Positions 1 to 55,343 of a DNA stretch of 55,343 bases are shown here, piece after piece. Made by a program: the position numbers and the translations under genes. The notes beneath the pieces were generated by a model. It did no database searches, was not told where the DNA came from, and worked only from the letters and a program-made list of their open reading frames with translations. The DNA comes from Veillonella sp. VA142. Its GTDB lineage: Bacteria > Bacillota > Negativicutes > Veillonellales > Veillonellaceae. The first letter of the stretch is position 1. Every line of letters begins with the position of its first letter. The stretch is from contig NZ_RQVN01000012.1 in the NCBI RefSeq assembly GCF_003992135.1, forward strand, positions 1 through 55,343, read 5' to 3'.

Positions 1-38
1 CTCAAGAAGTTTGGTAGTTTCTGCATGCAAAAGGGACC

Positions 39-71
39 GTAACGAAAATGTAAAAAAGTACATTTTGTTAC
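39..71. repeat. Inverted repeat near the left edge
   Basis: GTAACGAAAATGTA (39-52) and TACATTTTGTTAC (59-71) form a nearly perfect stem with one bulged base. No T-tract follows, so a terminator call is weak. It lies just upstream of the broken small gene and may be its operator or the end of an upstream unit outside the window. Confidence 0.35.
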
Positions 72-137
72 AGCCCCTAAGAACTTTTTATATGAGTAGC
101 CCCCACATTTGACAAAGAGCCTATATAGGGAGGGACT

Positions 138-481
138 ATGAATACAGCTAATGATATTGAACGATTATATAATGCTATTGAAATCAATAAAAAACATTTC
201 AGTTTTTTCAAATTAATGTACAGTCCTATGGAATACAAGAAGTCAATAAAGGGAGTACACAGTCATTTAATGTCCTTCTTGAAATTATGGATGGTAAGTT
301 TGATTGCAATTTAGATTTTATTGTGAACTGTTATGATGAGTTAGGAGCGATAATCTATAGTGAGACGAAGTTAGTTCTTATAGACAGATATATTGGCTAT
401 GATACTCTTAAATTTTGGTGTAATGATACTAATTTGATTGATAGAACGAATAAAATTCGTATATTTGTAAAAAAAAGATAA
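138..481 (+). pseudogene. Small hypothetical gene broken by a frameshift
   Basis: ATG at 138 follows GGGAGGGA and opens a frame (MNTANDIERLYNAIEINKKH...) that loses its protein-like character after the T-run at about 203-208. From there the -1 frame reads on without a stop as INVQSYGIQEVNKG... into the open frame with ATG at 287 (MDGKFDCNLDF...), ending at 481. The two halves join into one plausible protein of about 113 residues if a single base is restored near the T6 run. I do not recognise the family. It could be a real degraded gene, a sequencing error in the homopolymer, or two unrelated short frames. Confidence 0.4.
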
Positions 482-485
482 TATT

Positions 486-545
486 AAAGTGCCCTATACC
501 GATATGCATATGTATGTTATAGCATAAGGTATAGGGCACTTTTTT
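486..545. terminator. Bidirectional terminator between convergent genes
   Basis: A perfect 15-bp stem (486-500 with 529-543) encloses a loop of about 28 nt and is followed by T6. It separates the rightward small gene from the leftward MFS gene that ends at 558. Confidence 0.8.
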
Positions 546-557
546 ATATCTATAGGT

Positions 558-1784
558 TTATTGATGTTTAGGAATTTCTTCTTCATACATAACCTGTTCT
601 TTGGCAGGTCGATAGTAGATGGCATAGAGAATCAATACGATGACTGGAATGATGGCTGATACGATATAGATACCGCTGTAAGATAATAGGCCATGTAAGA
701 TACCTAATGTATAAGGCCCTACGCCTAATCCGAGATCTAATCCAATAAAATAAGTGGAAAGAGCAACTCCAATTTTGGCAGGCTCAATAGCTTTCAAACA
801 AACAGCTTGCCCGTTGGACATAAATGTACCGTATCCTAACCCTACGAAAGCACCAGCAATGAGTAGTAAAGCGGTACTTGTACTATAAGCAATAAGTAAA
901 AGGCCAATGGTCAAACATATATAGCTCGGATACATGACGGCATTTTCCCCGTGTTCATCAAAGATACGACCTGCAATTGGACGAGTTACAGTGATGACAA
1001 GGGCATAGACAACAAAGAAGAAGGCGCCTGCCGTGATGAGACCAGTTTCATGGGTAAAGATAGAAAGGAATCCTAGGACACTAGAATAGGCTAGCCCCAT
1101 TAGGAAACCAAGAAAAGCAATAAAGGAAACGCGTGGTTCAATGAAGTTCTTTATAGACCAAGATTTCATAGATACTATTTCTGTAGAGGATAGAGCTAAA
1201 TTTTGAACAGGGAAGCGTAAGCAAGCGATAGCAACTCCTATGGATAATAGAACAGCTAAATAGATAATCCAAGTGAATCCTACCGCAGGTAATAAAATCA
1301 TACCTATGAAAGGACCAATAGCGGCAGCTAAGCTAGTACTGAGACCATAATAGTTAATACCCTCACCATTTTTTGATTTTGGGATATACGCTGTAACAAC
1401 TGCATTAGCTGCAGTAGATACAGTGCCATAGGCAAATCCATTTAAGAAACGTACGGTATCTAGGATTAGAATATCTTTGGCAATGAGATACGCAAGAGTT
1501 GTAAGTAAATAAAAAATAGCCCCATAACGAAGCACTTCTTTACGCCCAATAAGCTCTAAGCGTTGCCCCATGATGAGGCGTGCAAATAAAGTGCCGATGA
1601 TATAGATACCGGTGGCAAATCCCGCTTCGGCCACTGTGGAGTGAAGTTCTTTAGTAGCATAACTGGCTGTGATAACTACAAAGCAATAATACACTAAAAA
1701 GACAATAAAATTAATAATAGTAATACTGATAAACCCAGAATTAAATAAGCTTTCTTCTTGGGTGTGTATAGTTTGGTCATTCAT
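558..1784 (-). CDS. MFS transporter, DHA1-type exporter
   Basis: Inner-membrane secondary transporter of 408 aa with about 12 hydrophobic segments, the usual MFS length. The loop after TM2 carries the motif-A-like GQRLELIGRKEVLRYG, and a second related loop is ARPIAGRIFDEHGENAV-like (TRPIAGRIFDEHG) after TM8, typical of the drug/metabolite exporter families. The start is fixed by AAAGGAGG just upstream on the minus strand. It is a single-gene unit with its own promoter (1816-1844) and ends at the shared terminator at 486-545. Substrate cannot be told from the sequence; multidrug or metallophore export are both possible. Confidence 0.85.
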   Translation of the reverse strand: MNDQTIHTQEESLFNSGFISITIINFIVFLVYYCFVVITASYATKELHSTVAEAGFATGIYIIGTLFARLIMGQRLELIGRKEVLRYGAIFYLLTTLAYLIAKDILILDTVRFLNGFAYGTVSTAANAVVTAYIPKSKNGEGINYYGLSTSLAAAIGPFIGMILLPAVGFTWIIYLAVLLSIGVAIACLRFPVQNLALSSTEIVSMKSWSIKNFIEPRVSFIAFLGFLMGLAYSSVLGFLSIFTHETGLITAGAFFFVVYALVITVTRPIAGRIFDEHGENAVMYPSYICLTIGLLLIAYSTSTALLLIAGAFVGLGYGTFMSNGQAVCLKAIEPAKIGVALSTYFIGLDLGLGVGPYTLGILHGLLSYSGIYIVSAIIPVIVLILYAIYYRPAKEQVMYEEEIPKHQ

Positions 1785-1815
1785 GGATAATTCCTCCTTT
1801 TAGAATATGTTTTAT

Positions 1816-1844
1816 AGAATATACCTATTTCTTATCCTTGTAAA
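1816..1844 (-). promoter_or_regulatory. Putative promoter of the MFS gene
   Basis: Read on the minus strand: TTTACA, 17-bp spacer, TATTCT, about 30 bp before the MFS start and its strong ribosome binding site. Assigned by match to the sigma-A consensus only. Confidence 0.5.
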
Positions 1845-2156
1845 GGTTATATAAATATTTTCTATAGAGCTTTACTAAGTTAACAATATTGTAATAGATA
1901 CCTGAAAAATAGAAGAATGCAAGAACAAGGATATGAGCATAGTGTATAAATCAATTTAGTGCATTGTGGGGGCTAGAAAAGCTAAGAAAAGATATAAAAT
2001 TTTTTTAGAGTGCGACTATTCACTATGTTAGGGTTTGGTATAAAATTAGGGTATTAACATGAGAGATAACAGTCTTAATGTGAAGGTAATTATCAGGATA
2101 GACTTATTTTAAGTAGATCATCTTGGTATTATAGTATGTAGGTGTAATATAATGTA

Positions 2157-2220
2157 TTGCTACTTTCAGAGAAACTGACTATAATAAATAAATAAGCATT
2201 GAGAATAGATGTACAATGCT
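2157..2220 (+). promoter_or_regulatory. Promoter and operator-like repeat of the Lrp-aminotransferase unit
   Basis: TTGCTA (2157-2162), 17-bp spacer, TATAAT (2180-2185). Directly downstream is an inverted repeat AGCATTG (2195-2201) / CAATGCT (2214-2220). Position overlapping the expected start of transcription fits autoregulation by the Lrp-family protein encoded next, but this is inference. Confidence 0.5.
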
Positions 2221-2267
2221 ATCGTTTATAAAATAGAGATGTGAATCATAAGAAAGGAGTCTCCCTT

Positions 2268-2777
2268 ATGGCAGTACAATTGGACACATTGGATCATCGT
2301 TTATTACGTTTATTAGATGAGGACGCCTCCATGTCGGCGGCAGATTTAGCCATTATGCTCAATAGTGATGAAGCACATGTGGCAAATCGTATTCAAGCCT
2401 TTGAAGAGTCTGGCATTATTAAACGGTACCAAGCAGTCATTGATTGGGAACAAGTAGATCAAAACAAATCTACAGCGCTTATTCAATTAGGTGTGACTCC
2501 TGCTCCAGATCAAGGTTTTGATAAAGTGGCAGAGCGAATTATGGAATTTCCAGAAGTACGAGGTGTATACCTTATGTCTGGTAGTTATGATTTGACTGTT
2601 ATCGTGGAGGGAGCTAGTATGCGCGATATTGCTTTATTCGTATCTCGCCGTTTATCTACATTAGATTCGGTGCTTTCTACGACAACAAACTTTATCTTAA
2701 CACGTTATAAAGATAATAATATTGTGTTCCACACGGGTGGAGTTCGTGAAGATCGGAGAAATGTATTCGATGATTAA
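2268..2777 (+). CDS. Lrp/AsnC family transcriptional regulator
   Basis: 169 aa. An N-terminal winged HTH (about residues 5-55: LDHRLLRLLDEDASMSAADLA...VANRIQAFEESGIIKRY) is followed by a RAM-type ligand-binding/oligomerisation domain (about 70-150). An upstream in-frame ATG exists at 2241, but the AAAGGAG at 2253-2259 lies inside that extension and is correctly spaced for ATG 2268, so 2268 is chosen. Its end overlaps the aminotransferase start, so the two are translationally coupled, suggesting control of amino-acid metabolism. Likely autoregulated through the inverted repeat at 2195-2220. Confidence 0.88.
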   Translation: MAVQLDTLDHRLLRLLDEDASMSAADLAIMLNSDEAHVANRIQAFEESGIIKRYQAVIDWEQVDQNKSTALIQLGVTPAPDQGFDKVAERIMEFPEVRGVYLMSGSYDLTVIVEGASMRDIALFVSRRLSTLDSVLSTTTNFILTRYKDNNIVFHTGGVREDRRNVFDD

Positions 2778-3957
2778 TTATGATAACTATTTAAATACAG
2801 AGATCAAAGCTGTGAAACCGTCGGGGATTCGTCGTTTTTTTGAAATTGCTAATGAATTAGACAATGTCATTTCTCTTAGTATAGGTGAACCAGATTTTGC
2901 TACGCCATACCACATTCGTGAGGAAGGGATTAACACCTTAGAAAAAGGGAAAACGTGGTATTCTCCGAACCGTGGTTTTATGGAACTGAGGGAAGAAATT
3001 TCTAACTGGTTAGAACGAAAGTATCATGTATCCTATGATCCTGCTACGGAAGTGATTGCCACTGTGGGTGGATCAGAAGCTATTGATTTAACGTGCCGAA
3101 TCTTGTTAAATCCAGGGGATGAGGTCTTGATTCCGGTGCCAAGTTTTGTGTGCTACACGCCACTAGCAGAGATGTGTAATGCAAAGCCCGTACAAATTAT
3201 TACAAAAGAAGAAGATGAGTTCCGCTTGACTCCGGAGGCTATAGAAGCTGCAGTTAACGGGAAGACAAAACTATTAGTATTGCCGTTTCCTAATAATCCA
3301 ACAGGAGCGGTGCTACGCCGTGAACACTTGGAAGCTATTGCTGAAGTTGTTATCAAACATGATTTATTCATTTTGTCTGATGAGTTATACAGTGAACTTA
3401 CGTATGGAGATGAACCACATGTTACTATTGCATCGATTCCGGGCATGCAAGAGCGTACTATTTTAATTAATGGTTTTTCAAAAGCTTATGCTATGACAGG
3501 GTGGCGACTTGGTTTTGCCGCAGGGCCAGCACCGATTATTGCTCAGATGACAAAGATGCATCAATACGGTATTATGAGTGCTCCGTCTATGTCTCAATAT
3601 GCGGCTATCGAGGCCCTAAAACATGGAGACAAAGATATTCAATACATGCGTGAAGAATACGATATGCGTCGTCGGTTGTTGGTGAGCGCTTTCAATCGTA
3701 TGGGACTTCATACATTTGAGCCTGAAGGGGCATTCTATGCATTCCCGTCCATTACGAGCACAGGCATGACATCAGAAGAGTTTTGTGAAAAATTACTCTA
3801 TGATCAGCGCATTGCCGTAGTACCTGGTAATGCCTTTGGTGACTGTGGAGAAGGCTTTGTTCGCGTAGCTTATTCTAACTCCTTGCAAAATATTAAAGAA
3901 GCGGTAAAACGTATCGAAATATTTTTGGAAAAAATTAAAAATAAAGAAATTGGGTAA
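2770..3957 (+). CDS. PLP-dependent class I/II aminotransferase
   Basis: Cytoplasmic fold-type I transaminase, 395 aa. Visible signatures are the N-terminal substrate segment with SIGEPDFATP (37-46), the PNNPTGA motif (174-180), the Asp of LSDELY that pairs with the pyridine nitrogen (about 204), and the PLP lysine in SKAYAMTGWR (Lys238), plus the C-terminal phosphate/carboxylate Arg in GFVRVAYSNS. It resembles the PatA/AraT aromatic or N-acetyl-diaminopimelate type; the exact substrate is not decidable. ATG 2770 is preferred over 2761 because GGAG at 2755-2758 is too close to the latter. It overlaps the Lrp gene by 8 nt. Confidence 0.88.
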   Translation: MINYDNYLNTEIKAVKPSGIRRFFEIANELDNVISLSIGEPDFATPYHIREEGINTLEKGKTWYSPNRGFMELREEISNWLERKYHVSYDPATEVIATVGGSEAIDLTCRILLNPGDEVLIPVPSFVCYTPLAEMCNAKPVQIITKEEDEFRLTPEAIEAAVNGKTKLLVLPFPNNPTGAVLRREHLEAIAEVVIKHDLFILSDELYSELTYGDEPHVTIASIPGMQERTILINGFSKAYAMTGWRLGFAAGPAPIIAQMTKMHQYGIMSAPSMSQYAAIEALKHGDKDIQYMREEYDMRRRLLVSAFNRMGLHTFEPEGAFYAFPSITSTGMTSEEFCEKLLYDQRIAVVPGNAFGDCGEGFVRVAYSNSLQNIKEAVKRIEIFLEKIKNKEIG

Positions 3958-3960
3958 TCA

Positions 3961-4005
3961 AAAAGACAGATATGGTTTTGCAATAAAACTGTGTCTGTTT
4001 TTTTA
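3961..4005 (+). terminator. Terminator of the aminotransferase unit
   Basis: Two-part hairpin (ACAGA/TCTGT outer and GTTTT/AAAAC inner helices) followed by a run of seven or more T, a few bases after the stop codon. Confidence 0.7.
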
Positions 4006-4072
4006 CCGTTTATATAATACGTAGGGCCTTCGGCTAACTGTACAATAGCATATGAAAAGAATAGAAATAAGA

Positions 4073-4107
4073 ATATTAGAGGACTATCACGGATAGTCCT
4101 CTAATAT
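4073..4107 (-). terminator. Terminator of the DUF438 gene
   Basis: Perfect 16-bp stem (4073-4088 with 4092-4107) around a 3-nt loop, directly after the leftward stop codon and followed on the minus strand by T-rich sequence. Confidence 0.7.
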
Positions 4108-4108
4108 A

Positions 4109-5812
4109 TTATTGATTCTTATGTTTGAAAGCTAAAATAGCTTGGATTAATGCATCTAGTGTCATCTCGCCACGTTCTGCCACCATGGATAAGGTAGCTT
4201 TGTGTTTCATTAATTTAGCGAGGGGAGAGTTTAGCATTTTATAGTTAGGATGAATATGAATCATATGGTCTTTCAGACCAGGTATGGTATCAAATAGAGG
4301 GAATAATTTAGTGTCGCCAGTTAAGCCTAGATCGTTTTCATAGATAGTAGATTGTGTAGAGCTATCTTGTACTGAATCTTGTTCAGTTGTACTAGCTGTG
4401 CTAGTTGGGGCATCTTCTTTGCGAATATTTTTGTAATCTATATGCTCCACTGCATGGTATGCAGAATCAGAACCTTCCCAAATCAGTTCTTTACGAGAAC
4501 CACTTAAGCTACGAATATGTGTGCAATCTTGCACCATTTCCAAGATACCCTTAAATTGCCCTTCTTCGTTGCGCACAGCGATATATTCGATATGGATGAA
4601 TAGGTCAGGTTTGTTAATCCACATTTCAGCGTAATCTTGTCTACCAGCTTTAAAAGAATCGATAATTTCTTGTACTAATGGTAAGCTTTTCTTTGGATGA
4701 CAGTTTTGCACCACACGACCGATGATATTAGAACTACGAGGGAAGATGCGGTGCTTCGTATCATTGTAGAAACGAACCAAATCATTTTCATCCACAAAGG
4801 TAATGTCTACTGGTAAGAATTTAAAGATTAATTTAATCTGTTCAATCGTTAAAGCGCCAACAGCTAGGTCATGTGTTTGTTCAGGGCTTCCGTTAATACC
4901 ATATTTGCCCACTAATTGTGCTAACTCTTGTAACAAAGCAGTTGGGTTAACAGCACCACTTAATTGAGTGTTTTCATGATTTCCCACATCAGCATGATTA
5001 TGTTGTGTTGTTACATGCCCCACATTTGCAGATGCCTCTCCAAGGTTCTTAGGTTCCGCATCAGGACGACCTTTATAGAATGGCGGTGGTGTAATGAAAG
5101 CAAATCCAATTTCATGATCGCCTTGGCTCATAGTGATAAAGTCACTGTCTTGTAATAACTTCCATGCTGTAGGGATCAGTACTTCTTTTTCTTTGTTATT
5201 GAGGTCACGGATAATATCGATGACGTCCGCTTGTTTCGCTAAAAATTCAGATTCCTTTCCGGATTCTAGTAGTTGTTTACTTTCAGAGATAGCATCACGA
5301 ACTGCATCGTCGAAGGTCCACATGATTTTTGTAGGGCGATCGAAACCATAACGTTCTAAAACAGGATATAATTGATTTTGTTTGCGTGCTAAATGGATGC
5401 GCCAAGTAGTAAGTGCATCATATACACCAAGCCAAGGATTGAGAATAAAGTGAGGTGCTTGTAACAAAGATTCCATTTCTGTTAACTGTTGTTCCATAGC
5501 GTCGATTTCATTTAGGTACACCGTTAAAGGATGATGTTCCGGATATTCATTATTCGCACGGATTAAAATGCCATCGAATAATTCTAATAAGTCATCCATA
5601 CGATGGGTGATTTCCTCGTCTGTATAAGAACCTTTCAATTGTTGTTCACCATAGGCAAATTCATCAGGTGTACAAGTACCGATTTTTTCTTTCAATAAAG
5701 TGCGAGCTGTTTCTAAATCTAAGGTGCCACCGAGAAAGCGATCTTTAATGTCAATCATAACTTCCATTCTGTCATTGCCTGTAAGACCAAGGGCTTGTTT
5801 CATTGTATCCAT
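4109..5812 (-). CDS. DUF438 / hemerythrin-like / PAS domain protein
   Basis: 567 aa, soluble. The N-terminal ~75 residues fit DUF438. Residues about 90-240 are helical with hemerythrin-like features (EHHPLTVYLNEID, RIHLARKQNQLYP, W-x-x-D-D-x-x-R). A PAS-type segment follows at about 340-430 (FVDENDLVRFYNDTKHRIFPRSSN...NCHPKKSLPLVQEI). The C-terminal ~70 residues resemble DUF1858. Proteins of this composition are proposed redox, haem or gas sensors; no enzyme activity is evident. ATG 5812 is preceded by AAAGGA. It has no operon partner. Function beyond sensing is unknown. Confidence 0.75.
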   Translation of the reverse strand: MDTMKQALGLTGNDRMEVMIDIKDRFLGGTLDLETARTLLKEKIGTCTPDEFAYGEQQLKGSYTDEEITHRMDDLLELFDGILIRANNEYPEHHPLTVYLNEIDAMEQQLTEMESLLQAPHFILNPWLGVYDALTTWRIHLARKQNQLYPVLERYGFDRPTKIMWTFDDAVRDAISESKQLLESGKESEFLAKQADVIDIIRDLNNKEKEVLIPTAWKLLQDSDFITMSQGDHEIGFAFITPPPFYKGRPDAEPKNLGEASANVGHVTTQHNHADVGNHENTQLSGAVNPTALLQELAQLVGKYGINGSPEQTHDLAVGALTIEQIKLIFKFLPVDITFVDENDLVRFYNDTKHRIFPRSSNIIGRVVQNCHPKKSLPLVQEIIDSFKAGRQDYAEMWINKPDLFIHIEYIAVRNEEGQFKGILEMVQDCTHIRSLSGSRKELIWEGSDSAYHAVEHIDYKNIRKEDAPTSTASTTEQDSVQDSSTQSTIYENDLGLTGDTKLFPLFDTIPGLKDHMIHIHPNYKMLNSPLAKLMKHKATLSMVAERGEMTLDALIQAILAFKHKNQ

Positions 5813-6040
5813 GTGTGTATCCTTTCTGTATCTAATACTAGTATAACCATTATTATGGTACCGTCATTTGTTTTGCTGAAAGAATGAAGACTTTACTACA
5901 AATGTAGATACCATGTGTCTAGCTTGATAAAGTATAGGGGGCGTACCCTCTTAGGGGTTACTCCTTTTCATGCTTTAAGTATATTGTAAATAAAAATAAT
6001 TTTCAGTTGCTGGGGATACAGAATTATAAAACTTTTGTAT

Positions 6041-6916
6041 TTATTTTGTGTAATTGGAAGCGGTATAGATGCCAAGGGCTAACCAAATGAAAGAAAAGGC
6101 AGTCATTTTATTAGAATCAAAGCTTTCACCGAAATAGAAGATGGCGATAAGTAGAGCGATAGTGGGCGATAGATATTGCAGAAATCCTAGTAGGTTTAAT
6201 GGTAATAGTCGCGCCCCATAGGTGAATAAAACGAGAGGTGCCGATGTAGTTAGACCAGAGATAACGAATAGGGCAGCAGTAAATGAATCGTTTTGAAAAG
6301 CCACCCAAGAACTAGCATCTATATACGTTGTGTATGCTAGTGCTAAGGGGGCTACAAGCCACGCTTCAAAAGCGATGCTTGTAAAAGGATGGATTAATAG
6401 TTTTTTCTTTACTAGGCCATAGAGAGCAAAGGTTAAGGCAAGGGCGAGTGCTAAATTAGGGGGACTTCCTAGTTGTAGAGAAATGAAGAGGATACCGATG
6501 GTGGCTAAGCCCACACTACACCACTGTGGGAACGTTAGCTTTTCTTTAAATACCAATACTCCTAACACTACATTTAGTAGCGGGTTGATGTAATATCCAA
6601 AACTCGTATCCATCACACGATTATTAGAGATGGCCCAAATGTATAAGCCCCAATTACTAGATATGAAGATAGAGGCTAGAACGAGTAAACCCAATTGAGA
6701 CATATTATGTGTTAAATGCAGGCAGTCTTTCTTAAATTGGTTGTAATTTAGTCCGATAGCCACAAAGGACATAAAAAGAGCAGACCAAATGATGCGGTGT
6801 GCTAGTATGCTATAGGCTGATATATGATGGAGGAGTGCCCAGTAGATGGGTAAAAGTCCCCAAATCAAATAACAGCTTAAAGCAGTGATGAGGCCTTTTT
6901 TATTTGTTTGTTGCAT
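6041..6916 (-). CDS. rarD: EamA family transporter RarD
   Basis: 291 aa with ten predicted membrane helices, the two five-helix halves of the drug/metabolite (EamA) superfamily. The N-terminal GLITALSCYLIWGLLPIYW and the central FGYYINPLLNVVLG segment are typical of the RarD subgroup (historically 'chloramphenicol-sensitive protein'). Substrate unknown. ATG 6916 has AAAGGAGGT upstream on the minus strand. It stands alone, leftward, divergent from the transporter at 7206. Confidence 0.87.
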   Translation of the reverse strand: MQQTNKKGLITALSCYLIWGLLPIYWALLHHISAYSILAHRIIWSALFMSFVAIGLNYNQFKKDCLHLTHNMSQLGLLVLASIFISSNWGLYIWAISNNRVMDTSFGYYINPLLNVVLGVLVFKEKLTFPQWCSVGLATIGILFISLQLGSPPNLALALALTFALYGLVKKKLLIHPFTSIAFEAWLVAPLALAYTTYIDASSWVAFQNDSFTAALFVISGLTTSAPLVLFTYGARLLPLNLLGFLQYLSPTIALLIAIFYFGESFDSNKMTAFSFIWLALGIYTASNYTK

Positions 6917-7205
6917 AGATACCTCCTTTTGAATGACTGAATATATGTATTTTGTACTACATATAGTTTGTATATTATTTTACTACAGTTTAAATAGAAA
7001 TTAGAAGTATACCATAGAATTCAGTTAAAAATTTTTAAAGTTATATGTAGAGAAGAATGGTACGGCGTTTTTGTGTATTCTTTACAGAAAGGTATATATA
7101 GGTTTTCTAAGAAGTGATGAGTTTCTTTTGAAAATAAACTACTAGCCTATCAATTGAAAAAGGTATATACTATGCCATGACATACAATATAAAGGAGGCG
7201 TTAGT

Positions 7206-8528
7206 ATGGAAGTTGTTAGTCGAGAGGTAAAAAGTCATTTTTTACGCTTGCAAATGAATTCTTTGATTGGTGTATGGATTGGATATGCAGCCTATTACTT
7301 AGTGCGTAGTAATTTTAATTTAGCGTTGCCGTATTTATCTGGTGAGCTAGATTTAAGTAAAACGCAATTAGGGTTATTATCTAGCTGCTTATTGATTACA
7401 TACGGACTTAGCAAAGGGTTTATGTCTGTGTTGGCAGATAAAGCAAATCCGAAATATTTTATGGCTGTCGGTTTGACTTTATGCGTTATCTTAAATGTAT
7501 TGATGGGATTCACCACACATTATTCCTTATTTATCGGACTCGTTATTTTATTAGGTTTATTCCAAGGGATGGGTGTTGGACCTTCAATTATTACAGTAGG
7601 CTATTGGTTCCCTAGATCTCAGCGGGGTCGTGCTAGTACAATTTGGAATATGTCCCACAACTTAGGTGGTGGTATTGTGGCTCCTATCGTGGGTGTGGCA
7701 ATTGGCTATTTAGGAACAGAGCATTGGCGCCTCGGCACATTTGCAGTACCAGCAATATTAGCTGCAATTTGCGTGCTATTAGTCTTGAATTTTGTTCGTA
7801 AGCGCCCAACCGAAGAAGGATTGCCAACTGTAGAGGAAGTATTCCAAGAGGAAGCGGCAGGACAAAAATCTGCTAAAATGGCAGCGGACAAACCAGAGGA
7901 TATGAATGCATTCCAAGTGTTTTACAACTTTGTATTTAAAAATCCAAACTCTTGGTATTTGGTGTTAATCGACGTATTCGTATACATGGTCCGCTTTGGC
8001 ATGATTACCTGGATTCCTTTATACTTACTAAAAGTAAAAGGTTTTACAAAAACAGAGATGAGTGTAGCTTACATGTTGTTTGAATGGGCTGCTATTCCAT
8101 CTACTATCTTGGCAGGCTACTTAGTAGACAAATACTTCAAAGGTCGTATTATGCAATTACCAATCTATTGCTTGGTGGTTATCTTTGCTTGTGTCATTGG
8201 GTATATGAACTCTGATAGTATTTTGTGGGCTACTGTATTTGCTTGTATTACAGGATGCTTGATTTACATTCCACAATCTATGATTCCGGTACAGGCGATG
8301 GAAGTTATTCCAACCTTTGCCTTAGGGTCTGCTGTAGGTTTGCGTGGTTTTATGAGTTACCTTGTGGGTAGTTCCTTAGGAACAACACTCTTTGGTTTCG
8401 TTGTAGACCATTGGGGCTGGGATATGGGTTTCTACACATTGCTAGTGGGCGTAGTCCTTTGTATGTTCTCTTGCTACTTATCTAATAGAGGGGTACAAAA
8501 AATCTATGCGGCTGCTGATAAAGCATAA
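7206..8528 (+). CDS. Organophosphate:phosphate antiporter-family MFS transporter
   Basis: 440 aa, about 12 membrane segments. N-terminal YAAYYLVRSNFNLALP, GLLSSCLLITYGLSKG and GMGVGPSIITVGYWFPRSQRGRAS are characteristic of the OPA family (GlpT, UhpT, PgtP, UhpC). It probably exchanges a phosphorylated C3 or hexose compound for phosphate across the inner membrane; which one cannot be read from the sequence. Start supported by AAAGGAGGCG at about 7191-7200. A hydrophilic central loop of about 30 residues (about 200-235) separates the two halves. Monocistronic, terminator at 8591. Confidence 0.85.
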   Translation: MEVVSREVKSHFLRLQMNSLIGVWIGYAAYYLVRSNFNLALPYLSGELDLSKTQLGLLSSCLLITYGLSKGFMSVLADKANPKYFMAVGLTLCVILNVLMGFTTHYSLFIGLVILLGLFQGMGVGPSIITVGYWFPRSQRGRASTIWNMSHNLGGGIVAPIVGVAIGYLGTEHWRLGTFAVPAILAAICVLLVLNFVRKRPTEEGLPTVEEVFQEEAAGQKSAKMAADKPEDMNAFQVFYNFVFKNPNSWYLVLIDVFVYMVRFGMITWIPLYLLKVKGFTKTEMSVAYMLFEWAAIPSTILAGYLVDKYFKGRIMQLPIYCLVVIFACVIGYMNSDSILWATVFACITGCLIYIPQSMIPVQAMEVIPTFALGSAVGLRGFMSYLVGSSLGTTLFGFVVDHWGWDMGFYTLLVGVVLCMFSCYLSNRGVQKIYAAADKA

Positions 8529-8590
8529 ATAGATATTTCAATACTAATAAAAGAATAGATACTAGTAGAATATGCTAGTGAAAGTTACGA

Positions 8591-8620
8591 AGGAAAGCCT
8601 AAGCATGGGCTTTCCTTTTA
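8591..8620 (+). terminator. Terminator after the OPA transporter
   Basis: AGGAAAGCC (8591-8599) pairs with GGCTTTCCT (8608-8616), followed by a short T-rich tail. Confidence 0.75.
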
Positions 8621-8635
8621 TTATATATAGAAAAT

Positions 8636-8700
8636 TTGTCACAGACTCCACAAAATGGTAGAATAAATAAAAAATAGCATTCTATTCCATAAAATAGAAT
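8636..8700 (+). promoter_or_regulatory. Promoter and inverted repeat before the DUF4143 ATPase
   Basis: TTGTCA (8636-8641), 17-bp spacer, TAGAAT (8659-8664). Downstream an inverted repeat ATTCTATT (8679-8686) / AATAGAAT (8693-8700) could be an operator. Assigned by consensus match only. Confidence 0.45.
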
Positions 8701-8791
8701 AGTAGTTACTAAAATATGTTATAGAATCCATAAAAAAATAAAAATTAAACTAAATTAGTAATAAGAACCATAATATAAAGGAGGGGATATA

Positions 8792-10009
8792 ATGAAGTTA
8801 ATTGAACGAAAACAATATTTAGATTTCTTACGAAATCACCGGCAGACTGATGCAATTATTGTAGTATCTGGTATCCGTCGTTGTGGTAAGTCTACGCTAT
8901 TTCAGTTGTATAAGAATGAGTTGTTAGCCCAAGGTGTTCAGCCGGAGCAGATTGTAAGTGTTAATTTTGAAGATTTAGCATATGAACATTTGCAAGAGTA
9001 TCGGACGTTGTATCAATATATTTTAGACCGACTCATTCCCAATCAAGAGATGCATATATTTCTTGATGAAATACAGCATGTACCTAATTTTGAAAAAGTG
9101 GTGGATAGTTTGTACATTAAGGATAAGGTAAAGGTGTATATCACTGGCTCTAATGCGTATTTTATGTCTTCTGAAATGGCTACTTTATTGTCGGGGCGCT
9201 ATGTGCAATTAGATATGTTGCCACTTTCATTTAAAGAATTTTGTGAAGCCCATCAAAATGATGAGCGTCAATTATTAGAGGAATTATATCGAAAATATAT
9301 TCAATATAGCTCCTTCCCAGGCACTTTAACGTTAGGGGATAATCTGCCGATGATACTAGATTATTTACAAGGCATATTTAACACCATTGTGTTGAAAGAC
9401 ATCATTACTCGGAGTAAAATTGGAGACCCAAAGTTATTGGAAAGTGTAACTAGATATTTGTTTGCCAATATTGGTAGCTTAATTAATCCTACAAAGATTA
9501 AAAACTCGCTCATTAGTGCAGGTCGAAAAGTGGATGGGCGGACTATTGAGCGATACATATCATCGTTACAAGATGCATTGTTAATGTATCAAGTTAATAG
9601 ATATGATGTGCGAGGAAAAGAAGTATTACAACTAAATGCAAAATATTATGCAGTGGATATAGCGTTAAAACAATTCTTGTTACCTAATCGTGGTGAAGAT
9701 GTGGGTCATGTTTTGGAAAATATCGTATGTCTAGAGCTCATACGTAGAGGGTACAAGGTCTATGTAGGTCATCTACAAAAAGGAGAGATAGATTTTATTG
9801 CCCAAAAAACTGGTACTGTCGAATATTATCAAGTCAGTCAAAGTGTATTAGATCCACATACGTTAGAGAGAGAACTAAAACCATTAGAACAAATACAAGA
9901 CCATTATCCTAAGTTCCTATTAACCTTCGATGTGATTAATAAGAATGCAAGCTATAATGGGATTCAACAGAGAAATGTATTAGAATGGTTATTAGACACT
10001 CCATCGTAA
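8792..10009 (+). CDS. AAA-type ATPase with C-terminal DUF4143
   Basis: 405 aa. Residues 20-200 form an AAA_14-type ATPase with Walker A GIRRCGKST (27-35) and Walker B IFLDEIQHV. The C-terminal DUF4143 half ends in a PD-(D/E)XK-like core (GHVLENIVCLELIRRG...GEIDFIAQK). These proteins are widespread in bacteria and archaea, often in variable loci; no agreed function, nucleic-acid-linked roles have been suggested. RBS AAAGGAGGGG directly upstream. Monocistronic with its own promoter. No partner gene that would mark it as a defence operon is seen here. Confidence 0.85.
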   Translation: MKLIERKQYLDFLRNHRQTDAIIVVSGIRRCGKSTLFQLYKNELLAQGVQPEQIVSVNFEDLAYEHLQEYRTLYQYILDRLIPNQEMHIFLDEIQHVPNFEKVVDSLYIKDKVKVYITGSNAYFMSSEMATLLSGRYVQLDMLPLSFKEFCEAHQNDERQLLEELYRKYIQYSSFPGTLTLGDNLPMILDYLQGIFNTIVLKDIITRSKIGDPKLLESVTRYLFANIGSLINPTKIKNSLISAGRKVDGRTIERYISSLQDALLMYQVNRYDVRGKEVLQLNAKYYAVDIALKQFLLPNRGEDVGHVLENIVCLELIRRGYKVYVGHLQKGEIDFIAQKTGTVEYYQVSQSVLDPHTLERELKPLEQIQDHYPKFLLTFDVINKNASYNGIQQRNVLEWLLDTPS

Positions 10010-10081
10010 GATGATAAGGGTAGCTAACCGTATAGGGTGATAGCAATGCATGCAATTCTAGTGTGTAGCATAATCACTTGC

Positions 10082-10122
10082 TAGGAGATACATACTATAA
10101 TTAATAGTCGAAAAATCTCCTA
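10082..10122 (+). promoter_or_regulatory. Inverted repeat upstream of glmU
   Basis: TAGGAGAT (10082-10089) and ATCTCCTA (10115-10122), 25 nt apart, with a TATAAT between them (10096-10101). It could be a leader hairpin or operator; no consensus -35 is found at the right distance. Confidence 0.3.
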
Positions 10123-10181
10123 CAATATGGTATGCTAATTTATATATACTATTACTATGTCAACAATAAAGGTGGATGCAT

Positions 10182-11555
10182 ATGAATGAATTAGTAGGTT
10201 TGATTTTAGCGGCCGGTAAAGGGACACGCATGAAATCTAAACTTCCGAAAGTATTGCACAAGGTAGCTGGTAAAGCTATGGTAGAACGCGTGTTAGAAGC
10301 GGCTCAATCTGTAGGGGCAGAGCGTAATGTGGTCATCGTTGGTTTTGGTGGCGATGATGTGAAAGCCTATTTAGGTGACAGTGTGGAATACGTGATACAA
10401 TTAGAACAAAAAGGTACTGGTCATGCGGTACAACAAGCGGAACCTGTACTCGGCAACCATGAAGGGCTGATTTTATTGTTGTGTGGGGATACACCATTGG
10501 TAACGCAACAAACACTGGAACAATTATTGGCTCACCACAAAGAAACAGGGGCGGCAGCCACAGTATTAACGGCTTATATGGACAACCCATATGGGTACGG
10601 CCGTATCATTCGCAATGAAGCAAAGTCCGTGGAACGCATTGTGGAAGAAAAAGATGGTAAACTAGATGAATTAAAAGTGCACGAAGTGAATACGGGTATG
10701 TATATTTTTGATTCCAAAGAATTATGGCCTTGTTTAGAGCAACTTTCAGATGACAATGCACAGGGTGAATTATACATTACAGACGTAGTGAGCATCCTTG
10801 TAAAAGCAGGCAAAACAGTGAGCGCTTACATGACCATGGACAGCGATGAATCCTTAGGGGTCAATAGCCGTTTACAATTGGCACAAGCAGAATTGATTTT
10901 GCGTAACCGTACAAACATGGCATTGATGGAAACCGGAGTGACCTTGGTAGATCCACATAGTACATACATTGATCCAGAAGTGGTGATAGGACCAGATACG
11001 ATTATCTATCCTAATACAACATTAGAAGGCAACACGGTTGTAGGTACGAATAATATTTTGGGACCTAATACACGTTTATCCAATGTAACAGTAGGCGATA
11101 ATAATCACATCCATGATTCTTACGCACATGATTGTGAAATCAAGAATGATACAGTGATTGGACCGTTTGTACATTTGCGCCCAGACACAGTGCTCTTTGA
11201 TAAGGTAAAAATTGGCAACTTCGTAGAAGTGAAAAATAGCGTGGTTGGTACTGGTACAAAACTTCCGCACTTATCGTATATTGGTGATAGTGATGTAGGA
11301 TCTAAGGTGAATATCGGTTGTGGTACTATTACTGTCAACTACGATGGTAAGAAGAAACATCGTACCACAATTGAAGATGGTGTGTTTGTAGGTTGCAATT
11401 CCAACTTAGTAGCGCCGGTGACGATTGGTAGTGAAAGTTACGTAGCAGCTGGCTCTACCATAACGAAGGATGTACCAAGCCGAGCATTGGCTTTCGGACG
11501 GGCACGCCAAGTGGTAAAAGAGAACTGGGTCACAGAGGATACTTTCAAAAAATAA
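10182..11555 (+). CDS. glmU: Bifunctional UDP-GlcNAc pyrophosphorylase / GlcN-1-P acetyltransferase
   Basis: 457 aa, the usual length. The N-terminal nucleotidyltransferase has LILAAGKGTRMKSKLPKVLHK; the C-terminal half is a left-handed beta-helix of hexapeptide repeats (from about residue 250) with the acetyl-CoA active-site region (HLRPDTVLFDKVKIGNFVEVKNS, LSYIGDSDVGSKVNIGCGTI). It makes UDP-GlcNAc for peptidoglycan and lipopolysaccharide. ATG 10182 is chosen over 10176 because AAAGGTGG ends at 10175. glmU-prs-pth is a conserved Firmicute order. Confidence 0.96.
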   Translation: MNELVGLILAAGKGTRMKSKLPKVLHKVAGKAMVERVLEAAQSVGAERNVVIVGFGGDDVKAYLGDSVEYVIQLEQKGTGHAVQQAEPVLGNHEGLILLLCGDTPLVTQQTLEQLLAHHKETGAAATVLTAYMDNPYGYGRIIRNEAKSVERIVEEKDGKLDELKVHEVNTGMYIFDSKELWPCLEQLSDDNAQGELYITDVVSILVKAGKTVSAYMTMDSDESLGVNSRLQLAQAELILRNRTNMALMETGVTLVDPHSTYIDPEVVIGPDTIIYPNTTLEGNTVVGTNNILGPNTRLSNVTVGDNNHIHDSYAHDCEIKNDTVIGPFVHLRPDTVLFDKVKIGNFVEVKNSVVGTGTKLPHLSYIGDSDVGSKVNIGCGTITVNYDGKKKHRTTIEDGVFVGCNSNLVAPVTIGSESYVAAGSTITKDVPSRALAFGRARQVVKENWVTEDTFKK

Positions 11556-11669
11556 AAATGTATTGAAATTTCATAAAATTGTTTATACAAAATTGAGAAA
11601 ATGAAGTACAATATAGATAGAGCCTTTGTGCATCAAATTGTAAGTCAATTGTTTTAGAGGAGTAATGAC

Positions 11670-12623
11670 ATGGCATTAGAAGATGGTAAACGACTCAAAG
11701 TTTTTACAGGTAATGCGAATCCAGCATTAGCCAAAGAAATTTGTGATTATTTGGACCTTCCATTAGGGGAAGCATTTGTAGGTCGCTTCAACAATGGAGA
11801 AGTGCAAGTCATGATTGATGAAAGTGTACGTGGAAAAGATGTATTTATCGTGCAACCAACTAGTTATCCAGTGAATGATAATGTAGTTGAGTTGTTTATC
11901 ATGGCAGACGCGTTAAAACGTGCATCCGCTCGTCATATTACAGCCGTTGTACCATATTATGGATATGCTCGCCAAGACAGAAAAACTCGTGGCAGAGAAC
12001 CAATTACAGCAAAATTAATGGCAGACCTATTACAAACTGCTGGCGTTACTCGCCTTGTAACGGTAGATCTTCACGCAGGTCAAATTCAAGGTTTCTTTGA
12101 TGTGCCAGTAGACCATTTAATGGGGGCTTCCCTTATTGCAAACTATATCAATGAAAAGAAAATGGAAGATGTCATCGTTGTATCTCCAGACCTTGGAGGG
12201 GTAACACGTGCTCGTGATTTGGCTGACCGTATTGGTGCACCAATTGCAATCATTGAGAAAAAACGTCCTCAACCAGGCGTCGCAAAAGTAATGAATCTAA
12301 TTGGTGATGTACAAGGTAAAAATTGTATTATCATCGACGATATTGTGGATACAGCAGGATCTCTTGTAGAGGGAGCCAAAGCATTACAAGAATTTGGTGC
12401 TAAATCTGTGACAGCTTGTGTCACACATGCAGTGCTAACAGATCCAGCTTGCGAACGTATTGCAAACTCCAATATTAAAGAGTTAATTGTCACAAATACA
12501 ATTGATATTCCTGAAGAACGTCGCTTACCAAATATTACGGTATTGTCCGTAGCTCCATTATTGGGAGAGGCGATTTTGCGTATCTTTCAAGAAGAGTCTG
12601 TAAGCTCTCTATTTGATAAATAA
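11670..12623 (+). CDS. prs: Ribose-phosphate pyrophosphokinase
   Basis: 317 aa. Converts ribose 5-phosphate and ATP to PRPP for nucleotide, His and Trp synthesis. Signature YYGYARQDRK, the PRPP-synthase motif VTVDLHAGQIQGFF and the PRPP-binding loop IIIDDIVDTAGS are all present. RBS GAGGAG upstream. Its stop codon is separated by one base from the pth start, so the two are probably co-translated. Confidence 0.97.
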   Translation: MALEDGKRLKVFTGNANPALAKEICDYLDLPLGEAFVGRFNNGEVQVMIDESVRGKDVFIVQPTSYPVNDNVVELFIMADALKRASARHITAVVPYYGYARQDRKTRGREPITAKLMADLLQTAGVTRLVTVDLHAGQIQGFFDVPVDHLMGASLIANYINEKKMEDVIVVSPDLGGVTRARDLADRIGAPIAIIEKKRPQPGVAKVMNLIGDVQGKNCIIIDDIVDTAGSLVEGAKALQEFGAKSVTACVTHAVLTDPACERIANSNIKELIVTNTIDIPEERRLPNITVLSVAPLLGEAILRIFQEESVSSLFDK

Positions 12624-12624
12624 G

Positions 12625-13203
12625 ATGAAATTACTCGTTGGACTAGGAAATCCTGGTAGGGACTACGAAGGGACCCGCCATAATATCGGATTTATGGTGG
12701 TAGATGCCATTGCTGAGATGGTGACTCATACACCATGGAGAGAAGATTATAAAGCAGAAATTTGTTCTTGTACCATTGAGGGGGAAAAGGTGTTGTTGGT
12801 GAAACCACAGACCTTCATGAACCTCAGTGGTGAATCCATAGGTCCTTTGATGCGCTATTACAAGCTAACTCCAGAAGATGTGTATGTCATTTATGATGAT
12901 ATGGACCTACCGGTAGGTAAACTTAGGATTCGTCCTAATGGTAGTGCAGGCGGTCACAATGGTATAAAATCTATGATTAGCCATTTGGGGACGGATGCAT
13001 TTCCACATTTTCGATTTGGTATTGGTCGACCTTTGCCAGAGTGGACAGTGGTAGATCACGTCTTGTCACGCTTTCCAGAGGAACAACAGGACATAGTAAA
13101 AAAAGGTATTAAAGCCATGGTAAAAGCTGTTCTTGGGTGTGTAGAAGTAGGAATTGATAAAGGAATGAACTTGTATAATCCTAAAAAGGGTCGCCCTCGT
13201 TAG
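12625..13203 (+). CDS. pth: Peptidyl-tRNA hydrolase
   Basis: 192 aa. Releases peptides from peptidyl-tRNA. Contains LVGLGNPGRDYEGTRHNIG with the catalytic His (19), KPQTFMNLSG, the YDDMDLPVGKLRIRP strand and GSAGGHNGIKS. The spacing TAAGATG puts its start one base after prs; a TTG at 12613 is an alternative. No strong ribosome binding site is visible, which supports translational coupling to prs. Terminator at 13216. Confidence 0.96.
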   Translation: MKLLVGLGNPGRDYEGTRHNIGFMVVDAIAEMVTHTPWREDYKAEICSCTIEGEKVLLVKPQTFMNLSGESIGPLMRYYKLTPEDVYVIYDDMDLPVGKLRIRPNGSAGGHNGIKSMISHLGTDAFPHFRFGIGRPLPEWTVVDHVLSRFPEEQQDIVKKGIKAMVKAVLGCVEVGIDKGMNLYNPKKGRPR

Positions 13204-13215
13204 AAGGAGTAAAAG

Positions 13216-13248
13216 CCAAAATAGAGCACTTGTTCTATTTTGGTTTTT
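13216..13248 (+). terminator. Terminator of the glmU-prs-pth run
   Basis: CCAAAATAGA (13216-13225) pairs with TCTATTTTGG (13234-13243), then TTTTT. Confidence 0.8.
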
Positions 13249-13458
13249 ATTGTGCACATATCCTGTATAAGAGGGTGATTTTGATCAACCATTGAATTAC
13301 TTTTGGATTGTTGACTTAATTCAATCAAATAAATTCACTATATATGTCTTTTCATCTTGAAATTATGAAAATAAAAGTATATACTAAGTTTAGAGCAGTA
13401 TAATTAGTATTTAATGTGAATCGTCTTTATTTTTACTTATTGTGAGGGAGGCATTATC

Positions 13459-13647
13459 ATGAAAGGTAATAATTGGGGCGGCAAGCGGGCTGGTGCAGGT
13501 CGCAAAAAATCCTTATTTGAACGTAAAGGACGTACTTTCCGTTTGACTGATGCTGAATTCTTAGAAGTCAAACCATTAGTGGATGCAGTACGACGTCGTA
13601 CTGAGGAAGCTATGTTAGCTACATTAGCAACTAAAAATAAAAAATAG
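13459..13647 (+). CDS. Small basic protein with GGxRAGAGRK motif
   Basis: 62 aa, strongly basic. It begins with a Gly-rich, Arg/Lys-rich GGKRAGAGRKK stretch (8-18), then a segment (28-55) that may fold as two helices. The Gly/Arg motif is common at the N-terminus of small DNA-binding phage proteins, and this window's prophage carries one too (31139). GGGAGG lies upstream and a strong terminator follows. No known function; nucleic-acid binding is a guess. Confidence 0.65.
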   Translation: MKGNNWGGKRAGAGRKKSLFERKGRTFRLTDAEFLEVKPLVDAVRRRTEEAMLATLATKNKK

Positions 13648-13710
13648 TTGTACGTTCTTAATACTACTGAGTTTAATTAGCTAAGCGCTTTTGATTACAA
13701 GTTAGTATGG

Positions 13711-13740
13711 AAAATCGACTCCTTGTGGGGTCGATTTTTT
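13711..13740 (+). terminator. Terminator after the small basic protein
   Basis: AAAATCGACTCC (13711-13722) pairs with GGGGTCGATTTT (13727-13738, one G-U), followed by T-run. Confidence 0.8.
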
Positions 13741-13759
13741 TTGATTCTATAGAACTTAC

Positions 13760-13788
13760 TTGACAATATCGAAAATTATCGTTATAAT
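13760..13788 (+). promoter_or_regulatory. Perfect consensus sigma-A promoter
   Basis: TTGACA (13760-13765), exactly 17 bp, TATAAT (13783-13788). It is the best promoter match in the host part of the window and drives the leader and small gene at 13960. Confidence 0.8.
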
Positions 13789-13794
13789 ATTACA

Positions 13795-13959
13795 TAACAT
13801 AGCAATATAGGCTGATGCTACGTAAGACTTGTATGCGAATAGATGCTTACTGTATACGCTCTTATGACGGTCTAGTCGCTATGGTGGTTCAACCCGACCA
13901 CAGAAGGATCCAATTTTGGAAATGAATTCAAATAATTACTACACAAATGGAGGTTAGCA
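13795..13959 (+). ncRNA. Candidate structured 5' leader or small RNA
   Basis: About 165 nt between a consensus promoter and a 65-residue gene, without a protein frame of its own. Visible pairings: CATAGC (13798-13803) with GCTATG (13878-13883) closing a domain, GTAAG (13822-13826) with CTTAC (13846-13850) inside it, and a separate hairpin GTGGTT (13884-13889) / GACCAC (13896-13901). I do not recognise it as a known riboswitch, 6S RNA or tmRNA. It may be an unusually long leader with no regulatory role. Confidence 0.35.
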
Positions 13960-14157
13960 ATGAGCTTAATTAAAAGTTTATCCAACCGCTTGTCTGTGCT
14001 AGGATATAGTGGTTACGAAATTTCACAAATTATCAATAGTGCAACGGGCGGTCAAGACATTAATGCTTTGACTGGTCAAGATTTACACCATGTGGCAAAT
14101 ACAATGGAACACTACGTAAAAGCGGGTTCCCAATACGTTGCGGAATATAGTAAATAA
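13960..14157 (+). CDS. Small hypothetical protein
   Basis: 65 aa, soluble, mixed helical, no recognised domain (begins MSLIKSLSNRLSVLGYSGYE). Good ribosome binding site GGAGGT 6 nt before ATG, a consensus promoter upstream and a strong terminator downstream show it is a real, probably highly expressed, single-gene unit. Confidence 0.7.
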   Translation: MSLIKSLSNRLSVLGYSGYEISQIINSATGGQDINALTGQDLHHVANTMEHYVKAGSQYVAEYSK

Positions 14158-14163
14158 TTAGAG

Positions 14164-14207
14164 ACTGTTACAGTTTGTAAAGAATTACAAATTGTAGCAG
14201 TTTTTTT
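14164..14207 (+). terminator. Strong terminator of the small gene
   Basis: 16-bp stem with two G-U pairs (14164-14179 with 14186-14201), 6-nt loop, T7. Confidence 0.88.
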
Positions 14208-14407
14208 ATTATTTTGAACTATGATACAGTATGCCAATGAAAGGTATAAGGTATATTTACAACGATACACAGTATGAACAGAATATAGGGATATATGTTA
14301 GTCGTGATAGAATCGCTTGAATGGATGCACAGAGTAGGGTAGAATACTAGATAGAGTATAAAGCTTAATACATGTAATAATATTATAATTGAATCAATAG
14401 TAAATAT

Positions 14408-16024
14408 ATGAAACAAAATTTAAATCAAAATAGACTTCCTTTTGTGGAGTCTTTAGAAACATATAAAGAACAACATATGATTCCTTTTCATACGCCGGGA
14501 CATAAAATTGGAGTGGGAGCACCTACACTGCTTACAGAATGGATGGGTAAGGCATTATCTTATGATTTGGGGTTGATGTATGCCATTGATGATTATCATG
14601 AGCCGGAGCGTGAATTATTGGAGGCGCAGCAACTGGCAGCACAGGTCTTTGGTGCCGATCATACATGGTTTTCTATTAACGGAACATCGGGTGCGATTCA
14701 AATGATGATGATGAGTGCTGTGAAAGAAGGGGACTCTATCATCATTCCTCGAGAGGCTCATTGCTCTGTGCATAATAGTTTAGTCTTAAGTGGAGCCAAA
14801 CCAATTTATATGAGAGGGTGTTTTCATCCACGATGGGGTATCCCTGTAGGAGTGACAGCTGAAGAGGCTGTGGCTACGATGGAGGCGCATCCAGAAGCGA
14901 AGGCCATTTTACTGGTGCATCCTAACTATTATGGAATTGGTGTAGACGTAAAACGGATTGTAGAAGCAGCTCATCAAAGAAATATGCTCGTGTTAGTGGA
15001 TGAGGCTCATGGACCACATCTTGTACCATCTTTGGGGATGCCGGTGCCTGCTTTAGAAAGTGGGGCAGACTTAGTTGCTCAAAGTACGCATAAATTATTA
15101 GGTTCTTTGACACAAACCTCGATGCTTCATGGACAAGGTTCTCGTATTGATGTAGACCGTATTCAACGATTGCAACAAATCTTGATGAGTACAAGCCCAA
15201 ATTACATTTTTTTAGCATCTTTGGATATGGCGCGCCATCAATGGGCCACAGAGGGGCAATCTTTAATGGAAGATACATTGAACTTGGCTCGTACATTACG
15301 AAGCGCTCTGAATGAGATTCATGGCATTGCTTGTCCTGGTCATGAGGATATAGAAGGGGCTTTCACTTTCGATGAAACTAAGATTATTATCGATGCAAAA
15401 GATCTTGGATTAACAGCACAAGAGTTAGAGAAAGAGTTGCGACAACGTCATATTGAAGTGGAACTGATGAAAGCCTACCATGTCTTATTATTGATTACCA
15501 TAGGCGATACGGACACATCTATACAACAGGTCATAGATGCAGTGCAGAGTATCTCAGATATGTATAAACATAAGATAGAAGGTACCACAAAGGGGGACGG
15601 AACGTATGCGCAGCAGCGCAATATAGTTTCACTTGACCAAAGTAATAATGCGTCTCTTGATGCAATATATAGTACACAAAATGTGACAAAGCATAGGAGC
15701 ATAGATGGAGATGATACATATGTTACGGATGATAACGATGTAGACGCAAGTACAATGGAAATCTTGCCAACACCTATTGTGTTACTTTCACCACGGCAAG
15801 CCTTTTATGCAGAGATGGAAACAATCCTCTTAAAAGAATCCTTGGGACGAATTAGTGGGGAAACTATAACGTATTATCCACCAGGGATCCCTTGTCTAGG
15901 TGTAGGGGAGGTCATAACAGAGGAAGTATTAGCATATATAGAGCAAAAACAACGCGATGGGTATGTGCCAAATGGTGCTACGGACCGAGAACTACAGACA
16001 ATTCTCGTGTGTAAAGAGAGATAG
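14408..16024 (+). CDS. Orn/Lys/Arg decarboxylase family protein
   Basis: 538 aa, PLP fold-type I. Motifs: PFHTPGHK (26-33), SINGTSGA (89-96), DEAHGPH (198-204) and the PLP lysine in STHKLLGSLTQTS (Lys229). The C-terminal substrate domain (from about 450) has YYPPGIPCLGVGE. It likely decarboxylates arginine, lysine or ornithine to a polyamine. Between the domains, residues 390-448 form a polar, Asp/Asn/Thr-rich stretch that looks like an unstructured linker. No ribosome binding site precedes ATG 14408, and a TATAAT lies only about 20 nt upstream, so translation may be leaderless or start at Met24. Confidence 0.88.
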   Translation: MKQNLNQNRLPFVESLETYKEQHMIPFHTPGHKIGVGAPTLLTEWMGKALSYDLGLMYAIDDYHEPERELLEAQQLAAQVFGADHTWFSINGTSGAIQMMMMSAVKEGDSIIIPREAHCSVHNSLVLSGAKPIYMRGCFHPRWGIPVGVTAEEAVATMEAHPEAKAILLVHPNYYGIGVDVKRIVEAAHQRNMLVLVDEAHGPHLVPSLGMPVPALESGADLVAQSTHKLLGSLTQTSMLHGQGSRIDVDRIQRLQQILMSTSPNYIFLASLDMARHQWATEGQSLMEDTLNLARTLRSALNEIHGIACPGHEDIEGAFTFDETKIIIDAKDLGLTAQELEKELRQRHIEVELMKAYHVLLLITIGDTDTSIQQVIDAVQSISDMYKHKIEGTTKGDGTYAQQRNIVSLDQSNNASLDAIYSTQNVTKHRSIDGDDTYVTDDNDVDASTMEILPTPIVLLSPRQAFYAEMETILLKESLGRISGETITYYPPGIPCLGVGEVITEEVLAYIEQKQRDGYVPNGATDRELQTILVCKER

Positions 16025-16205
16025 AAAGAGGCATGGTGTGGATGATATAGTATGTCTAGCATAAGAAGATGAGTGTATTGTTGCAGTATCACATAGCCTA
16101 TATATAATGACTGTGTAAAGGGACTAAAAAGTATTGTGATGCTTTATATAAGGGATTGATAGAGTATACGATAAGAATTGCAATGTTATAAGGAGATAGA
16201 TGTAT

Positions 16206-16886
16206 ATGGGACAATTAATTATTATTGAAGGTGGCGACGGCAGTGGTAAGGCTACTCAGACCGCAAAACTGTTGGAACGACTACAAGCAGAAGGTTATCC
16301 AGTTCGGTCTGTTAGTTTTCCTAATTACGATAGTCCAGCAGCAGAACCAATTAAAATGTACTTGCGAGGAGACTTTGGAAAAGAGGCAAACTCCGTGAAT
16401 GCCTATGTGGCTAGCACACTATATGCCATAGACCGCTTTGCATCGTATCGCCAAGATTGGCAGGCTTTTTACGAAGAGGGAGGCATCATCATTGCTGACC
16501 GATATACTACATCTAATATGGTGCATCAAATGATAAAATATACCGATACGAAAGATCGTCAAACATTTCTACAATGGCTTGACCAGTTGGAATACGATCT
16601 ATATGGCTTGCCAAGACCTGATGCAGTGATTCTATTAGACATGCCTCTGTCTTTGTCCAAAGCGCTGTTAGCAGAACGCACAGGCAAAACCGGTGGCAAT
16701 ACGGGAGACATTCATGAACAAGATGCCACGCACTTAACGGCAGTTCATGAGGCTTATGATATGTTGGTGAGCACTTATGATTGGCATCGAGTGCACTGTG
16801 AGGATGGAGTCAATCAATTACGCACCATTGAAGACATTCATGAGGAAGTCTATCGTATTGCAAAACAGTATATATGTAAAGGCTAG
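16206..16886 (+). CDS. tmk: Thymidylate kinase
   Basis: 226 aa. Phosphorylates dTMP to dTDP. P-loop IEGGDGSGKATQ, the DRY motif (IIIADRYTTSNMVHQ) and the LID region (LAERTGKTGGNTGDIHEQD) are present; the insertions make it slightly longer than E. coli Tmk. AGGAGA at 16191-16196 fits ATG 16206 better than the in-frame ATG 16200, but either could be used. In many Firmicutes it follows an Orn/Lys/Arg decarboxylase, as here. It is the last host gene before the prophage. Confidence 0.93.
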   Translation: MGQLIIIEGGDGSGKATQTAKLLERLQAEGYPVRSVSFPNYDSPAAEPIKMYLRGDFGKEANSVNAYVASTLYAIDRFASYRQDWQAFYEEGGIIIADRYTTSNMVHQMIKYTDTKDRQTFLQWLDQLEYDLYGLPRPDAVILLDMPLSLSKALLAERTGKTGGNTGDIHEQDATHLTAVHEAYDMLVSTYDWHRVHCEDGVNQLRTIEDIHEEVYRIAKQYICKG

Positions 16887-16994
16887 TCCTTAGCTAATAA
16901 AATGTGTCGTACCTATTCATTATTGTGAATAGTATAATCATGGATAGTCTATTATGGTACGATACACGTTCAAAAAAGGATATGATAGAAACAT

Positions 16995-17036
16995 CACATG
17001 GAGTGCAAATATTTTGCCGAAACCATGTGGTGTTTC
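16995..17036 (+). terminator. Probable terminator downstream of tmk
   Basis: CACATGG (16995-17001) pairs with CCATGTG (17023-17029) with flanking ACA/TGT pairing, followed by TTTCTTCTTTT. Confidence 0.55.
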
Positions 17037-17102
17037 TTCTTTTAGCCGTGTAATTATTGTCATAACATGCTATAATAAAGGGAAATCTCATATAATAAAA
17101 GA

Positions 17103-17130
17103 AACCGCATTCTTATGCGGTTCTTTTTTT
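17103..17130 (+). terminator. Second rightward terminator at the host-prophage border
   Basis: AACCGCAT (17103-17110), loop TCTT, ATGCGGTT (17115-17122), then C and T7. It insulates the leftward integrase from host transcription. Confidence 0.85.
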
Positions 17131-17162
17131 ATTCGTCATAGAAACGTCAAAAAATAATAAAA
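17131..17162. other. Probable region of the left attachment site
   Basis: Short AT-rich gap between the last host-side terminator and the stop codon of the integrase. attL should lie in or near here, but the core cannot be recognised because attR is outside the window. No tRNA gene is present at this border. Confidence 0.35.
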
Positions 17163-18221
17163 TTAGTCGAAAATTTGGCATATTTGGGTGCGAGCATTTT
17201 CTCTCATTTCATCCGAGTAGTGGATGTACGTTTTTATAACAGTATTTACTGTATCGCCTAACAAAGACGCAACTGTTTTAATGTCTACGCCGTTTGCTAG
17301 TAGTTTAGTTGCGTATGTGTGCCTAAAATCATGAGTCGTATGTTTGTTAATGTGGCGTTTTGTATATTCGTGTACAAGGGTAGGTGAATATATAGGAATA
17401 AGCCTATCGGTAGTACAACGTGCTTTATACTCCAACAAAACATCTGACAATGATGGCGGTATAGGGATTGTACGATAACTATTTTTTGTTTTTAGTGGTC
17501 CGAGTCCGTGCGTTCTATTTTCATTCAAACGTACCCATTGCTTATTAATGGTGATTGTCAGATTATCGAAATTGATGTTATCCCATGTTAAGCCTAACAA
17601 CTCACCAACACGCATGCCAGTATAATGCAATATTTTTACTGCTATAAAATAGTGTGAGGATGCATCTGCTGATTTGAAGTAATCAGATAATTCTTGATCC
17701 GATATAATTCTAATTCTTTTTCTTTTTCTTGCGTCTTTTTTTAAATTAATGACAACAGGATTATTCACCATTAAATTATACCGCTTTATTGCGTGCGTAA
17801 ACATCGTTTTAAGCATAGAGAATACATAATGCTTAGTGCTTTCCGACAGAGGCATCTCAGAGGCGATTTTATGGATTATTTGGGGTGTTATAGATTGCAA
17901 CTTCATATCATGGATCTGGTGTAGATGTTTTACATTATTATCATATGCCAATAACGTATTTACTCGTAGATTATTTTTTACATCGTGAAAGTATAGGCGA
18001 GCAAATTCGATGAACGTTATATCTGAAAATTCTTGACTATTAATGAACAGCAATTTTTCTTTGATGTCTTTCACTATCACATCGCCGTAATCTTTGGCTT
18101 GCCGTTTGGTAGCGAATCCTTGCTTGCTTTTTTGTCGCCATTTGCCGTATCTATCTTTGTAGCTAACGATAACTTGCCACCCTTTATCCTTTTGTCGTGT
18201 TGATATAGAATAACTAGCCAT
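17163..18221 (-). CDS. int: Phage tyrosine integrase
   Basis: 352 aa. N-terminal Arm-binding domain (1-60), SAM-like core-binding domain (about 65-155) and C-terminal catalytic domain with Arg204 (TGMRVGELLGL), Lys246 region (PLKTKNSYR), HxxR at 297-300 (HDFRHTYA) and nucleophile Tyr332 (VIKTYIHY). Catalyses site-specific integration and excision of the prophage. It is transcribed leftward, toward the host tmk. Start ATG 18221 has AAAGGAGC upstream on the minus strand. Confidence 0.95.
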   Translation of the reverse strand: MASYSISTRQKDKGWQVIVSYKDRYGKWRQKSKQGFATKRQAKDYGDVIVKDIKEKLLFINSQEFSDITFIEFARLYFHDVKNNLRVNTLLAYDNNVKHLHQIHDMKLQSITPQIIHKIASEMPLSESTKHYVFSMLKTMFTHAIKRYNLMVNNPVVINLKKDARKRKRIRIISDQELSDYFKSADASSHYFIAVKILHYTGMRVGELLGLTWDNINFDNLTITINKQWVRLNENRTHGLGPLKTKNSYRTIPIPPSLSDVLLEYKARCTTDRLIPIYSPTLVHEYTKRHINKHTTHDFRHTYATKLLANGVDIKTVASLLGDTVNTVIKTYIHYSDEMRENARTQICQIFD

Positions 18222-18281
18222 GATTGCTCCTTTCAGTTGAATTATATAAAACGTATGTTCTTGATTAGATGTAAAAATATG

Positions 18282-18308
18282 CCCCCTCAGTTAAGAGGGG
18301 GATTTTTT
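18282..18308. terminator. Bidirectional hairpin terminator between the TM protein and integrase
   Basis: CCCCCTC (18282-18288) / GAGGGGG (18295-18301), T7 on the plus side and a weaker T-rich tail on the minus side. It separates lysogenic transcription of the repressor unit from the integrase. Confidence 0.7.
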
Positions 18309-19081
18309 TATTGTAAAGAATTTTTAATCAATTTCAAATCTTGGTGTAGTTGCATAGAACGTTGTAATTCTTGTAATGTTTCTGCTGGCACATGGTAGTC
18401 ATATTTATATTTTTCACCTTGGTAGCGAATGATAGGATTTGTGCCTTCTAATAGCAATTTAATACCATCATAGGCTTTATCGTATGGGATATCCAACGTT
18501 TCATATTTACCACCCATTACGATTTGAGTATTTTTTCCATCTCCGCTTTGTCCAGCAAAAGTATTAAGTTTCAATTCCCATTTACCTTGATCTGTGGAGA
18601 ATATCACTTTATCCCAAAATACCCAGTCGATACCATTATCAAAGTGAACAAATTTTAAATGTTGACTAACTTTTTTATCGCCATCAACTTTAGCAGTCCA
18701 ATATACATTGCTCATAGGAGGATATTTGTCAGTGCCCCATGATTTATACCATGTCACTTTTTCAACTTCATCTACACTTTGTGGTGTAGCTTGTAAAATT
18801 GCTAGTGCGTCATTTTTTGCTTGTTCTTTTTGCTCAGCGGTTACAGTAACGGCAGTATTAGAATTGTTTGCAGAGTCAGAATCCATCTTGCCAGGGTTAA
18901 TAACAATTAATAAGACAATCATTAGAATAAAGCCACCAACAGAGTAACCAACCACTTTGCCACGTGTTGGATTTTCAATAGATTTTGGTAATGCCCTCTT
19001 AGGAGAAATCATACCAATAATAAACATTAGGATGAACCCGATCATCCCTAAACCGAGTAATACACCAATAAATGTGCCCAT
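18308..19081 (-). CDS. Two-TM envelope protein of the lysogeny module
   Basis: 257 aa. Two hydrophobic helices (about 3-25 and 45-62), a short basic cytoplasmic loop, then an exported domain of about 190 residues without a recognised family, rich in aromatic and charged residues (VTWYKSWGTDKYPPMSNVYW). It starts only 11 nt after the repressor stop, with AGGAGGT, so it is probably made from the repressor mRNA in lysogens. That position and topology are typical of superinfection-exclusion or other lysogenic-conversion proteins; this is inference. Confidence 0.75.
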   Translation of the reverse strand: MGTFIGVLLGLGMIGFILMFIIGMISPKRALPKSIENPTRGKVVGYSVGGFILMIVLLIVINPGKMDSDSANNSNTAVTVTAEQKEQAKNDALAILQATPQSVDEVEKVTWYKSWGTDKYPPMSNVYWTAKVDGDKKVSQHLKFVHFDNGIDWVFWDKVIFSTDQGKWELKLNTFAGQSGDGKNTQIVMGGKYETLDIPYDKAYDGIKLLLEGTNPIIRYQGEKYKYDYHVPAETLQELQRSMQLHQDLKLIKNSLQ

Positions 19082-19092
19082 ACTTCTACCTC

Positions 19093-19740
19093 CTACAAAT
19101 CTCTTCGAACCTCTACTGCCTTACCCATAATCCTAACTGGTAAGGTCGCTATATCGTGATTGCTATAGAACATTCTAGGGAATGCCCTCACATTATCACC
19201 TACAATATCTATACCATCCGAGCGGTGGTATATGCGTTTGATGGTCGCCTCATTGCCTGCAATAGAAACGGCTGCGATTTCTCCATCTTCAACATCAGGT
19301 TGTTGCCTAATCACAACAATATCACTATCAAATAGGGTAGGCTCCATTGAGTCACCTTTGATACGTAGTGCGAAATATTCACCACGCATGGCTAGTGATT
19401 GCGAAATCTCTATCCATTCATCATAATCTGTGACTGCTGTATTTGGAATGCCAGCAACGATAGAACCTAATACAGGAATGCGAACACCGCCAGTAAGCGG
19501 AATAGCATAGTTTATTTCAGATTTTGTATCATTAGGGATTTCCTCCCTGCCGAGTAGGTAATCTGTAGTAACGTTGAATAACTTTGCTATCTGAGTAAGC
19601 ATTGTCGATGTTGGGACACGTTTATTCGTCTCCCATTGAGACACTGCATTTCTAGTGATGTTTAACTTTAACCCTAATTCATAGCCAGTCATATTGTGGC
19701 CAAGCCTTAATTCTTTTATACGTTGACCTATTGTACTCAT
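19093..19740 (-). CDS. CI-like repressor with S24 autocleavage domain
   Basis: 215 aa. HTH_3 domain at about 6-62 (IKELRLGHNMTGYELGLKLNITRNAVSQWE), linker with a likely cleavage site Ala96-Gly97 (GSIVAGIP), and a LexA/S24 peptidase domain with Ser131 (KGDSMEPT) and Lys168 (EATIKRIY). It should keep lytic promoters off and be inactivated by RecA-stimulated self-cleavage after DNA damage. AAGGAG precedes the start. It faces the operator cluster at 19766-19872. Confidence 0.95.
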   Translation of the reverse strand: MSTIGQRIKELRLGHNMTGYELGLKLNITRNAVSQWETNKRVPTSTMLTQIAKLFNVTTDYLLGREEIPNDTKSEINYAIPLTGGVRIPVLGSIVAGIPNTAVTDYDEWIEISQSLAMRGEYFALRIKGDSMEPTLFDSDIVVIRQQPDVEDGEIAAVSIAGNEATIKRIYHRSDGIDIVGDNVRAFPRMFYSNHDIATLPVRIMGKAVEVRRDL

Positions 19741-19765
19741 AATAGTTACTCCTTATACCAATATA

Positions 19766-19781
19766 GTAACAAATAGTTTAC
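19766..19781. promoter_or_regulatory. Repressor/Cro operator 1
   Basis: GTAACaaataGTTTAC: imperfect dyad of GTAAC half-sites with the 16-bp architecture shared by the other sites in this gap. Confidence 0.6.
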
Positions 19782-19791
19782 ATTTAAAAAA

Positions 19792-19807
19792 GTTACAAAA
19801 TGTTAAC
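19792..19807. promoter_or_regulatory. Repressor/Cro operator 2
   Basis: GTTACaaaatGTTAAC, same spacing as operators 1 and 3-5; lies between the two divergent promoters. Confidence 0.6.
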
Positions 19808-19816
19808 AAAAAATGC

Positions 19817-19845
19817 TTGACGTAACATAAAGATTACTTTATAAT
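19817..19845 (+). promoter_or_regulatory. Rightward early promoter (PR type)
   Basis: TTGACG (19817-19822), 17-bp spacer, TATAAT (19840-19845). The spacer contains a complete operator, so bound repressor would occlude RNA polymerase. Drives the cro-like gene and the early operon. Confidence 0.85.
19822..19837. promoter_or_regulatory. Repressor/Cro operator 3
   Basis: GTAACataaaGATTAC, inside the spacer of the rightward promoter. Confidence 0.7.
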
Positions 19846-19872
19846 GTAATCATAAGGTAACAAAAAGATTAC
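19846..19872. promoter_or_regulatory. Repressor/Cro operators 4 and 5, sharing a half-site
   Basis: GTAATcataaGGTAAC (19846-19861) and GTAACaaaaaGATTAC (19857-19872) overlap at GTAAC 19857-19861, just downstream of the -10 box and before the cro-like gene's ribosome binding site. Confidence 0.65.
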
Positions 19873-19884
19873 AAGGAGGTGAAC

Positions 19885-20085
19885 ATGACTAAGATTACAG
19901 AACTAAGAAAAAAATATAACGTCACACAAGAGCAAATTGCTAAAGTGATAGGAATCTCAAGAGTTAACTATAACATGAAAGAAAATGGAAAGAGGGCGTT
20001 TAAACAAAAAGAGATGATGAAAATATACCAATATTTCAATAAAAAAGATAAACGAATTAACATGCAAGATATTTTTTTAGCTTAA
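19885..20085 (+). CDS. Cro-like HTH regulator
   Basis: 66 aa, essentially one XRE-type HTH (TKITELRKKYNVTQEQIAKVIGISRVNY). First gene of the rightward operon, directly downstream of the operators, so probably the lytic antagonist of the repressor. AAGGAGGT at 19873-19880 places the start at ATG 19885 rather than the in-frame GTG 19879, which lies inside it. Confidence 0.85.
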   Translation: MTKITELRKKYNVTQEQIAKVIGISRVNYNMKENGKRAFKQKEMMKIYQYFNKKDKRINMQDIFLA

Positions 20086-20088
20086 AAG

Positions 20089-20104
20089 TTAACAAAAAGA
20101 TTAC
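20089..20104. promoter_or_regulatory. Isolated sixth operator downstream of cro
   Basis: TTAACaaaaaGATTAC matches operator 5 closely and lies between the cro-like gene and the gene at 20123, about 220 bp from the main cluster. Could allow looping or a second control point. Confidence 0.55.
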
Positions 20105-20122
20105 AAAATAAGGAGCAGAAAT

Positions 20123-20362
20123 ATGGCACTGATTGGATTAACTAAAGAACAAAATGAAGAATTGAGAAGAATGTACATCAAGTCTATGGAGAAAGTGGAC
20201 AGGCTTGCACATATGGCAAGTATTAATACCGATGCTGAACCACAACTAAAGGAATTAGGACTTATTGCTTTCACTCAAGCACGAACATTTTTAGAGTTAG
20301 GGGATTTTGAAAGAGATCCAAGATTACCAAATAAGGAGCAGAAATATGACAAAATTAGTTAA
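20123..20362 (+). CDS. Small early phage protein
   Basis: 79 aa, helical, acidic/mixed, no recognised domain (MALIGLTKEQNEELRRMYIK...). Start has AAGGAGCAGAAAT upstream, a ribosome binding site block repeated before several early genes. Its end overlaps the next gene by 17 nt. Confidence 0.7.
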   Translation: MALIGLTKEQNEELRRMYIKSMEKVDRLAHMASINTDAEPQLKELGLIAFTQARTFLELGDFERDPRLPNKEQKYDKIS

Positions 20363-20660
20363 ATTCAATGAAAGACGAGTTGTAGATGGATTCACATTTC
20401 AAAAAGGATGGTGGGGAGAGTTCTCCCCTACTGGTGAACTAGTAACAGCATATGCGTATCCAAGAGTTGAGGTAAATCATTCCGATTGGTCGTATTCTTG
20501 GAAGTTCGCAAAAATCTTCTATCCAATGGATGGTGGATTCGTTGGAGATTTGGAACTTGGGTATAAACTCCCTGCTGAGGTAATGGGCGATTTTGATGTA
20601 GTAGCAGAGCAAGACATGCTAGAGCAAAAACAAGTATTCTTTGAGATTTATGGAGAATAA
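20346..20660 (+). CDS. Hypothetical early phage protein
   Basis: 104 aa, rich in Trp, Phe and Tyr (FQKGWWGEFSPTGELV, WSYSWKFAKIFYPMDGG), probably a beta-rich fold. No family recognised. ATG 20346 has the same AAGGAGCAGAAAT block as the gene at 20123, and overlaps the end of that gene. Confidence 0.68.
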   Translation: MTKLVKFNERRVVDGFTFQKGWWGEFSPTGELVTAYAYPRVEVNHSDWSYSWKFAKIFYPMDGGFVGDLELGYKLPAEVMGDFDVVAEQDMLEQKQVFFEIYGE

Positions 20661-20661
20661 T

Positions 20662-20973
20662 ATGGAGAAAAGAACATATACGGTGGAGGAAGTGATGGGT
20701 ATGCTCCATTGTTCCAAAAGTACTTTGATGAATTACAAATATAGGGGTGTGCTGGTACCAATTAAAGGTGTAAAGCCTATGGTATACAGTGCAAAGAACG
20801 TACAGGCTTTCATTGATGGGGGTGAAGAGTTCACCCCTTGGGAGTTTGAAAATTTAAAACGTGAGAACGAAAGGCTTAAAGAAGAAAATCGCAGACTAAA
20901 AGCAAAGTTCTTTAAAGTACAAAATGTTATCACGGTCGAGGCAGGGGATTTACTAGAACAGCTTGCCTACTAA
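20662..20973 (+). CDS. MerR/excisionase-type HTH protein with coiled coil
   Basis: 103 aa. N-terminal HTH_17-like winged helix (5-55: YTVEEVMGMLHCSKSTLMNYKYRGVL) then a charged coiled coil (60-84) that suggests dimerisation. Could be the excisionase or a transcriptional regulator; it is not next to the integrase. GGAGAA at 20653-20658 favours ATG 20662 over 20650. Confidence 0.75.
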   Translation: MEKRTYTVEEVMGMLHCSKSTLMNYKYRGVLVPIKGVKPMVYSAKNVQAFIDGGEEFTPWEFENLKRENERLKEENRRLKAKFFKVQNVITVEAGDLLEQLAY

Positions 20974-21005
20974 CAACAGTATATAGAAATCAAGAGGTGA
21001 TTGAA

Positions 21006-21272
21006 ATGAACGGAAGTACAAACAAGCCACGGAGCGAGTTTGAAAGTTCGCTAAGGGGCATAATTCTAACGCAAGACCAATTCGCAGAACGATTATGTAT
21101 TAGCAAGAGGGCATTTCTGAAATATCTATATGGTGAGTTATATCCACCATGTGATGTGATAGCAAAAGCTGTAGAAGAGTTTGACGTACATTCTATGGTG
21201 CTATATCACCTAACCAATCAATGCCCTATAGCAAGGGTGTATATGAATAAATTAAAGGAGGTTATGAAGTGA
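21006..21272 (+). CDS. Small HTH-like protein
   Basis: 88 aa. The segment ILTQDQFAERLCISKRAFLKYL (about 22-43) is a plausible XRE-like HTH. AAGAGGTGA at 20993-21000 supports ATG 21006. The stop overlaps the next gene's GTG start by 4 nt (GTGA), so the two are coupled. Confidence 0.7.
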   Translation: MNGSTNKPRSEFESSLRGIILTQDQFAERLCISKRAFLKYLYGELYPPCDVIAKAVEEFDVHSMVLYHLTNQCPIARVYMNKLKEVMK

Positions 21273-21571
21273 AAAAACGTAAAATCGTAAAAAAAAGAAC
21301 TCATATCCGATGGGATAGGGTTATAGCCGTGGCGATGATTCCAGTAGTGCTAGCAGGTATATATTTTGCAGTAGCACAAGAACCAATTCAATATGAAGAT
21401 ACAACTGTGGTAGTCAAAGAGGGTGATACCCTATGGGGTATTGCCAAGGACGCTGTAGGCGAGGAAGTAGACGTGCGAGATGTAATTCGCCACATGATTT
21501 TAAACAATAATTTAAAGGATGGGGTTATTCATCCAGGTATGACACTGAAAGTAAAGGCGGTGAAACATTGA
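21269..21571 (+). CDS. YneA-like membrane protein with LysM domain
   Basis: 100 aa. A very basic N-terminus, one TM helix (about 17-37), then an external LysM domain (about 46-97: VVVKEGDTLWGIAKDA...HPGMTLKVKAV). Size and layout match the YneA class of SOS-induced division inhibitors of Firmicutes. Start is GTG 21269 with AAGGAGGT upstream. Being early and rightward, it would be made after induction and may block host division or anchor to peptidoglycan. A simple envelope-anchoring role is the alternative. Confidence 0.75.
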   Translation: MKKRKIVKKRTHIRWDRVIAVAMIPVVLAGIYFAVAQEPIQYEDTTVVVKEGDTLWGIAKDAVGEEVDVRDVIRHMILNNNLKDGVIHPGMTLKVKAVKH

Positions 21572-21741
21572 AAGGAAAACACAAATATGTGGCTAATGTG
21601 ATTGCTTGCGTACCTATGATGATTAAAGTGAGGGCAGATGATACAGAAGAGGCAATAGAAAAGATTAGGGCGAAAGTACATAAGAAGTTAGATATGGAAA
21701 TTGACAAGATAGCGTTTAGAACATTAGGCAAATTAGATTAG
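21568..21741 (+). CDS. Small early protein A (57 aa)
   Basis: TTG start at 21568 overlapping the stop of the LysM gene by 4 nt, with AAAGGCGGTGA as ribosome binding site. Protein begins MKGKHKYVANVIACVPMMIK and contains RADDTEEAIEKIRAKV. The pattern of two strands, then a D-x-E-E-A helix, recurs in the next gene, suggesting a tandem duplication. Function unknown. Confidence 0.6.
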   Translation: MKGKHKYVANVIACVPMMIKVRADDTEEAIEKIRAKVHKKLDMEIDKIAFRTLGKLD

Positions 21742-21761
21742 CACTGAAAGGGGGTGAGTAT

Positions 21762-21923
21762 ATGAAACGATATATAGTAGAGGGTTCTATAAAAATACCG
21801 TTCAATATTGTTGTAACAGGCAATGATGATGAAGAAGTATGGGACAACATAGTTGAAAGGCTTGATAGTTTATACAATTGTGAAACATCAGAATATACAG
21901 TTGATTTTATTACAAGGGAATAA
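21762..21923 (+). CDS. Small early protein B (53 aa)
   Basis: ATG 21762 after GGGGGTGA. MKRYIVEGSIKIPFNIVVTG then NDDEEVWDNIVERL: same order of elements as protein A (basic start, strand, strand, acidic turn, amphipathic helix). Function unknown. Confidence 0.6.
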   Translation: MKRYIVEGSIKIPFNIVVTGNDDEEVWDNIVERLDSLYNCETSEYTVDFITRE

Positions 21924-21947
21924 AAAAAGCCCTCAAAACTGAGGGCT
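21922..21947 (-). terminator. Minus-strand intrinsic terminator inside the rightward operon
   Basis: AGCCCTC (21928-21934) / GAGGGCT (21941-21947), with seven A on the plus strand to its left, i.e. T7 for leftward transcription. There is no T-run in the rightward direction, so it would stop only antisense transcripts. Confidence 0.65.
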
Positions 21948-21973
21948 ACCGCTCCTAAATAAGGAGCAGAAAT

Positions 21974-22003
21974 ATGAACTACGTTCATTATAGCACATAT
22001 TAA
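21974..22003 (+). CDS. Nine-codon mini-ORF
   Basis: MNYVHYSTY then TAA, preceded by the AAGGAGCAGAAAT block used by other early genes. Either a leader peptide or the leftover start of a deleted gene. Expression is unproven. Confidence 0.3.
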   Translation: MNYVHYSTY

Positions 22004-22027
22004 GTAATTACACTAGGGAGGAAGTAC

Positions 22028-22540
22028 ATGAAGTTATACGAATTAGCAGAAAATTACAAGGAAGTTGCCACAATGATGGAGCAGGTCGAGATGGGGTCGG
22101 AGGATTGGCAAATGATCCAAGACACATTAGAGGCCATTGATGGTGAGTTCGATGTAAAAGTACAGAATATCTGTGCATTAGTAAAAGAATACAAGTACAA
22201 CGTGGAAATGGTCAAAGCTGAAAAGAAACGGCTTGATGAAGTGGCACGAGGCTATGACAATAAGGCTCAATGGTTGGAATCATATTTACAAGACCAGTTA
22301 GCTAAAACGGGCAACCTCAAAAGTACTATGCTATATGGTCCACACAAATTGACATACCGCAAGGGTGTATCTACTGAGGTAACAGATGTAAACGCATTAC
22401 CTATTGAGTTCTTGAAAACAAAGGTAGAGGCTGACAAAACAGCCATCAAAAAAGCATTACAAGAGGGTATCGAAGTAACTGGTGCAAGACTGGTTGATAC
22501 AACATCGCTCAAGGTAACAATCGGAAAGGATGAGAAATAG
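22028..22540 (+). CDS. Siphovirus Gp157 family protein
   Basis: 170 aa. Long helical N-terminal part (1-100, coiled-coil-like, KAEKKRLDEVARGYDNKAQWLESYL) and a short beta C-terminus (YGPHKLTYRKGVSTEVTDVNALP) typical of the Gp157 family. In dairy phages Gp157 is linked to phage resistance, and it habitually precedes the recombinase. Adjacent to the Erf-like gene with no gap. Confidence 0.85.
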   Translation: MKLYELAENYKEVATMMEQVEMGSEDWQMIQDTLEAIDGEFDVKVQNICALVKEYKYNVEMVKAEKKRLDEVARGYDNKAQWLESYLQDQLAKTGNLKSTMLYGPHKLTYRKGVSTEVTDVNALPIEFLKTKVEADKTAIKKALQEGIEVTGARLVDTTSLKVTIGKDEK

Positions 22541-23182
22541 ATGGGAACAACAAGTATCTATAGTGCATTGAATTACATTCAGTCGAATTTGAAAGCCCCA
22601 AAAGGGCAATTCAATTCATTTGGTAAATACCATTACCGTAGTTGCGAGGACATCTTGGAGGGGGTCAAACCTCATTTGAAAGAAACTAATACATGCCTTG
22701 TGATTAGTGATGAGATTGTGACAATAGGAGACCATAATTATATCAAGGCAACAGCTACGTTGTACGGTGCTGACGGTGGTGCGGTGGCCAATAGTGCCTT
22801 TGCGAAAGAGCCTTTGGACAAAAAGGGAATGGATCCATCACAAATAACAGGGGCTACATCCTCATATGCAAGAAAATACGCATTGAATGGGTTATTCTGC
22901 ATAGATGATAACAAAGACGCAGATACAGATGAATACGTTGCTAAAACAACGCAAACAAAATCTAAAACTCAAGCACCTAAAACAAATAGCGTGAAGGAAA
23001 AGGAAGCTAAGCAAGGGTATTTACAGAAGATTACTCAACAGATGGGTATTAAGCAAATCAACCCTAAATTAATATCGGAATACATCAACAAGACTTTTAA
23101 AAAGAAAACTTCTAATGAGTTAACTGAGGATGAATTGAAAGCCTTATATGATTGGGTCGTAGCGTATGAAGTGGCAAGTTGA
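22541..23182 (+). CDS. erf: Erf-like single-strand annealing protein
   Basis: 213 aa. ERF superfamily core in residues 1-130: FGKYHYRSCEDILEGVKPHL and the GMDPSQITGATSSYARKYALNGLFCIDD motif. It anneals complementary ssDNA for phage recombination and genome circularisation or repair. The C-terminal 70 residues are Lys/Gln rich and variable, as in other Erf proteins. Overlaps the next gene by 17 nt. Confidence 0.88.
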   Translation: MGTTSIYSALNYIQSNLKAPKGQFNSFGKYHYRSCEDILEGVKPHLKETNTCLVISDEIVTIGDHNYIKATATLYGADGGAVANSAFAKEPLDKKGMDPSQITGATSSYARKYALNGLFCIDDNKDADTDEYVAKTTQTKSKTQAPKTNSVKEKEAKQGYLQKITQQMGIKQINPKLISEYINKTFKKKTSNELTEDELKALYDWVVAYEVAS

Positions 23183-23708
23183 TTGCTTGCAGATTGTCAA
23201 AACTCCAGTGGGTGCCATGTTGATGGTACCCGCAGGGGTTGAGGTATTAAACCAAATACAGCAGGACAAGAAATACAATATAGAACTCAAGCTACATCGA
23301 GAAAGACGGTCATTGACTGCTAATAGCTATTGTTGGGTGTTATGCCAAAAGATAGCTGAGGAATTATCTAAAAATGGCACATATACGAGCCGTGAGGACG
23401 TATATAGGCAAGCAATAAAGGGTAGCTATGCTTTTACACCTATGCCAATCAAGGCGGAGGCTGTAGAGAGATTTACCGAAATATGGGAATCTAACGGGAT
23501 AGGGTGGATTGTTGAGGATGTAGGAAATAGTAAATTAAATGGATACAAAGTAGTACATGCCTATTATGGTAGTAGTACATATGACATTGAAGAAATGGCA
23601 AGGCTTATTGATTGCTTAGTATCTGAGGCTACTGCATTAGGAATAGAAACAAAGACAAAGGAAGAGGTAGAAAGCCTATTAGAAGATTGGGAGGCGATGG
23701 ATGAATAA
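23166..23708 (+). CDS. Conserved phage recombination-region protein (NinB-like)
   Basis: 180 aa. The pattern RRSLTANSYCWVLCQKIAEEL ... VYRQAIKG ... AYYGSSTYDIEEMARLIDCLV is that of a protein family found next to RecT/Erf genes in Firmicute phages, often labelled NinB-like or putative nuclease. The biochemical role is unsettled. It starts inside the 3' end of erf and overlaps the HNH gene, so it belongs to the recombination module. Confidence 0.7.
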   Translation: MKWQVDCLQIVKTPVGAMLMVPAGVEVLNQIQQDKKYNIELKLHRERRSLTANSYCWVLCQKIAEELSKNGTYTSREDVYRQAIKGSYAFTPMPIKAEAVERFTEIWESNGIGWIVEDVGNSKLNGYKVVHAYYGSSTYDIEEMARLIDCLVSEATALGIETKTKEEVESLLEDWEAMDE

Positions 23709-23949
23709 GAGCAAGGCGGATGACGAACGATTATATAAAAGAACGAGGAAATGGGCGATAGAACGAGATGAGGGGCTATGCGTATTATGTAAAGCACCTG
23801 CTACGGAAGTACATCATATATTGTTTAGATCTAGGGGCGGTGACAGTCGCTTATCTAATCTAGTTTGCCTATGTAGAGAATGCCACAACATGGCACATGG
23901 TAGTTATCATGAGGAAGTATATAAAACACTAAAGGAGCGAATCAAATGA
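23701..23949 (+). CDS. Small HNH endonuclease domain protein
   Basis: 82 aa. Cys27-x2-Cys30, His38-His39 (VHHIL), Asn53 and Cys58-x2-Cys61-His62...His66 give a complete HNH with a structural zinc site. As a replication-region gene it may process recombination intermediates; it is far from the terminase, so it is probably not the packaging HNH. Confidence 0.85.
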   Translation: MNKSKADDERLYKRTRKWAIERDEGLCVLCKAPATEVHHILFRSRGGDSRLSNLVCLCRECHNMAHGSYHEEVYKTLKERIK

Positions 23950-24173
23950 AACGAGACCAATTAATTAAATTCATGATTGCACAACGGATTAAAATGTATG
24001 AATCTGCACAAGCATTTGGATTTGAAGTCAAAGTGAAAGAATTACAAGCTGTAATTGAAATGATTGATGGGTTGGCGAAATTGGAGGAAGAGGATGATAT
24101 GCGAGAAACTGCATTCCATAAATTCATGGAGATGTTATTGAACAGCAAAGATAACGAAGATACAGAAGAATAA
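23946..24173 (+). CDS. Small acidic phage protein
   Basis: 75 aa, helical, acidic C-terminus (SKDNEDTEE). Overlaps the HNH gene by 4 nt (ATGA). No family recognised. Confidence 0.65.
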   Translation: MKRDQLIKFMIAQRIKMYESAQAFGFEVKVKELQAVIEMIDGLAKLEEEDDMRETAFHKFMEMLLNSKDNEDTEE

Positions 24174-24185
24174 ATAGGAAGCCAT

Positions 24186-24926
24186 ATGAAGTATTTAAAC
24201 GAGCTCAATTCATTCCACGAATGGCTACAGTATAATCCAGATGTTTCTTATTCAGCCCGATTGCTTTGGTACGCATTAATGCACTATAACAACAAATGTG
24301 GATGGAAACAAGAATTTAATGTCGCCAGTTCAAGCCTTGAATTAGATACTGGATTGTCTAAGCAATCCATAATCAAAGCTAGAAATGTACTTAAACAATA
24401 TGGACGTATTGATTTTAAAACTAGAGCAGGAAGACAATCAACCATTTATGAAATAATACCTTTTGCGTTCCCCACAGGTACGCAAGAGTATACGCAAGAG
24501 TATACGCAAGAGTATACGCAAGAGTATACACAAGAGTATACACAAGGGTATACGCAAGGTGATACCATACATAGACTAGATAAGACTAGACTATTATCTA
24601 CTAATACTAACGTATTAGTAGAGGGGGAATCACCACCTGCGAAAGAAAAGAAGAAAGCAACAAGAAAGGTATTTGTGAAACCTACTCCGTCAGAAATACA
24701 AACCTACGTTGATGAACATAATCTGCAAGTAGATGTAGAACGTTTCTTTGATTACTACGAGGGTAATGGGTGGAAAGTCGGAAAGAACCCGATGAAAGAT
24801 TGGAAAGCTACTGCGAGGAATTGGAGCAGAAACAGCTTTGACAAAGGGGGTGGATCCAATAAACGTACAAGCACTGATGGAGCGATTGAACCTAAGCAAG
24901 ATGAATATGCCGACCTCTATCTATGA
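24186..24926 (+). CDS. Phage replication initiator / replisome organiser
   Basis: 246 aa. N-terminal winged helix (about 1-90: helix-turn-helix around VASSSLELDTGLSKQSIIKARNVLKQYG), a low-complexity middle of repeated TQEY units (about 99-125), and a C-terminal domain with FFDYYEGNGWKVGKNPMKDWKATARNW, seen in phage replisome organisers that recruit a helicase loader. The DNA coding the TQEY units is an iteron array (24480-24563), so the gene likely contains the origin it binds, as in lambda O. Followed directly by the DnaC-like loader. Confidence 0.8.
   Translation: MKYLNELNSFHEWLQYNPDVSYSARLLWYALMHYNNKCGWKQEFNVASSSLELDTGLSKQSIIKARNVLKQYGRIDFKTRAGRQSTIYEIIPFAFPTGTQEYTQEYTQEYTQEYTQEYTQGYTQGDTIHRLDKTRLLSTNTNVLVEGESPPAKEKKKATRKVFVKPTPSEIQTYVDEHNLQVDVERFFDYYEGNGWKVGKNPMKDWKATARNWSRNSFDKGGGSNKRTSTDGAIEPKQDEYADLYL
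24480..24563 (+). repeat. 12-bp iterons, probable phage replication origin
   Basis: Seven head-to-tail 12-bp units: four exact ACGCAAGAGTAT, then ACACAAGAGTAT, ACACAAGGGTAT and a degenerate ACGCAAGGTGAT. They lie in the middle of the initiator gene and are followed by AT-rich DNA and a perfect hairpin. Confidence 0.7.
24598..24621. repeat. Perfect inverted repeat beside the iterons
   Basis: CTACTAATAC, loop TAAC, GTATTAGTAG. About 35 bp after the last iteron in AT-rich DNA; may be part of the origin (unwinding or initiator site). Confidence 0.55.
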
Positions 24927-25743
24927 TGAGTTAGAACTCAGAGCCTACCTACAAGATGACAAAGTGGAGTTAGTAGAGGGAGCAACTGATAGACCTCTAT
25001 TTGATATAAGGGCAAATCAGTATATCGAAAGCAAGCGAATGTGTAAAAAATGCACTGGAGGGCAAGGCTGTAGAACTAAAGGCATAATGACACGCATGCA
25101 TGATGATGGCGAATTATATGTGCTGAAATGTGGCTTATATGGGGTGTGGCGGAATCAAAAGGATCTAGAGAAAGTGACATTACGGGCAAACATTCCTACA
25201 TCTTATGCAGAAACCACACTAGAAAACTACGAAAAACGCACCATAGAGAGTGAGAAAGCACATGCTTATATGATTACACTAGCCAATAATGAAAGCACGC
25301 AAGGAGCGTACATATTCGGTGCTAGTGGATTAGGCAAAACACATCTTGCCATTGGATTGCTCAAGAAAAGGATGGAGCGAGGGCGAACAGGCTTATTCGT
25401 GGTAGTGCCTGAATTAATGGAAAGCCTGCGTAGATGTCTACGAGAGGGTGGCGATGATTTTGAGATACTGCAAGCACTGTACAACGTAGATTGCTTAGTA
25501 TTGGATGATCTAGGGGCAGAGAAAGCCACCGAATGGGTAGCAGAACGGTTGTACCTCGTTATCAATCAACGGTATTTGAGTAACAGCATGACAATCATAA
25601 CTAGCAATTGTACTTTGCAAGAAGTAAAGGAACGGCTAGGGGAACAAGGAAAGCGAATTACATCACGTGTGCTTGAGATGTGTAAAATCATTCAGCTAAA
25701 AGGTGAAGATTACAGAAGAATGAAAGCGAAAGGAGAAAGGTAA
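24838..25743 (+). CDS. DnaC-type helicase loader ATPase
   Basis: 301 aa from TTG 24838. AAA+ core with Walker A FGASGLGKTHL (160-170) and Walker B CLVLDDLGAEKATEW (219-233). An N-terminal Cys cluster (Cys69, 72, 78, 98: CKKCTGGQGC) suggests zinc binding. Loads host DnaB at the phage origin. The TTG start is supported by GGAGCAG 7 nt upstream, but ATG 24877 or 24904 could be used. Overlaps the initiator gene by up to 89 nt. Its stop overlaps the next ATG (TAATG). Confidence 0.85.
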   Translation: MTKGVDPINVQALMERLNLSKMNMPTSIYDELELRAYLQDDKVELVEGATDRPLFDIRANQYIESKRMCKKCTGGQGCRTKGIMTRMHDDGELYVLKCGLYGVWRNQKDLEKVTLRANIPTSYAETTLENYEKRTIESEKAHAYMITLANNESTQGAYIFGASGLGKTHLAIGLLKKRMERGRTGLFVVVPELMESLRRCLREGGDDFEILQALYNVDCLVLDDLGAEKATEWVAERLYLVINQRYLSNSMTIITSNCTLQEVKERLGEQGKRITSRVLEMCKIIQLKGEDYRRMKAKGER

Positions 25744-26228
25744 TGAGTGACAACGTAAAGAATCCATCCTATTACAACCGAGGGAAAATTGAGGTGTGGG
25801 AATTTATCGAAGACCAAGGATTGGATTACCATACAGGGAATGCGGTCAAGTATATTGCGAGAGCAGGATTCAAAGACCCATCGAAAGAGGTCGAGGATTT
25901 GCAAAAGGCAATCGCATTCTTGGAGCGGAAGATTAAAGTGTTGAATGGTACGAATGATATAAACACTGAAATTATAATGTTTAAAGATTATGCGGAAAGC
26001 TTAACATTAAATCAATATAACTTTTTGGAAGAACAATGTAATCATTGTGTAAATAGGTTAAGCATATTCATTGATGAATACAAAAAAGAAGCAACAAGGC
26101 ATTTTGAAAGACAGTGTATTAAATGGTTCTATTCACTTTTGATATATTCGAATTTGATAAAAGATGAACGAATCGAACAAAAAAAGAGTGACATCTATAA
26201 AAAAATGGTAGATGTTGGTATTTTTTAG
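25743..26228 (+). CDS. DUF3310 (SaV-like) protein with extra C-terminal region
   Basis: 161 aa. Residues 5-68 match DUF3310: NPSYYNRGKIEVWEFIEDQGL, GNAVKYIARAG and KEVEDLQKAIAFLERK. This domain is common in phages and of uncertain function. Residues 75-161 are helical, more AT-rich in DNA and unlike the family, so it may be a fusion. Start overlaps the loader stop by one base. Confidence 0.75.
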   Translation: MSDNVKNPSYYNRGKIEVWEFIEDQGLDYHTGNAVKYIARAGFKDPSKEVEDLQKAIAFLERKIKVLNGTNDINTEIIMFKDYAESLTLNQYNFLEEQCNHCVNRLSIFIDEYKKEATRHFERQCIKWFYSLLIYSNLIKDERIEQKKSDIYKKMVDVGIF

Positions 26229-26250
26229 GATTGATAAAAGGAGCAGAGAT

Positions 26251-26583
26251 ATGGCGAAGAAAATAACATGCGTAGATTGTGGCAAACAATTCTTACCAAA
26301 GTACAACCACATTGAACGGTGTGAGGAATGTGAACGGATTCACCGTAAACAGAATTTGACGATTGGGCAAGTATTGATTTTGCAAGGAATGGAGAAGAAA
26401 ATTGAGGAACAGAGAGTACAAGATGGATATTACCAATATACGCATACATGTGTAGTGTGTGGGAAGAAATTCGGGAATAATCGAAGTAACTCAACCACAT
26501 GTAGTGATAAATGTAGGAGAAAGAACAAATATGCTAAAGCGGTGGCAAAGAAACAAACACAGAGCATGCAGGCTCATGCATAA
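26251..26583 (+). CDS. Double zinc-finger protein
   Basis: 110 aa. Two Cys4 units: CVDCGKQF...CEECERIH near the N-terminus and CVVCGKKFGNNRSNSTTCSDKCRRK near the C-terminus, followed by a basic tail. Probably a nucleic-acid-binding zinc-ribbon protein. ATG 26251 has AAAGGAGCAGAGAT upstream, a variant of the recurring early ribosome binding site. Confidence 0.75.
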   Translation: MAKKITCVDCGKQFLPKYNHIERCEECERIHRKQNLTIGQVLILQGMEKKIEEQRVQDGYYQYTHTCVVCGKKFGNNRSNSTTCSDKCRRKNKYAKAVAKKQTQSMQAHA

Positions 26584-26615
26584 GAAATTCGATAGCAAGT
26601 ACTGGAGGCGAATCA

Positions 26616-27395
26616 GTGAACACAGAACGTAAAATCAAGACAGAATTATATTGCGATAACTTTCAAAACTACAAACGGTATGGGATTCCAAAAGCACAGT
26701 TAGTAATTGCAGATATTCCCTATAATTTAGGTGATAATGCGTATGCGAGTAATCCGATGTGGTATAACGGCGGAGATAATAAAAATGGCGAAAGTAAATT
26801 AGCAGGCAAGGCATTTTTCAATACTGACCACAATTTCAATATTGCCGAGTACTTCCATTTCTGCAATCGGTTGTTGAAGAAAGAGCCGAAAGAAAGAAAA
26901 AAAGCACCTTGTATGATTGTATTTTGTAGCTTTCAACAGATTCCGATGATTATTGAATATGCCAAAAAACAAGGATTTAAAAACTACATTCCGTTATTCT
27001 TCATCAAAAATTATTCATCGCAAGTATTAAAGGCTAACATGCGACCAGTAGGGGCGACAGAATATGCATTGATACTCTACCGTGACAAATTGCCGAAGTT
27101 TAATAACAACAAGAAAATGATATTTGATTGGATGGAATGGAAACGAGATAAGAAGAAAGACGTGCCAAAAGTACACCCTACTCAAAAGCCTACAAATGTA
27201 ATTAAGCGATTGATTGAGTTATTTACAGACGAGGGCGATGTAGTTATAGATCCAGTAGCAGGGAGTGGGGTTACACTCCGATGTGCTAGAGAATTAGGGC
27301 GTAGCAGTTATGGGTTTGAAGTTTCCAAGGAATTTTACAATAAAGCAGTCAATGAGATGTTAGCCGTTAATGAGTGGCAAGAACCGTTGTTTTAA
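26616..27395 (+). CDS. Beta-class DNA methyltransferase (N6-adenine or N4-cytosine)
   Basis: 259 aa. Catalytic motif IV is DIPYNLG (33-39) and comes before the SAM motif IDPVAGSGVT (211-220), the permuted order of beta-class enzymes; HPTQKP (187-192) is also typical. DIPY replaces the usual DPPY, seen in some phage enzymes. Start GTG 26616 after GGAGGCG. No restriction partner is nearby, so it is an orphan modification enzyme, probably anti-restriction or timing-related. Target sequence unknown. Confidence 0.88.
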   Translation: MNTERKIKTELYCDNFQNYKRYGIPKAQLVIADIPYNLGDNAYASNPMWYNGGDNKNGESKLAGKAFFNTDHNFNIAEYFHFCNRLLKKEPKERKKAPCMIVFCSFQQIPMIIEYAKKQGFKNYIPLFFIKNYSSQVLKANMRPVGATEYALILYRDKLPKFNNNKKMIFDWMEWKRDKKKDVPKVHPTQKPTNVIKRLIELFTDEGDVVIDPVAGSGVTLRCARELGRSSYGFEVSKEFYNKAVNEMLAVNEWQEPLF

Positions 27396-27406
27396 GGAGT
27401 GGAACA

Positions 27407-27844
27407 ATGCGAAATGACATAGTACAGGAGCATGACCGAATCATTGGTGAATGTGTAACCGAGTTGAATGACATGTTATACGAAGTGCATAAATATATTC
27501 CTAAGACGATTAAGGAATTGGACATCGAAGAGGCGAAAGAATGGGCGAAAGAGAATGATGAAGAAGAAATACCACCAATAGTGTATTCGGATTTAGTGGA
27601 AGAATCTATAACAGCAAATTTACAGTTAGCAAGCCAAATCATCTTTTATATTCAAAGTACACAATATGCTTGGGGTCACAAGAAAACAGTGAGACGGCTA
27701 ATGCTTGTTGAAAGTTTATTGACATGTTGTATTAATCAGTTGGATCACAATGTGGATATTGAACCGTGTTCAAGAGTGTTTCTAATGCAGTTGAAGTATG
27801 TGCGTGAGATGGTAAGGCATCATATTAATAATTTATGGGGGTGA
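27407..27844 (+). CDS. Hypothetical phage protein
   Basis: 145 aa, helical throughout, acidic in the first half (EEAKEWAKENDEEEIPP), no recognised family. AAGGAG precedes ATG 27407, which is chosen over the upstream in-frame start. Confidence 0.65.
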   Translation: MRNDIVQEHDRIIGECVTELNDMLYEVHKYIPKTIKELDIEEAKEWAKENDEEEIPPIVYSDLVEESITANLQLASQIIFYIQSTQYAWGHKKTVRRLMLVESLLTCCINQLDHNVDIEPCSRVFLMQLKYVREMVRHHINNLWG

Positions 27845-27848
27845 TAAT

Positions 27849-28031
27849 GTGAAAGTAACATCCACCATGCTATTAAAATGGGCAGGATTACAGAAAAAAT
27901 TATTATTCGATTGCACGGGAAGATGGGCAGGATATTTAAGAAGTAAATGGCCTAAAAAACGAATTGTCGGAATAGATAAGGCGGTTGATTTGGTTGTGAT
28001 GGGATTAATTAGAAAGAATAAAGGAAAGTGA
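27849..28031 (+). CDS. Small basic phage protein
   Basis: 60 aa, rich in Lys and Trp (LRSKWPKKRIVGIDKAVDLVV). GTG start after GGGGGTGATAAT. Unknown function. Confidence 0.55.
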   Translation: MKVTSTMLLKWAGLQKKLLFDCTGRWAGYLRSKWPKKRIVGIDKAVDLVVMGLIRKNKGK

Positions 28032-28035
28032 TGAT

Positions 28036-28212
28036 ATGGATGAAATAGAACCGCTTAATCGTTATAACGGCAATAAATTACTATATTTAGCAAAAACAAT
28101 TCATAGAATTTATGATTATGTAGATTTTTTCAAAGAGCCAAAAGCAAGGCGTGTTGGTGTTGTTAAGGCGTATAAATTAATGGTTAGAGGGTTTCAAATA
28201 AAGATCAGTTAA
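28036..28212 (+). CDS. Small phage protein (58 aa)
   Basis: MDEIEPLNRYNGNKLLYLAK... basic, helical; ATG 28036 with AAGGAAAGTGAT upstream and only 4 nt after the previous stop. No family recognised. Confidence 0.55.
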   Translation: MDEIEPLNRYNGNKLLYLAKTIHRIYDYVDFFKEPKARRVGVVKAYKLMVRGFQIKIS

Positions 28213-28228
28213 ACAATAAGGAGGTAAA

Positions 28229-28600
28229 ATGCGGTTAAAAAAATGGGAAGTAGATGAATTAAGCAAAAGTGCAGCATATGTAATGAAACAAGCATATGAA
28301 ATGGCATTAATGTATGGTTATGTTGATATGCCAATGAAAGGAAAAACATATGCGGTTTATAAAATTTGTAGAGAAATTTATGAGGCAATTCCCACGAGTT
28401 ATTGTGAAGTTGATTGTTATGACATGATGAAATATAATTCTTTGCGATTAATATTAGGTAGTATGTGTAATGATAAAGAACAATATTATGCAGAAGTGTT
28501 GAATGCTTGCAAATATTCGGATGAAATGTGGGTTGCATTTGATAAAATGAAATACATTTTAGATAATTTTGAAACGGAACTATTTGAGGAGTGGGAGTAA
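28229..28600 (+). CDS. Hypothetical phage protein
   Basis: 123 aa, helical, Tyr/Met-rich (MKQAYEMALMYGYVDMP), no domain recognised. Strong AAGGAGGT. Precedes the dUTPase gene in the same operon. Confidence 0.65.
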   Translation: MRLKKWEVDELSKSAAYVMKQAYEMALMYGYVDMPMKGKTYAVYKICREIYEAIPTSYCEVDCYDMMKYNSLRLILGSMCNDKEQYYAEVLNACKYSDEMWVAFDKMKYILDNFETELFEEWE

Positions 28601-28602
28601 CT

Positions 28603-29028
28603 ATGAAAATAAAAATTAAAAAAACACATCCAAACGGAAAGATTCCAACATATGCAACAGATGGATCTGGTGCATTCGATTTCTACAGTGCAGAAGATGT
28701 ATTTATTTCAGAAACGGAAGTGCGTGCTATCAATTTAGGGGTAGCAATGGAGATACCACAAGGGCATGTAATGTTGTTATTCCCACGTTCTAGCATTGGC
28801 AAAAAAACATGGTTAAGAATGGCAAATAGTGTAGGGGTCATAGATAGTGACTATCGAGGTACAATTCACGCATTATATGAAAATGTACTTGGTGGCGATA
28901 CTATTTTAATTGGACAAAGAATAGCACAAGGAATTATCGTACCTGTTCCGAAAGTGGAATTTGAAGAGGTAGAAGAATTATCTACTACTGAACGTGGCGA
29001 GGGTGGATTCGGTAGTACTGGAGTATAG
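28603..29028 (+). CDS. dut: dUTP diphosphatase
   Basis: 141 aa trimeric dUTPase. All five motifs are visible: DGSGAFDFYS, FPRSSIGKK, NSVGVIDSDYRG, IGQRIAQGI and the C-terminal RGEGGFGSTGV. It removes dUTP and supplies dUMP, protecting phage DNA from uracil. GAGGAG precedes ATG 28603, preferred over ATG 28591. Confidence 0.93.
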   Translation: MKIKIKKTHPNGKIPTYATDGSGAFDFYSAEDVFISETEVRAINLGVAMEIPQGHVMLLFPRSSIGKKTWLRMANSVGVIDSDYRGTIHALYENVLGGDTILIGQRIAQGIIVPVPKVEFEEVEELSTTERGEGGFGSTGV

Positions 29029-29030
29029 AT

Positions 29031-29243
29031 ATGACAGAGTATGAAATAGAAGAATTGAAAGCGGAAGCCTTAGATTTAATCATGACCATGGCATATTGGA
29101 CAGGCAACAACGATGAAGAGTTTTGGGAGATAAAGTATAAGACATTACCATTACTCAAACAGTTAAAGCCTGTACTCAATAAGGATGAGTTTGAAGAATT
29201 ATACGACATGTACGAGCAAGCGATTATTTGGGTGGACGTATGA
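29031..29243 (+). CDS. Small acidic phage protein
   Basis: 70 aa, acidic and helical (EIEELKAEALDLIMTMAYWTGNN). GGAG 7 nt before ATG. Overlaps the RusA gene (ATGA). Unknown function. Confidence 0.62.
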   Translation: MTEYEIEELKAEALDLIMTMAYWTGNNDEEFWEIKYKTLPLLKQLKPVLNKDEFEELYDMYEQAIIWVDV

Positions 29244-29617
29244 ATATGATTGTCATTAGATGTGATTTTGTATATCTGAACGATTATATAGACAGCGAAC
29301 GCACAAACAGAATAATTGCCTCTAGCATTAAGAAGAAATTAACGAATATAGTCATAAAACAGTGCTTATATGCTAACTGTAATAAACCAAAACGCAAGGT
29401 AGATATGACGTTTAGATGGCATGTAAAAGGCAGGCACGACAGCGACAATATAGCGTTTGCCAAAAAATACGTATTAGATGGCATGGTGAAAGCTGGAGTG
29501 TTAGAAAATGATAATCCTAAATGGGTTAGGCATTTAAAAGATTACATCTATCATGATGTAAAGAAACCAAATTTAGATTATGTAGAAGTATCATGGGAGG
29601 AAACAGACGATGAATAG
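29240..29617 (+). CDS. rusA: RusA-family Holliday junction resolvase
   Basis: 125 aa. The RusA core RHDSDNIAFAKKYVLDGMVKAGVLENDNPKWV holds the conserved Asp residues for metal binding. Resolves recombination and replication junctions before packaging. Coupled upstream by ATGA and overlapping ssb by 8 nt. Confidence 0.82.
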   Translation: MNMIVIRCDFVYLNDYIDSERTNRIIASSIKKKLTNIVIKQCLYANCNKPKRKVDMTFRWHVKGRHDSDNIAFAKKYVLDGMVKAGVLENDNPKWVRHLKDYIYHDVKKPNLDYVEVSWEETDDE

Positions 29618-29999
29618 TGTTCAATTAATGGGTCATTTAGCAAAAGATGTTGAGTTACGATATACGGCTAATGGTAAGCAGGTAGCAACGTTTACAGTGG
29701 CTGCCACAAATACATACAAAGAACAGAATGGCGAGGCGAAAGAGTTTACGGCATTTGTAAATTGTGTAGCATGGGGACAGCAAGCAGAATATTTCAGCCA
29801 ATTCCAAAAGGGCGATAGGGTATTTGTTCAAGGTAGATTACAAACACGGTCATATGAGGCACAGGATGGCTCAAAACGATATGTTACTGAGGTGGTAGCA
29901 GATTTCTGTACAGGTTATGCAAAAGCACCACAGCCACAGGGGCAAGGCAATTTTGATATGATGGCCAATACTGAACCACGAGAGGAATTGCCATTTTAA
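29610..29999 (+). CDS. ssb: Single-stranded DNA-binding protein
   Basis: 129 aa. OB fold with MNSVQLMGHLAKDVELRYTANGK, NCVAWGQQAEY and GDRVFVQGRLQTRSY, and the acidic tip EELPF that recruits partner proteins. Shorter than host SSB because the linker is short, as in phages. Confidence 0.93.
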   Translation: MNSVQLMGHLAKDVELRYTANGKQVATFTVAATNTYKEQNGEAKEFTAFVNCVAWGQQAEYFSQFQKGDRVFVQGRLQTRSYEAQDGSKRYVTEVVADFCTGYAKAPQPQGQGNFDMMANTEPREELPF

Positions 30000-30019
30000 T
30001 AATTAGAAGATATGACAAA

Positions 30020-30045
30020 ACCACCCTATCAAATGATGGGGTGGT
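30020..30045. repeat. Long hairpin between ssb and the ArpU-like gene
   Basis: ACCACCCTATCA (30020-30031) and TGATGGGGTGGT (30034-30045) form a near-perfect 12-bp stem with one G-U. No T-run, so not a typical terminator; could stabilise or regulate the mRNA, or be a protein binding site. Confidence 0.5.
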
Positions 30046-30076
30046 ATTCGTGCGTGTTAAGGTAAAGGGGATGTAC

Positions 30077-30550
30077 ATGGAATTAAGCAAAAAAGAACAA
30101 CGAGAATGGGCAAAGGCAGAATTAGGTAAATTGTGGGAGATACGAGAGGAAGGCAAATGGGCGAGTTATCAGATTAAAAAATTAGAACGAGAGATGGGAC
30201 CGAAAGAACTAAATGGATCTAGCCTAAGCGGAGAGGGTGGTGGAGGATTCCAAGCACCGACAATAGAACAACTAAATAAATTACAGGAATTATACGACCA
30301 ATTAGAAGAGTATAAACAAAGGTCGATAGAATTAGAGTTGCAGACATTGCGAATCATTGATAAAATTGATGACGGTATATTAAGAGTGATATTGAAACGA
30401 GTATACATTAGCGGGCAACGATTGAGACATATGTATAAAAGCATAACGAAATCGTATGATACTGTTAAGCAGTGGCATTCTGAGGCGTTGGTTCAATTTT
30501 ATGTGAAATCTCATGAAATTTCCCCCACAAATACACCTAAATACACCTAA
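30077..30550 (+). CDS. ArpU/sigma-70 region 4-like late regulator
   Basis: 157 aa. Coiled-coil N-terminus with a Gly-rich kink (GEGGGGFQ), then a C-terminal HTH resembling sigma region 4 (DDGILRVILKRVYISGQRLRHMYKSITKSYDTVKQW). Position at the end of the early operon is that of ArpU/RinA-like activators of late genes. AAAGGGG at 30064-30070 favours ATG 30077. Tandem repeats at its 3' end and after it may be its target. Family call by pattern only. Confidence 0.68.
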   Translation: MELSKKEQREWAKAELGKLWEIREEGKWASYQIKKLEREMGPKELNGSSLSGEGGGGFQAPTIEQLNKLQELYDQLEEYKQRSIELELQTLRIIDKIDDGILRVILKRVYISGQRLRHMYKSITKSYDTVKQWHSEALVQFYVKSHEISPTNTPKYT

Positions 30551-30570
30551 ATACACCTAAATACACCTAT
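30531..30570 (+). repeat. Four 10-bp direct repeats upstream of a late promoter
   Basis: ATACACCTAA three times and ATACACCTAT once, with no spacer, beginning inside the end of the ArpU-like gene. A 10-bp period puts every copy on the same helix face, as expected for an activator array. Confidence 0.7.
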
Positions 30571-30576
30571 TGACTG

Positions 30577-30585
30577 TGATATAAT
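30577..30585 (+). promoter_or_regulatory. Extended -10 promoter next to the repeats
   Basis: TGATATAAT is a perfect extended -10 (TGnTATAAT). No -35 hexamer lies at 17 bp; the direct repeats occupy that space, which suggests activator dependence. Confidence 0.6.
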
Positions 30586-30662
30586 ATAAAATGTGATAAG
30601 TGGGAACAGTTGGAACTCATAAATTACATTTCCTTTCAGTAAAATATATATCCAATCGAAAG

Positions 30663-30697
30663 TAGCATTATCCATTAGCTGGGATAGTGCTATTTTT
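30663..30697 (+). terminator. Terminator ending a short leader transcript
   Basis: TAGCATTATCC (30663-30673) with GGATAGTGCTA (30682-30692), one wobble pair, then T5. A transcript from the promoter at 30577 to here would be about 105 nt and has no convincing ORF. Confidence 0.75.
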
Positions 30698-30720
30698 GTA
30701 CCTTTTTTCTATTATTTATC

Positions 30721-30749
30721 TTTACGTTTTAATCATAAAGTGGTATAAT
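30721..30749 (+). promoter_or_regulatory. Second promoter downstream of the leader terminator
   Basis: TTTACG, 17-bp spacer, TATAAT preceded by TGG (extended -10). Drives the small membrane-protein gene at 30775. Confidence 0.6.
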
Positions 30750-30774
30750 ATAAGTATAGAAAGGAGGTGAAGAC

Positions 30775-30930
30775 GTGAAAGAGTTTTATGATTCATTGTT
30801 TGAAATAGTTTCATTCATTGCTAATATGATTGCAGTAATAACTGGAGCATATCAAGGATACAAGAAATTAAATCAAATTTTGAAAAATAAAAAACCCTCT
30901 AAAAGGAATCAACGGCGAAAACGTAAATAA
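30775..30930 (+). CDS. Small membrane protein (51 aa)
   Basis: GTG start with AAGGAGGTG. One hydrophobic helix (about 9-27) and a very basic tail (KKPSKRNQRRKRK). Its own promoter lies upstream. The 3' part of its mRNA can pair ACCCTCTA (30894-30901) with TAGAGGGT (30935-30942). It could be a holin-like protein or a type I toxin; no homology is recognised. Confidence 0.6.
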   Translation: MKEFYDSLFEIVSFIANMIAVITGAYQGYKKLNQILKNKKPSKRNQRRKRK

Positions 30931-30949
30931 CCTATAGAGGGTATACAGA

Positions 30950-30965
30950 GGGGGAGCAATCCCCC
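30950..30965 (+). promoter_or_regulatory. Hairpin sequestering a ribosome binding site
   Basis: GGGGGA, loop GCAA, TCCCCC. The purine arm is the only ribosome binding site for ATG 30967, and the loop is of the stable GNRA tetraloop type. Confidence 0.55.
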
Positions 30966-30966
30966 A

Positions 30967-31146
30967 ATGTATCTCAATTGTATCACGTCAAACATGATGA
31001 AAACAAGAACACAAAAACTATTGTGGGTGTTAGCAATCGTTGCATTTGTATCTAACTTCTATGAGGGCATCAGTTGGAGTTCATGGATTAATGGGGCACT
31101 TATTGGTTATCTTTATAGAATTTGGTTAGGTGATAAGAATGCCTAG
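30967..31146 (+). CDS. Small membrane protein (59 aa)
   Basis: MYLNCITSNMMKTRTQKLLW... with one or two hydrophobic helices (about 17-30 and 38-53). The start at ATG 30967 depends on the hairpin-buried GGGGGAG; ATG 30994 or 30997 are alternatives without a ribosome binding site. Its end overlaps the next gene by 8 nt. Unknown function. Confidence 0.55.
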   Translation: MYLNCITSNMMKTRTQKLLWVLAIVAFVSNFYEGISWSSWINGALIGYLYRIWLGDKNA

Positions 31147-31336
31147 AGGTGGAGCACGAGAAGGTGCAGGTCGCAAGGTCGGATGGCGTAAAGGGTATAG
31201 CGAGGCTAGACAAGGCCACCAATTACGACTACATGAAGATGAGTGGCAAGTAGTGAAAGCCTTTTCTGCATTGGTAAAGAAAGATATAGACAAGGCAAGG
31301 CAAAAGCTAGAAGAGTTACAAGAAGAAATGAAATAA
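31139..31336 (+). CDS. Small protein with GGAREGAGRK motif
   Basis: 65 aa. MPRGGAREGAGRKVGWRKG then a helical segment ending in a coiled coil (ALVKKDIDKARQKLEELQEEMK). The Gly-Ala-Arg-rich start is common in small phage DNA-binding and terminase-associated proteins. Compare the host gene at 13459, which has the same motif. Confidence 0.65.
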   Translation: MPRGGAREGAGRKVGWRKGYSEARQGHQLRLHEDEWQVVKAFSALVKKDIDKARQKLEELQEEMK

Positions 31337-31341
31337 TGTAC

Positions 31342-31370
31342 AAGGACGCTTAGAAATGGGCGTCCTTTTG
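31342..31370 (+). terminator. Weak terminator-like hairpin
   Basis: AAGGACGC (31342-31349) / GCGTCCTT (31360-31367) and four T. May partly terminate before the modification cassette. Confidence 0.5.
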
Positions 31371-31394
31371 TATTGCGTGAAAGGTGGTGAGGGT

Positions 31395-31586
31395 TTGACA
31401 AAAATAGCATGTTGCAAGAAACAATGCTTGAACAATAAGCATGGCGTATGTACTGCTAGGGACATCGCATATGATGGTCGTTGTCAGACTTTCACAACGC
31501 CTAATGATAGCATGCGTGCAGATGTGCATATGGTACACCGTGTGCATGGAAAGATTAAATCGAAGAAAGGGCAGATATTACGATGA
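31395..31586 (+). CDS. DUF1540-like Cys-rich small protein
   Basis: 63 aa. The Cys pattern CCKKQC-x7-C-x10-C (ACCKKQCLNNKHGVCTARDIA...RCQTF) resembles DUF1540, a presumed metal-binding motif. Start is TTG 31395, with AAAGGTGGTGAGG upstream; the upstream ATG 31356 lies inside the hairpin and is rejected. Coupled to the next gene by ATGA. Confidence 0.65.
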   Translation: MTKIACCKKQCLNNKHGVCTARDIAYDGRCQTFTTPNDSMRADVHMVHRVHGKIKSKKGQILR

Positions 31587-32050
31587 ATATTGTAGAGTTA
31601 AGCATTCATGATCTAGTGCCGTATGAGAACAATCCACGGAATAATATTGAGGCTGTGGAGTATGTGGCTAATAGTATTGAAAAGTTCGGATTTAAAGTGC
31701 CAATCGTGGTAGATGCAAATAATGTGATTGTCGCAGGGCATACACGATATATGGCAAGCAAAAAGTTAGGACTGGAGACAGTGCCATGTATTGTGGCAGA
31801 CGATTTGACGGAAGAACAAATAAAAGCATTCCGTTTGGCTGACAATAAAGTTGGTGAAATTGCTACATGGGACTTAAATAAACTACAACTTGAATTAGAT
31901 TTTTTAGATTTTAATATGGAAGAGTTTGGTTTTATTAGTACTATGGAAGAGCCTGATATCACAGACTTTTTAGAAGACCATGAAAGTAAAACGAAAGAAC
32001 CTAATACTGTTGTTTGCCCTGAGTGTGGTCATGCGTTTACGGTGAAATAA
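31583..32050 (+). CDS. ParB/Srx-fold protein at the head of the preQ0 cassette
   Basis: 155 aa. ParB N-terminal domain: LVPYENNPRNN (11-21), the GHTRYMASKKLG box (about 52-63) and a following FRLADNKVGE. The C-terminus ends with CPECGHAF, half a zinc finger. No methylase domain is fused. Its stop overlaps the dpdA start (TAATG). In bacterial Dpd islands DpdB is a DndB/ParB-related ATPase needed together with DpdA, so this protein may be an accessory factor for base exchange; alternatively it is the ordinary phage ParB-like protein found near terminases. Confidence 0.78.
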   Translation: MNIVELSIHDLVPYENNPRNNIEAVEYVANSIEKFGFKVPIVVDANNVIVAGHTRYMASKKLGLETVPCIVADDLTEEQIKAFRLADNKVGEIATWDLNKLQLELDFLDFNMEEFGFISTMEEPDITDFLEDHESKTKEPNTVVCPECGHAFTVK

Positions 32051-32784
32051 TGAAAGTATTTTTAGCGAACGTCGAGCCTGATTTTATTATAGAAGAAAGC
32101 AAACCTAAATATTATCTTGAAAGCTATTACTACTTAAAGAAACCTATTCAACTTCAATTAATGAAAGAGGTTGATATGTTCCTGTTGGATAGTGGTGCTT
32201 TTACTTTTATAAATGCAAAAAAACACAAAGCATTTAATGTTGATGAGTATCTAAATAATTACATAGACTTCATAAATAAATATAATGTTCAATACTTCTT
32301 TGAACTAGATACGGATAGCATACACGGTATAGACAAAGTTCTTGAAATGAGAAAAAAACTAGAGGCTGGTACTGGAAAGCGTTGTATACCAGTATGGCAC
32401 AAATCAAGAGGAATTAATTGCTTTAAGAAATTGTGCAAAGAATATGACTATATAGCGATTGGGGGATTTGTTACAAAAGAAATTAGGGAACCTGAATTTG
32501 CTAAGGTTAAACAGCTGTTAGACTATGCCAGATATCACAATGTAAAAGTCCATGGCTTGGGGTTCACAAGTATGAAATATATAGATAAATTACCATTCTT
32601 TAGCGTTGATAGCACATCGTTTAAAAGTGGTCGGCGTTTCGGACAGGTACATTATTTTGATGGTAAGAAAATTATTTTAAAAAAAAGGCCTGATGGTAAA
32701 CGAGTTAAGGACTACAAGGCGGTAGATAAAATTAACTTACAGGGTTGGATCCAATTTCAAAAGTATGCAGATATACATCTATAA
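32050..32784 (+). CDS. dpdA: DpdA-type DNA 7-deazaguanine transglycosylase
   Basis: 244 aa, TGT-like TIM barrel. LLDSGAF (46-51 region, Asp47) corresponds to the DSGGFQ motif with the catalytic acid of tRNA-guanine transglycosylase; FELDTD (85-89), GGF (138-140), VHGLGF (167-172) and SVDSTSF with Asp187 (candidate nucleophile) follow in the TGT order. No C-terminal zinc site is present, as in phage DpdA. It would replace guanine by preQ0 in phage DNA. ATG 32050 is used, not the in-frame ATG 32023. Stands directly before queC-queD-queE-folE, which make its substrate. The DNA here is visibly more AT-rich than in flanking genes. Confidence 0.82.
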   Translation: MKVFLANVEPDFIIEESKPKYYLESYYYLKKPIQLQLMKEVDMFLLDSGAFTFINAKKHKAFNVDEYLNNYIDFINKYNVQYFFELDTDSIHGIDKVLEMRKKLEAGTGKRCIPVWHKSRGINCFKKLCKEYDYIAIGGFVTKEIREPEFAKVKQLLDYARYHNVKVHGLGFTSMKYIDKLPFFSVDSTSFKSGRRFGQVHYFDGKKIILKKRPDGKRVKDYKAVDKINLQGWIQFQKYADIHL

Positions 32785-32793
32785 GGAGGATAT

Positions 32794-33492
32794 ATGGATA
32801 AAGTTATAGTTTTATCGAGTGGTGGCGTTGATAGCACAACTGCTCTTGCATTGGCTGTAAAAGAATTTGGTAAAGATAATGTTTTGTCTTTGTCTTTTTT
32901 TTACGGGCAAAAACACGGAAAAGAATTAAGAGCTGCACAAAAAATCGCAAATTACTATGGGGTAAATCATAAAGTATTTGATATTAAACAATTTATGACC
33001 TATTCTAATTGTTCTCTTTTAGCTTGCTCTACAAAAGATGTTGAAGAGGGAAGTTATAACGAACAGTTAAAGAAAAACAATGGTAATATTCTAGAAACTT
33101 ATGTACCGTTTAGAAATGGCTTGTTATTATCTATTGCAACGACTATTGGAATGAGTTTGTCAGAAAATGAAGGTAAAGCTTGTATTTATTTGGGTAATCA
33201 TGCTGATGATGCCGCAGGAAATGCTTATGCTGATTGCTCTATGGAGTTTATTAAAGCAATGAATAAAGCAATTAAGATTGCTACTTATGGAAAAGTAGAA
33301 ATCAAAAGCCCATTTGTAAATTATAATAAATCGCAAATTGTCAAATTAGGGATAGAACTTAAAATACCGTACGAATTGACATGGAGTTGCTATAACGGCG
33401 AGGATATACCTTGCGGTAAATGTGGCACTTGCATCGATAGAATTAACGCTTTTAAAAGTAATGATGTTAAAGACCCAGCGATAAAGGAGTAA
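32794..33492 (+). CDS. queC: 7-cyano-7-deazaguanine synthase QueC
   Basis: 232 aa. PP-loop SSGGVDSTT (8-16), the VPFRNGLLLSIA motif (104-115), HADDA, and the zinc site Cys199, Cys207, Cys210, Cys213 (CYNGEDIPCGKCGTC). ATP-dependent conversion of CDG to preQ0. No Gat domain is fused, so it should stop at preQ0. Strong AAGGAGG. Confidence 0.95.
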   Translation: MDKVIVLSSGGVDSTTALALAVKEFGKDNVLSLSFFYGQKHGKELRAAQKIANYYGVNHKVFDIKQFMTYSNCSLLACSTKDVEEGSYNEQLKKNNGNILETYVPFRNGLLLSIATTIGMSLSENEGKACIYLGNHADDAAGNAYADCSMEFIKAMNKAIKIATYGKVEIKSPFVNYNKSQIVKLGIELKIPYELTWSCYNGEDIPCGKCGTCIDRINAFKSNDVKDPAIKE

Positions 33493-33494
33493 AA

Positions 33495-33830
33495 ATGTAT
33501 TACGTATCAAAAAGAATGGAGATTGCAGGATCTCATAAATTGAATTTGGATTATGAAAGCAAATGCCAAAATTTACATGGGCATAATTGGATCGTTACCG
33601 TATACCTAAAAGGTGAGTCATTAAATCATAACGGAATGTTGATGGATTTTACTCATATCAAGAAACGAATTCACGATGTACTAGACCACCAACATATAAA
33701 CGACATTGTGGAAGTAAACCCAACAGCAGAGAATATGTCTAAATGGATTTGCGATACATTAGGTGAAATGTGCTACAAGGTAGAAGTTCAAGAGTCAGAG
33801 GGGAATATAGCAACATATGAACGTGATTGA
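33495..33830 (+). CDS. queD: 6-carboxytetrahydropterin synthase QueD
   Basis: 111 aa, PTPS fold. Zinc ligands His14, His28, His30 (LHGHNW), catalytic Cys24 and the LDHQHIND segment (63-70). Makes 6-carboxytetrahydropterin from dihydroneopterin triphosphate. Starts 3 nt after queC and overlaps queE by 14 nt. Confidence 0.95.
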   Translation: MYYVSKRMEIAGSHKLNLDYESKCQNLHGHNWIVTVYLKGESLNHNGMLMDFTHIKKRIHDVLDHQHINDIVEVNPTAENMSKWICDTLGEMCYKVEVQESEGNIATYERD

Positions 33831-34455
33831 GATATTTAGCTCCATTGAGGGTGAAGGAACAAGACAAGGATATTTGTGTACATTTGTAAGACTATACGGA
33901 TGTAACCTGCGTTGCTCGTATTGTGATACTCCATATAGCTATGAGGGCGGAGAGTATACAGTTATTGATGTAAAAGAAGTAGCAGAAACAGTACGAGCAA
34001 TTGGTAACAAGTATGTAACAATCACAGGTGGAGAGCCATTATTGCAAGAATCACAAGTTATTGAGTTAATAAAGCTGTTAGGTGAAGATTATGAGTTTAA
34101 TATTGAAACCAATGGTAGTGTAATTCCTACATACAGAGCTGAAAACATATTTTATACCGTAGATTATAAATGCCCTACATCTAATGAAGAAACAAAGATG
34201 AAAGAAGAGGCGTTTTTAAATCTACACAAGAATGATGTAGTAAAGTTCGTTGTAGGTAGCATTGAGGACTTGCAACGTACATATGAATTTATTAAAACTC
34301 ACGATATACAAGCTCATATATACCTATCTCCTAGCTACCAAGAAATAACAGCAAGAGAGATTGTAGAGTTTATGAAAGATAACAACATGCAGGATGTACG
34401 AGTACAATTACAGATCCATAAGTATATATGGGATGTAAACGAAAGAGGGGTATAA
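33817..34455 (+). CDS. queE: 7-carboxy-7-deazaguanine synthase QueE (radical SAM)
   Basis: 212 aa. SSIEGEGTRQG then CxxxCxxC at Cys29, Cys33, Cys36 (GCNLRCSYCDT) for the 4Fe-4S cluster, and TGGEPLLQ (70-77). Converts carboxytetrahydropterin to CDG. folE begins at the very next base after its stop. Confidence 0.95.
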   Translation: MNVIEIFSSIEGEGTRQGYLCTFVRLYGCNLRCSYCDTPYSYEGGEYTVIDVKEVAETVRAIGNKYVTITGGEPLLQESQVIELIKLLGEDYEFNIETNGSVIPTYRAENIFYTVDYKCPTSNEETKMKEEAFLNLHKNDVVKFVVGSIEDLQRTYEFIKTHDIQAHIYLSPSYQEITAREIVEFMKDNNMQDVRVQLQIHKYIWDVNERGV

Positions 34456-35010
34456 ATGGATAAGAACAAAGTAGAGCGGGCGGTAAAAGACTTACTTATT
34501 GGCCTAGGTGCTGATATTCATTCAGAGGGACTCAAAGATACTCCAATGAGAGTAGCTAAGATGTATGGCGAAGTGTTAGAGGGAATGAAATATTCAAATG
34601 AAGAAATAGCGAAGATGTTTGGTAAATCGTTTGAAGTGGATACAAACGGACTGGTAGCAGTAAAAGGGATCCAGTCTTTTTCTTACTGTGAACATCACTT
34701 AGCATTAATGTATGACATGACTATTGATATTGGTTATATTCCTAATGGTAAAGTGTTAGGCTTATCAAAGTTACCAAGAATTGCGGAAATGTGCTGTAAG
34801 CGGTTACAGCTACAGGAACGAATTGGCGAAGATATTGCGGAGGTTATTAAATTAGCAACAGGAACAAATGATGTAATTGTTGTGATTAAAGCAAACCACT
34901 CATGTATGACTAGCCGAGGCATTAAAGCGAGAGAAAGCAAAACAACAACGATTACAAAATATGGAAAGTTCAATCAAGCTGATACATTTAATGAGTTCAT
35001 GAGAGGTTGA
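34456..35010 (+). CDS. folE: GTP cyclohydrolase I
   Basis: 184 aa, type IA. Zinc ligands Cys78, His81 (YCEHHL) and Cys150 (HSCMTSRGI), plus LGLSKLPRIAE and QERIGEDIAE. Produces dihydroneopterin triphosphate from GTP, the entry step to preQ0. A phage copy frees the pathway from host pterin supply. The terminase small subunit starts 1 nt after its stop. Confidence 0.95.
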   Translation: MDKNKVERAVKDLLIGLGADIHSEGLKDTPMRVAKMYGEVLEGMKYSNEEIAKMFGKSFEVDTNGLVAVKGIQSFSYCEHHLALMYDMTIDIGYIPNGKVLGLSKLPRIAEMCCKRLQLQERIGEDIAEVIKLATGTNDVIVVIKANHSCMTSRGIKARESKTTTITKYGKFNQADTFNEFMRG

Positions 35011-35011
35011 T

Positions 35012-35383
35012 ATGGCAAGAACAGGGAGACCTACAATTAAAATTGATAAAGATAACTTTGAAAAGTTATGCGGATTGCAGTGTACCCTTGTAGAGATTGC
35101 TGGTTTCTTCAATTGTAGCGAGGATACTATTCAAAGATGGTGCAAGCGAACTTATAAAATGACTTTTGCGGAGACATATAAAACGTACTCACAACAAGGC
35201 AAAATTGCACTACGCCGTTACCAAATGAAGTTAGCGGAGAAAAGTGCCGCCATGGCGATATTCTTAGGTAAACAGCTATTAAGCCAACGAGATTATAGCG
35301 AGGTCGAGGTAAAGGCTGACATCAACAACCCGTTTGATGGGGTGACTACCGAGGACATTAAGAAGTTGATAGGCGATGAATAA
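35012..35383 (+). CDS. terS: Terminase small subunit
   Basis: 123 aa. N-terminal HTH (LCGLQCTLVEIAGFFNCSEDTIQRWCKRTY), then a helical oligomerisation segment (LRRYQMKLAEKSAAMAIFLGKQLL). Recognises the packaging site. Overlaps terL by 8 nt. Confidence 0.85.
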   Translation: MARTGRPTIKIDKDNFEKLCGLQCTLVEIAGFFNCSEDTIQRWCKRTYKMTFAETYKTYSQQGKIALRRYQMKLAEKSAAMAIFLGKQLLSQRDYSEVEVKADINNPFDGVTTEDIKKLIGDE

Positions 35384-36764
35384 GGCGAATATATTACATC
35401 AAGCACGTTTAGAATTAGCTAGACGTGATTTCTTTTATTTCTGCAACCTTATGGCAGGCGACTTTTACAAAAAAGATAGACAGTACCTTGTGGATCTATG
35501 CCACGAGTTACAACAGTTCTATGAAGATAAGCAAGCTAAGGTATTAATCATGAATATGCCTCCCCGTCATGGAAAAAGTCGGAGTGCTCAAATGCTAGTC
35601 AAGTGGATACTGGGAACACATCCACACGAAAAGATTATGACAGGAAGTTATAACACCACACTATCGACAACATTTGCGAAGAACGTCAGAAATGACATTC
35701 AGATGATTAAGGCGGACAAAGATGTAATCGTATATAGTGATATATTCCCTAATACACGCATTAAACGTGGTGATGGCAGTATGGACATGTGGAGCCTAGA
35801 GGGCGGTTATAATAGTTACCTCGCAACATCTCCGAGTGGTACTGCTACAGGGTTCGGTGCTAGTCTGCTGATACTAGATGACATCATAAAGAATGCGGAA
35901 GAGGCTTATAACGAGAACGTAAAGGCTAAGCATTGGGATTGGTTCACTAACACCATGCTTTCACGGTTAGAAGAGGGCGGTAAAATCATTATAATCATGA
36001 CACGATGGGCCAGTGATGACTTAGCAGGGCGAGCGATAGAACACTTTGGGGAACGTGCCAAGGTGATTACGATGAAAGCCTTGCAAGACGATGGCACGAT
36101 GTTATGCGATGAAGTATTAAGCCATGATTCATATCGTGATAAGGTATCGGCTATGGGTGAAGATATAGCCAGTGCGAACTATCAGCAAATACCAATTGAC
36201 CTCAAAGGGTGCTTGTATAGTGGGTTTAAAACCTACGATACATTACCACCATTTGAGAGCATTAAAAGCTATACGGATACCGCAGACCAAGGAGCGGATT
36301 ACCTATGCAGTATTACCTATGGCGTATATAAGAACGAGGCATATATACTTGATGTGATTTATACGAAAGAATCGATGGAGATTACCGAGCCACAAGTGGC
36401 AAGGACAATATATGAGTACAATGTGGCGATTGCTGATATAGAAAGTAATAACGGTGGCCGTGGATTTGTTCGGAGTGTAAGGCGAATTTTAGAAGAAGTT
36501 TACAACAGCAACCGTACAAAGATAGTCGCTTTCCATCAATCTAAGAACAAGGAAAGCCGTATTCTATCACAGGCAACATGGGTTATGGATCACATCTATA
36601 TGCCTATGGATTGGCAGGAACGATGGAAAGACTTTGCCAAGGCAATACTACGGTATCAACGAGAGGGCAAGAACGAACATGATGACGCACCAGACGCATT
36701 GACAGGGGTTGCTGAGAAAATCAACGCCCCTACATTGCGTAGTGGTCGAGTTAACTTATATTAA
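35376..36764 (+). CDS. terL: Terminase large subunit
   Basis: 462 aa. ATPase with Walker A MPPRHGKSRSA (61-71) and Walker B LLILDDI (164-170); RNase H-like nuclease with Asp residues in YTDTADQG (299-306), IADIESNNGG (352-361) and HDDAPDALTG near the C-terminus. Packages the genome into the prohead. Confidence 0.95.
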   Translation: MNKANILHQARLELARRDFFYFCNLMAGDFYKKDRQYLVDLCHELQQFYEDKQAKVLIMNMPPRHGKSRSAQMLVKWILGTHPHEKIMTGSYNTTLSTTFAKNVRNDIQMIKADKDVIVYSDIFPNTRIKRGDGSMDMWSLEGGYNSYLATSPSGTATGFGASLLILDDIIKNAEEAYNENVKAKHWDWFTNTMLSRLEEGGKIIIIMTRWASDDLAGRAIEHFGERAKVITMKALQDDGTMLCDEVLSHDSYRDKVSAMGEDIASANYQQIPIDLKGCLYSGFKTYDTLPPFESIKSYTDTADQGADYLCSITYGVYKNEAYILDVIYTKESMEITEPQVARTIYEYNVAIADIESNNGGRGFVRSVRRILEEVYNSNRTKIVAFHQSKNKESRILSQATWVMDHIYMPMDWQERWKDFAKAILRYQREGKNEHDDAPDALTGVAEKINAPTLRSGRVNLY

Positions 36765-36775
36765 GGGGTGAGACA

Positions 36776-38221
36776 ATGGCAGATAGAGTAAACGAGCAAA
36801 CGGTGAAAGTTGATGAATATACACTACTCAGAGATGCCTATCATGGTAACGGTATATTCAGCTATGGCAAGGGCATACAACAGCATGCAAGGGAAAGCAT
36901 AGACAATTATATTAAACGTCAATCCTTGGCGTATTATTGGAATTATACAAGGCCAGTGGTGGATGCTACTGTAGATCCGATATTCAAAGATGAAATCAAA
37001 CGAGAGTACAAGGATAATCCGTTATTCAATTTATTCTTGGAGAACGCAGACCATGCAGGAACACGGTTACAGGAGTATATGAGACGTGTTGCGGTTATGG
37101 CTAAACTGTATGGAGTTGTATATATCTTAGTGAATAACACAGAGGATGTGGCTACGACTCTACAGGGGAATATTACGAATGAGAACTATCCATTCGTTAC
37201 GGAGATATTGCCGAGTGATGTGATGTCGTGGAAGTTGGATGATAACGGAGCAATTCTTGATTTTGTATTCCGCCAAGTTGGAGAGTTTACAGAGGCAGGA
37301 AAGCAATACATCTACCATAGATGGGACAGGGAAACATGGTCGACCTATAAGACACTAACTATGAATAGTGATGATGTGATACATCAAGGTGTACATGGAT
37401 TAGGTGTGGTACCTATCGTACAGTGGTTCGGACGTGCTACACCTTCTAATGTGATTAAACCTCCGAGCGAGTTTATCAGTATTGCACAGACGAATTATTC
37501 ACTCTATCAATTATGCTCATGGCATACGCAGTTACTAGTAGACCAAGCATTTAGTATTCTGACATTCCCCGATGATGGGAATATGACGGATAATTTGACG
37601 ATAGGAACGGACAATTTATTGGCATATCCTGCTGAGAGTTCTAAAGCACCTGCTTTTATTTCTCCCGATGCCTCACCTGCTAACATGTTAACTGACCAAA
37701 TGGACAGACACATTCAAGAGATATATCGAATGAGTGGCATGGATAGTGTAGTGGGGGTTCAGACCGCAAAAAGTGGTGTAGCTAAGCAATGGGACTTTCA
37801 ACGAATTAATCAACGATTGGCAGACTTTGCCGTACAATGTGAGAGTGCTGAACGAAAGATAGTACAATTATTCGAATTATGGACAGGGGAAACAACGGAT
37901 TTCACATGTGAGTATCCGAGAGACTTTAGCATTAATGATGTAACGGAATCATTAGGGCAAGCACAATCTGCTATTGATTTGAACCTTGGATCCAATGCGT
38001 TTACTGTAGAGGTGGCCAAGAAAGTACTAGAGGCATATATGCCTAATATCGAACCCGATATATACGATACAATCGTGAAAGAGGTTGAGGAAAGTACGGC
38101 TCAAGCTAAACAAGATAGCGAGTATAGTAATCTATTGAATCATGCTAGTATGTTGCAAGCATTAGGCGGAGATGATGAGGGCGATGGACAAGACGAGCCA
38201 AAAGATAGACACCTTAATTAG
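36776..38221 (+). CDS. Portal protein
   Basis: 481 aa. Long soluble protein with the portal-like sequence RMSGMDSVVGVQTAKSGVAK and a helical clip/crown, at the position after terL where the portal is expected. An acidic C-terminus (GGDDEGDGQDEP). The MuF gene starts in its 3' end. Confidence 0.85.
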   Translation: MADRVNEQTVKVDEYTLLRDAYHGNGIFSYGKGIQQHARESIDNYIKRQSLAYYWNYTRPVVDATVDPIFKDEIKREYKDNPLFNLFLENADHAGTRLQEYMRRVAVMAKLYGVVYILVNNTEDVATTLQGNITNENYPFVTEILPSDVMSWKLDDNGAILDFVFRQVGEFTEAGKQYIYHRWDRETWSTYKTLTMNSDDVIHQGVHGLGVVPIVQWFGRATPSNVIKPPSEFISIAQTNYSLYQLCSWHTQLLVDQAFSILTFPDDGNMTDNLTIGTDNLLAYPAESSKAPAFISPDASPANMLTDQMDRHIQEIYRMSGMDSVVGVQTAKSGVAKQWDFQRINQRLADFAVQCESAERKIVQLFELWTGETTDFTCEYPRDFSINDVTESLGQAQSAIDLNLGSNAFTVEVAKKVLEAYMPNIEPDIYDTIVKEVEESTAQAKQDSEYSNLLNHASMLQALGGDDEGDGQDEPKDRHLN

Positions 38222-39908
38222 TGGGTTTAAAAATGTAGTCGCTTATCTACTGACACAAGGGTTCGATGTGAACAGTGCAATAGACGAGGCATACAAGTTA
38301 TACCCCGTTATGGATGGCATGAAAGAGTCGATAGCTGATGATATGGTGAAAGCCTTTACAAGCGGTTACATCAATGCAGGTGTGGCGGTAGGGGTCGATA
38401 CTGGTACTATTCCATATACTAGTGAATCCATATCTACCGCAATGCAAAAGGCGTGGGCGAAAGACAATTTGAACTTATCTACAAGGCTACATACAAGAGG
38501 GCAAGTCGTACGTAAGGAAGTAGGCGATATACTCAAGGCTACTATTGGCAAGGGCAACACCAATAAGAAGATAGCTAGCGAATTATTCAACCGAGGTGTG
38601 ATTGATACGGCTGATTTGCCACAATTCATGGAGCAAGTGGCAAACCTCCCTATAGATACTAGTGCAGAAGAAAAGCGAAAACTGCTAAGAAAAGTACAAA
38701 GGCAAGTAAGCAAGCGAACCACCGCAGGACTGAGGGCAGGATATAGTGAAGTCATTAAGGCTGTAGAGAGTGACAATCAAAAAAAGCTAGATAAGGCGAT
38801 AGAGATTGCCACGGAAGAAAAGACACGATACCATGCCGAGAGGATAGCACGTACAGAGACTGCAAGGGCATATGCTGATGGTCAAGTATCTAGGTACAAG
38901 GATGATGATGACATAGTGGCGTTTCAATGGAAACTAGGCACTAGACATCCAGTATTTGATATTTGCGATTTTTACGCAAATGCAGACTTATATGGCATGG
39001 GTAAAGGTATTTACCCTAAGGATAAAGCACCAACGTTGCCAGCACATCCGCATTGTATGTGCCGTTTAAAGCCTATCGTTGATGGCATGATTGATAATTC
39101 TACACCTAAGGAGAATATCAATGATGGTGGTATGGATCTAATTAAAAGGCTATCAGTGAAAGAACAAGAACGATTGCTAGGTGTATACGGTCGATTGGCA
39201 GTACTGGAGGGTAAGGCACGATGGCAAGACCACTTACGAGGGTGGGATGATGAATGGTTTAGAGTGAGAACGCCTAATGTCGATATGTTGAATCAACCTG
39301 TTACAAGGGGAGATAGAAAGAAAATAAAGCCAATGAAACATACGATGCATACAGCACCTTATATGGCGGAGAAAACAAAAATCCATGGAGAAATGATTAA
39401 CCATGTAAATAAATTGCCGGTTGATGATAAATTAAAAAAAGCAATATATGACGAAATACAGACTGGTATTAATGCGGTACAAGGTAAGGATGTAGAGCGA
39501 GTTGGAATAATTGATACAAAGACAGGAAAGTTAATATATGAGAAATTAGGGATAGAACATGATGGTAAAGTCCCTATTCATAGCGATTTTTGGGATAGGA
39601 AAAATAAAAATTCTACAATAATAATTCACAATCACCCAAATAACACTGGATTTTCAAGAGGTGATATTTATTTATTTTTAAAACGAAATGCTGTAAAAGG
39701 TGGCGTTGTATACACAGGATTGGGTGACCTTTATTATGTTGGGGGTTTTAAAGGCAATCGAGATCATCTTGCCAATCTATTTGAGTTTTTGTATAATAAA
39801 AACATAAATAGCACACAATTGGAAGCACATGAGGTTGTTGCTTTAGTACTGAAAGAAATGGATAAAAAGAAGGTGTTGAGGTATGTTGAACAAACGAATA
39901 AACAATGA
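38172..39908 (+). CDS. MuF head-morphogenesis protein with C-terminal JAMM-like domain
   Basis: 578 aa from ATG 38172 (38175 and 38184 also possible). Residues 1-300 are a minor head protein ending in the MuF/SPP1 gp7 motif: RIARTETARAYADG (225-237), FQWKLGTRHPVFDICDFYA, PAHPHCMCRLKP (290-301). After a linker, residues 390-578 form an extra domain with IIIHNHPNNTGFSRGDI (483-499), the HxHP-x5-S-x2-D metal motif of JAB/JAMM proteins. Such C-terminal additions are known as MuF polymorphic toxins of temperate phages. The DNA of the extra domain is more AT-rich. Followed by a candidate immunity gene. Confidence 0.82.
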   Translation: MMRAMDKTSQKIDTLISGFKNVVAYLLTQGFDVNSAIDEAYKLYPVMDGMKESIADDMVKAFTSGYINAGVAVGVDTGTIPYTSESISTAMQKAWAKDNLNLSTRLHTRGQVVRKEVGDILKATIGKGNTNKKIASELFNRGVIDTADLPQFMEQVANLPIDTSAEEKRKLLRKVQRQVSKRTTAGLRAGYSEVIKAVESDNQKKLDKAIEIATEEKTRYHAERIARTETARAYADGQVSRYKDDDDIVAFQWKLGTRHPVFDICDFYANADLYGMGKGIYPKDKAPTLPAHPHCMCRLKPIVDGMIDNSTPKENINDGGMDLIKRLSVKEQERLLGVYGRLAVLEGKARWQDHLRGWDDEWFRVRTPNVDMLNQPVTRGDRKKIKPMKHTMHTAPYMAEKTKIHGEMINHVNKLPVDDKLKKAIYDEIQTGINAVQGKDVERVGIIDTKTGKLIYEKLGIEHDGKVPIHSDFWDRKNKNSTIIIHNHPNNTGFSRGDIYLFLKRNAVKGGVVYTGLGDLYYVGGFKGNRDHLANLFEFLYNKNINSTQLEAHEVVALVLKEMDKKKVLRYVEQTNKQ

Positions 39909-40083
39909 AGATAAAATAAAGTACGATTATCTTGATGATTTTAATAATTATCCAGAGAGGTTTTTAACAGAAGAAGAGTGCAGGGAAAGTCAAAAAAGAA
40001 TTGATGAGACATTTAAACGATTACAAATGGATGAAAAATATCAAGCTGAAATAGAAGAGGCGTTTAAAAAATTTGGATATTAA
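39883..40083 (+). CDS. Small acidic protein, candidate immunity protein
   Basis: 66 aa, helical, strongly charged (LTEEECRESQKRIDETFKRLQ). Overlaps the MuF gene by 26 nt and is directly followed by a terminator. Size, charge and position fit an immunity partner for the MuF C-terminal domain. No family recognised. Confidence 0.62.
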   Translation: MLNKRINNEDKIKYDYLDDFNNYPERFLTEEECRESQKRIDETFKRLQMDEKYQAEIEEAFKKFGY

Positions 40084-40109
40084 CCACTTACTTAGGTAGG
40101 TGGTTTTTT
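40083..40109 (+). terminator. Terminator within the structural operon
   Basis: ACCACTTAC (40083-40091) / GTAGGTGGT (40096-40104) with one G-U, then T6. It falls between the MuF/immunity pair and the scaffold and capsid genes. Confidence 0.75.
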
Positions 40110-40132
40110 CATGCACAAATTAAGGAGGTACA

Positions 40133-40312
40133 ATGAAAACGTTGTTACTTGCACAAATACTGTTCATATGTTTACAAAATGGTGGATATACAGAAATGCC
40201 ATATTACATATTGTTTGCACCGCTCTATATAGGCTTAGCAATTGGAGTCTTTGCATTGATATGCGTGGTGTGTGGTGTGGCGTATAAAATAATGAATGAG
40301 GTCAAAAAATGA
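40133..40312 (+). CDS. Small two-TM protein (59 aa)
   Basis: Hydrophobic, with helices at about 3-15 and 26-52 and a short basic tail. TAAGGAGGT before ATG 40133. Overlaps the next small membrane gene by 4 nt (ATGA). Unknown; the first helix may be a signal peptide. Confidence 0.6.
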   Translation: MKTLLLAQILFICLQNGGYTEMPYYILFAPLYIGLAIGVFALICVVCGVAYKIMNEVKK

Positions 40313-40494
40313 TGGGATACATTGCATTTATGCTATATGCCACATGGGGCATTGCATTCATCGTGTTGTTGATGTTGCTATATGCTTGTGTGGTCGAATG
40401 GAAAGAAACACGGGCAGACGTCAAACAACGTCAAGAAGAATGTCGATATACACATGAAGCAATAATTAATAAATTAAAAGAATATAATCGGTAA
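40309..40494 (+). CDS. Small one-TM protein with coiled-coil tail (61 aa)
   Basis: TM helix at about 4-28 (IAFMLYATWGIAFIVLLMLL), then a charged cytoplasmic helix (WKETRADVKQRQEECRYTHEAIINKLKEY). Coupled to the gene before it. A hairpin terminator follows. Function unknown. Confidence 0.62.
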   Translation: MMGYIAFMLYATWGIAFIVLLMLLYACVVEWKETRADVKQRQEECRYTHEAIINKLKEYNR

Positions 40495-40496
40495 TT

Positions 40497-40529
40497 AGCA
40501 CTCTAGGTACTAGCCTATGGGTGCTTTTA
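40497..40529 (+). terminator. Terminator before the scaffold gene
   Basis: AGCAC (40497-40501) / GTGCT (40521-40525) with inner TAGG/CCTA pairing, then TTTTA. Confidence 0.6.
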
Positions 40530-40631
40530 TATTGCCGTTTTGGTATTGTTAGGCGAAAAACAACAAGACAGTATACGTGAGGTGTGGCTCACGAAAAACA
40601 AGCGAAACGTGAATTAGAAAGGAGTCAAGAC

Positions 40632-41249
40632 ATGACAAAAGAAGAATTAAAAGCACTAGGATTAACGGACGAACAAGCGGATGCAGTGGTTGCAGATTAT
40701 GGCAAGAATTACGTAAGTAAACCACAATTCAATGCTCAATTGCAATCGTTGAAAGACGAAAAGAAGAAAGTCGAAGAATTAACGGAAATGCAGAACGATT
40801 TAAAGACTAAGTTAGAGGGCTTTACATCTGCTGGTGCGAATAGTGGTGCTGATATTGCCAAATTGCAAAATGATTTGAAGAAATTACAGCAACAGTATGA
40901 GGACGCAGAGAAAGCAAGACAAGAAGAACAGGATAAACGGGTGCAGTCCGAGATTATGACGCAAGTTGTCGATGCATTGAGTAAACATAACGCAGTAGAA
41001 CCGAACACCTTAGCACAATTAATCATTCCAAAAGTTACCGTAGGCGAGGACGGGGCATATTCTTATACAGATGATAAGGGCAATGCACATTCTATCGCTG
41101 ATGGTGCAAAAGCATGGCTTGATGGCAATGCGTGGGCTGTAAAAAGTACGCAAAAAGCAGGTAGTGGTCATAACCGAGGAAATAATGACAGTGGCCAACC
41201 TATGGGATTAAGAGCGTCAATTGCGAATGCGATTGGGGTTCAAGAGTAA
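40632..41249 (+). CDS. Capsid scaffold (phage minor structural GP20 family)
   Basis: 205 aa. Mostly coiled coil (about 35-115: QLQSLKDEKKKVEELTEMQNDLKTK), Gln/Glu/Lys-rich, with the GP20-type N-terminus (MTKEELKALGLTDEQADAVVADYGKNYV). Internal scaffold for head assembly. AAAGGAG supports ATG 40632 over the longer in-frame start at 40584. Confidence 0.85.
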   Translation: MTKEELKALGLTDEQADAVVADYGKNYVSKPQFNAQLQSLKDEKKKVEELTEMQNDLKTKLEGFTSAGANSGADIAKLQNDLKKLQQQYEDAEKARQEEQDKRVQSEIMTQVVDALSKHNAVEPNTLAQLIIPKVTVGEDGAYSYTDDKGNAHSIADGAKAWLDGNAWAVKSTQKAGSGHNRGNNDSGQPMGLRASIANAIGVQE

Positions 41250-41270
41250 TTTAATTAAAGGAGAACAAAC

Positions 41271-42230
41271 ATGGCAGTTACATTAGCTGAGGCAAAAAAG
41301 AATGTGCAAGAAGATTTGCAGATTGGGATTATTGATGAGTTCCGAAAATCCAATTTTTTATGGGATACTTTGACATTTGATGATGTGGTATCTCCTACAG
41401 GTGGTGGAGCAACGTTGACATATGCGTATACACGTTTATTGACTCAACCAACGGCATCCTTCCGTGAAATCAATCATGAGTACGAGCCACAAGAAGTGAC
41501 ACGCCAACGTTACACTGCTGATTTAGCGGTATTTGGCGGAGCATTTGAAATCGACCGTATCATTGCTAAAATGGGCGGTATTGTTGATGAAGTGCAGTTA
41601 CAAATTCAACAAAAGATTAAGGCAGCATCCGCATTATTTAATGACACAGTAATTAATGGCGATTCTGCATTAGGTACACATGCGTTTGATGGGTTAGAGA
41701 AAGCATTGAAAGGATCTTCTACAGAAATCAATGCTACAGGGCAAGCAATTGATTTATCTACATCTGACAAAGTAACAGAGAATGCTGTTAAATTCTTAGA
41801 CCAATTAGACGAATTCTTATCTGCGTTAGATGGTCGCCCAGGTGCATTGATGGGTAATTCTAAATTAATCAACAAAATTAAAGCAGTAGCACGCCGTACA
41901 TCTATGTATACGCAAACTGCAGATGCATTTGGTCGCCAAGTATCTACGTATGATGGCATTCCATTGATTGACTTAGGAGCAAAAGCAGGCACTAATGATG
42001 ATGTCATTTCTACTAAAGCAGGCGATGGCACTACATCCTTATATGCAGTACGTTTTGGCTTAGATGGATTCCATGCTATTTCTATGGCGGGTCAAGCACC
42101 AGTACGCTCATGGTTGCCAGACTTCAATACAGCTGGAGCTGTGAAACGTGGCGAGGTTGAGATGACGGCAGGTGTTGTATTAAAAGCAACAAAGGCCGCA
42201 GGCGTATTACGCAATATTAAAGTTAAATAG
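41271..42230 (+). CDS. Major capsid protein
   Basis: 319 aa, likely HK97-like fold. Directly after the scaffold with AAAGGAG. The codon use (GCA, GGC, ACA) is smoother than in neighbours, as for an abundant protein. Segments such as LMGNSKLINKIKAVARR and STYDGIPLIDLG resemble the capsid P-domain of siphophages. Confidence 0.87.
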   Translation: MAVTLAEAKKNVQEDLQIGIIDEFRKSNFLWDTLTFDDVVSPTGGGATLTYAYTRLLTQPTASFREINHEYEPQEVTRQRYTADLAVFGGAFEIDRIIAKMGGIVDEVQLQIQQKIKAASALFNDTVINGDSALGTHAFDGLEKALKGSSTEINATGQAIDLSTSDKVTENAVKFLDQLDEFLSALDGRPGALMGNSKLINKIKAVARRTSMYTQTADAFGRQVSTYDGIPLIDLGAKAGTNDDVISTKAGDGTTSLYAVRFGLDGFHAISMAGQAPVRSWLPDFNTAGAVKRGEVEMTAGVVLKATKAAGVLRNIKVK

Positions 42231-42240
42231 GAGGTAACTC

Positions 42241-42483
42241 ATGGCAAAAGTATATGCACCATTAGAAGATTACAACGGTATTTCTGCGTCTGTAGAGTTC
42301 ATTAATGGCGTAGGTGAGACAGACAATGAAAACTTGCTAGAGTGGTTCGAGGAAAAAGGCTACACAGTAGAACGTGAAGATAAGCCGAAACGTGCTAAGA
42401 AAGAAAATGAAGAAGTAGCCGAAGAAGTAGCCGAAGAAGTAGCCGAAGAAGTAGCCGAAGAAGTAGCTGAGGGCAATGAGTAG
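42241..42483 (+). CDS. Small head protein with (EEVA)n tail
   Basis: 80 aa. A compact N-terminal 50 residues, then five EEVA repeats coded by 12-bp tandem units (about 42409-42471). Probable head decoration or connector accessory protein. Overlaps the next gene by 8 nt. Confidence 0.7.
   Translation: MAKVYAPLEDYNGISASVEFINGVGETDNENLLEWFEEKGYTVEREDKPKRAKKENEEVAEEVAEEVAEEVAEEVAEGNE
42409..42471 (+). repeat. 12-bp tandem repeat coding EEVA
   Basis: Five near-identical GAAGAAGTAGCC units. Copy number likely varies by slippage; coding, not regulatory. Confidence 0.8.
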
Positions 42484-42940
42484 CGGTAACGCAATATTTC
42501 AGAAACGATTACGTCAAGCAATAAAGGCTAGTACAATCGAGGTGCAAGATGAGGCACAGACCAATCATAGGTTTATCAGTCGTACAGGGCAATTAGAGCG
42601 TTCTATTGACGTAAAGTTCAATGAAAATAGCGGTATCGTTTACATTGATTCACAATCAGCACCGCATGGGCCATTTGTCCATGATGGAACAGCTCCGCAT
42701 AGTATATTCCCTAAGAATAAAAAAGCATTGAGATGGGCACCACAAGGAGGCGGTGCCTTTCAATTTGCAAGGGTAGTACATCATCCCGGCACTAAATCTG
42801 ATCCATTCTTATTTAATGCGTTGAAAAATAAAAAGGATGATATACGTAATATCTTTGCGAAGTACACGAAAACGGCATTGAAAGAGGTGATTAGCAGTGA
42901 ACTCAGGGACGAGCACAATTACACCATTAACTTTAGATAA
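42476..42940 (+). CDS. HK97 gp10-like head-tail connector
   Basis: 154 aa. FISRTGQLERSIDVKF and HGPFVHDGTAPHSIFPKNKKALRW...HHPGTKSDPFLFNAL are typical of the HK97 gp10/neck family. Overlaps both neighbours. Confidence 0.8.
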   Translation: MSSGNAIFQKRLRQAIKASTIEVQDEAQTNHRFISRTGQLERSIDVKFNENSGIVYIDSQSAPHGPFVHDGTAPHSIFPKNKKALRWAPQGGGAFQFARVVHHPGTKSDPFLFNALKNKKDDIRNIFAKYTKTALKEVISSELRDEHNYTINFR

Positions 42941-43322
42941 AGACATATACGAAAGCATACGACTAGGCGATGAGTTAGTAGGGCGTGAAGTCTCAGAGGA
43001 CATTATGACGAAAGCCTATGAATGGTTATTTTATTTTGCAAGCAAATTAGGAGTAGAGCGACAGGACATCGCCTACTCCTTTATTGTGCGTGAATTACTA
43101 ACCATGTATGCATATCGTGAGGTATGTATCAAAAAGGGTTACGGTGCAATTGGCACACCGTATCGAGGACAAAATGGGGATGACCATTACACGAACAAAT
43201 CCAAAACATATGACGCACGCATTAAACAGTTAGAGGCAAAACTCACTGCCGAAGATTTAACAGGCGACAATATAAGCGGAAAACGGTCGAATTACCGCAC
43301 GATTCGCATATTTAGGGGGTAA
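42897..43322 (+). CDS. Head-tail connector protein
   Basis: 141 aa, GTG start 42897 after AAAGAGGTGATT. Helical (DIYESIRLGDELVGREVSEDIMTKAYEW), resembling phage adaptor proteins. Assigned mainly by position between the gp10-like and tail-terminator-like genes. Confidence 0.68.
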   Translation: MNSGTSTITPLTLDKDIYESIRLGDELVGREVSEDIMTKAYEWLFYFASKLGVERQDIAYSFIVRELLTMYAYREVCIKKGYGAIGTPYRGQNGDDHYTNKSKTYDARIKQLEAKLTAEDLTGDNISGKRSNYRTIRIFRG

Positions 43323-43323
43323 T

Positions 43324-43791
43324 ATGTGGTACGAAACATTGACAGCCCTTAAAGGGGCAATAAACGAGGTTAATTCAAATGTTGAAGTAAGCCTTGGAGC
43401 AATTCCACCACGACACTTAGATGTGGGAATTGGTGGCCACGTTATCCTTATGCGTGGTGATGAGGCTTTGGGGAATGCTAAGGATACAAAAACTCTTGAT
43501 GTGACGGTATACCTTGAGGTATGGGTTCGTGAAGATAGTCCGAAGTTAGAAGATGGGTACATTAGTTTATCGGAGTTAGAAACAACGGTAGACAAGGCAC
43601 TTACTCATTTACGAGAGAGAGTAACAAAACTAGATAAACACTATTGTGTGTTGGATGAGAAATATCAACTGATGGATCTAGTCGTTGAAAGAAGAATTGG
43701 CGATGCTGACAGTATACGACCGTTGGTAGGCAGTCAATATACGATACGGTGCAAGCTGTATTCGTTAATTGATGATTTAGATATTTGGTAA
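43324..43791 (+). CDS. Putative tail terminator protein
   Basis: 155 aa, mixed alpha/beta (LDVTVYLEVWVREDSPKLEDGYISLSELE). Placed directly before the tail tube gene, where the tail-completion protein lies in siphophages. Family not certain. Confidence 0.65.
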   Translation: MWYETLTALKGAINEVNSNVEVSLGAIPPRHLDVGIGGHVILMRGDEALGNAKDTKTLDVTVYLEVWVREDSPKLEDGYISLSELETTVDKALTHLRERVTKLDKHYCVLDEKYQLMDLVVERRIGDADSIRPLVGSQYTIRCKLYSLIDDLDIW

Positions 43792-43810
43792 TTAAGTAAA
43801 GGAGAACAAC

Positions 43811-44299
43811 ATGGCTGATGAAACAGTAACAGCAGTAACACCAAAGAAAAAAGCATTAGCACCTACTAAGGCACAAGTCATGCCTACGGTAGGTAAGAAT
43901 TATTTTATTTATGTAAACACAGGCACGAATGAAACTACAGGGGCAGAATGGTTGCTAGTCGGTGGCCAACGTGGTGGTACATTATCACGTAAAGCAGATT
44001 CTATTGACGCATCTCACAAAGGTAGTGGCGGTTGGAAATCCACGTTGCAAGGTTTAAAAGAATGGTCAATTGATTTGGATACATTAGTTATGCCAAACGA
44101 TGAGGGCTTGCAAGTAATCAATCAAGCATTCCTTGATGACCAACAAATCAATTTAAAATTTGAGTACCCTGATAAGTCCTACGTGACTGGATGGGCATCT
44201 ATTACAGAATTATCCTTAGAGGCTCCGCATGACGATGTGGCGACTTATAAAGGCTCATTGAATGGTGTAGGGCCATTATCTGATTTAAAACAAGCATAG
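43811..44299 (+). CDS. Major tail tube protein
   Basis: 162 aa, beta-rich. GGTLSRKADSIDASHKGSGGWKSTLQGLKEWSIDLDTL is the TP901-1-type major tail protein signature. AAAGGAGAAC upstream. Forms the tail tube around the tape measure. Confidence 0.9.
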   Translation: MADETVTAVTPKKKALAPTKAQVMPTVGKNYFIYVNTGTNETTGAEWLLVGGQRGGTLSRKADSIDASHKGSGGWKSTLQGLKEWSIDLDTLVMPNDEGLQVINQAFLDDQQINLKFEYPDKSYVTGWASITELSLEAPHDDVATYKGSLNGVGPLSDLKQA

Positions 44300-44309
44300 G
44301 AGAGAATGA

Positions 44310-44708
44310 ATGAAAGTATTATCTTGTAACTATTTTGGCAACAACGAAACAATCTATTTTAATGTAAAACGTTTAGCAATGTTAGAAACAGAGATTCATA
44401 AGCCTATCATGAGTATGATGTCAACAGGAAATCTATCATTATTCGACATGATTCAGGTATACACCATTGGGATGCAACACATCGACAATGGTAGACGTAC
44501 GCAAGACTTTTACGAAGAAAAGATTCAAGAGTTGATTGATTCAGAAGAATATGAGTTAACCGACTTTATTCAAACGGCTGTAAAAGTATTGCTTGCGAGT
44601 GGCGTATTTGGCAAAAAAGCCTACTACAGTGCATTCCCTAATGAGGTTACACCCACGGTAGAAAAGAAAATCGCTGAGGAAGAGGCAGAAGCCGAATCAA
44701 AAAACTAG
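44310..44708 (+). CDS. Tail assembly chaperone gpG
   Basis: 132 aa. Made by in-frame termination at TAG 44706-44708. Helical with an acidic, Glu-rich end (KKIAEEEAEAESKN). Acts with the frameshifted product to organise tape-measure assembly. Position between tail tube and tape measure and the slippery site identify it. Confidence 0.85.
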   Translation: MKVLSCNYFGNNETIYFNVKRLAMLETEIHKPIMSMMSTGNLSLFDMIQVYTIGMQHIDNGRRTQDFYEEKIQELIDSEEYELTDFIQTAVKVLLASGVFGKKAYYSAFPNEVTPTVEKKIAEEEAEAESKN

Positions 44709-45043
44709 ATAGGGGAGATAACACTCCCCTATCTATATTTGAATGGATAGAACGAGTTAAGCCAATTTGTTACGGATATTTACGAATGAGTCCGAGGGAA
44801 CTAGATGAACTAGTTCCCTTTGATTTTATAGATTTGGTAGAGGCACACAAGATGGCGACTAAGACGCAGGACGTAAAAGACGCCTATTATGCGTGCATGA
44901 TTACTAATGTACAAATTGCAAAAGGCAAACACATCAAGGTTCAAGATGTGGTGGAAACGTTCCATCCAGTAACACGAATAGACAGGAAACGAGAAGAACA
45001 GCGATTCATTGAAGAATGGACAACCGCAGGAGGTGAGATTTAA
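44310..45043 (+). CDS. Tail assembly chaperone gpGT, -1 frameshift fusion
   Basis: About 244 aa: the 132 residues of gpG, a shift at 44705, then the -1 frame (LDRGDNTPLSIFEWIERVKPICYGYLRMSPREL...) to 45043 without a stop. The downstream frame has no ribosome binding site at its first ATG (44786). Equivalent to lambda gpGT; it binds the tape measure, whose gene starts inside the stop (TAATG). Confidence 0.82.
44699..44734 (+). promoter_or_regulatory. Programmed -1 frameshift site with hairpin
   Basis: A AAA AAC at 44699-44705 is in the zero frame (TCA AAA AAC TAG). A perfect 11-bp stem AGATAGGGGAG (44707-44717) / CTCCCCTATCT (44724-44734) follows. The hairpin begins 1 nt after the heptamer, closer than the usual 5-9 nt, so its base pairs would open first. 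Confidence 0.85.
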
Positions 45044-48000
45044 TGCGTGAAGAAATAAAGGTCATAATTGGTGGTAATAGCGAGGGAGCACAACAAGCGA
45101 TTGCAGAGGTTGGCAATAAGGCAGAAAGTGTACTAGGAAAACGCATGGGGTCGATAGTCTCAAAAGCCTTTAGTGCGTTACCAATGGCGGGCATGGTCGC
45201 AGGTGTTGCATTGGTTGGCCAAGAGGTGCTAGATCTAGGTGCAAAGGCCACTGCTGTTAGTGACAAGTTCGCATCCATCAAGGCACGTATTGATTTAATC
45301 AATGATGGCTCACAGTCTACGGCTAGCATTATGGATAAGGTATACCAAGCCTCCGAACGGTCGAGGGGTTCATATACTGACATGTTGGACAGTGTGGCCA
45401 AGCTGAATATGTTGGCGAAAGATAGTTTTTCATCCAATGATGAGGCGATACGATTCGTTGAACAGTTGAATATGCAGTTCAAATTGTCGGGTGCTAGTGT
45501 AGGCGAAGTATCATCTGCTATGACACAGTTAACGCAAGCGATGGCAGCAGGTCGATTACAAGGTGATGAGTTCAATTCCATCATGGAGAATGCTCCGATG
45601 TTGGCTCAAGCTATCTCACAAGAAATGGGCGTCCCTATTGGTCAGTTGAAACAGTTAGGGTCAGAGGGTGCAATTACTGCTGAGGTTATCAAGAATGCAT
45701 TATTCAATAGTGCAGATGAAACGCAAGCCAAGTTTAATGAAATGCCAATGACATTCCAAGAAGTAGGACAACAATTATCCAATGCGATGTTTCAAGCTTT
45801 CCAACCAGTTATGGAAGAATTATCATCAATGACTGCTAGCGAAGATTTCAAAACGGCGATAGATGGCATAGGGATTGCGATACAAGGAATGGCAGTTGTT
45901 GCTAGTGGAGCGATTGCTTTATTGAAAGTTGCTTTTAATGGGGTCAAGATAGCAATTAGTGGGCTTGCCTCAGTAATAACAACATCAGCCAAAATTTGGG
46001 GAGGCATATTTACAGCACCATCGATTGCTATTAGAACTTATGGGGTATTGGTAGTAGGATTGATGGGGTATTTCGTCGGCGTACGAATTGCGTCAATGGC
46101 ATTTGCTTCTAGTTTGACGGTGCAGAAAGTCGCAACGATGGCAGTTACTGCTGTTACTAGGGCATATCAAGGAGCCGTTGCATTGTGTAATACAGTCATG
46201 ACAGCTTTTAGAGCAAGAGTAATTGCTGGAGCAATTGCAACAGGTACAGCATCTACAGCTATGGCATTTGCACGTGGTGTGATGATGGCGTTGCGTGGTA
46301 GTATCAGCTTAACAACAATTGCTCAAAAGGCTTTCAATATGGTATTAAAGGCAAATCCAATAGGTATTGTAGTTGCATTGTTGAGTGCTTTAGCGGCCGC
46401 TTTTATAGGTCCAAAGATTGCCACCGAAGGATTAGGGGCAACAATGAGTTCTATTTGGAATAGCATTGTGCATACTGTAACATGGGCGATTAATCAGATT
46501 ATACGATTCATCAATATGCTAACAAGTGCATTGAATAGTGTTGGCGGAGTCATTAGCAAAGTACTCAATGTAGACATTGGTAAAATTGGAGAGATTAGCG
46601 AAATATCCGCAGACGATGCCGAGGGATTTGCTAACAAGACTCAAGAAGTATTCGGAGGTATGGCAAGTGCATTCACTGGAGGTGGTGACACTACTACTGC
46701 AGAAACCGCAACAGAGAGCGGTGGAGGCGGTAGCGGAGGACACGCAGGCGGTGGAGGCGGTTCTGATAATTCATTACAACAAGCCATCGAGGAGGCTAAA
46801 CGAGCCCACGAACAAATGACGGATTCATACCGCCAAATGTTCGGCACTAAAGTTGATGAAGTCGAGGCATGGCGAAAGAAAGAACTTGAAGAATTGGACA
46901 AATCGAAAGAGCAAAATGCGAATTATAACGAAGATTTGCAAATGCTCAATGAGATGTATGCCAATAAGCGAGAGCAAGCATTGCATGAAGAGGCTAAACG
47001 AGTTCGAGAAATCAAAAATAGTATTCGTGATATGGATGTGGCTTTCAATATTAAAATTGCTACTACTGATTCCACTGGATCCGTATCACCATTTGAGAAA
47101 TTAAACCAACAACACGCTGAGGCAATGCGAGAGATTACAGACCGCTACCAAAAGATGAGTGACGAGTTCGCAGAAATGAACGATAGGGACAAGAAAACGT
47201 ATCTTGATTCGTTGAAAGAACGAAATGTAGCTTTTGAATTATCTGAAGATGGCAAAATTACATATTCTGAACGAGTTCGCCAAGAGGAATTGGCTCAATT
47301 AGAGTTATTCAACAAGAAACGTGAAGAATTGTTGCGTACTGGTGCTGAAACAGAATATGCGATTCAAGAGGCTTTGCGTACTCAAAACTTTGAGGCATTA
47401 CAAACAGCACTCACTGATGATTATGTGGCACATCAAAACGCATATGAGATGAAGAAAGAACTAATGAACCAATATGTAGAGGCGGTGAAAGAATCGTATT
47501 TCTCCCTTGATGAATTGGTGAATAATTCGCTCATGGCAGGTGTTGGCACATTGAAAGATAGCATAGGCGGATTATTGCAAGGCACAATGACATTAACGCA
47601 AGCGTTGCAAAATTTAGGCAAGGCAATGATTAAATCCGTAATGGATTATGTAACACAATGGGCATCTGCTCAATTAAAACAAATGATTCTAGGGAAGTCA
47701 TTGCAAGCACAACAAGCAACGGCAAGTATTGCGTCTGCTCAATCTCAAATACCAATATGGTCAAAGTTAGCACAACAAATGTCGATGGCTACGTTTGGTG
47801 CTAGTGCTACGGCAGGCATGACAGCTTATACAACGGCATCCGCAGGAATGGCGGGCATGAGTTCATTCGGTGGTGGCAGTATCTTTAGTGGTCGCTTGGA
47901 TTTTAGCGGCGGACAGATTCAACCAAAAATGAAGATGGCGACAGGTGGGCTTGCTTATGGTCGAACTTTTGCGGAAATTGGCGAGGGGCAGTATCCCGAG

Positions 48001-48207
48001 GCCGTATTGCCATTATCTGATACTGTATTCAGTCGATTAGGCGAGGGCATTCGTGAAAACGGCGGAGGTAGCAATATCACATTGAATGTAAGTGCTATTG
48101 ATGCTCACTCATTCGGTAGTTGGTTAGAACATACAGGTGGTAAAGTGTTAAGACAATTCACGGCTAATACTGAACGTGAATTTGGTACAGAAGTTGGGGT
48201 ATGGTGA
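45043..48207 (+). CDS. Tail tape measure protein
   Basis: 1054 aa. TMP-type N-terminus (about 60-250, SDKFASIKARIDLINDGSQSTASIMDKVY...QGDEFNSIMENAPMLAQAI), hydrophobic segments in the middle (about 280-480), a Gly-rich linker (about 553-577), long helical repeats (580-850) and a Gly-rich C-terminus. At 0.15 nm per residue the tail would be roughly 155-160 nm, a siphovirus. Ends in TGATG overlap with the next gene. Confidence 0.93.
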   Translation: MREEIKVIIGGNSEGAQQAIAEVGNKAESVLGKRMGSIVSKAFSALPMAGMVAGVALVGQEVLDLGAKATAVSDKFASIKARIDLINDGSQSTASIMDKVYQASERSRGSYTDMLDSVAKLNMLAKDSFSSNDEAIRFVEQLNMQFKLSGASVGEVSSAMTQLTQAMAAGRLQGDEFNSIMENAPMLAQAISQEMGVPIGQLKQLGSEGAITAEVIKNALFNSADETQAKFNEMPMTFQEVGQQLSNAMFQAFQPVMEELSSMTASEDFKTAIDGIGIAIQGMAVVASGAIALLKVAFNGVKIAISGLASVITTSAKIWGGIFTAPSIAIRTYGVLVVGLMGYFVGVRIASMAFASSLTVQKVATMAVTAVTRAYQGAVALCNTVMTAFRARVIAGAIATGTASTAMAFARGVMMALRGSISLTTIAQKAFNMVLKANPIGIVVALLSALAAAFIGPKIATEGLGATMSSIWNSIVHTVTWAINQIIRFINMLTSALNSVGGVISKVLNVDIGKIGEISEISADDAEGFANKTQEVFGGMASAFTGGGDTTTAETATESGGGGSGGHAGGGGGSDNSLQQAIEEAKRAHEQMTDSYRQMFGTKVDEVEAWRKKELEELDKSKEQNANYNEDLQMLNEMYANKREQALHEEAKRVREIKNSIRDMDVAFNIKIATTDSTGSVSPFEKLNQQHAEAMREITDRYQKMSDEFAEMNDRDKKTYLDSLKERNVAFELSEDGKITYSERVRQEELAQLELFNKKREELLRTGAETEYAIQEALRTQNFEALQTALTDDYVAHQNAYEMKKELMNQYVEAVKESYFSLDELVNNSLMAGVGTLKDSIGGLLQGTMTLTQALQNLGKAMIKSVMDYVTQWASAQLKQMILGKSLQAQQATASIASAQSQIPIWSKLAQQMSMATFGASATAGMTAYTTASAGMAGMSSFGGGSIFSGRLDFSGGQIQPKMKMATGGLAYGRTFAEIGEGQYPEAVLPLSDTVFSRLGEGIRENGGGSNITLNVSAIDAHSFGSWLEHTGGKVLRQFTANTEREFGTEVGVW

Positions 48208-48776
48208 TGGAGAAATTGAAGATATTCCCTCAAATTATGTCGTTGGCGTGGAAATCGACAAAAGGGCAAAAGTGGAATACAGTACTCAAAACATCAGGCA
48301 GTGGCAAGGGACGGTCAATGACTACATGGCAATTACCACAATGGATAATCACGACATCCTTTGCTCACTTGACGGAAGAGCAGTATAAGCAAGTCATGGG
48401 ATTCTTTGCGACTGTTAAGGGTGGACACGAGCCATTTCTTTGGTTAGATCCCGAAGATAACAAAGAAAAAGGCGTTAAGTTAGGAACTGGAGCAACTAGA
48501 GAATGGCAAGCTATACGAATATGGGGCGATTATATTGAACCTATCTACCACATCAAAGACGTCAAGCTGTATGTGAATGGCGTAGAACACTCATGCGAGG
48601 TAGATAATGGCTTAATTCGACTACATGCAGGCGATGAAATACCGCAAGATGCAACGATAACGGCTGATTATTCTTATTATTGGAAAGTACGACTTTCAGG
48701 GGATACATTCACTGCTGAATTAGTCTACAAGAACATTATGAAATCTAAGGAAATGAAATTGGTGACGGTACGATGA
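48207..48776 (+). CDS. DUF2460-like distal tail protein
   Basis: 189 aa. LTEEQYKQVMGFFATVKGGHEPFLWLDPEDN is the diagnostic DUF2460 segment of GTA-like tail tips. ATG 48207 overlaps the tape-measure stop (TGATG); in-frame ATG 48201 is possible. Starts the baseplate hub module. Confidence 0.82.
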   Translation: MEKLKIFPQIMSLAWKSTKGQKWNTVLKTSGSGKGRSMTTWQLPQWIITTSFAHLTEEQYKQVMGFFATVKGGHEPFLWLDPEDNKEKGVKLGTGATREWQAIRIWGDYIEPIYHIKDVKLYVNGVEHSCEVDNGLIRLHAGDEIPQDATITADYSYYWKVRLSGDTFTAELVYKNIMKSKEMKLVTVR

Positions 48777-49624
48777 AAGAAGTTAGTAATGTTTTAGAGA
48801 CACATTTGAATACAGAAAAGCATTTCATGTCATGTGATTTGTACGATATTCGCTTAAAGAGTGGAGTATCGTATTACTACGCAGACACTGACAAAGATGT
48901 TTCCTACGGTGGCAAAGTGTACCGAGTGGATGGGCCAATTATCACAAGAACTCAAATCAAAACTAGTTCCAAAGTTAGTGTAGACAAATTGACGTTAACC
49001 ATCCACTCTGCACCAAATGACACCATAGGCGGAGTACCAATCATGACAGTAGCCCACAATGGTGGCTTTGATGGTGCTACAGTTCGCCTTATTCGTGTAT
49101 TCTTTGGCGATGGTGGCGCGGTTATTGGTGGCTTGAATCTATTTCAAGGACAAGCCGAAGTAAAGAGTGGCGGAGGGTTAACTCTACAATTAGAGGTTAA
49201 ATCTGTAGTACAAAAGCTCAATACAGAGTGGCCAAACCGTAGATATTACCCTCAATGTCCGTACACCTTATATGATGGCGAATGTGGTGTGAATATTAAG
49301 AATTACCACAAGCGAGCCGTAGTAACGCAAGTACCAGACCATAACACGGTAGTATTGAATATTACCCACGATAATGGGTATTACACAGCAGGTGGTATTG
49401 AATGGGTAAGCGGTGCATTGGTAGGGCAAACAACGCAGGTAATGAAAGATGATGGATCGAGAATTTATTTTATAACTCCATCAGAGGCTCAACCGTCAGT
49501 AGGTGATGAGGCATACATCTATCCAGGTTGCGATAAAACACCTGCCACTTGCAAGAATAAGTTCAATAATTTCAGTAGAAATAGGGCAACGCCTTATGTG
49601 CCATTAAAGGAGACAGTACGATGA
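48773..49624 (+). CDS. DUF2163 tail hub protein
   Basis: 283 aa. An N-terminal DUF2163 domain (about 1-170) and a C-terminal segment with YIYPGCDKTPATCKNKFNNFSRNRATPYVP, the Cys-rich motif of this family that may hold a metal. Part of the DUF2460-DUF2163-NlpC-J tail-tip module. Confidence 0.88.
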   Translation: MKEVSNVLETHLNTEKHFMSCDLYDIRLKSGVSYYYADTDKDVSYGGKVYRVDGPIITRTQIKTSSKVSVDKLTLTIHSAPNDTIGGVPIMTVAHNGGFDGATVRLIRVFFGDGGAVIGGLNLFQGQAEVKSGGGLTLQLEVKSVVQKLNTEWPNRRYYPQCPYTLYDGECGVNIKNYHKRAVVTQVPDHNTVVLNITHDNGYYTAGGIEWVSGALVGQTTQVMKDDGSRIYFITPSEAQPSVGDEAYIYPGCDKTPATCKNKFNNFSRNRATPYVPLKETVR

Positions 49625-50070
49625 CAAATGGTGAGTTAATAGCAAATGAGGCTATGACGTGGTTATGTACTCCACATGTAGACAATTGTATGGCCAAGAA
49701 ATACGGAGTCGATTGTGCTCATTTGATGTTAGGCGTATTAATTGGTGCGAACCTAATAGGCGATGACGATATGCACATTGAACACTATTCCAATGAATGG
49801 CATTTGCACCGTTCGGAAGATAAGTTCTTGAAGTACATGGATCGAATAGGCTATGAGGTGGATGTTGACGATTTACAAGTAGGCGATTTCATTCTATTTC
49901 AATATGGCCGTTGCATTAGTCATGGTGCTATCTATATAGGCGATAACATGGTAGTGCATGCATATGTGGATATGGGTGTGATTATTTCCAATTTAGATGA
50001 TGTTATATTCTACGATAGCAAGGGCAATAGCCGTATACGCAAGGTTTACAGATATAAGGAGCGTGAATAA
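49621..50070 (+). CDS. NlpC/P60-type tail-associated peptidase
   Basis: 149 aa. Catalytic Cys in GVDCAHLMLG (Cys32), His in ISHGAIYIG and a second His in VVHAY. Cuts peptidoglycan stems as the tail tip penetrates the cell wall during infection. Its position in the tail module makes it a virion enzyme rather than the lysis endolysin. Confidence 0.85.
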   Translation: MTNGELIANEAMTWLCTPHVDNCMAKKYGVDCAHLMLGVLIGANLIGDDDMHIEHYSNEWHLHRSEDKFLKYMDRIGYEVDVDDLQVGDFILFQYGRCISHGAIYIGDNMVVHAYVDMGVIISNLDDVIFYDSKGNSRIRKVYRYKERE

Positions 50071-53000
50071 TGGGCGGTTTATTTGGTCGTGGTGGTGGAA
50101 TTACTACAAGAACAGACAGAATTTCAGACTTTCAAATTAATAGTGCAAGTTATGGTGAGGTCGTTCCAGTGGTATTAGGTACTACACGATTAAGTGGCAA
50201 CATCATTCAGTGGGAAGATTTCACCGCACATGAACATCGAACATCACAACGTGTGGGTAAGGGTGGCAAGAAGAAAGCGACTAGTATTTCATATACCTAT
50301 ACAGTGGCGGTAGCTATTGGCTTATGCGAGGGTCCGATAAAACGAATAGGCAAGGTATGGCTCGATAAAGAAACATATCAATACCCTAACGATAAGATAG
50401 GTTTAACGGCTTATTTGGGCGAAGTAGGTCAAGCACCGTGGCCGTATGTAGTGAGTAAACATCCCGATAAAGCATTGCCGTATAGTGGATTATGTTATAT
50501 GGCAGGTGTTGTTGATATGGGTGAACGTGCTAGCTTGCCTACATTCAACTTTGAAATCCAAGGGCAGTTGTTAGAAACTGGTGATGGCATTGATGTCAAT
50601 CCTGCTGATTATATCGTTCATGTGCTTAAATCTGTAGGGATTGAAGAAACGGCGATAGATGGCATTGAGAATTTCAGAGAGTACTGCAAGCAAGCAGATA
50701 TTCTGATTAGTTCGCCACCCGAAACCAATACGCAGAAAGCACAGCAAATCGTATCAGATATTGCTGATATCTGTAATTGCTATCTGTTTTGGTCGAATGA
50801 TAGGCTTAAAATCGTACCATTGGCAGACAAGCCAATTAAAACATGGGAGCCACGGTCACAAATTCAATATGATCTGACAGAAGATGATTTCCTAAGTGGT
50901 AGCGATGGGCGACTAGTTGAGTATAAACGCAAATCGAACAGTGAAAGTTATAACACGGCTACTGTTGAGTTCATTAATCGTGCTAATTCGTATGAGAAAG
51001 AGGCTGTTACATTCGAGGTATTGGCAGACGTACAACGAAACGGCATGAAACCTGCTCCGAGTTATTCCGCTCACTATATCTATACGAAAGCAAGGGCAAT
51101 GTATTTAGCAGAGCAATTAGCCATGAAACGACTATATGAACGCAATCAATATTCGTTCAAATTGGATTGGGCGTTTTGTAGGTTGGAACCAGGCGACTTA
51201 GTGACATTGACGGAAAGTACATGTGGATTGCATAAGCAAATCGTGGTGATTACTGATGTTCAAGAAGCACAAGACGGCGAATTACAAATTACGGCGATTG
51301 GTAAGCCACCTGGCATGTATGCACCGACTAAGTATGATGTGCATGAGAATGAACGACCGTTTGTCGATTATAACAAGCCTGCTCAGTCAATATTGGATGC
51401 TACATTCATTCAACCGCCTGCTGATGTGGTAGGGCAAGGGCAAGAATTATGGGTTGGAGTATCCACGCCACAGGAGTGGGGAGGGTGCGAAGTATGGATG
51501 AGTGATGATCCGACAGCTAACTTCCAATCTATGGGCATGTTGAATACTACTGCACGAATAGGTAAGCTAGTAAGTCCATTATCTGCTGATGGAAATTCGT
51601 GTATTATCCGTATGGTCAATGGCACATTGAAGAGTGGTACACATATTGACGCAGAACGAGGGAATACCGTTTGTTATATTAATGGCGAGTGCTTATCGTA
51701 CGAAACGGCAACACTTAATGCAGATGGTACTGTAACGTTGAATAACCTTGTTAGAGGGCAATTCAATACGCCTATAGGTAGTCATAGTGCAGGGGATAAG
51801 TTAAGCCGTCTTGACGAGGCTTTTATGCGTATTCCATACCGCAAGCAAGATGTAGGCAAGAAAATTTATGCGAAGTTTACATCGCTTAATAATCTAGGTG
51901 GCCAACAAGAGGATATTTCACGAGTTAAGCAATACGAGTACACCATACAAGAGTATTTCATTCCAGAGGTAAGCGAGTTTACTTTATCCAATAAATACCG
52001 ACAATTAGGTGGTAAAGCGATTGCTTACGACTTGGTGGCCAAGTTTATTCCTCCTAACCTTAAAACACTATCCACGGTAGTGGCATGGTATCGTGAACAA
52101 GGTACAAGAGAATGGATCTATGGCGGAGATGGCAACGGTCAAATTGTCATTAGCCAATGTGAAGTAGGTAAAACGTATGATGTGAAATTGCAAGTCAAAG
52201 ATATCAATGGGAATTACTCCAATGGTATTGTGAAGTCGTTACAGATTGCATTGAAGAGTGATAAACCGAATACGCCCGATGGGTTCACTATTCGATTTGC
52301 TGAACAAGCGATTTATAATTGGCGAGAGGTCACGAATGCAGATGTAGACTTTTATGAAGTACGATTGAACACCGCAACAGGTAATGATGATGGATTATTG
52401 GCAAAAAGTAGCAATACTACTGCTTCTAGCTTGTTACAGAATAGACAAAGTACGGTATATTTGTATGCTCATAATCCAGTGAAAGGGTATTCAGCACCCG
52501 CTATGTTGGAATACAATGTACCTAAACCAATAACACCTACAGATGTAACGGTTAAAACAACCATGAATGGGTTAGTCGTTACATATTCTCCTATTCCTAG
52601 TGGGGCACATCATGCCAATATTTATGTGAATGAACAACGATACCAATCCACAGCGAATACTATCTTTATACCGATAGAGGCAGGCGTTCATAAGGTCAAA
52701 GTCGCTTATGTAGATATATTCGGCGAGGGTGATACAAGTGACGAGCAATTAGCCACAGTCAAGGCGGAAATACCACCCGAATTGATGAAAGCACAGAATG
52801 ACGCAATAGCTAATATCGATGCAAGGACGAAAGAATTAGATAAGGCAGTACAAGCCATTGATAACAAGGTAGTTCAGACAGTGACAAATGAAGTAACTGG
52901 AATGAGTAGCCGTATTACCGCCTTAGATAACTTAATCAATCAGAAAGTACAAGATGTGAATAACAACGTTAATTCACAAATAACGCAATTAACCAATAGT

Positions 53001-53801
53001 ATTGACTTGAAAGTTCAAAATGGTATTAATTCTATCAGTGGCGATACACTTGTTAGTCGTATCAATTTATCGTCAGAGGGTACACGAATTGACGGCAAAT
53101 TACTCCATGTAACAGGTCGAGCATTATTTGATGATAATATCATAACAAGTAAGATGTTACAGGCTAGTGCTGTTACGGCAGATAAAATCAAGGTAGATTC
53201 ATTGAGTTCTATCACTGCCAATGTAGGCACGCTGACAGGTGGCACGATTACAGGTAGTACAATCATTGGTACTACTATTCAGAATGCTAGTGGCACGTTT
53301 AGTGTATCAAGCGAAGGAGTTATTAAAGGAGCAACGATAGACGCTCAATCGTTTAGAAAATCGGGATTTGAGATTACGGCTTTAAAGGTCGAAAATTATA
53401 CGTTGAGGCATGGTACTCCTTTGCCTGTGCCAGAAGGATTTAATTTTGAAGATTGTAGATACATTATTTTGAATATTCAACGTTGGGTTGAAGTAAGATA
53501 CACGAAATATGCAAAAGATGGGTGGGATTTTGCTGAAAGAAATGTCAAAATCAATCCCGATGATAAAGATATTCTTATGACAGGAGCACAGCATGGAATC
53601 AAGAGAATCGGGTGGGCAAAACATAGGGGCCACGATACAGACATTACGACTATTCGATGCGGTATAAGTAAAGATAAAATTGTATTTGCTACTGAAACTT
53701 ACGATGATTTAGCTGGACCATGGCCTGATGGTAGTGGTTTTAAACATTATATACTTAGAGAGGGATTCTTAAATATTATGTGCATTGCTGCGAGGGTGTA
53801 A
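50070..53801 (+). CDS. J-like tail tip / host-specificity protein
   Basis: 1243 aa. N-terminal hub region (ISDFQINSASYGEVVPVVLGTTRLSG), DNA-tip domains to about 480, then Fn3-like beta domains (about 650-920) and a helical coiled-coil region (about 920-990), ending in a beta-rich C-terminal domain with the receptor-contact function expected for J proteins. Starts by TAATG overlap. Confidence 0.87.
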   Translation: MGGLFGRGGGITTRTDRISDFQINSASYGEVVPVVLGTTRLSGNIIQWEDFTAHEHRTSQRVGKGGKKKATSISYTYTVAVAIGLCEGPIKRIGKVWLDKETYQYPNDKIGLTAYLGEVGQAPWPYVVSKHPDKALPYSGLCYMAGVVDMGERASLPTFNFEIQGQLLETGDGIDVNPADYIVHVLKSVGIEETAIDGIENFREYCKQADILISSPPETNTQKAQQIVSDIADICNCYLFWSNDRLKIVPLADKPIKTWEPRSQIQYDLTEDDFLSGSDGRLVEYKRKSNSESYNTATVEFINRANSYEKEAVTFEVLADVQRNGMKPAPSYSAHYIYTKARAMYLAEQLAMKRLYERNQYSFKLDWAFCRLEPGDLVTLTESTCGLHKQIVVITDVQEAQDGELQITAIGKPPGMYAPTKYDVHENERPFVDYNKPAQSILDATFIQPPADVVGQGQELWVGVSTPQEWGGCEVWMSDDPTANFQSMGMLNTTARIGKLVSPLSADGNSCIIRMVNGTLKSGTHIDAERGNTVCYINGECLSYETATLNADGTVTLNNLVRGQFNTPIGSHSAGDKLSRLDEAFMRIPYRKQDVGKKIYAKFTSLNNLGGQQEDISRVKQYEYTIQEYFIPEVSEFTLSNKYRQLGGKAIAYDLVAKFIPPNLKTLSTVVAWYREQGTREWIYGGDGNGQIVISQCEVGKTYDVKLQVKDINGNYSNGIVKSLQIALKSDKPNTPDGFTIRFAEQAIYNWREVTNADVDFYEVRLNTATGNDDGLLAKSSNTTASSLLQNRQSTVYLYAHNPVKGYSAPAMLEYNVPKPITPTDVTVKTTMNGLVVTYSPIPSGAHHANIYVNEQRYQSTANTIFIPIEAGVHKVKVAYVDIFGEGDTSDEQLATVKAEIPPELMKAQNDAIANIDARTKELDKAVQAIDNKVVQTVTNEVTGMSSRITALDNLINQKVQDVNNNVNSQITQLTNSIDLKVQNGINSISGDTLVSRINLSSEGTRIDGKLLHVTGRALFDDNIITSKMLQASAVTADKIKVDSLSSITANVGTLTGGTITGSTIIGTTIQNASGTFSVSSEGVIKGATIDAQSFRKSGFEITALKVENYTLRHGTPLPVPEGFNFEDCRYIILNIQRWVEVRYTKYAKDGWDFAERNVKINPDDKDILMTGAQHGIKRIGWAKHRGHDTDITTIRCGISKDKIVFATETYDDLAGPWPDGSGFKHYILREGFLNIMCIAARV

Positions 53802-53804
53802 ACT

Positions 53805-54125
53805 ATGCACTATCTATTCAACAGTAACGGTGAGTGTGTTATCACCGCCCAATCACCAATCGAACCAATCGATGGATACACTCATGTTGAAAACAACGAG
53901 GTGTACAATCCATGGGAAATACGACTGATTGATGGCGTGATAACCAAACAAGAGCCACCAAAGGAAGAACCAAAGGAAGAACCACCACATGAAGAGCCAA
54001 CGGAAGATAATCCAAAGCTGACACCGTCAGTAGAAGAACTATCGGACAGTGTGGCAGGGTTATATGAATTATTAGCTAACGTTATTCCTCCGACTGAGGA
54101 AGAAAGCGAGGGCAAACATGAGTAA
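53805..54125 (+). CDS. Pro/Glu-rich tail fibre accessory protein
   Basis: 106 aa. A YLFNSNGECVITAQSPIEPIDGYTHVE start typical of small tail-fibre-associated proteins, then a PKEEPKEEPPHEEPTE low-complexity middle and a short helix. Overlaps the next gene by 8 nt. Confidence 0.65.
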   Translation: MHYLFNSNGECVITAQSPIEPIDGYTHVENNEVYNPWEIRLIDGVITKQEPPKEEPKEEPPHEEPTEDNPKLTPSVEELSDSVAGLYELLANVIPPTEEESEGKHE

Positions 54126-54330
54126 TGCAAAAGCAGTTTATGATTATGTGAAAGGAAAATGGACAATGAAAGTACAAGAATTTATGATTCCAATTTATGG
54201 TTATTTAGTATCTGCAGGGAAATATGCATTAACAAAAAAAGACCGCAAAGAGGGTCAGAAAGTAATTCCAGTAGCTTATGTAGAGGCAGTAGCTGAATGG
54301 ATTGCTAAACGAGTAGAAGAAGAACAATAA
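54118..54330 (+). CDS. Small XkdX/CD1375-like phage protein
   Basis: 70 aa (VYDYVKGKWTMKVQEFMIPI...RVEEEQ). Position after the fibre accessory gene resembles small XkdX-type proteins, but the match is loose. Confidence 0.5.
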   Translation: MSNAKAVYDYVKGKWTMKVQEFMIPIYGYLVSAGKYALTKKDRKEGQKVIPVAYVEAVAEWIAKRVEEEQ

Positions 54331-54343
54331 CAATTGATGATAG

Positions 54344-54370
54344 AGGTCGGCACAAGTAGTCGACCTTTTA
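54344..54370 (+). terminator. Terminator in the fibre region
   Basis: AGGTCG (54344-54349) / CGACCT (54361-54366), then TTTTATTG. Confidence 0.65.
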
Positions 54371-54393
54371 TTGTACAAAGAAAGAGGTAATCA

Positions 54394-54735
54394 ATGTACA
54401 GCGGATTAGTACGAGCAAATATTGAACTCTATACAGGCATTGATAACGTGATTGAGTTGACACTAGACGATGGTACAAGTGCGGTTAAATTTGATGGAGG
54501 CACATTCACGGCAGTATTTAAGCGACATGTTGATGATAGAACGCCAGTATTGACGGCTAGCATGACGGCTACTGGTAATACAGCAGTGTTGACGTTAACC
54601 GCAGAGCAAATGAAAGCAGTAGGTCGCATACCATCACATGGTGCAGTACTGTATTACGACATTGTGCAAGAGGTCGATGGAAAAACCAATGGCATTGCTT
54701 TTGGTAGGGCGTACGTAAGGGGTGGCATTCGATGA
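54394..54735 (+). CDS. Baseplate/fibre beta-domain protein
   Basis: 113 aa, beta-rich (ANIELYTGIDNVIELTLDDGTSAVKFDGGTFTAVF). Resembles BppU-type N-terminal baseplate adaptors in pattern, not confirmed. RBS AAAGAGGT. Overlaps the next gene by 4 nt. Confidence 0.6.
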   Translation: MYSGLVRANIELYTGIDNVIELTLDDGTSAVKFDGGTFTAVFKRHVDDRTPVLTASMTATGNTAVLTLTAEQMKAVGRIPSHGAVLYYDIVQEVDGKTNGIAFGRAYVRGGIR

Positions 54736-54902
54736 ATAAGGTGACGATACGATACAACAAGCCCTATAGGGTCGTTGTCAATCCACGTGATGATGAGGTG
54801 GAATTGATTAACGAGGAAGATGGTGGAACTGGATCCGAATCCAATCCCACATTAGAAGATAGAGATTTTTTGACATTATACATTTTAGAGCGAGGTAATT
54901 AA
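54732..54902 (+). CDS. Small phage protein (56 aa)
   Basis: MNKVTIRYNKPYRVVVNPRD..., a beta start and an acidic helix. ATGA-coupled to the preceding gene. No family recognised. Confidence 0.6.
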   Translation: MNKVTIRYNKPYRVVVNPRDDEVELINEEDGGTGSESNPTLEDRDFLTLYILERGN

Positions 54903-54903
54903 T

Positions 54904-55284
54904 ATGAAATTGGTAGAACGAATTACAGCAGTTGTTAAAGAAATCGGTAAAGATATTAAGGCATTAAAAGGGCGTGTATCAACATTAGAAACAAACGGCA
55001 CAGGCGGTACTGTTGATGAATCTGTAATCACAAACAAGGTAAGTGAAGAAATTGCCAAAGTAGTGGGCGGTGCTCCTGCTACGTTTGATACGTTGAAAGA
55101 GATTTCGGACTACATCGAAACAGATAAAACTGGGGCTAGTGCTATGGCTGAAAGTATCAATAATCGATTGCGTTTTGATGAACAACAGACGTTGACAGAA
55201 AACCAACAAGCCAACGCATTAGGTGCATTAGGCTTGACGGATACGGACTTTGTATCAGTGTACAATACAGCAGTAAACGGTTAA
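54904..55284 (+). CDS. Tail fibre or head-fibre-like trimer protein
   Basis: 126 aa. Coiled-coil N-terminus (VERITAVVKEIGKDIKALKGRVSTLE) followed by a region (APATFDTLKEISDYIETDKT) common in phage fibre proteins of Firmicutes. GAGGTAATTA precedes ATG 54904. Confidence 0.65.
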   Translation: MKLVERITAVVKEIGKDIKALKGRVSTLETNGTGGTVDESVITNKVSEEIAKVVGGAPATFDTLKEISDYIETDKTGASAMAESINNRLRFDEQQTLTENQQANALGALGLTDTDFVSVYNTAVNG

Positions 55285-55294
55285 GAGGTGGCAT

Positions 55295-55343
55295 ATGGGA
55301 ATTATTGAAGAGATTAAACAGCTGGCAACAACAATCGGCACAG
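55295..55343 (+). CDS. Start of a truncated downstream gene
   Basis: ATG 55295 after AAGAGGTGG; reads MGIIEEIKQLATTIGT and continues off the window edge. Confidence 0.5.
   Translation, partial: MGIIEEIKQLATTIGT

What the first reader, a model, noticed from the sequence alone, without database searches (positions are those of the whole stretch)
32050..35010. Complete preQ0 synthesis and DNA-insertion cassette in a temperate phage
A DpdA-type transglycosylase (TGT motifs DSGAF, GGF, VDS) is followed without gaps by QueC, QueD, QueE and FolE, each with its catalytic and metal residues. Together they take GTP to preQ0 and put it into DNA. Known 7-deazaguanine phages are mostly lytic; an integrated prophage of an anaerobic Negativicute carrying the full set is unusual and implies that modified DNA is made on induction to evade host restriction.
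Basis: partly seen in the sequence, partly recalled or inferred. Interest (0 to 1): 0.92.

Follow-up and report, generated by a model that had tools for sequence, protein, structure and literature searches.

The report
Prophage cassette for modified guanine DNA
A dormant virus in a bacterial chromosome carries genes that should make an altered guanine and swap it into the virus's DNA; the set is real but not unique, and a neglected gene beside it (a ParB-like protein) looks like the regular partner of the swapping enzyme while the genes that supply the altered base come and go.

Summary
The cassette is real: DpdA-type transglycosylase, QueC, QueD, QueE and FolE, contiguous at 32050-35010, just before the terminase. 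The prophage is integrated between tmk and holB with a 12-bp core on both sides. It is not unusual: mycobacteriophage CRB2 has the same gene order, its relative Rosebush carries dPreQ0 in print, and long contigs of four other species hold full sets. In related loci with at least 400 nt upstream it lies within 7 kb of dpdA in 71 of 71 IMG/VR and 34 of 35 genome loci, usually touching it. Supply varies: of 93 loci, 29 have full synthesis without an importer, 58 an importer without full synthesis, 3 both, 3 neither. A sister-genus prophage keeps ParB, QueD, QueE and FolE but has another DpdA, a QueD-like extra gene and no QueC, as in the 33 loci of that type, which predicts a different base. Best reading: on induction the phage makes preQ0 and exchanges it into its DNA, helped by the ParB-like protein. 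No chemistry was tested.

The parts
31583..32050 (+). ParB-like gene (155 aa), candidate partner of DpdA, C-terminal CxxC
   Evidence: PF02195 40.2 bits vs 26.3; phrog_620 4.1e-56; model pLDDT 89.7, Z 14.8 to ParB 7bnr; conserved linkage
32050..32784 (+). dpdA, TGT-like transglycosylase (244 aa)
   Evidence: phrog_887 2.2e-54; model and fold matches; D47 and D187 invariant in 60 of 60
32794..33492 (+). queC, preQ0 synthase
   Evidence: TIGR00364 over cut-off; PDB QueC 2pg3 1.5e-20
33495..33830 (+). queD, 6-carboxytetrahydropterin synthase
   Evidence: TIGR03367 over cut-off; PDB matches
33817..34455 (+). queE, radical SAM 7-carboxy-7-deazaguanine synthase
   Evidence: TIGR03963 245.6 bits, just under its cut-off 260.1; PDB QueE 5tgs 9.3e-12
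34456..35010 (+). folE, GTP cyclohydrolase I
   Evidence: NF006826 over cut-off; PDB 1wm9 4.3e-32
35012..36764 (+). terminase small subunit (35012-35383) and large subunit (35376-36764), directly after the cassette
   Evidence: phrog_309 1.9e-6 and phrog_30251 5.3e-221
17071..17082 (.). attL core TATAATAAAGGG; the matching attR core is on contig C1:2027-2038, outside the window
17163..18221 (-). integrase
   Evidence: PF00589 8.1e-18; phrog_1 1.1e-66
19093..19740 (-). CI/S24-type repressor
   Evidence: PF00717 and HTH_3; phrog_4 4.2e-41
30041..30550 (+). candidate late transcription regulator
   Evidence: phrog_36 1.4e-5, weak

Best explanation
A temperate tailed prophage carries a cassette that modifies its own DNA. 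FolE, QueD, QueE and QueC turn GTP into preQ0 (7-cyano-7-deazaguanine), and DpdA exchanges guanine bases in DNA for preQ0 by a TGT-like reaction. The ParB-like protein encoded just before and touching dpdA is the partner of DpdA, most likely a nucleotide-dependent DNA-binding or loading subunit that works like bacterial DpdB. The cassette lies between a candidate late regulator and the terminase, so it should be silent in the lysogen and act after induction, before packaging. Shown here: gene identities, predicted folds, integration, conserved linkage. Inferred: product, partner role, timing, benefit against restriction.
For: Family and fold evidence. Mycobacterium phage CRB2 has the same order ParB-DpdA-QueC-QueD-QueE-FolE-terS-terL. 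Rosebush, which encodes DpdA and the four synthesis enzymes, carries dPreQ0 at about 28% of G (PMC6884629; that Rosebush and CRB2 are close kin is recalled). ParB linkage: immediately upstream in 54 of 71 IMG/VR and 33 of 35 genome loci with at least 400 nt upstream; within 7 kb on either strand in 71 of 71 and 34 of 35. In a second DpdA type ParB is present in 29 of 33 loci, and the 4 others have under 400 nt upstream. DpdB is described as a ParB-like ATPase that acts with DpdA (PMC12839542, passage), and the CRB2 paper suggests that the upstream ORF is a dpdB homologue (PMC6392294, passage). The only QueF match in the genome is on another contig, C15, and the phage QueC shows no extra amidotransferase domain in Pfam, so nothing seen would convert preQ0 further.
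Against: The NCBIfam DpdB model finds nothing in this genome, so orthology with DpdB is not supported. CAjan carries dPreQ0 without a ParB in the 6.5 kb read around dpdA. Related ParB domains are fused to methyltransferases, so the role may be generic. The host has its own QueC, TGT and QueF, so a host-made base such as preQ1 could be inserted instead. Promoter-like and terminator-like sites are no more frequent than in shuffles. ArcS and other preQ0-modifying enzymes were not searched for across the phage.
Confidence: 0.7

Rival explanations
1. DNA is modified, but the base is not preQ0: DpdA takes preQ1 or another base from the host pathway.
For: The host has QueF and TGT; Streptococcus phage Dp-1, which encodes a QueF-type protein, has dPreQ1 (PMC6884629).
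Against: The cassette ends at preQ0 and has no QueF of its own (the genome's one QueF match is on contig C15); Rosebush and CAjan, with the minimal set, have dPreQ0.
Confidence: 0.12
2. The ParB-like gene has nothing to do with DpdA; it is a generic DNA-binding or regulatory gene that sits in the pre-terminase region.
For: Related ParB domains are common in phages, often fused to methyltransferases or stand-alone near the terminase; CAjan-type phages do without.
Against: Linkage in almost all loci of two DpdA types; Cellulophaga phage phi38:2 has ParB directly after dpdA and away from a terminase in the stretch read; ParB is kept where DpdA has been exchanged.
Confidence: 0.25
3. The genes mainly raise queuosine in host tRNA (metabolic boost) and DNA stays unmodified.
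For: PMC6884629 proposes this for phages with synthesis genes but no DpdA; two phages with a lone dpdA, Orion and 7-11, show no or almost no modification.
Against: DpdA is present and conserved with its two aspartates; the host already has QueC, TGT and QueF.
Confidence: 0.07
4. The prophage is decayed and the cassette is not used.
For: No induction data; the prophage is split over two contigs, so the junction between them was not read.
Against: All cassette ORFs are open; integrase, repressor, terminase, head, tail and endolysin genes are present.
Confidence: 0.1

Closest known systems
Mycobacterium phages CRB2 and Rosebush
   Same: CRB2 has the same gene order, directly before the terminase; Rosebush DNA carries dPreQ0 (PMC6884629)
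   Different: CRB2 DpdA is distant (34.6% over 31% of the query); here the cassette is in an integrated prophage. The lifestyle of CRB2 was not examined.
Arthrobacter phage Sonali
   Same: ParB-DpdA-QueC-QueD-QueE-FolE in the same order
   Different: DpdA 32.7% identical over 66% of the query; no terminase follows in the stretch read
Fusobacterium phage phiFN37
   Same: ParB-like gene overlapping dpdA; integrase nearby
   Different: A queuosine precursor transporter instead of the synthesis genes
Escherichia phage CAjan (Queuovirinae)
   Same: DpdA with preQ0 synthesis genes; dPreQ0 and protection from restriction shown in PMC6884629
   Different: No ParB beside dpdA; dpdA is near the DNA polymerase genes
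Bacterial Dpd system (DpdA, DpdB)
   Same: TGT-like DpdA plus a ParB-like protein (PMC12839542)
   Different: Bacterial DpdA model far under cut-off and DpdB model without a match; DpdC and the restriction genes were not sought
ParB-methyltransferase fusions of Streptococcus, Lactobacillus and Staphylococcus phages
   Same: Related ParB domain, also near the terminase
   Different: Fused to a DNA methyltransferase instead of paired with DpdA

Membership tests
Phage DpdA | TGT-like barrel fold | tested here: met
   AF2 pLDDT 93.6; Foldseek best match TGT 7a4k E 7.1e-6; Z 15.7, rmsd 3.6, 234 aligned to T. maritima TGT 2ash
Phage DpdA | two catalytic aspartates (TGT D102 and D280; numbers recalled) | tested here: inconclusive
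   D47 (DSGAF) and D187 (VDS) are invariant in 60 of 60, but their equivalence to the TGT residues was not checked by superposition
Phage DpdA | match to the phage family | tested here: met
   phrog_887 E 2.2e-54
Bacterial DpdA (NF041059) | score over the equivalog cut-off | tested here: not met
   27.7 bits vs 200
DpdB (NF041060) | match to the DpdB model | tested here: not met
   no match at E <= 0.001 in G000, G013 or G349
DpdB (NF041060) | ATPase acting with DpdA | not testable with these tools
   biochemistry needed
ParB/Srx superfamily | ParB_N domain and fold | tested here: met
   PF02195 40.2 bits vs 26.3; Z 14.8, rmsd 2.3, 119 aligned to 7bnr
Chromosome-partition ParB | parS-binding HTH and C-terminal dimer domain | tested here: inconclusive
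   155 aa; sequence profiles match the N domain only, although the structural match runs to about residue 123
preQ0 pathway | FolE, QueD, QueE and QueC all present | tested here: met
   QueC, QueD and FolE (NF006826) over curated cut-offs, QueE just under; PDB matches
dPreQ0 phages | dPreQ0 in virion DNA | not testable with these tools
   LC-MS needed
Temperate prophage | integrase, repressor and attachment core on both sides | tested here: met
Temperate prophage | inducible, forms virions | not testable with these tools
   induction experiment needed
Dpd restriction-modification system | DpdC and restriction genes dpdD to dpdK | not tested
   only the DpdA and DpdB models were searched

The most novel reading that the evidence does not exclude
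The ParB-like protein is the constant core of an exchangeable DNA-modification module of phages: it pairs with DpdA, and in fused form its relatives pair with methyltransferases, as the nucleotide-dependent subunit that brings the enzyme to DNA. Around a fixed ParB-DpdA pair phages swap supply (four synthesis genes, a Vut_1/YhhQ-type or QueT importer, or importer plus QueC) and product: where QueC is missing and a QueD-like extra gene is present, another DpdA type is used and a base other than preQ0 (carboxy- or unsubstituted 7-deazaguanine) is inserted.
Probability: 0.35. Interest if true: 0.72.

Novelty: new member of a known kind. Interest (0 to 1): 0.47.

Why it matters
The cassette itself is ordinary in kind. 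What it opens is whether phage DpdA needs a partner: a ParB-like gene is nearly always linked to this DpdA type. Two prophages of one bacterial family share ParB, QueD, QueE and FolE but differ in DpdA and QueC, a natural experiment on what decides the inserted base. The alternation between making and importing the precursor gives a testable view of how phages obtain it; PMC6884629 saw no correlation of YhhQ with any group of phages (passage read).

Tried and rejected
Rejected: 'temperate carriage is unusual'. Rejected: chance ORFs or a non-TGT fold. Led nowhere: neither the DpdA sequence nor a profile of 60 relatives finds a TGT among PDB sequences; only the fold does. Pfam gives a sub-cut-off RepB_C match for DpdA, taken as chance. 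In the window and 4 related loci Rfam at gathering score finds only three tRNAs, in L098, so no known riboswitch there. Promoter and terminator scans are no better than shuffles. PADLOC gives a weak DpdA match, and for the ParB-like protein methyltransferase models.

Results against my reading: 17 of 71 IMG/VR loci have ParB within 7 kb but not immediately upstream. Among 18 phage records read, ParB is next to dpdA in 6 only: phiFN37, MT835752, Sonali, CRB2, phi38:2 (there downstream) and Cracklewink (one small ORF between); the Klebsiella phage record has an annotated parB further upstream that my profile did not find. The synthesis/import contrast (Fisher p 2e-17) ignores kinship; by independent pairs on supported branches it is 5 pairs, mean 3.6 opposite, 0 same, median p 0.125. 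The ParB tree has few columns and does not resolve the partner history. The scans started from a four-member alignment whose members all have ParB, and only the best 80 of 350 IMG/VR relatives were returned, so the linkage counts hold for this DpdA type, not for DpdA in general. L016, the window's own provirus, was dropped from all counts; in the second type L148 and L160 are probably one provirus (100% identity) but both are counted. Importer labels come from profiles made here; only one example of each was checked in Pfam.

Literature: of PMC6884629 I read part 2 of the Results, the Discussion and passages; of PMC6392294, PMC12839542, PMC10893344 and PMC6722419 passages only; of PMC11130926 and PMC5372724 the start of the abstract in a listing. 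Three Dpd papers (PMC10164549, PMC6207457, PMC4801273) are not held. A 2023 paper on further phage 7-deazaguanines, with names such as DpdA3 and a decarboxylase DpdL, is recalled; it is not among the 15 of 66 papers listed, and I do not rely on it. That ParB lies beside dpdA in mycobacteriophage CRB2 is already in print; my whole-word search for DpdA with ParB found 3 papers, all of which I looked into.

Full report
OBSERVATION. The window holds five contiguous genes at 32050-35010: a 244-aa DpdA-type protein, QueC, QueD, QueE and FolE, with gaps of 0-9 nt and one 14-nt overlap, followed after 1 nt by the terminase small subunit. DpdA matches phrog_887 at 2.2e-54. QueC, QueD and FolE pass curated NCBIfam cut-offs (FolE passes NF006826 but not TIGR00063) and QueE is slightly under its own; each of the four matches solved enzymes of its name. 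DpdA is far under the cut-off of the bacterial DpdA model (27.7 of 200 bits), so it is of the phage kind. A model built from the window protein and 59 relatives has mean pLDDT 93.6 and pTM 0.91. Its best PDB matches are tRNA-guanine transglycosylases, with VIA Z 15.7, rmsd 3.6 over 234 residues for 2ash. D47 and D187 are invariant in all 60.

PROPHAGE. The integrase (17163-18221) and a CI/S24-type repressor (19093-19740) lie at the left end. All five congeners searched match the region after tmk; in the three whose sequence I read, homology ends at window 17082-17091, and TATAATAAAGGG runs straight into the leader of holB. In this genome the core lies at window 17071-17082 and again on contig C1 at 2027-2038, 26 bases before the holB start at 2065. 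The prophage is therefore integrated and split over two contigs: at least 40.3 kb, with its endolysin on C1; the stretch between the contig ends was not read. IMG/VR already holds the part in this window as a 38,122-base provirus.

A MISSED PART. Immediately before dpdA lies a 155-aa ParB-like gene (31583-32050) that overlaps it by one base. It has a ParB_N domain (PF02195) and a C-terminal CxxC. Its model (pLDDT 89.7) matches ParB proteins bound to CTP analogue or CDP (Z 14.8 and 14.7), and also sulfiredoxin and a free serine kinase at lower Z. Scans with a four-member DpdA alignment found 350 relatives in IMG/VR (best 80 returned) and 38 in the genome collection. Of the 79 IMG/VR loci left after dropping the window's own provirus, 71 have at least 400 nt upstream of dpdA: a ParB-like ORF lies within 7 kb (either strand) in 71 and immediately upstream (gap -150 to +150) in 54. 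Of 38 genome loci 35 have that much upstream: 34 and 33. The commonest overlap is 4 nt. Of 111 ParB-like ORFs within 1.1 kb upstream, 77 have CxxC in the last 25 residues.

SUPPLY VARIES. Among 93 of these loci with at least 3.5 kb downstream, 29 have queC, queD, queE and folE and no importer, 3 have the full set and an importer, 30 have a Vut_1-type importer only, 19 that importer plus QueC, 9 a QueT importer only, and 3 a partial synthesis set without importer (one example of each family confirmed). COG1738 (YhhQ) and QueT are the two known families that salvage queuosine precursors (PMC11130926, abstract in the listing). On a DpdA tree of 97 rows, synthesis versus import needs at least 10 changes. 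Fisher p is 2e-17 without regard to kinship, but the kinship-aware test has only 5 supported pairs (mean 3.6 opposite, 0 same, p 0.125), so the alternation is suggestive, not proven.

PRODUCT MAY VARY TOO. Genome G013, of another genus of the same bacterial family, carries ParB (57% identical), QueD (84%), QueE (54%) and FolE (62%), but another DpdA (27%) and no QueC match in the 19 kb read. A scan with that DpdA gave 32 IMG/VR loci. With L148 (33 loci, two of them probably the same provirus), ParB is found in 29 (the other 4 have under 400 nt upstream), a QueD-like extra gene in 32, QueD in 33, QueE in 32, FolE in 31 (the misses lie near contig ends) and QueC in 0 within 4.5 kb. The extra gene aligns with QueD by profile comparison (probability 90, E 1.6e-6 for a single comparison), keeps a histidine cluster and lacks a conserved cysteine just before it. 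Without QueC the pathway stops at 7-carboxy-7-deazaguanine (pathway knowledge), so that type should insert this base or a product of it. Mycobacterium phage Cracklewink likewise has no QueC in the stretch read and has ParB one small ORF upstream of DpdA. In the window's type, QueC is present in 32 of the 34 loci that have queD, queE and folE; L018 and L126 are the exceptions.

KNOWN RELATIVES. CRB2 has exactly the window's order, terminase included, and its authors suggested that the upstream ORF is a dpdB homologue (PMC6392294, passage). Rosebush DNA carries dPreQ0 at about 28% of G (PMC6884629). Arthrobacter phage Sonali has the same ParB-to-FolE order. Of 18 phage records read here, 6 have ParB next to dpdA (with 32, 28, 98, 128, 134; in the last it is downstream); the 12 others do not, CAjan and HK106 among them (profile checks). 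Bacterial DpdB is described as a ParB-like ATPase working with DpdA (PMC12839542, passage), but the DpdB model finds nothing in this genome: the protein may work like DpdB but is not filed as DpdB. The nearest ParB relatives in phage records are often methyltransferase fusions; the four fusions that I read lie near the terminase.

IS TEMPERATE CARRIAGE UNUSUAL? No. HK106 and SfI carry a lone dpdA beside xis and int, and phiFN37 has an integrase 6.4 kb from dpdA. Contigs of 138 kb to 1.3 Mb of Staphylococcus intermedius, Phocaeicola plebeius, Alistipes senegalensis and a Muribaculaceae carry the full set with ParB and a terL (the last two also have an importer); integrases were not looked for in these four.

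MECHANISM. Most likely the phage makes preQ0 from GTP and DpdA exchanges it for guanine in DNA, helped by the ParB-like protein. The position between a weakly matched transcriptional regulator and the terminase suggests expression after induction, before packaging; no promoter evidence beyond chance supports this. The host has QueC, TGT and QueF of its own (host QueC 53% identical to the phage's), so the phage genes would raise supply rather than create it. Benefit against restriction is inferred from CAjan, where loss of dpdA removes modification and protection (PMC6884629). No chemistry was tested here.

Noticed in passing
window 26616-27395: A phage N6/N4 DNA methyltransferase (PF01555, 2.1e-32) sits in the early region, so the prophage may carry two kinds of DNA modification.
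   Followed up: no
window 30540-30569: Three head-to-tail copies of AATACACCTA at the end of and just after the candidate late regulator; possible operator.
   Followed up: no
L148 6202-9461 (G013); also L160, L161: Sister-genus prophage cassette ParB - QueD-like gene - variant DpdA - QueD - QueE - FolE; QueC was found in none of the 33 loci of this type.
   Followed up: partly
L098, L024, L099, L104, L102, L058, L088: A SAM methyltransferase goes with dpdA and a QueT importer in these 7 of the 9 loci that have this methyltransferase.
   Followed up: no
L080 2017-2439; also L031, L040, L115, L133: A DUF6884 protein (PF21818 1.5e-41, weaker match to the YaaA family) is encoded close to dpdA.
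   Followed up: no
L134 1015-2709 and 3064-4185: A bacterial DpdA over its cut-off is followed by an ORF that reads like a ParB protein (by eye), although the DpdB model finds nothing in that genome.
   Followed up: no
L116, L130: A second dpdA-like ORF follows the first within the cassette (Bacteroidota loci).
   Followed up: no
L128: The ParB-DpdA-importer arrangement on a contig binned as Archaeoglobus; archaeal host or binning error not settled.
   Followed up: no
L025, L027, L097 and 16 more loci: Nineteen loci have a Vut_1-type importer plus QueC alone, which would make sense if 7-carboxy-7-deazaguanine, the QueC substrate, is imported or taken from the host.
   Followed up: no
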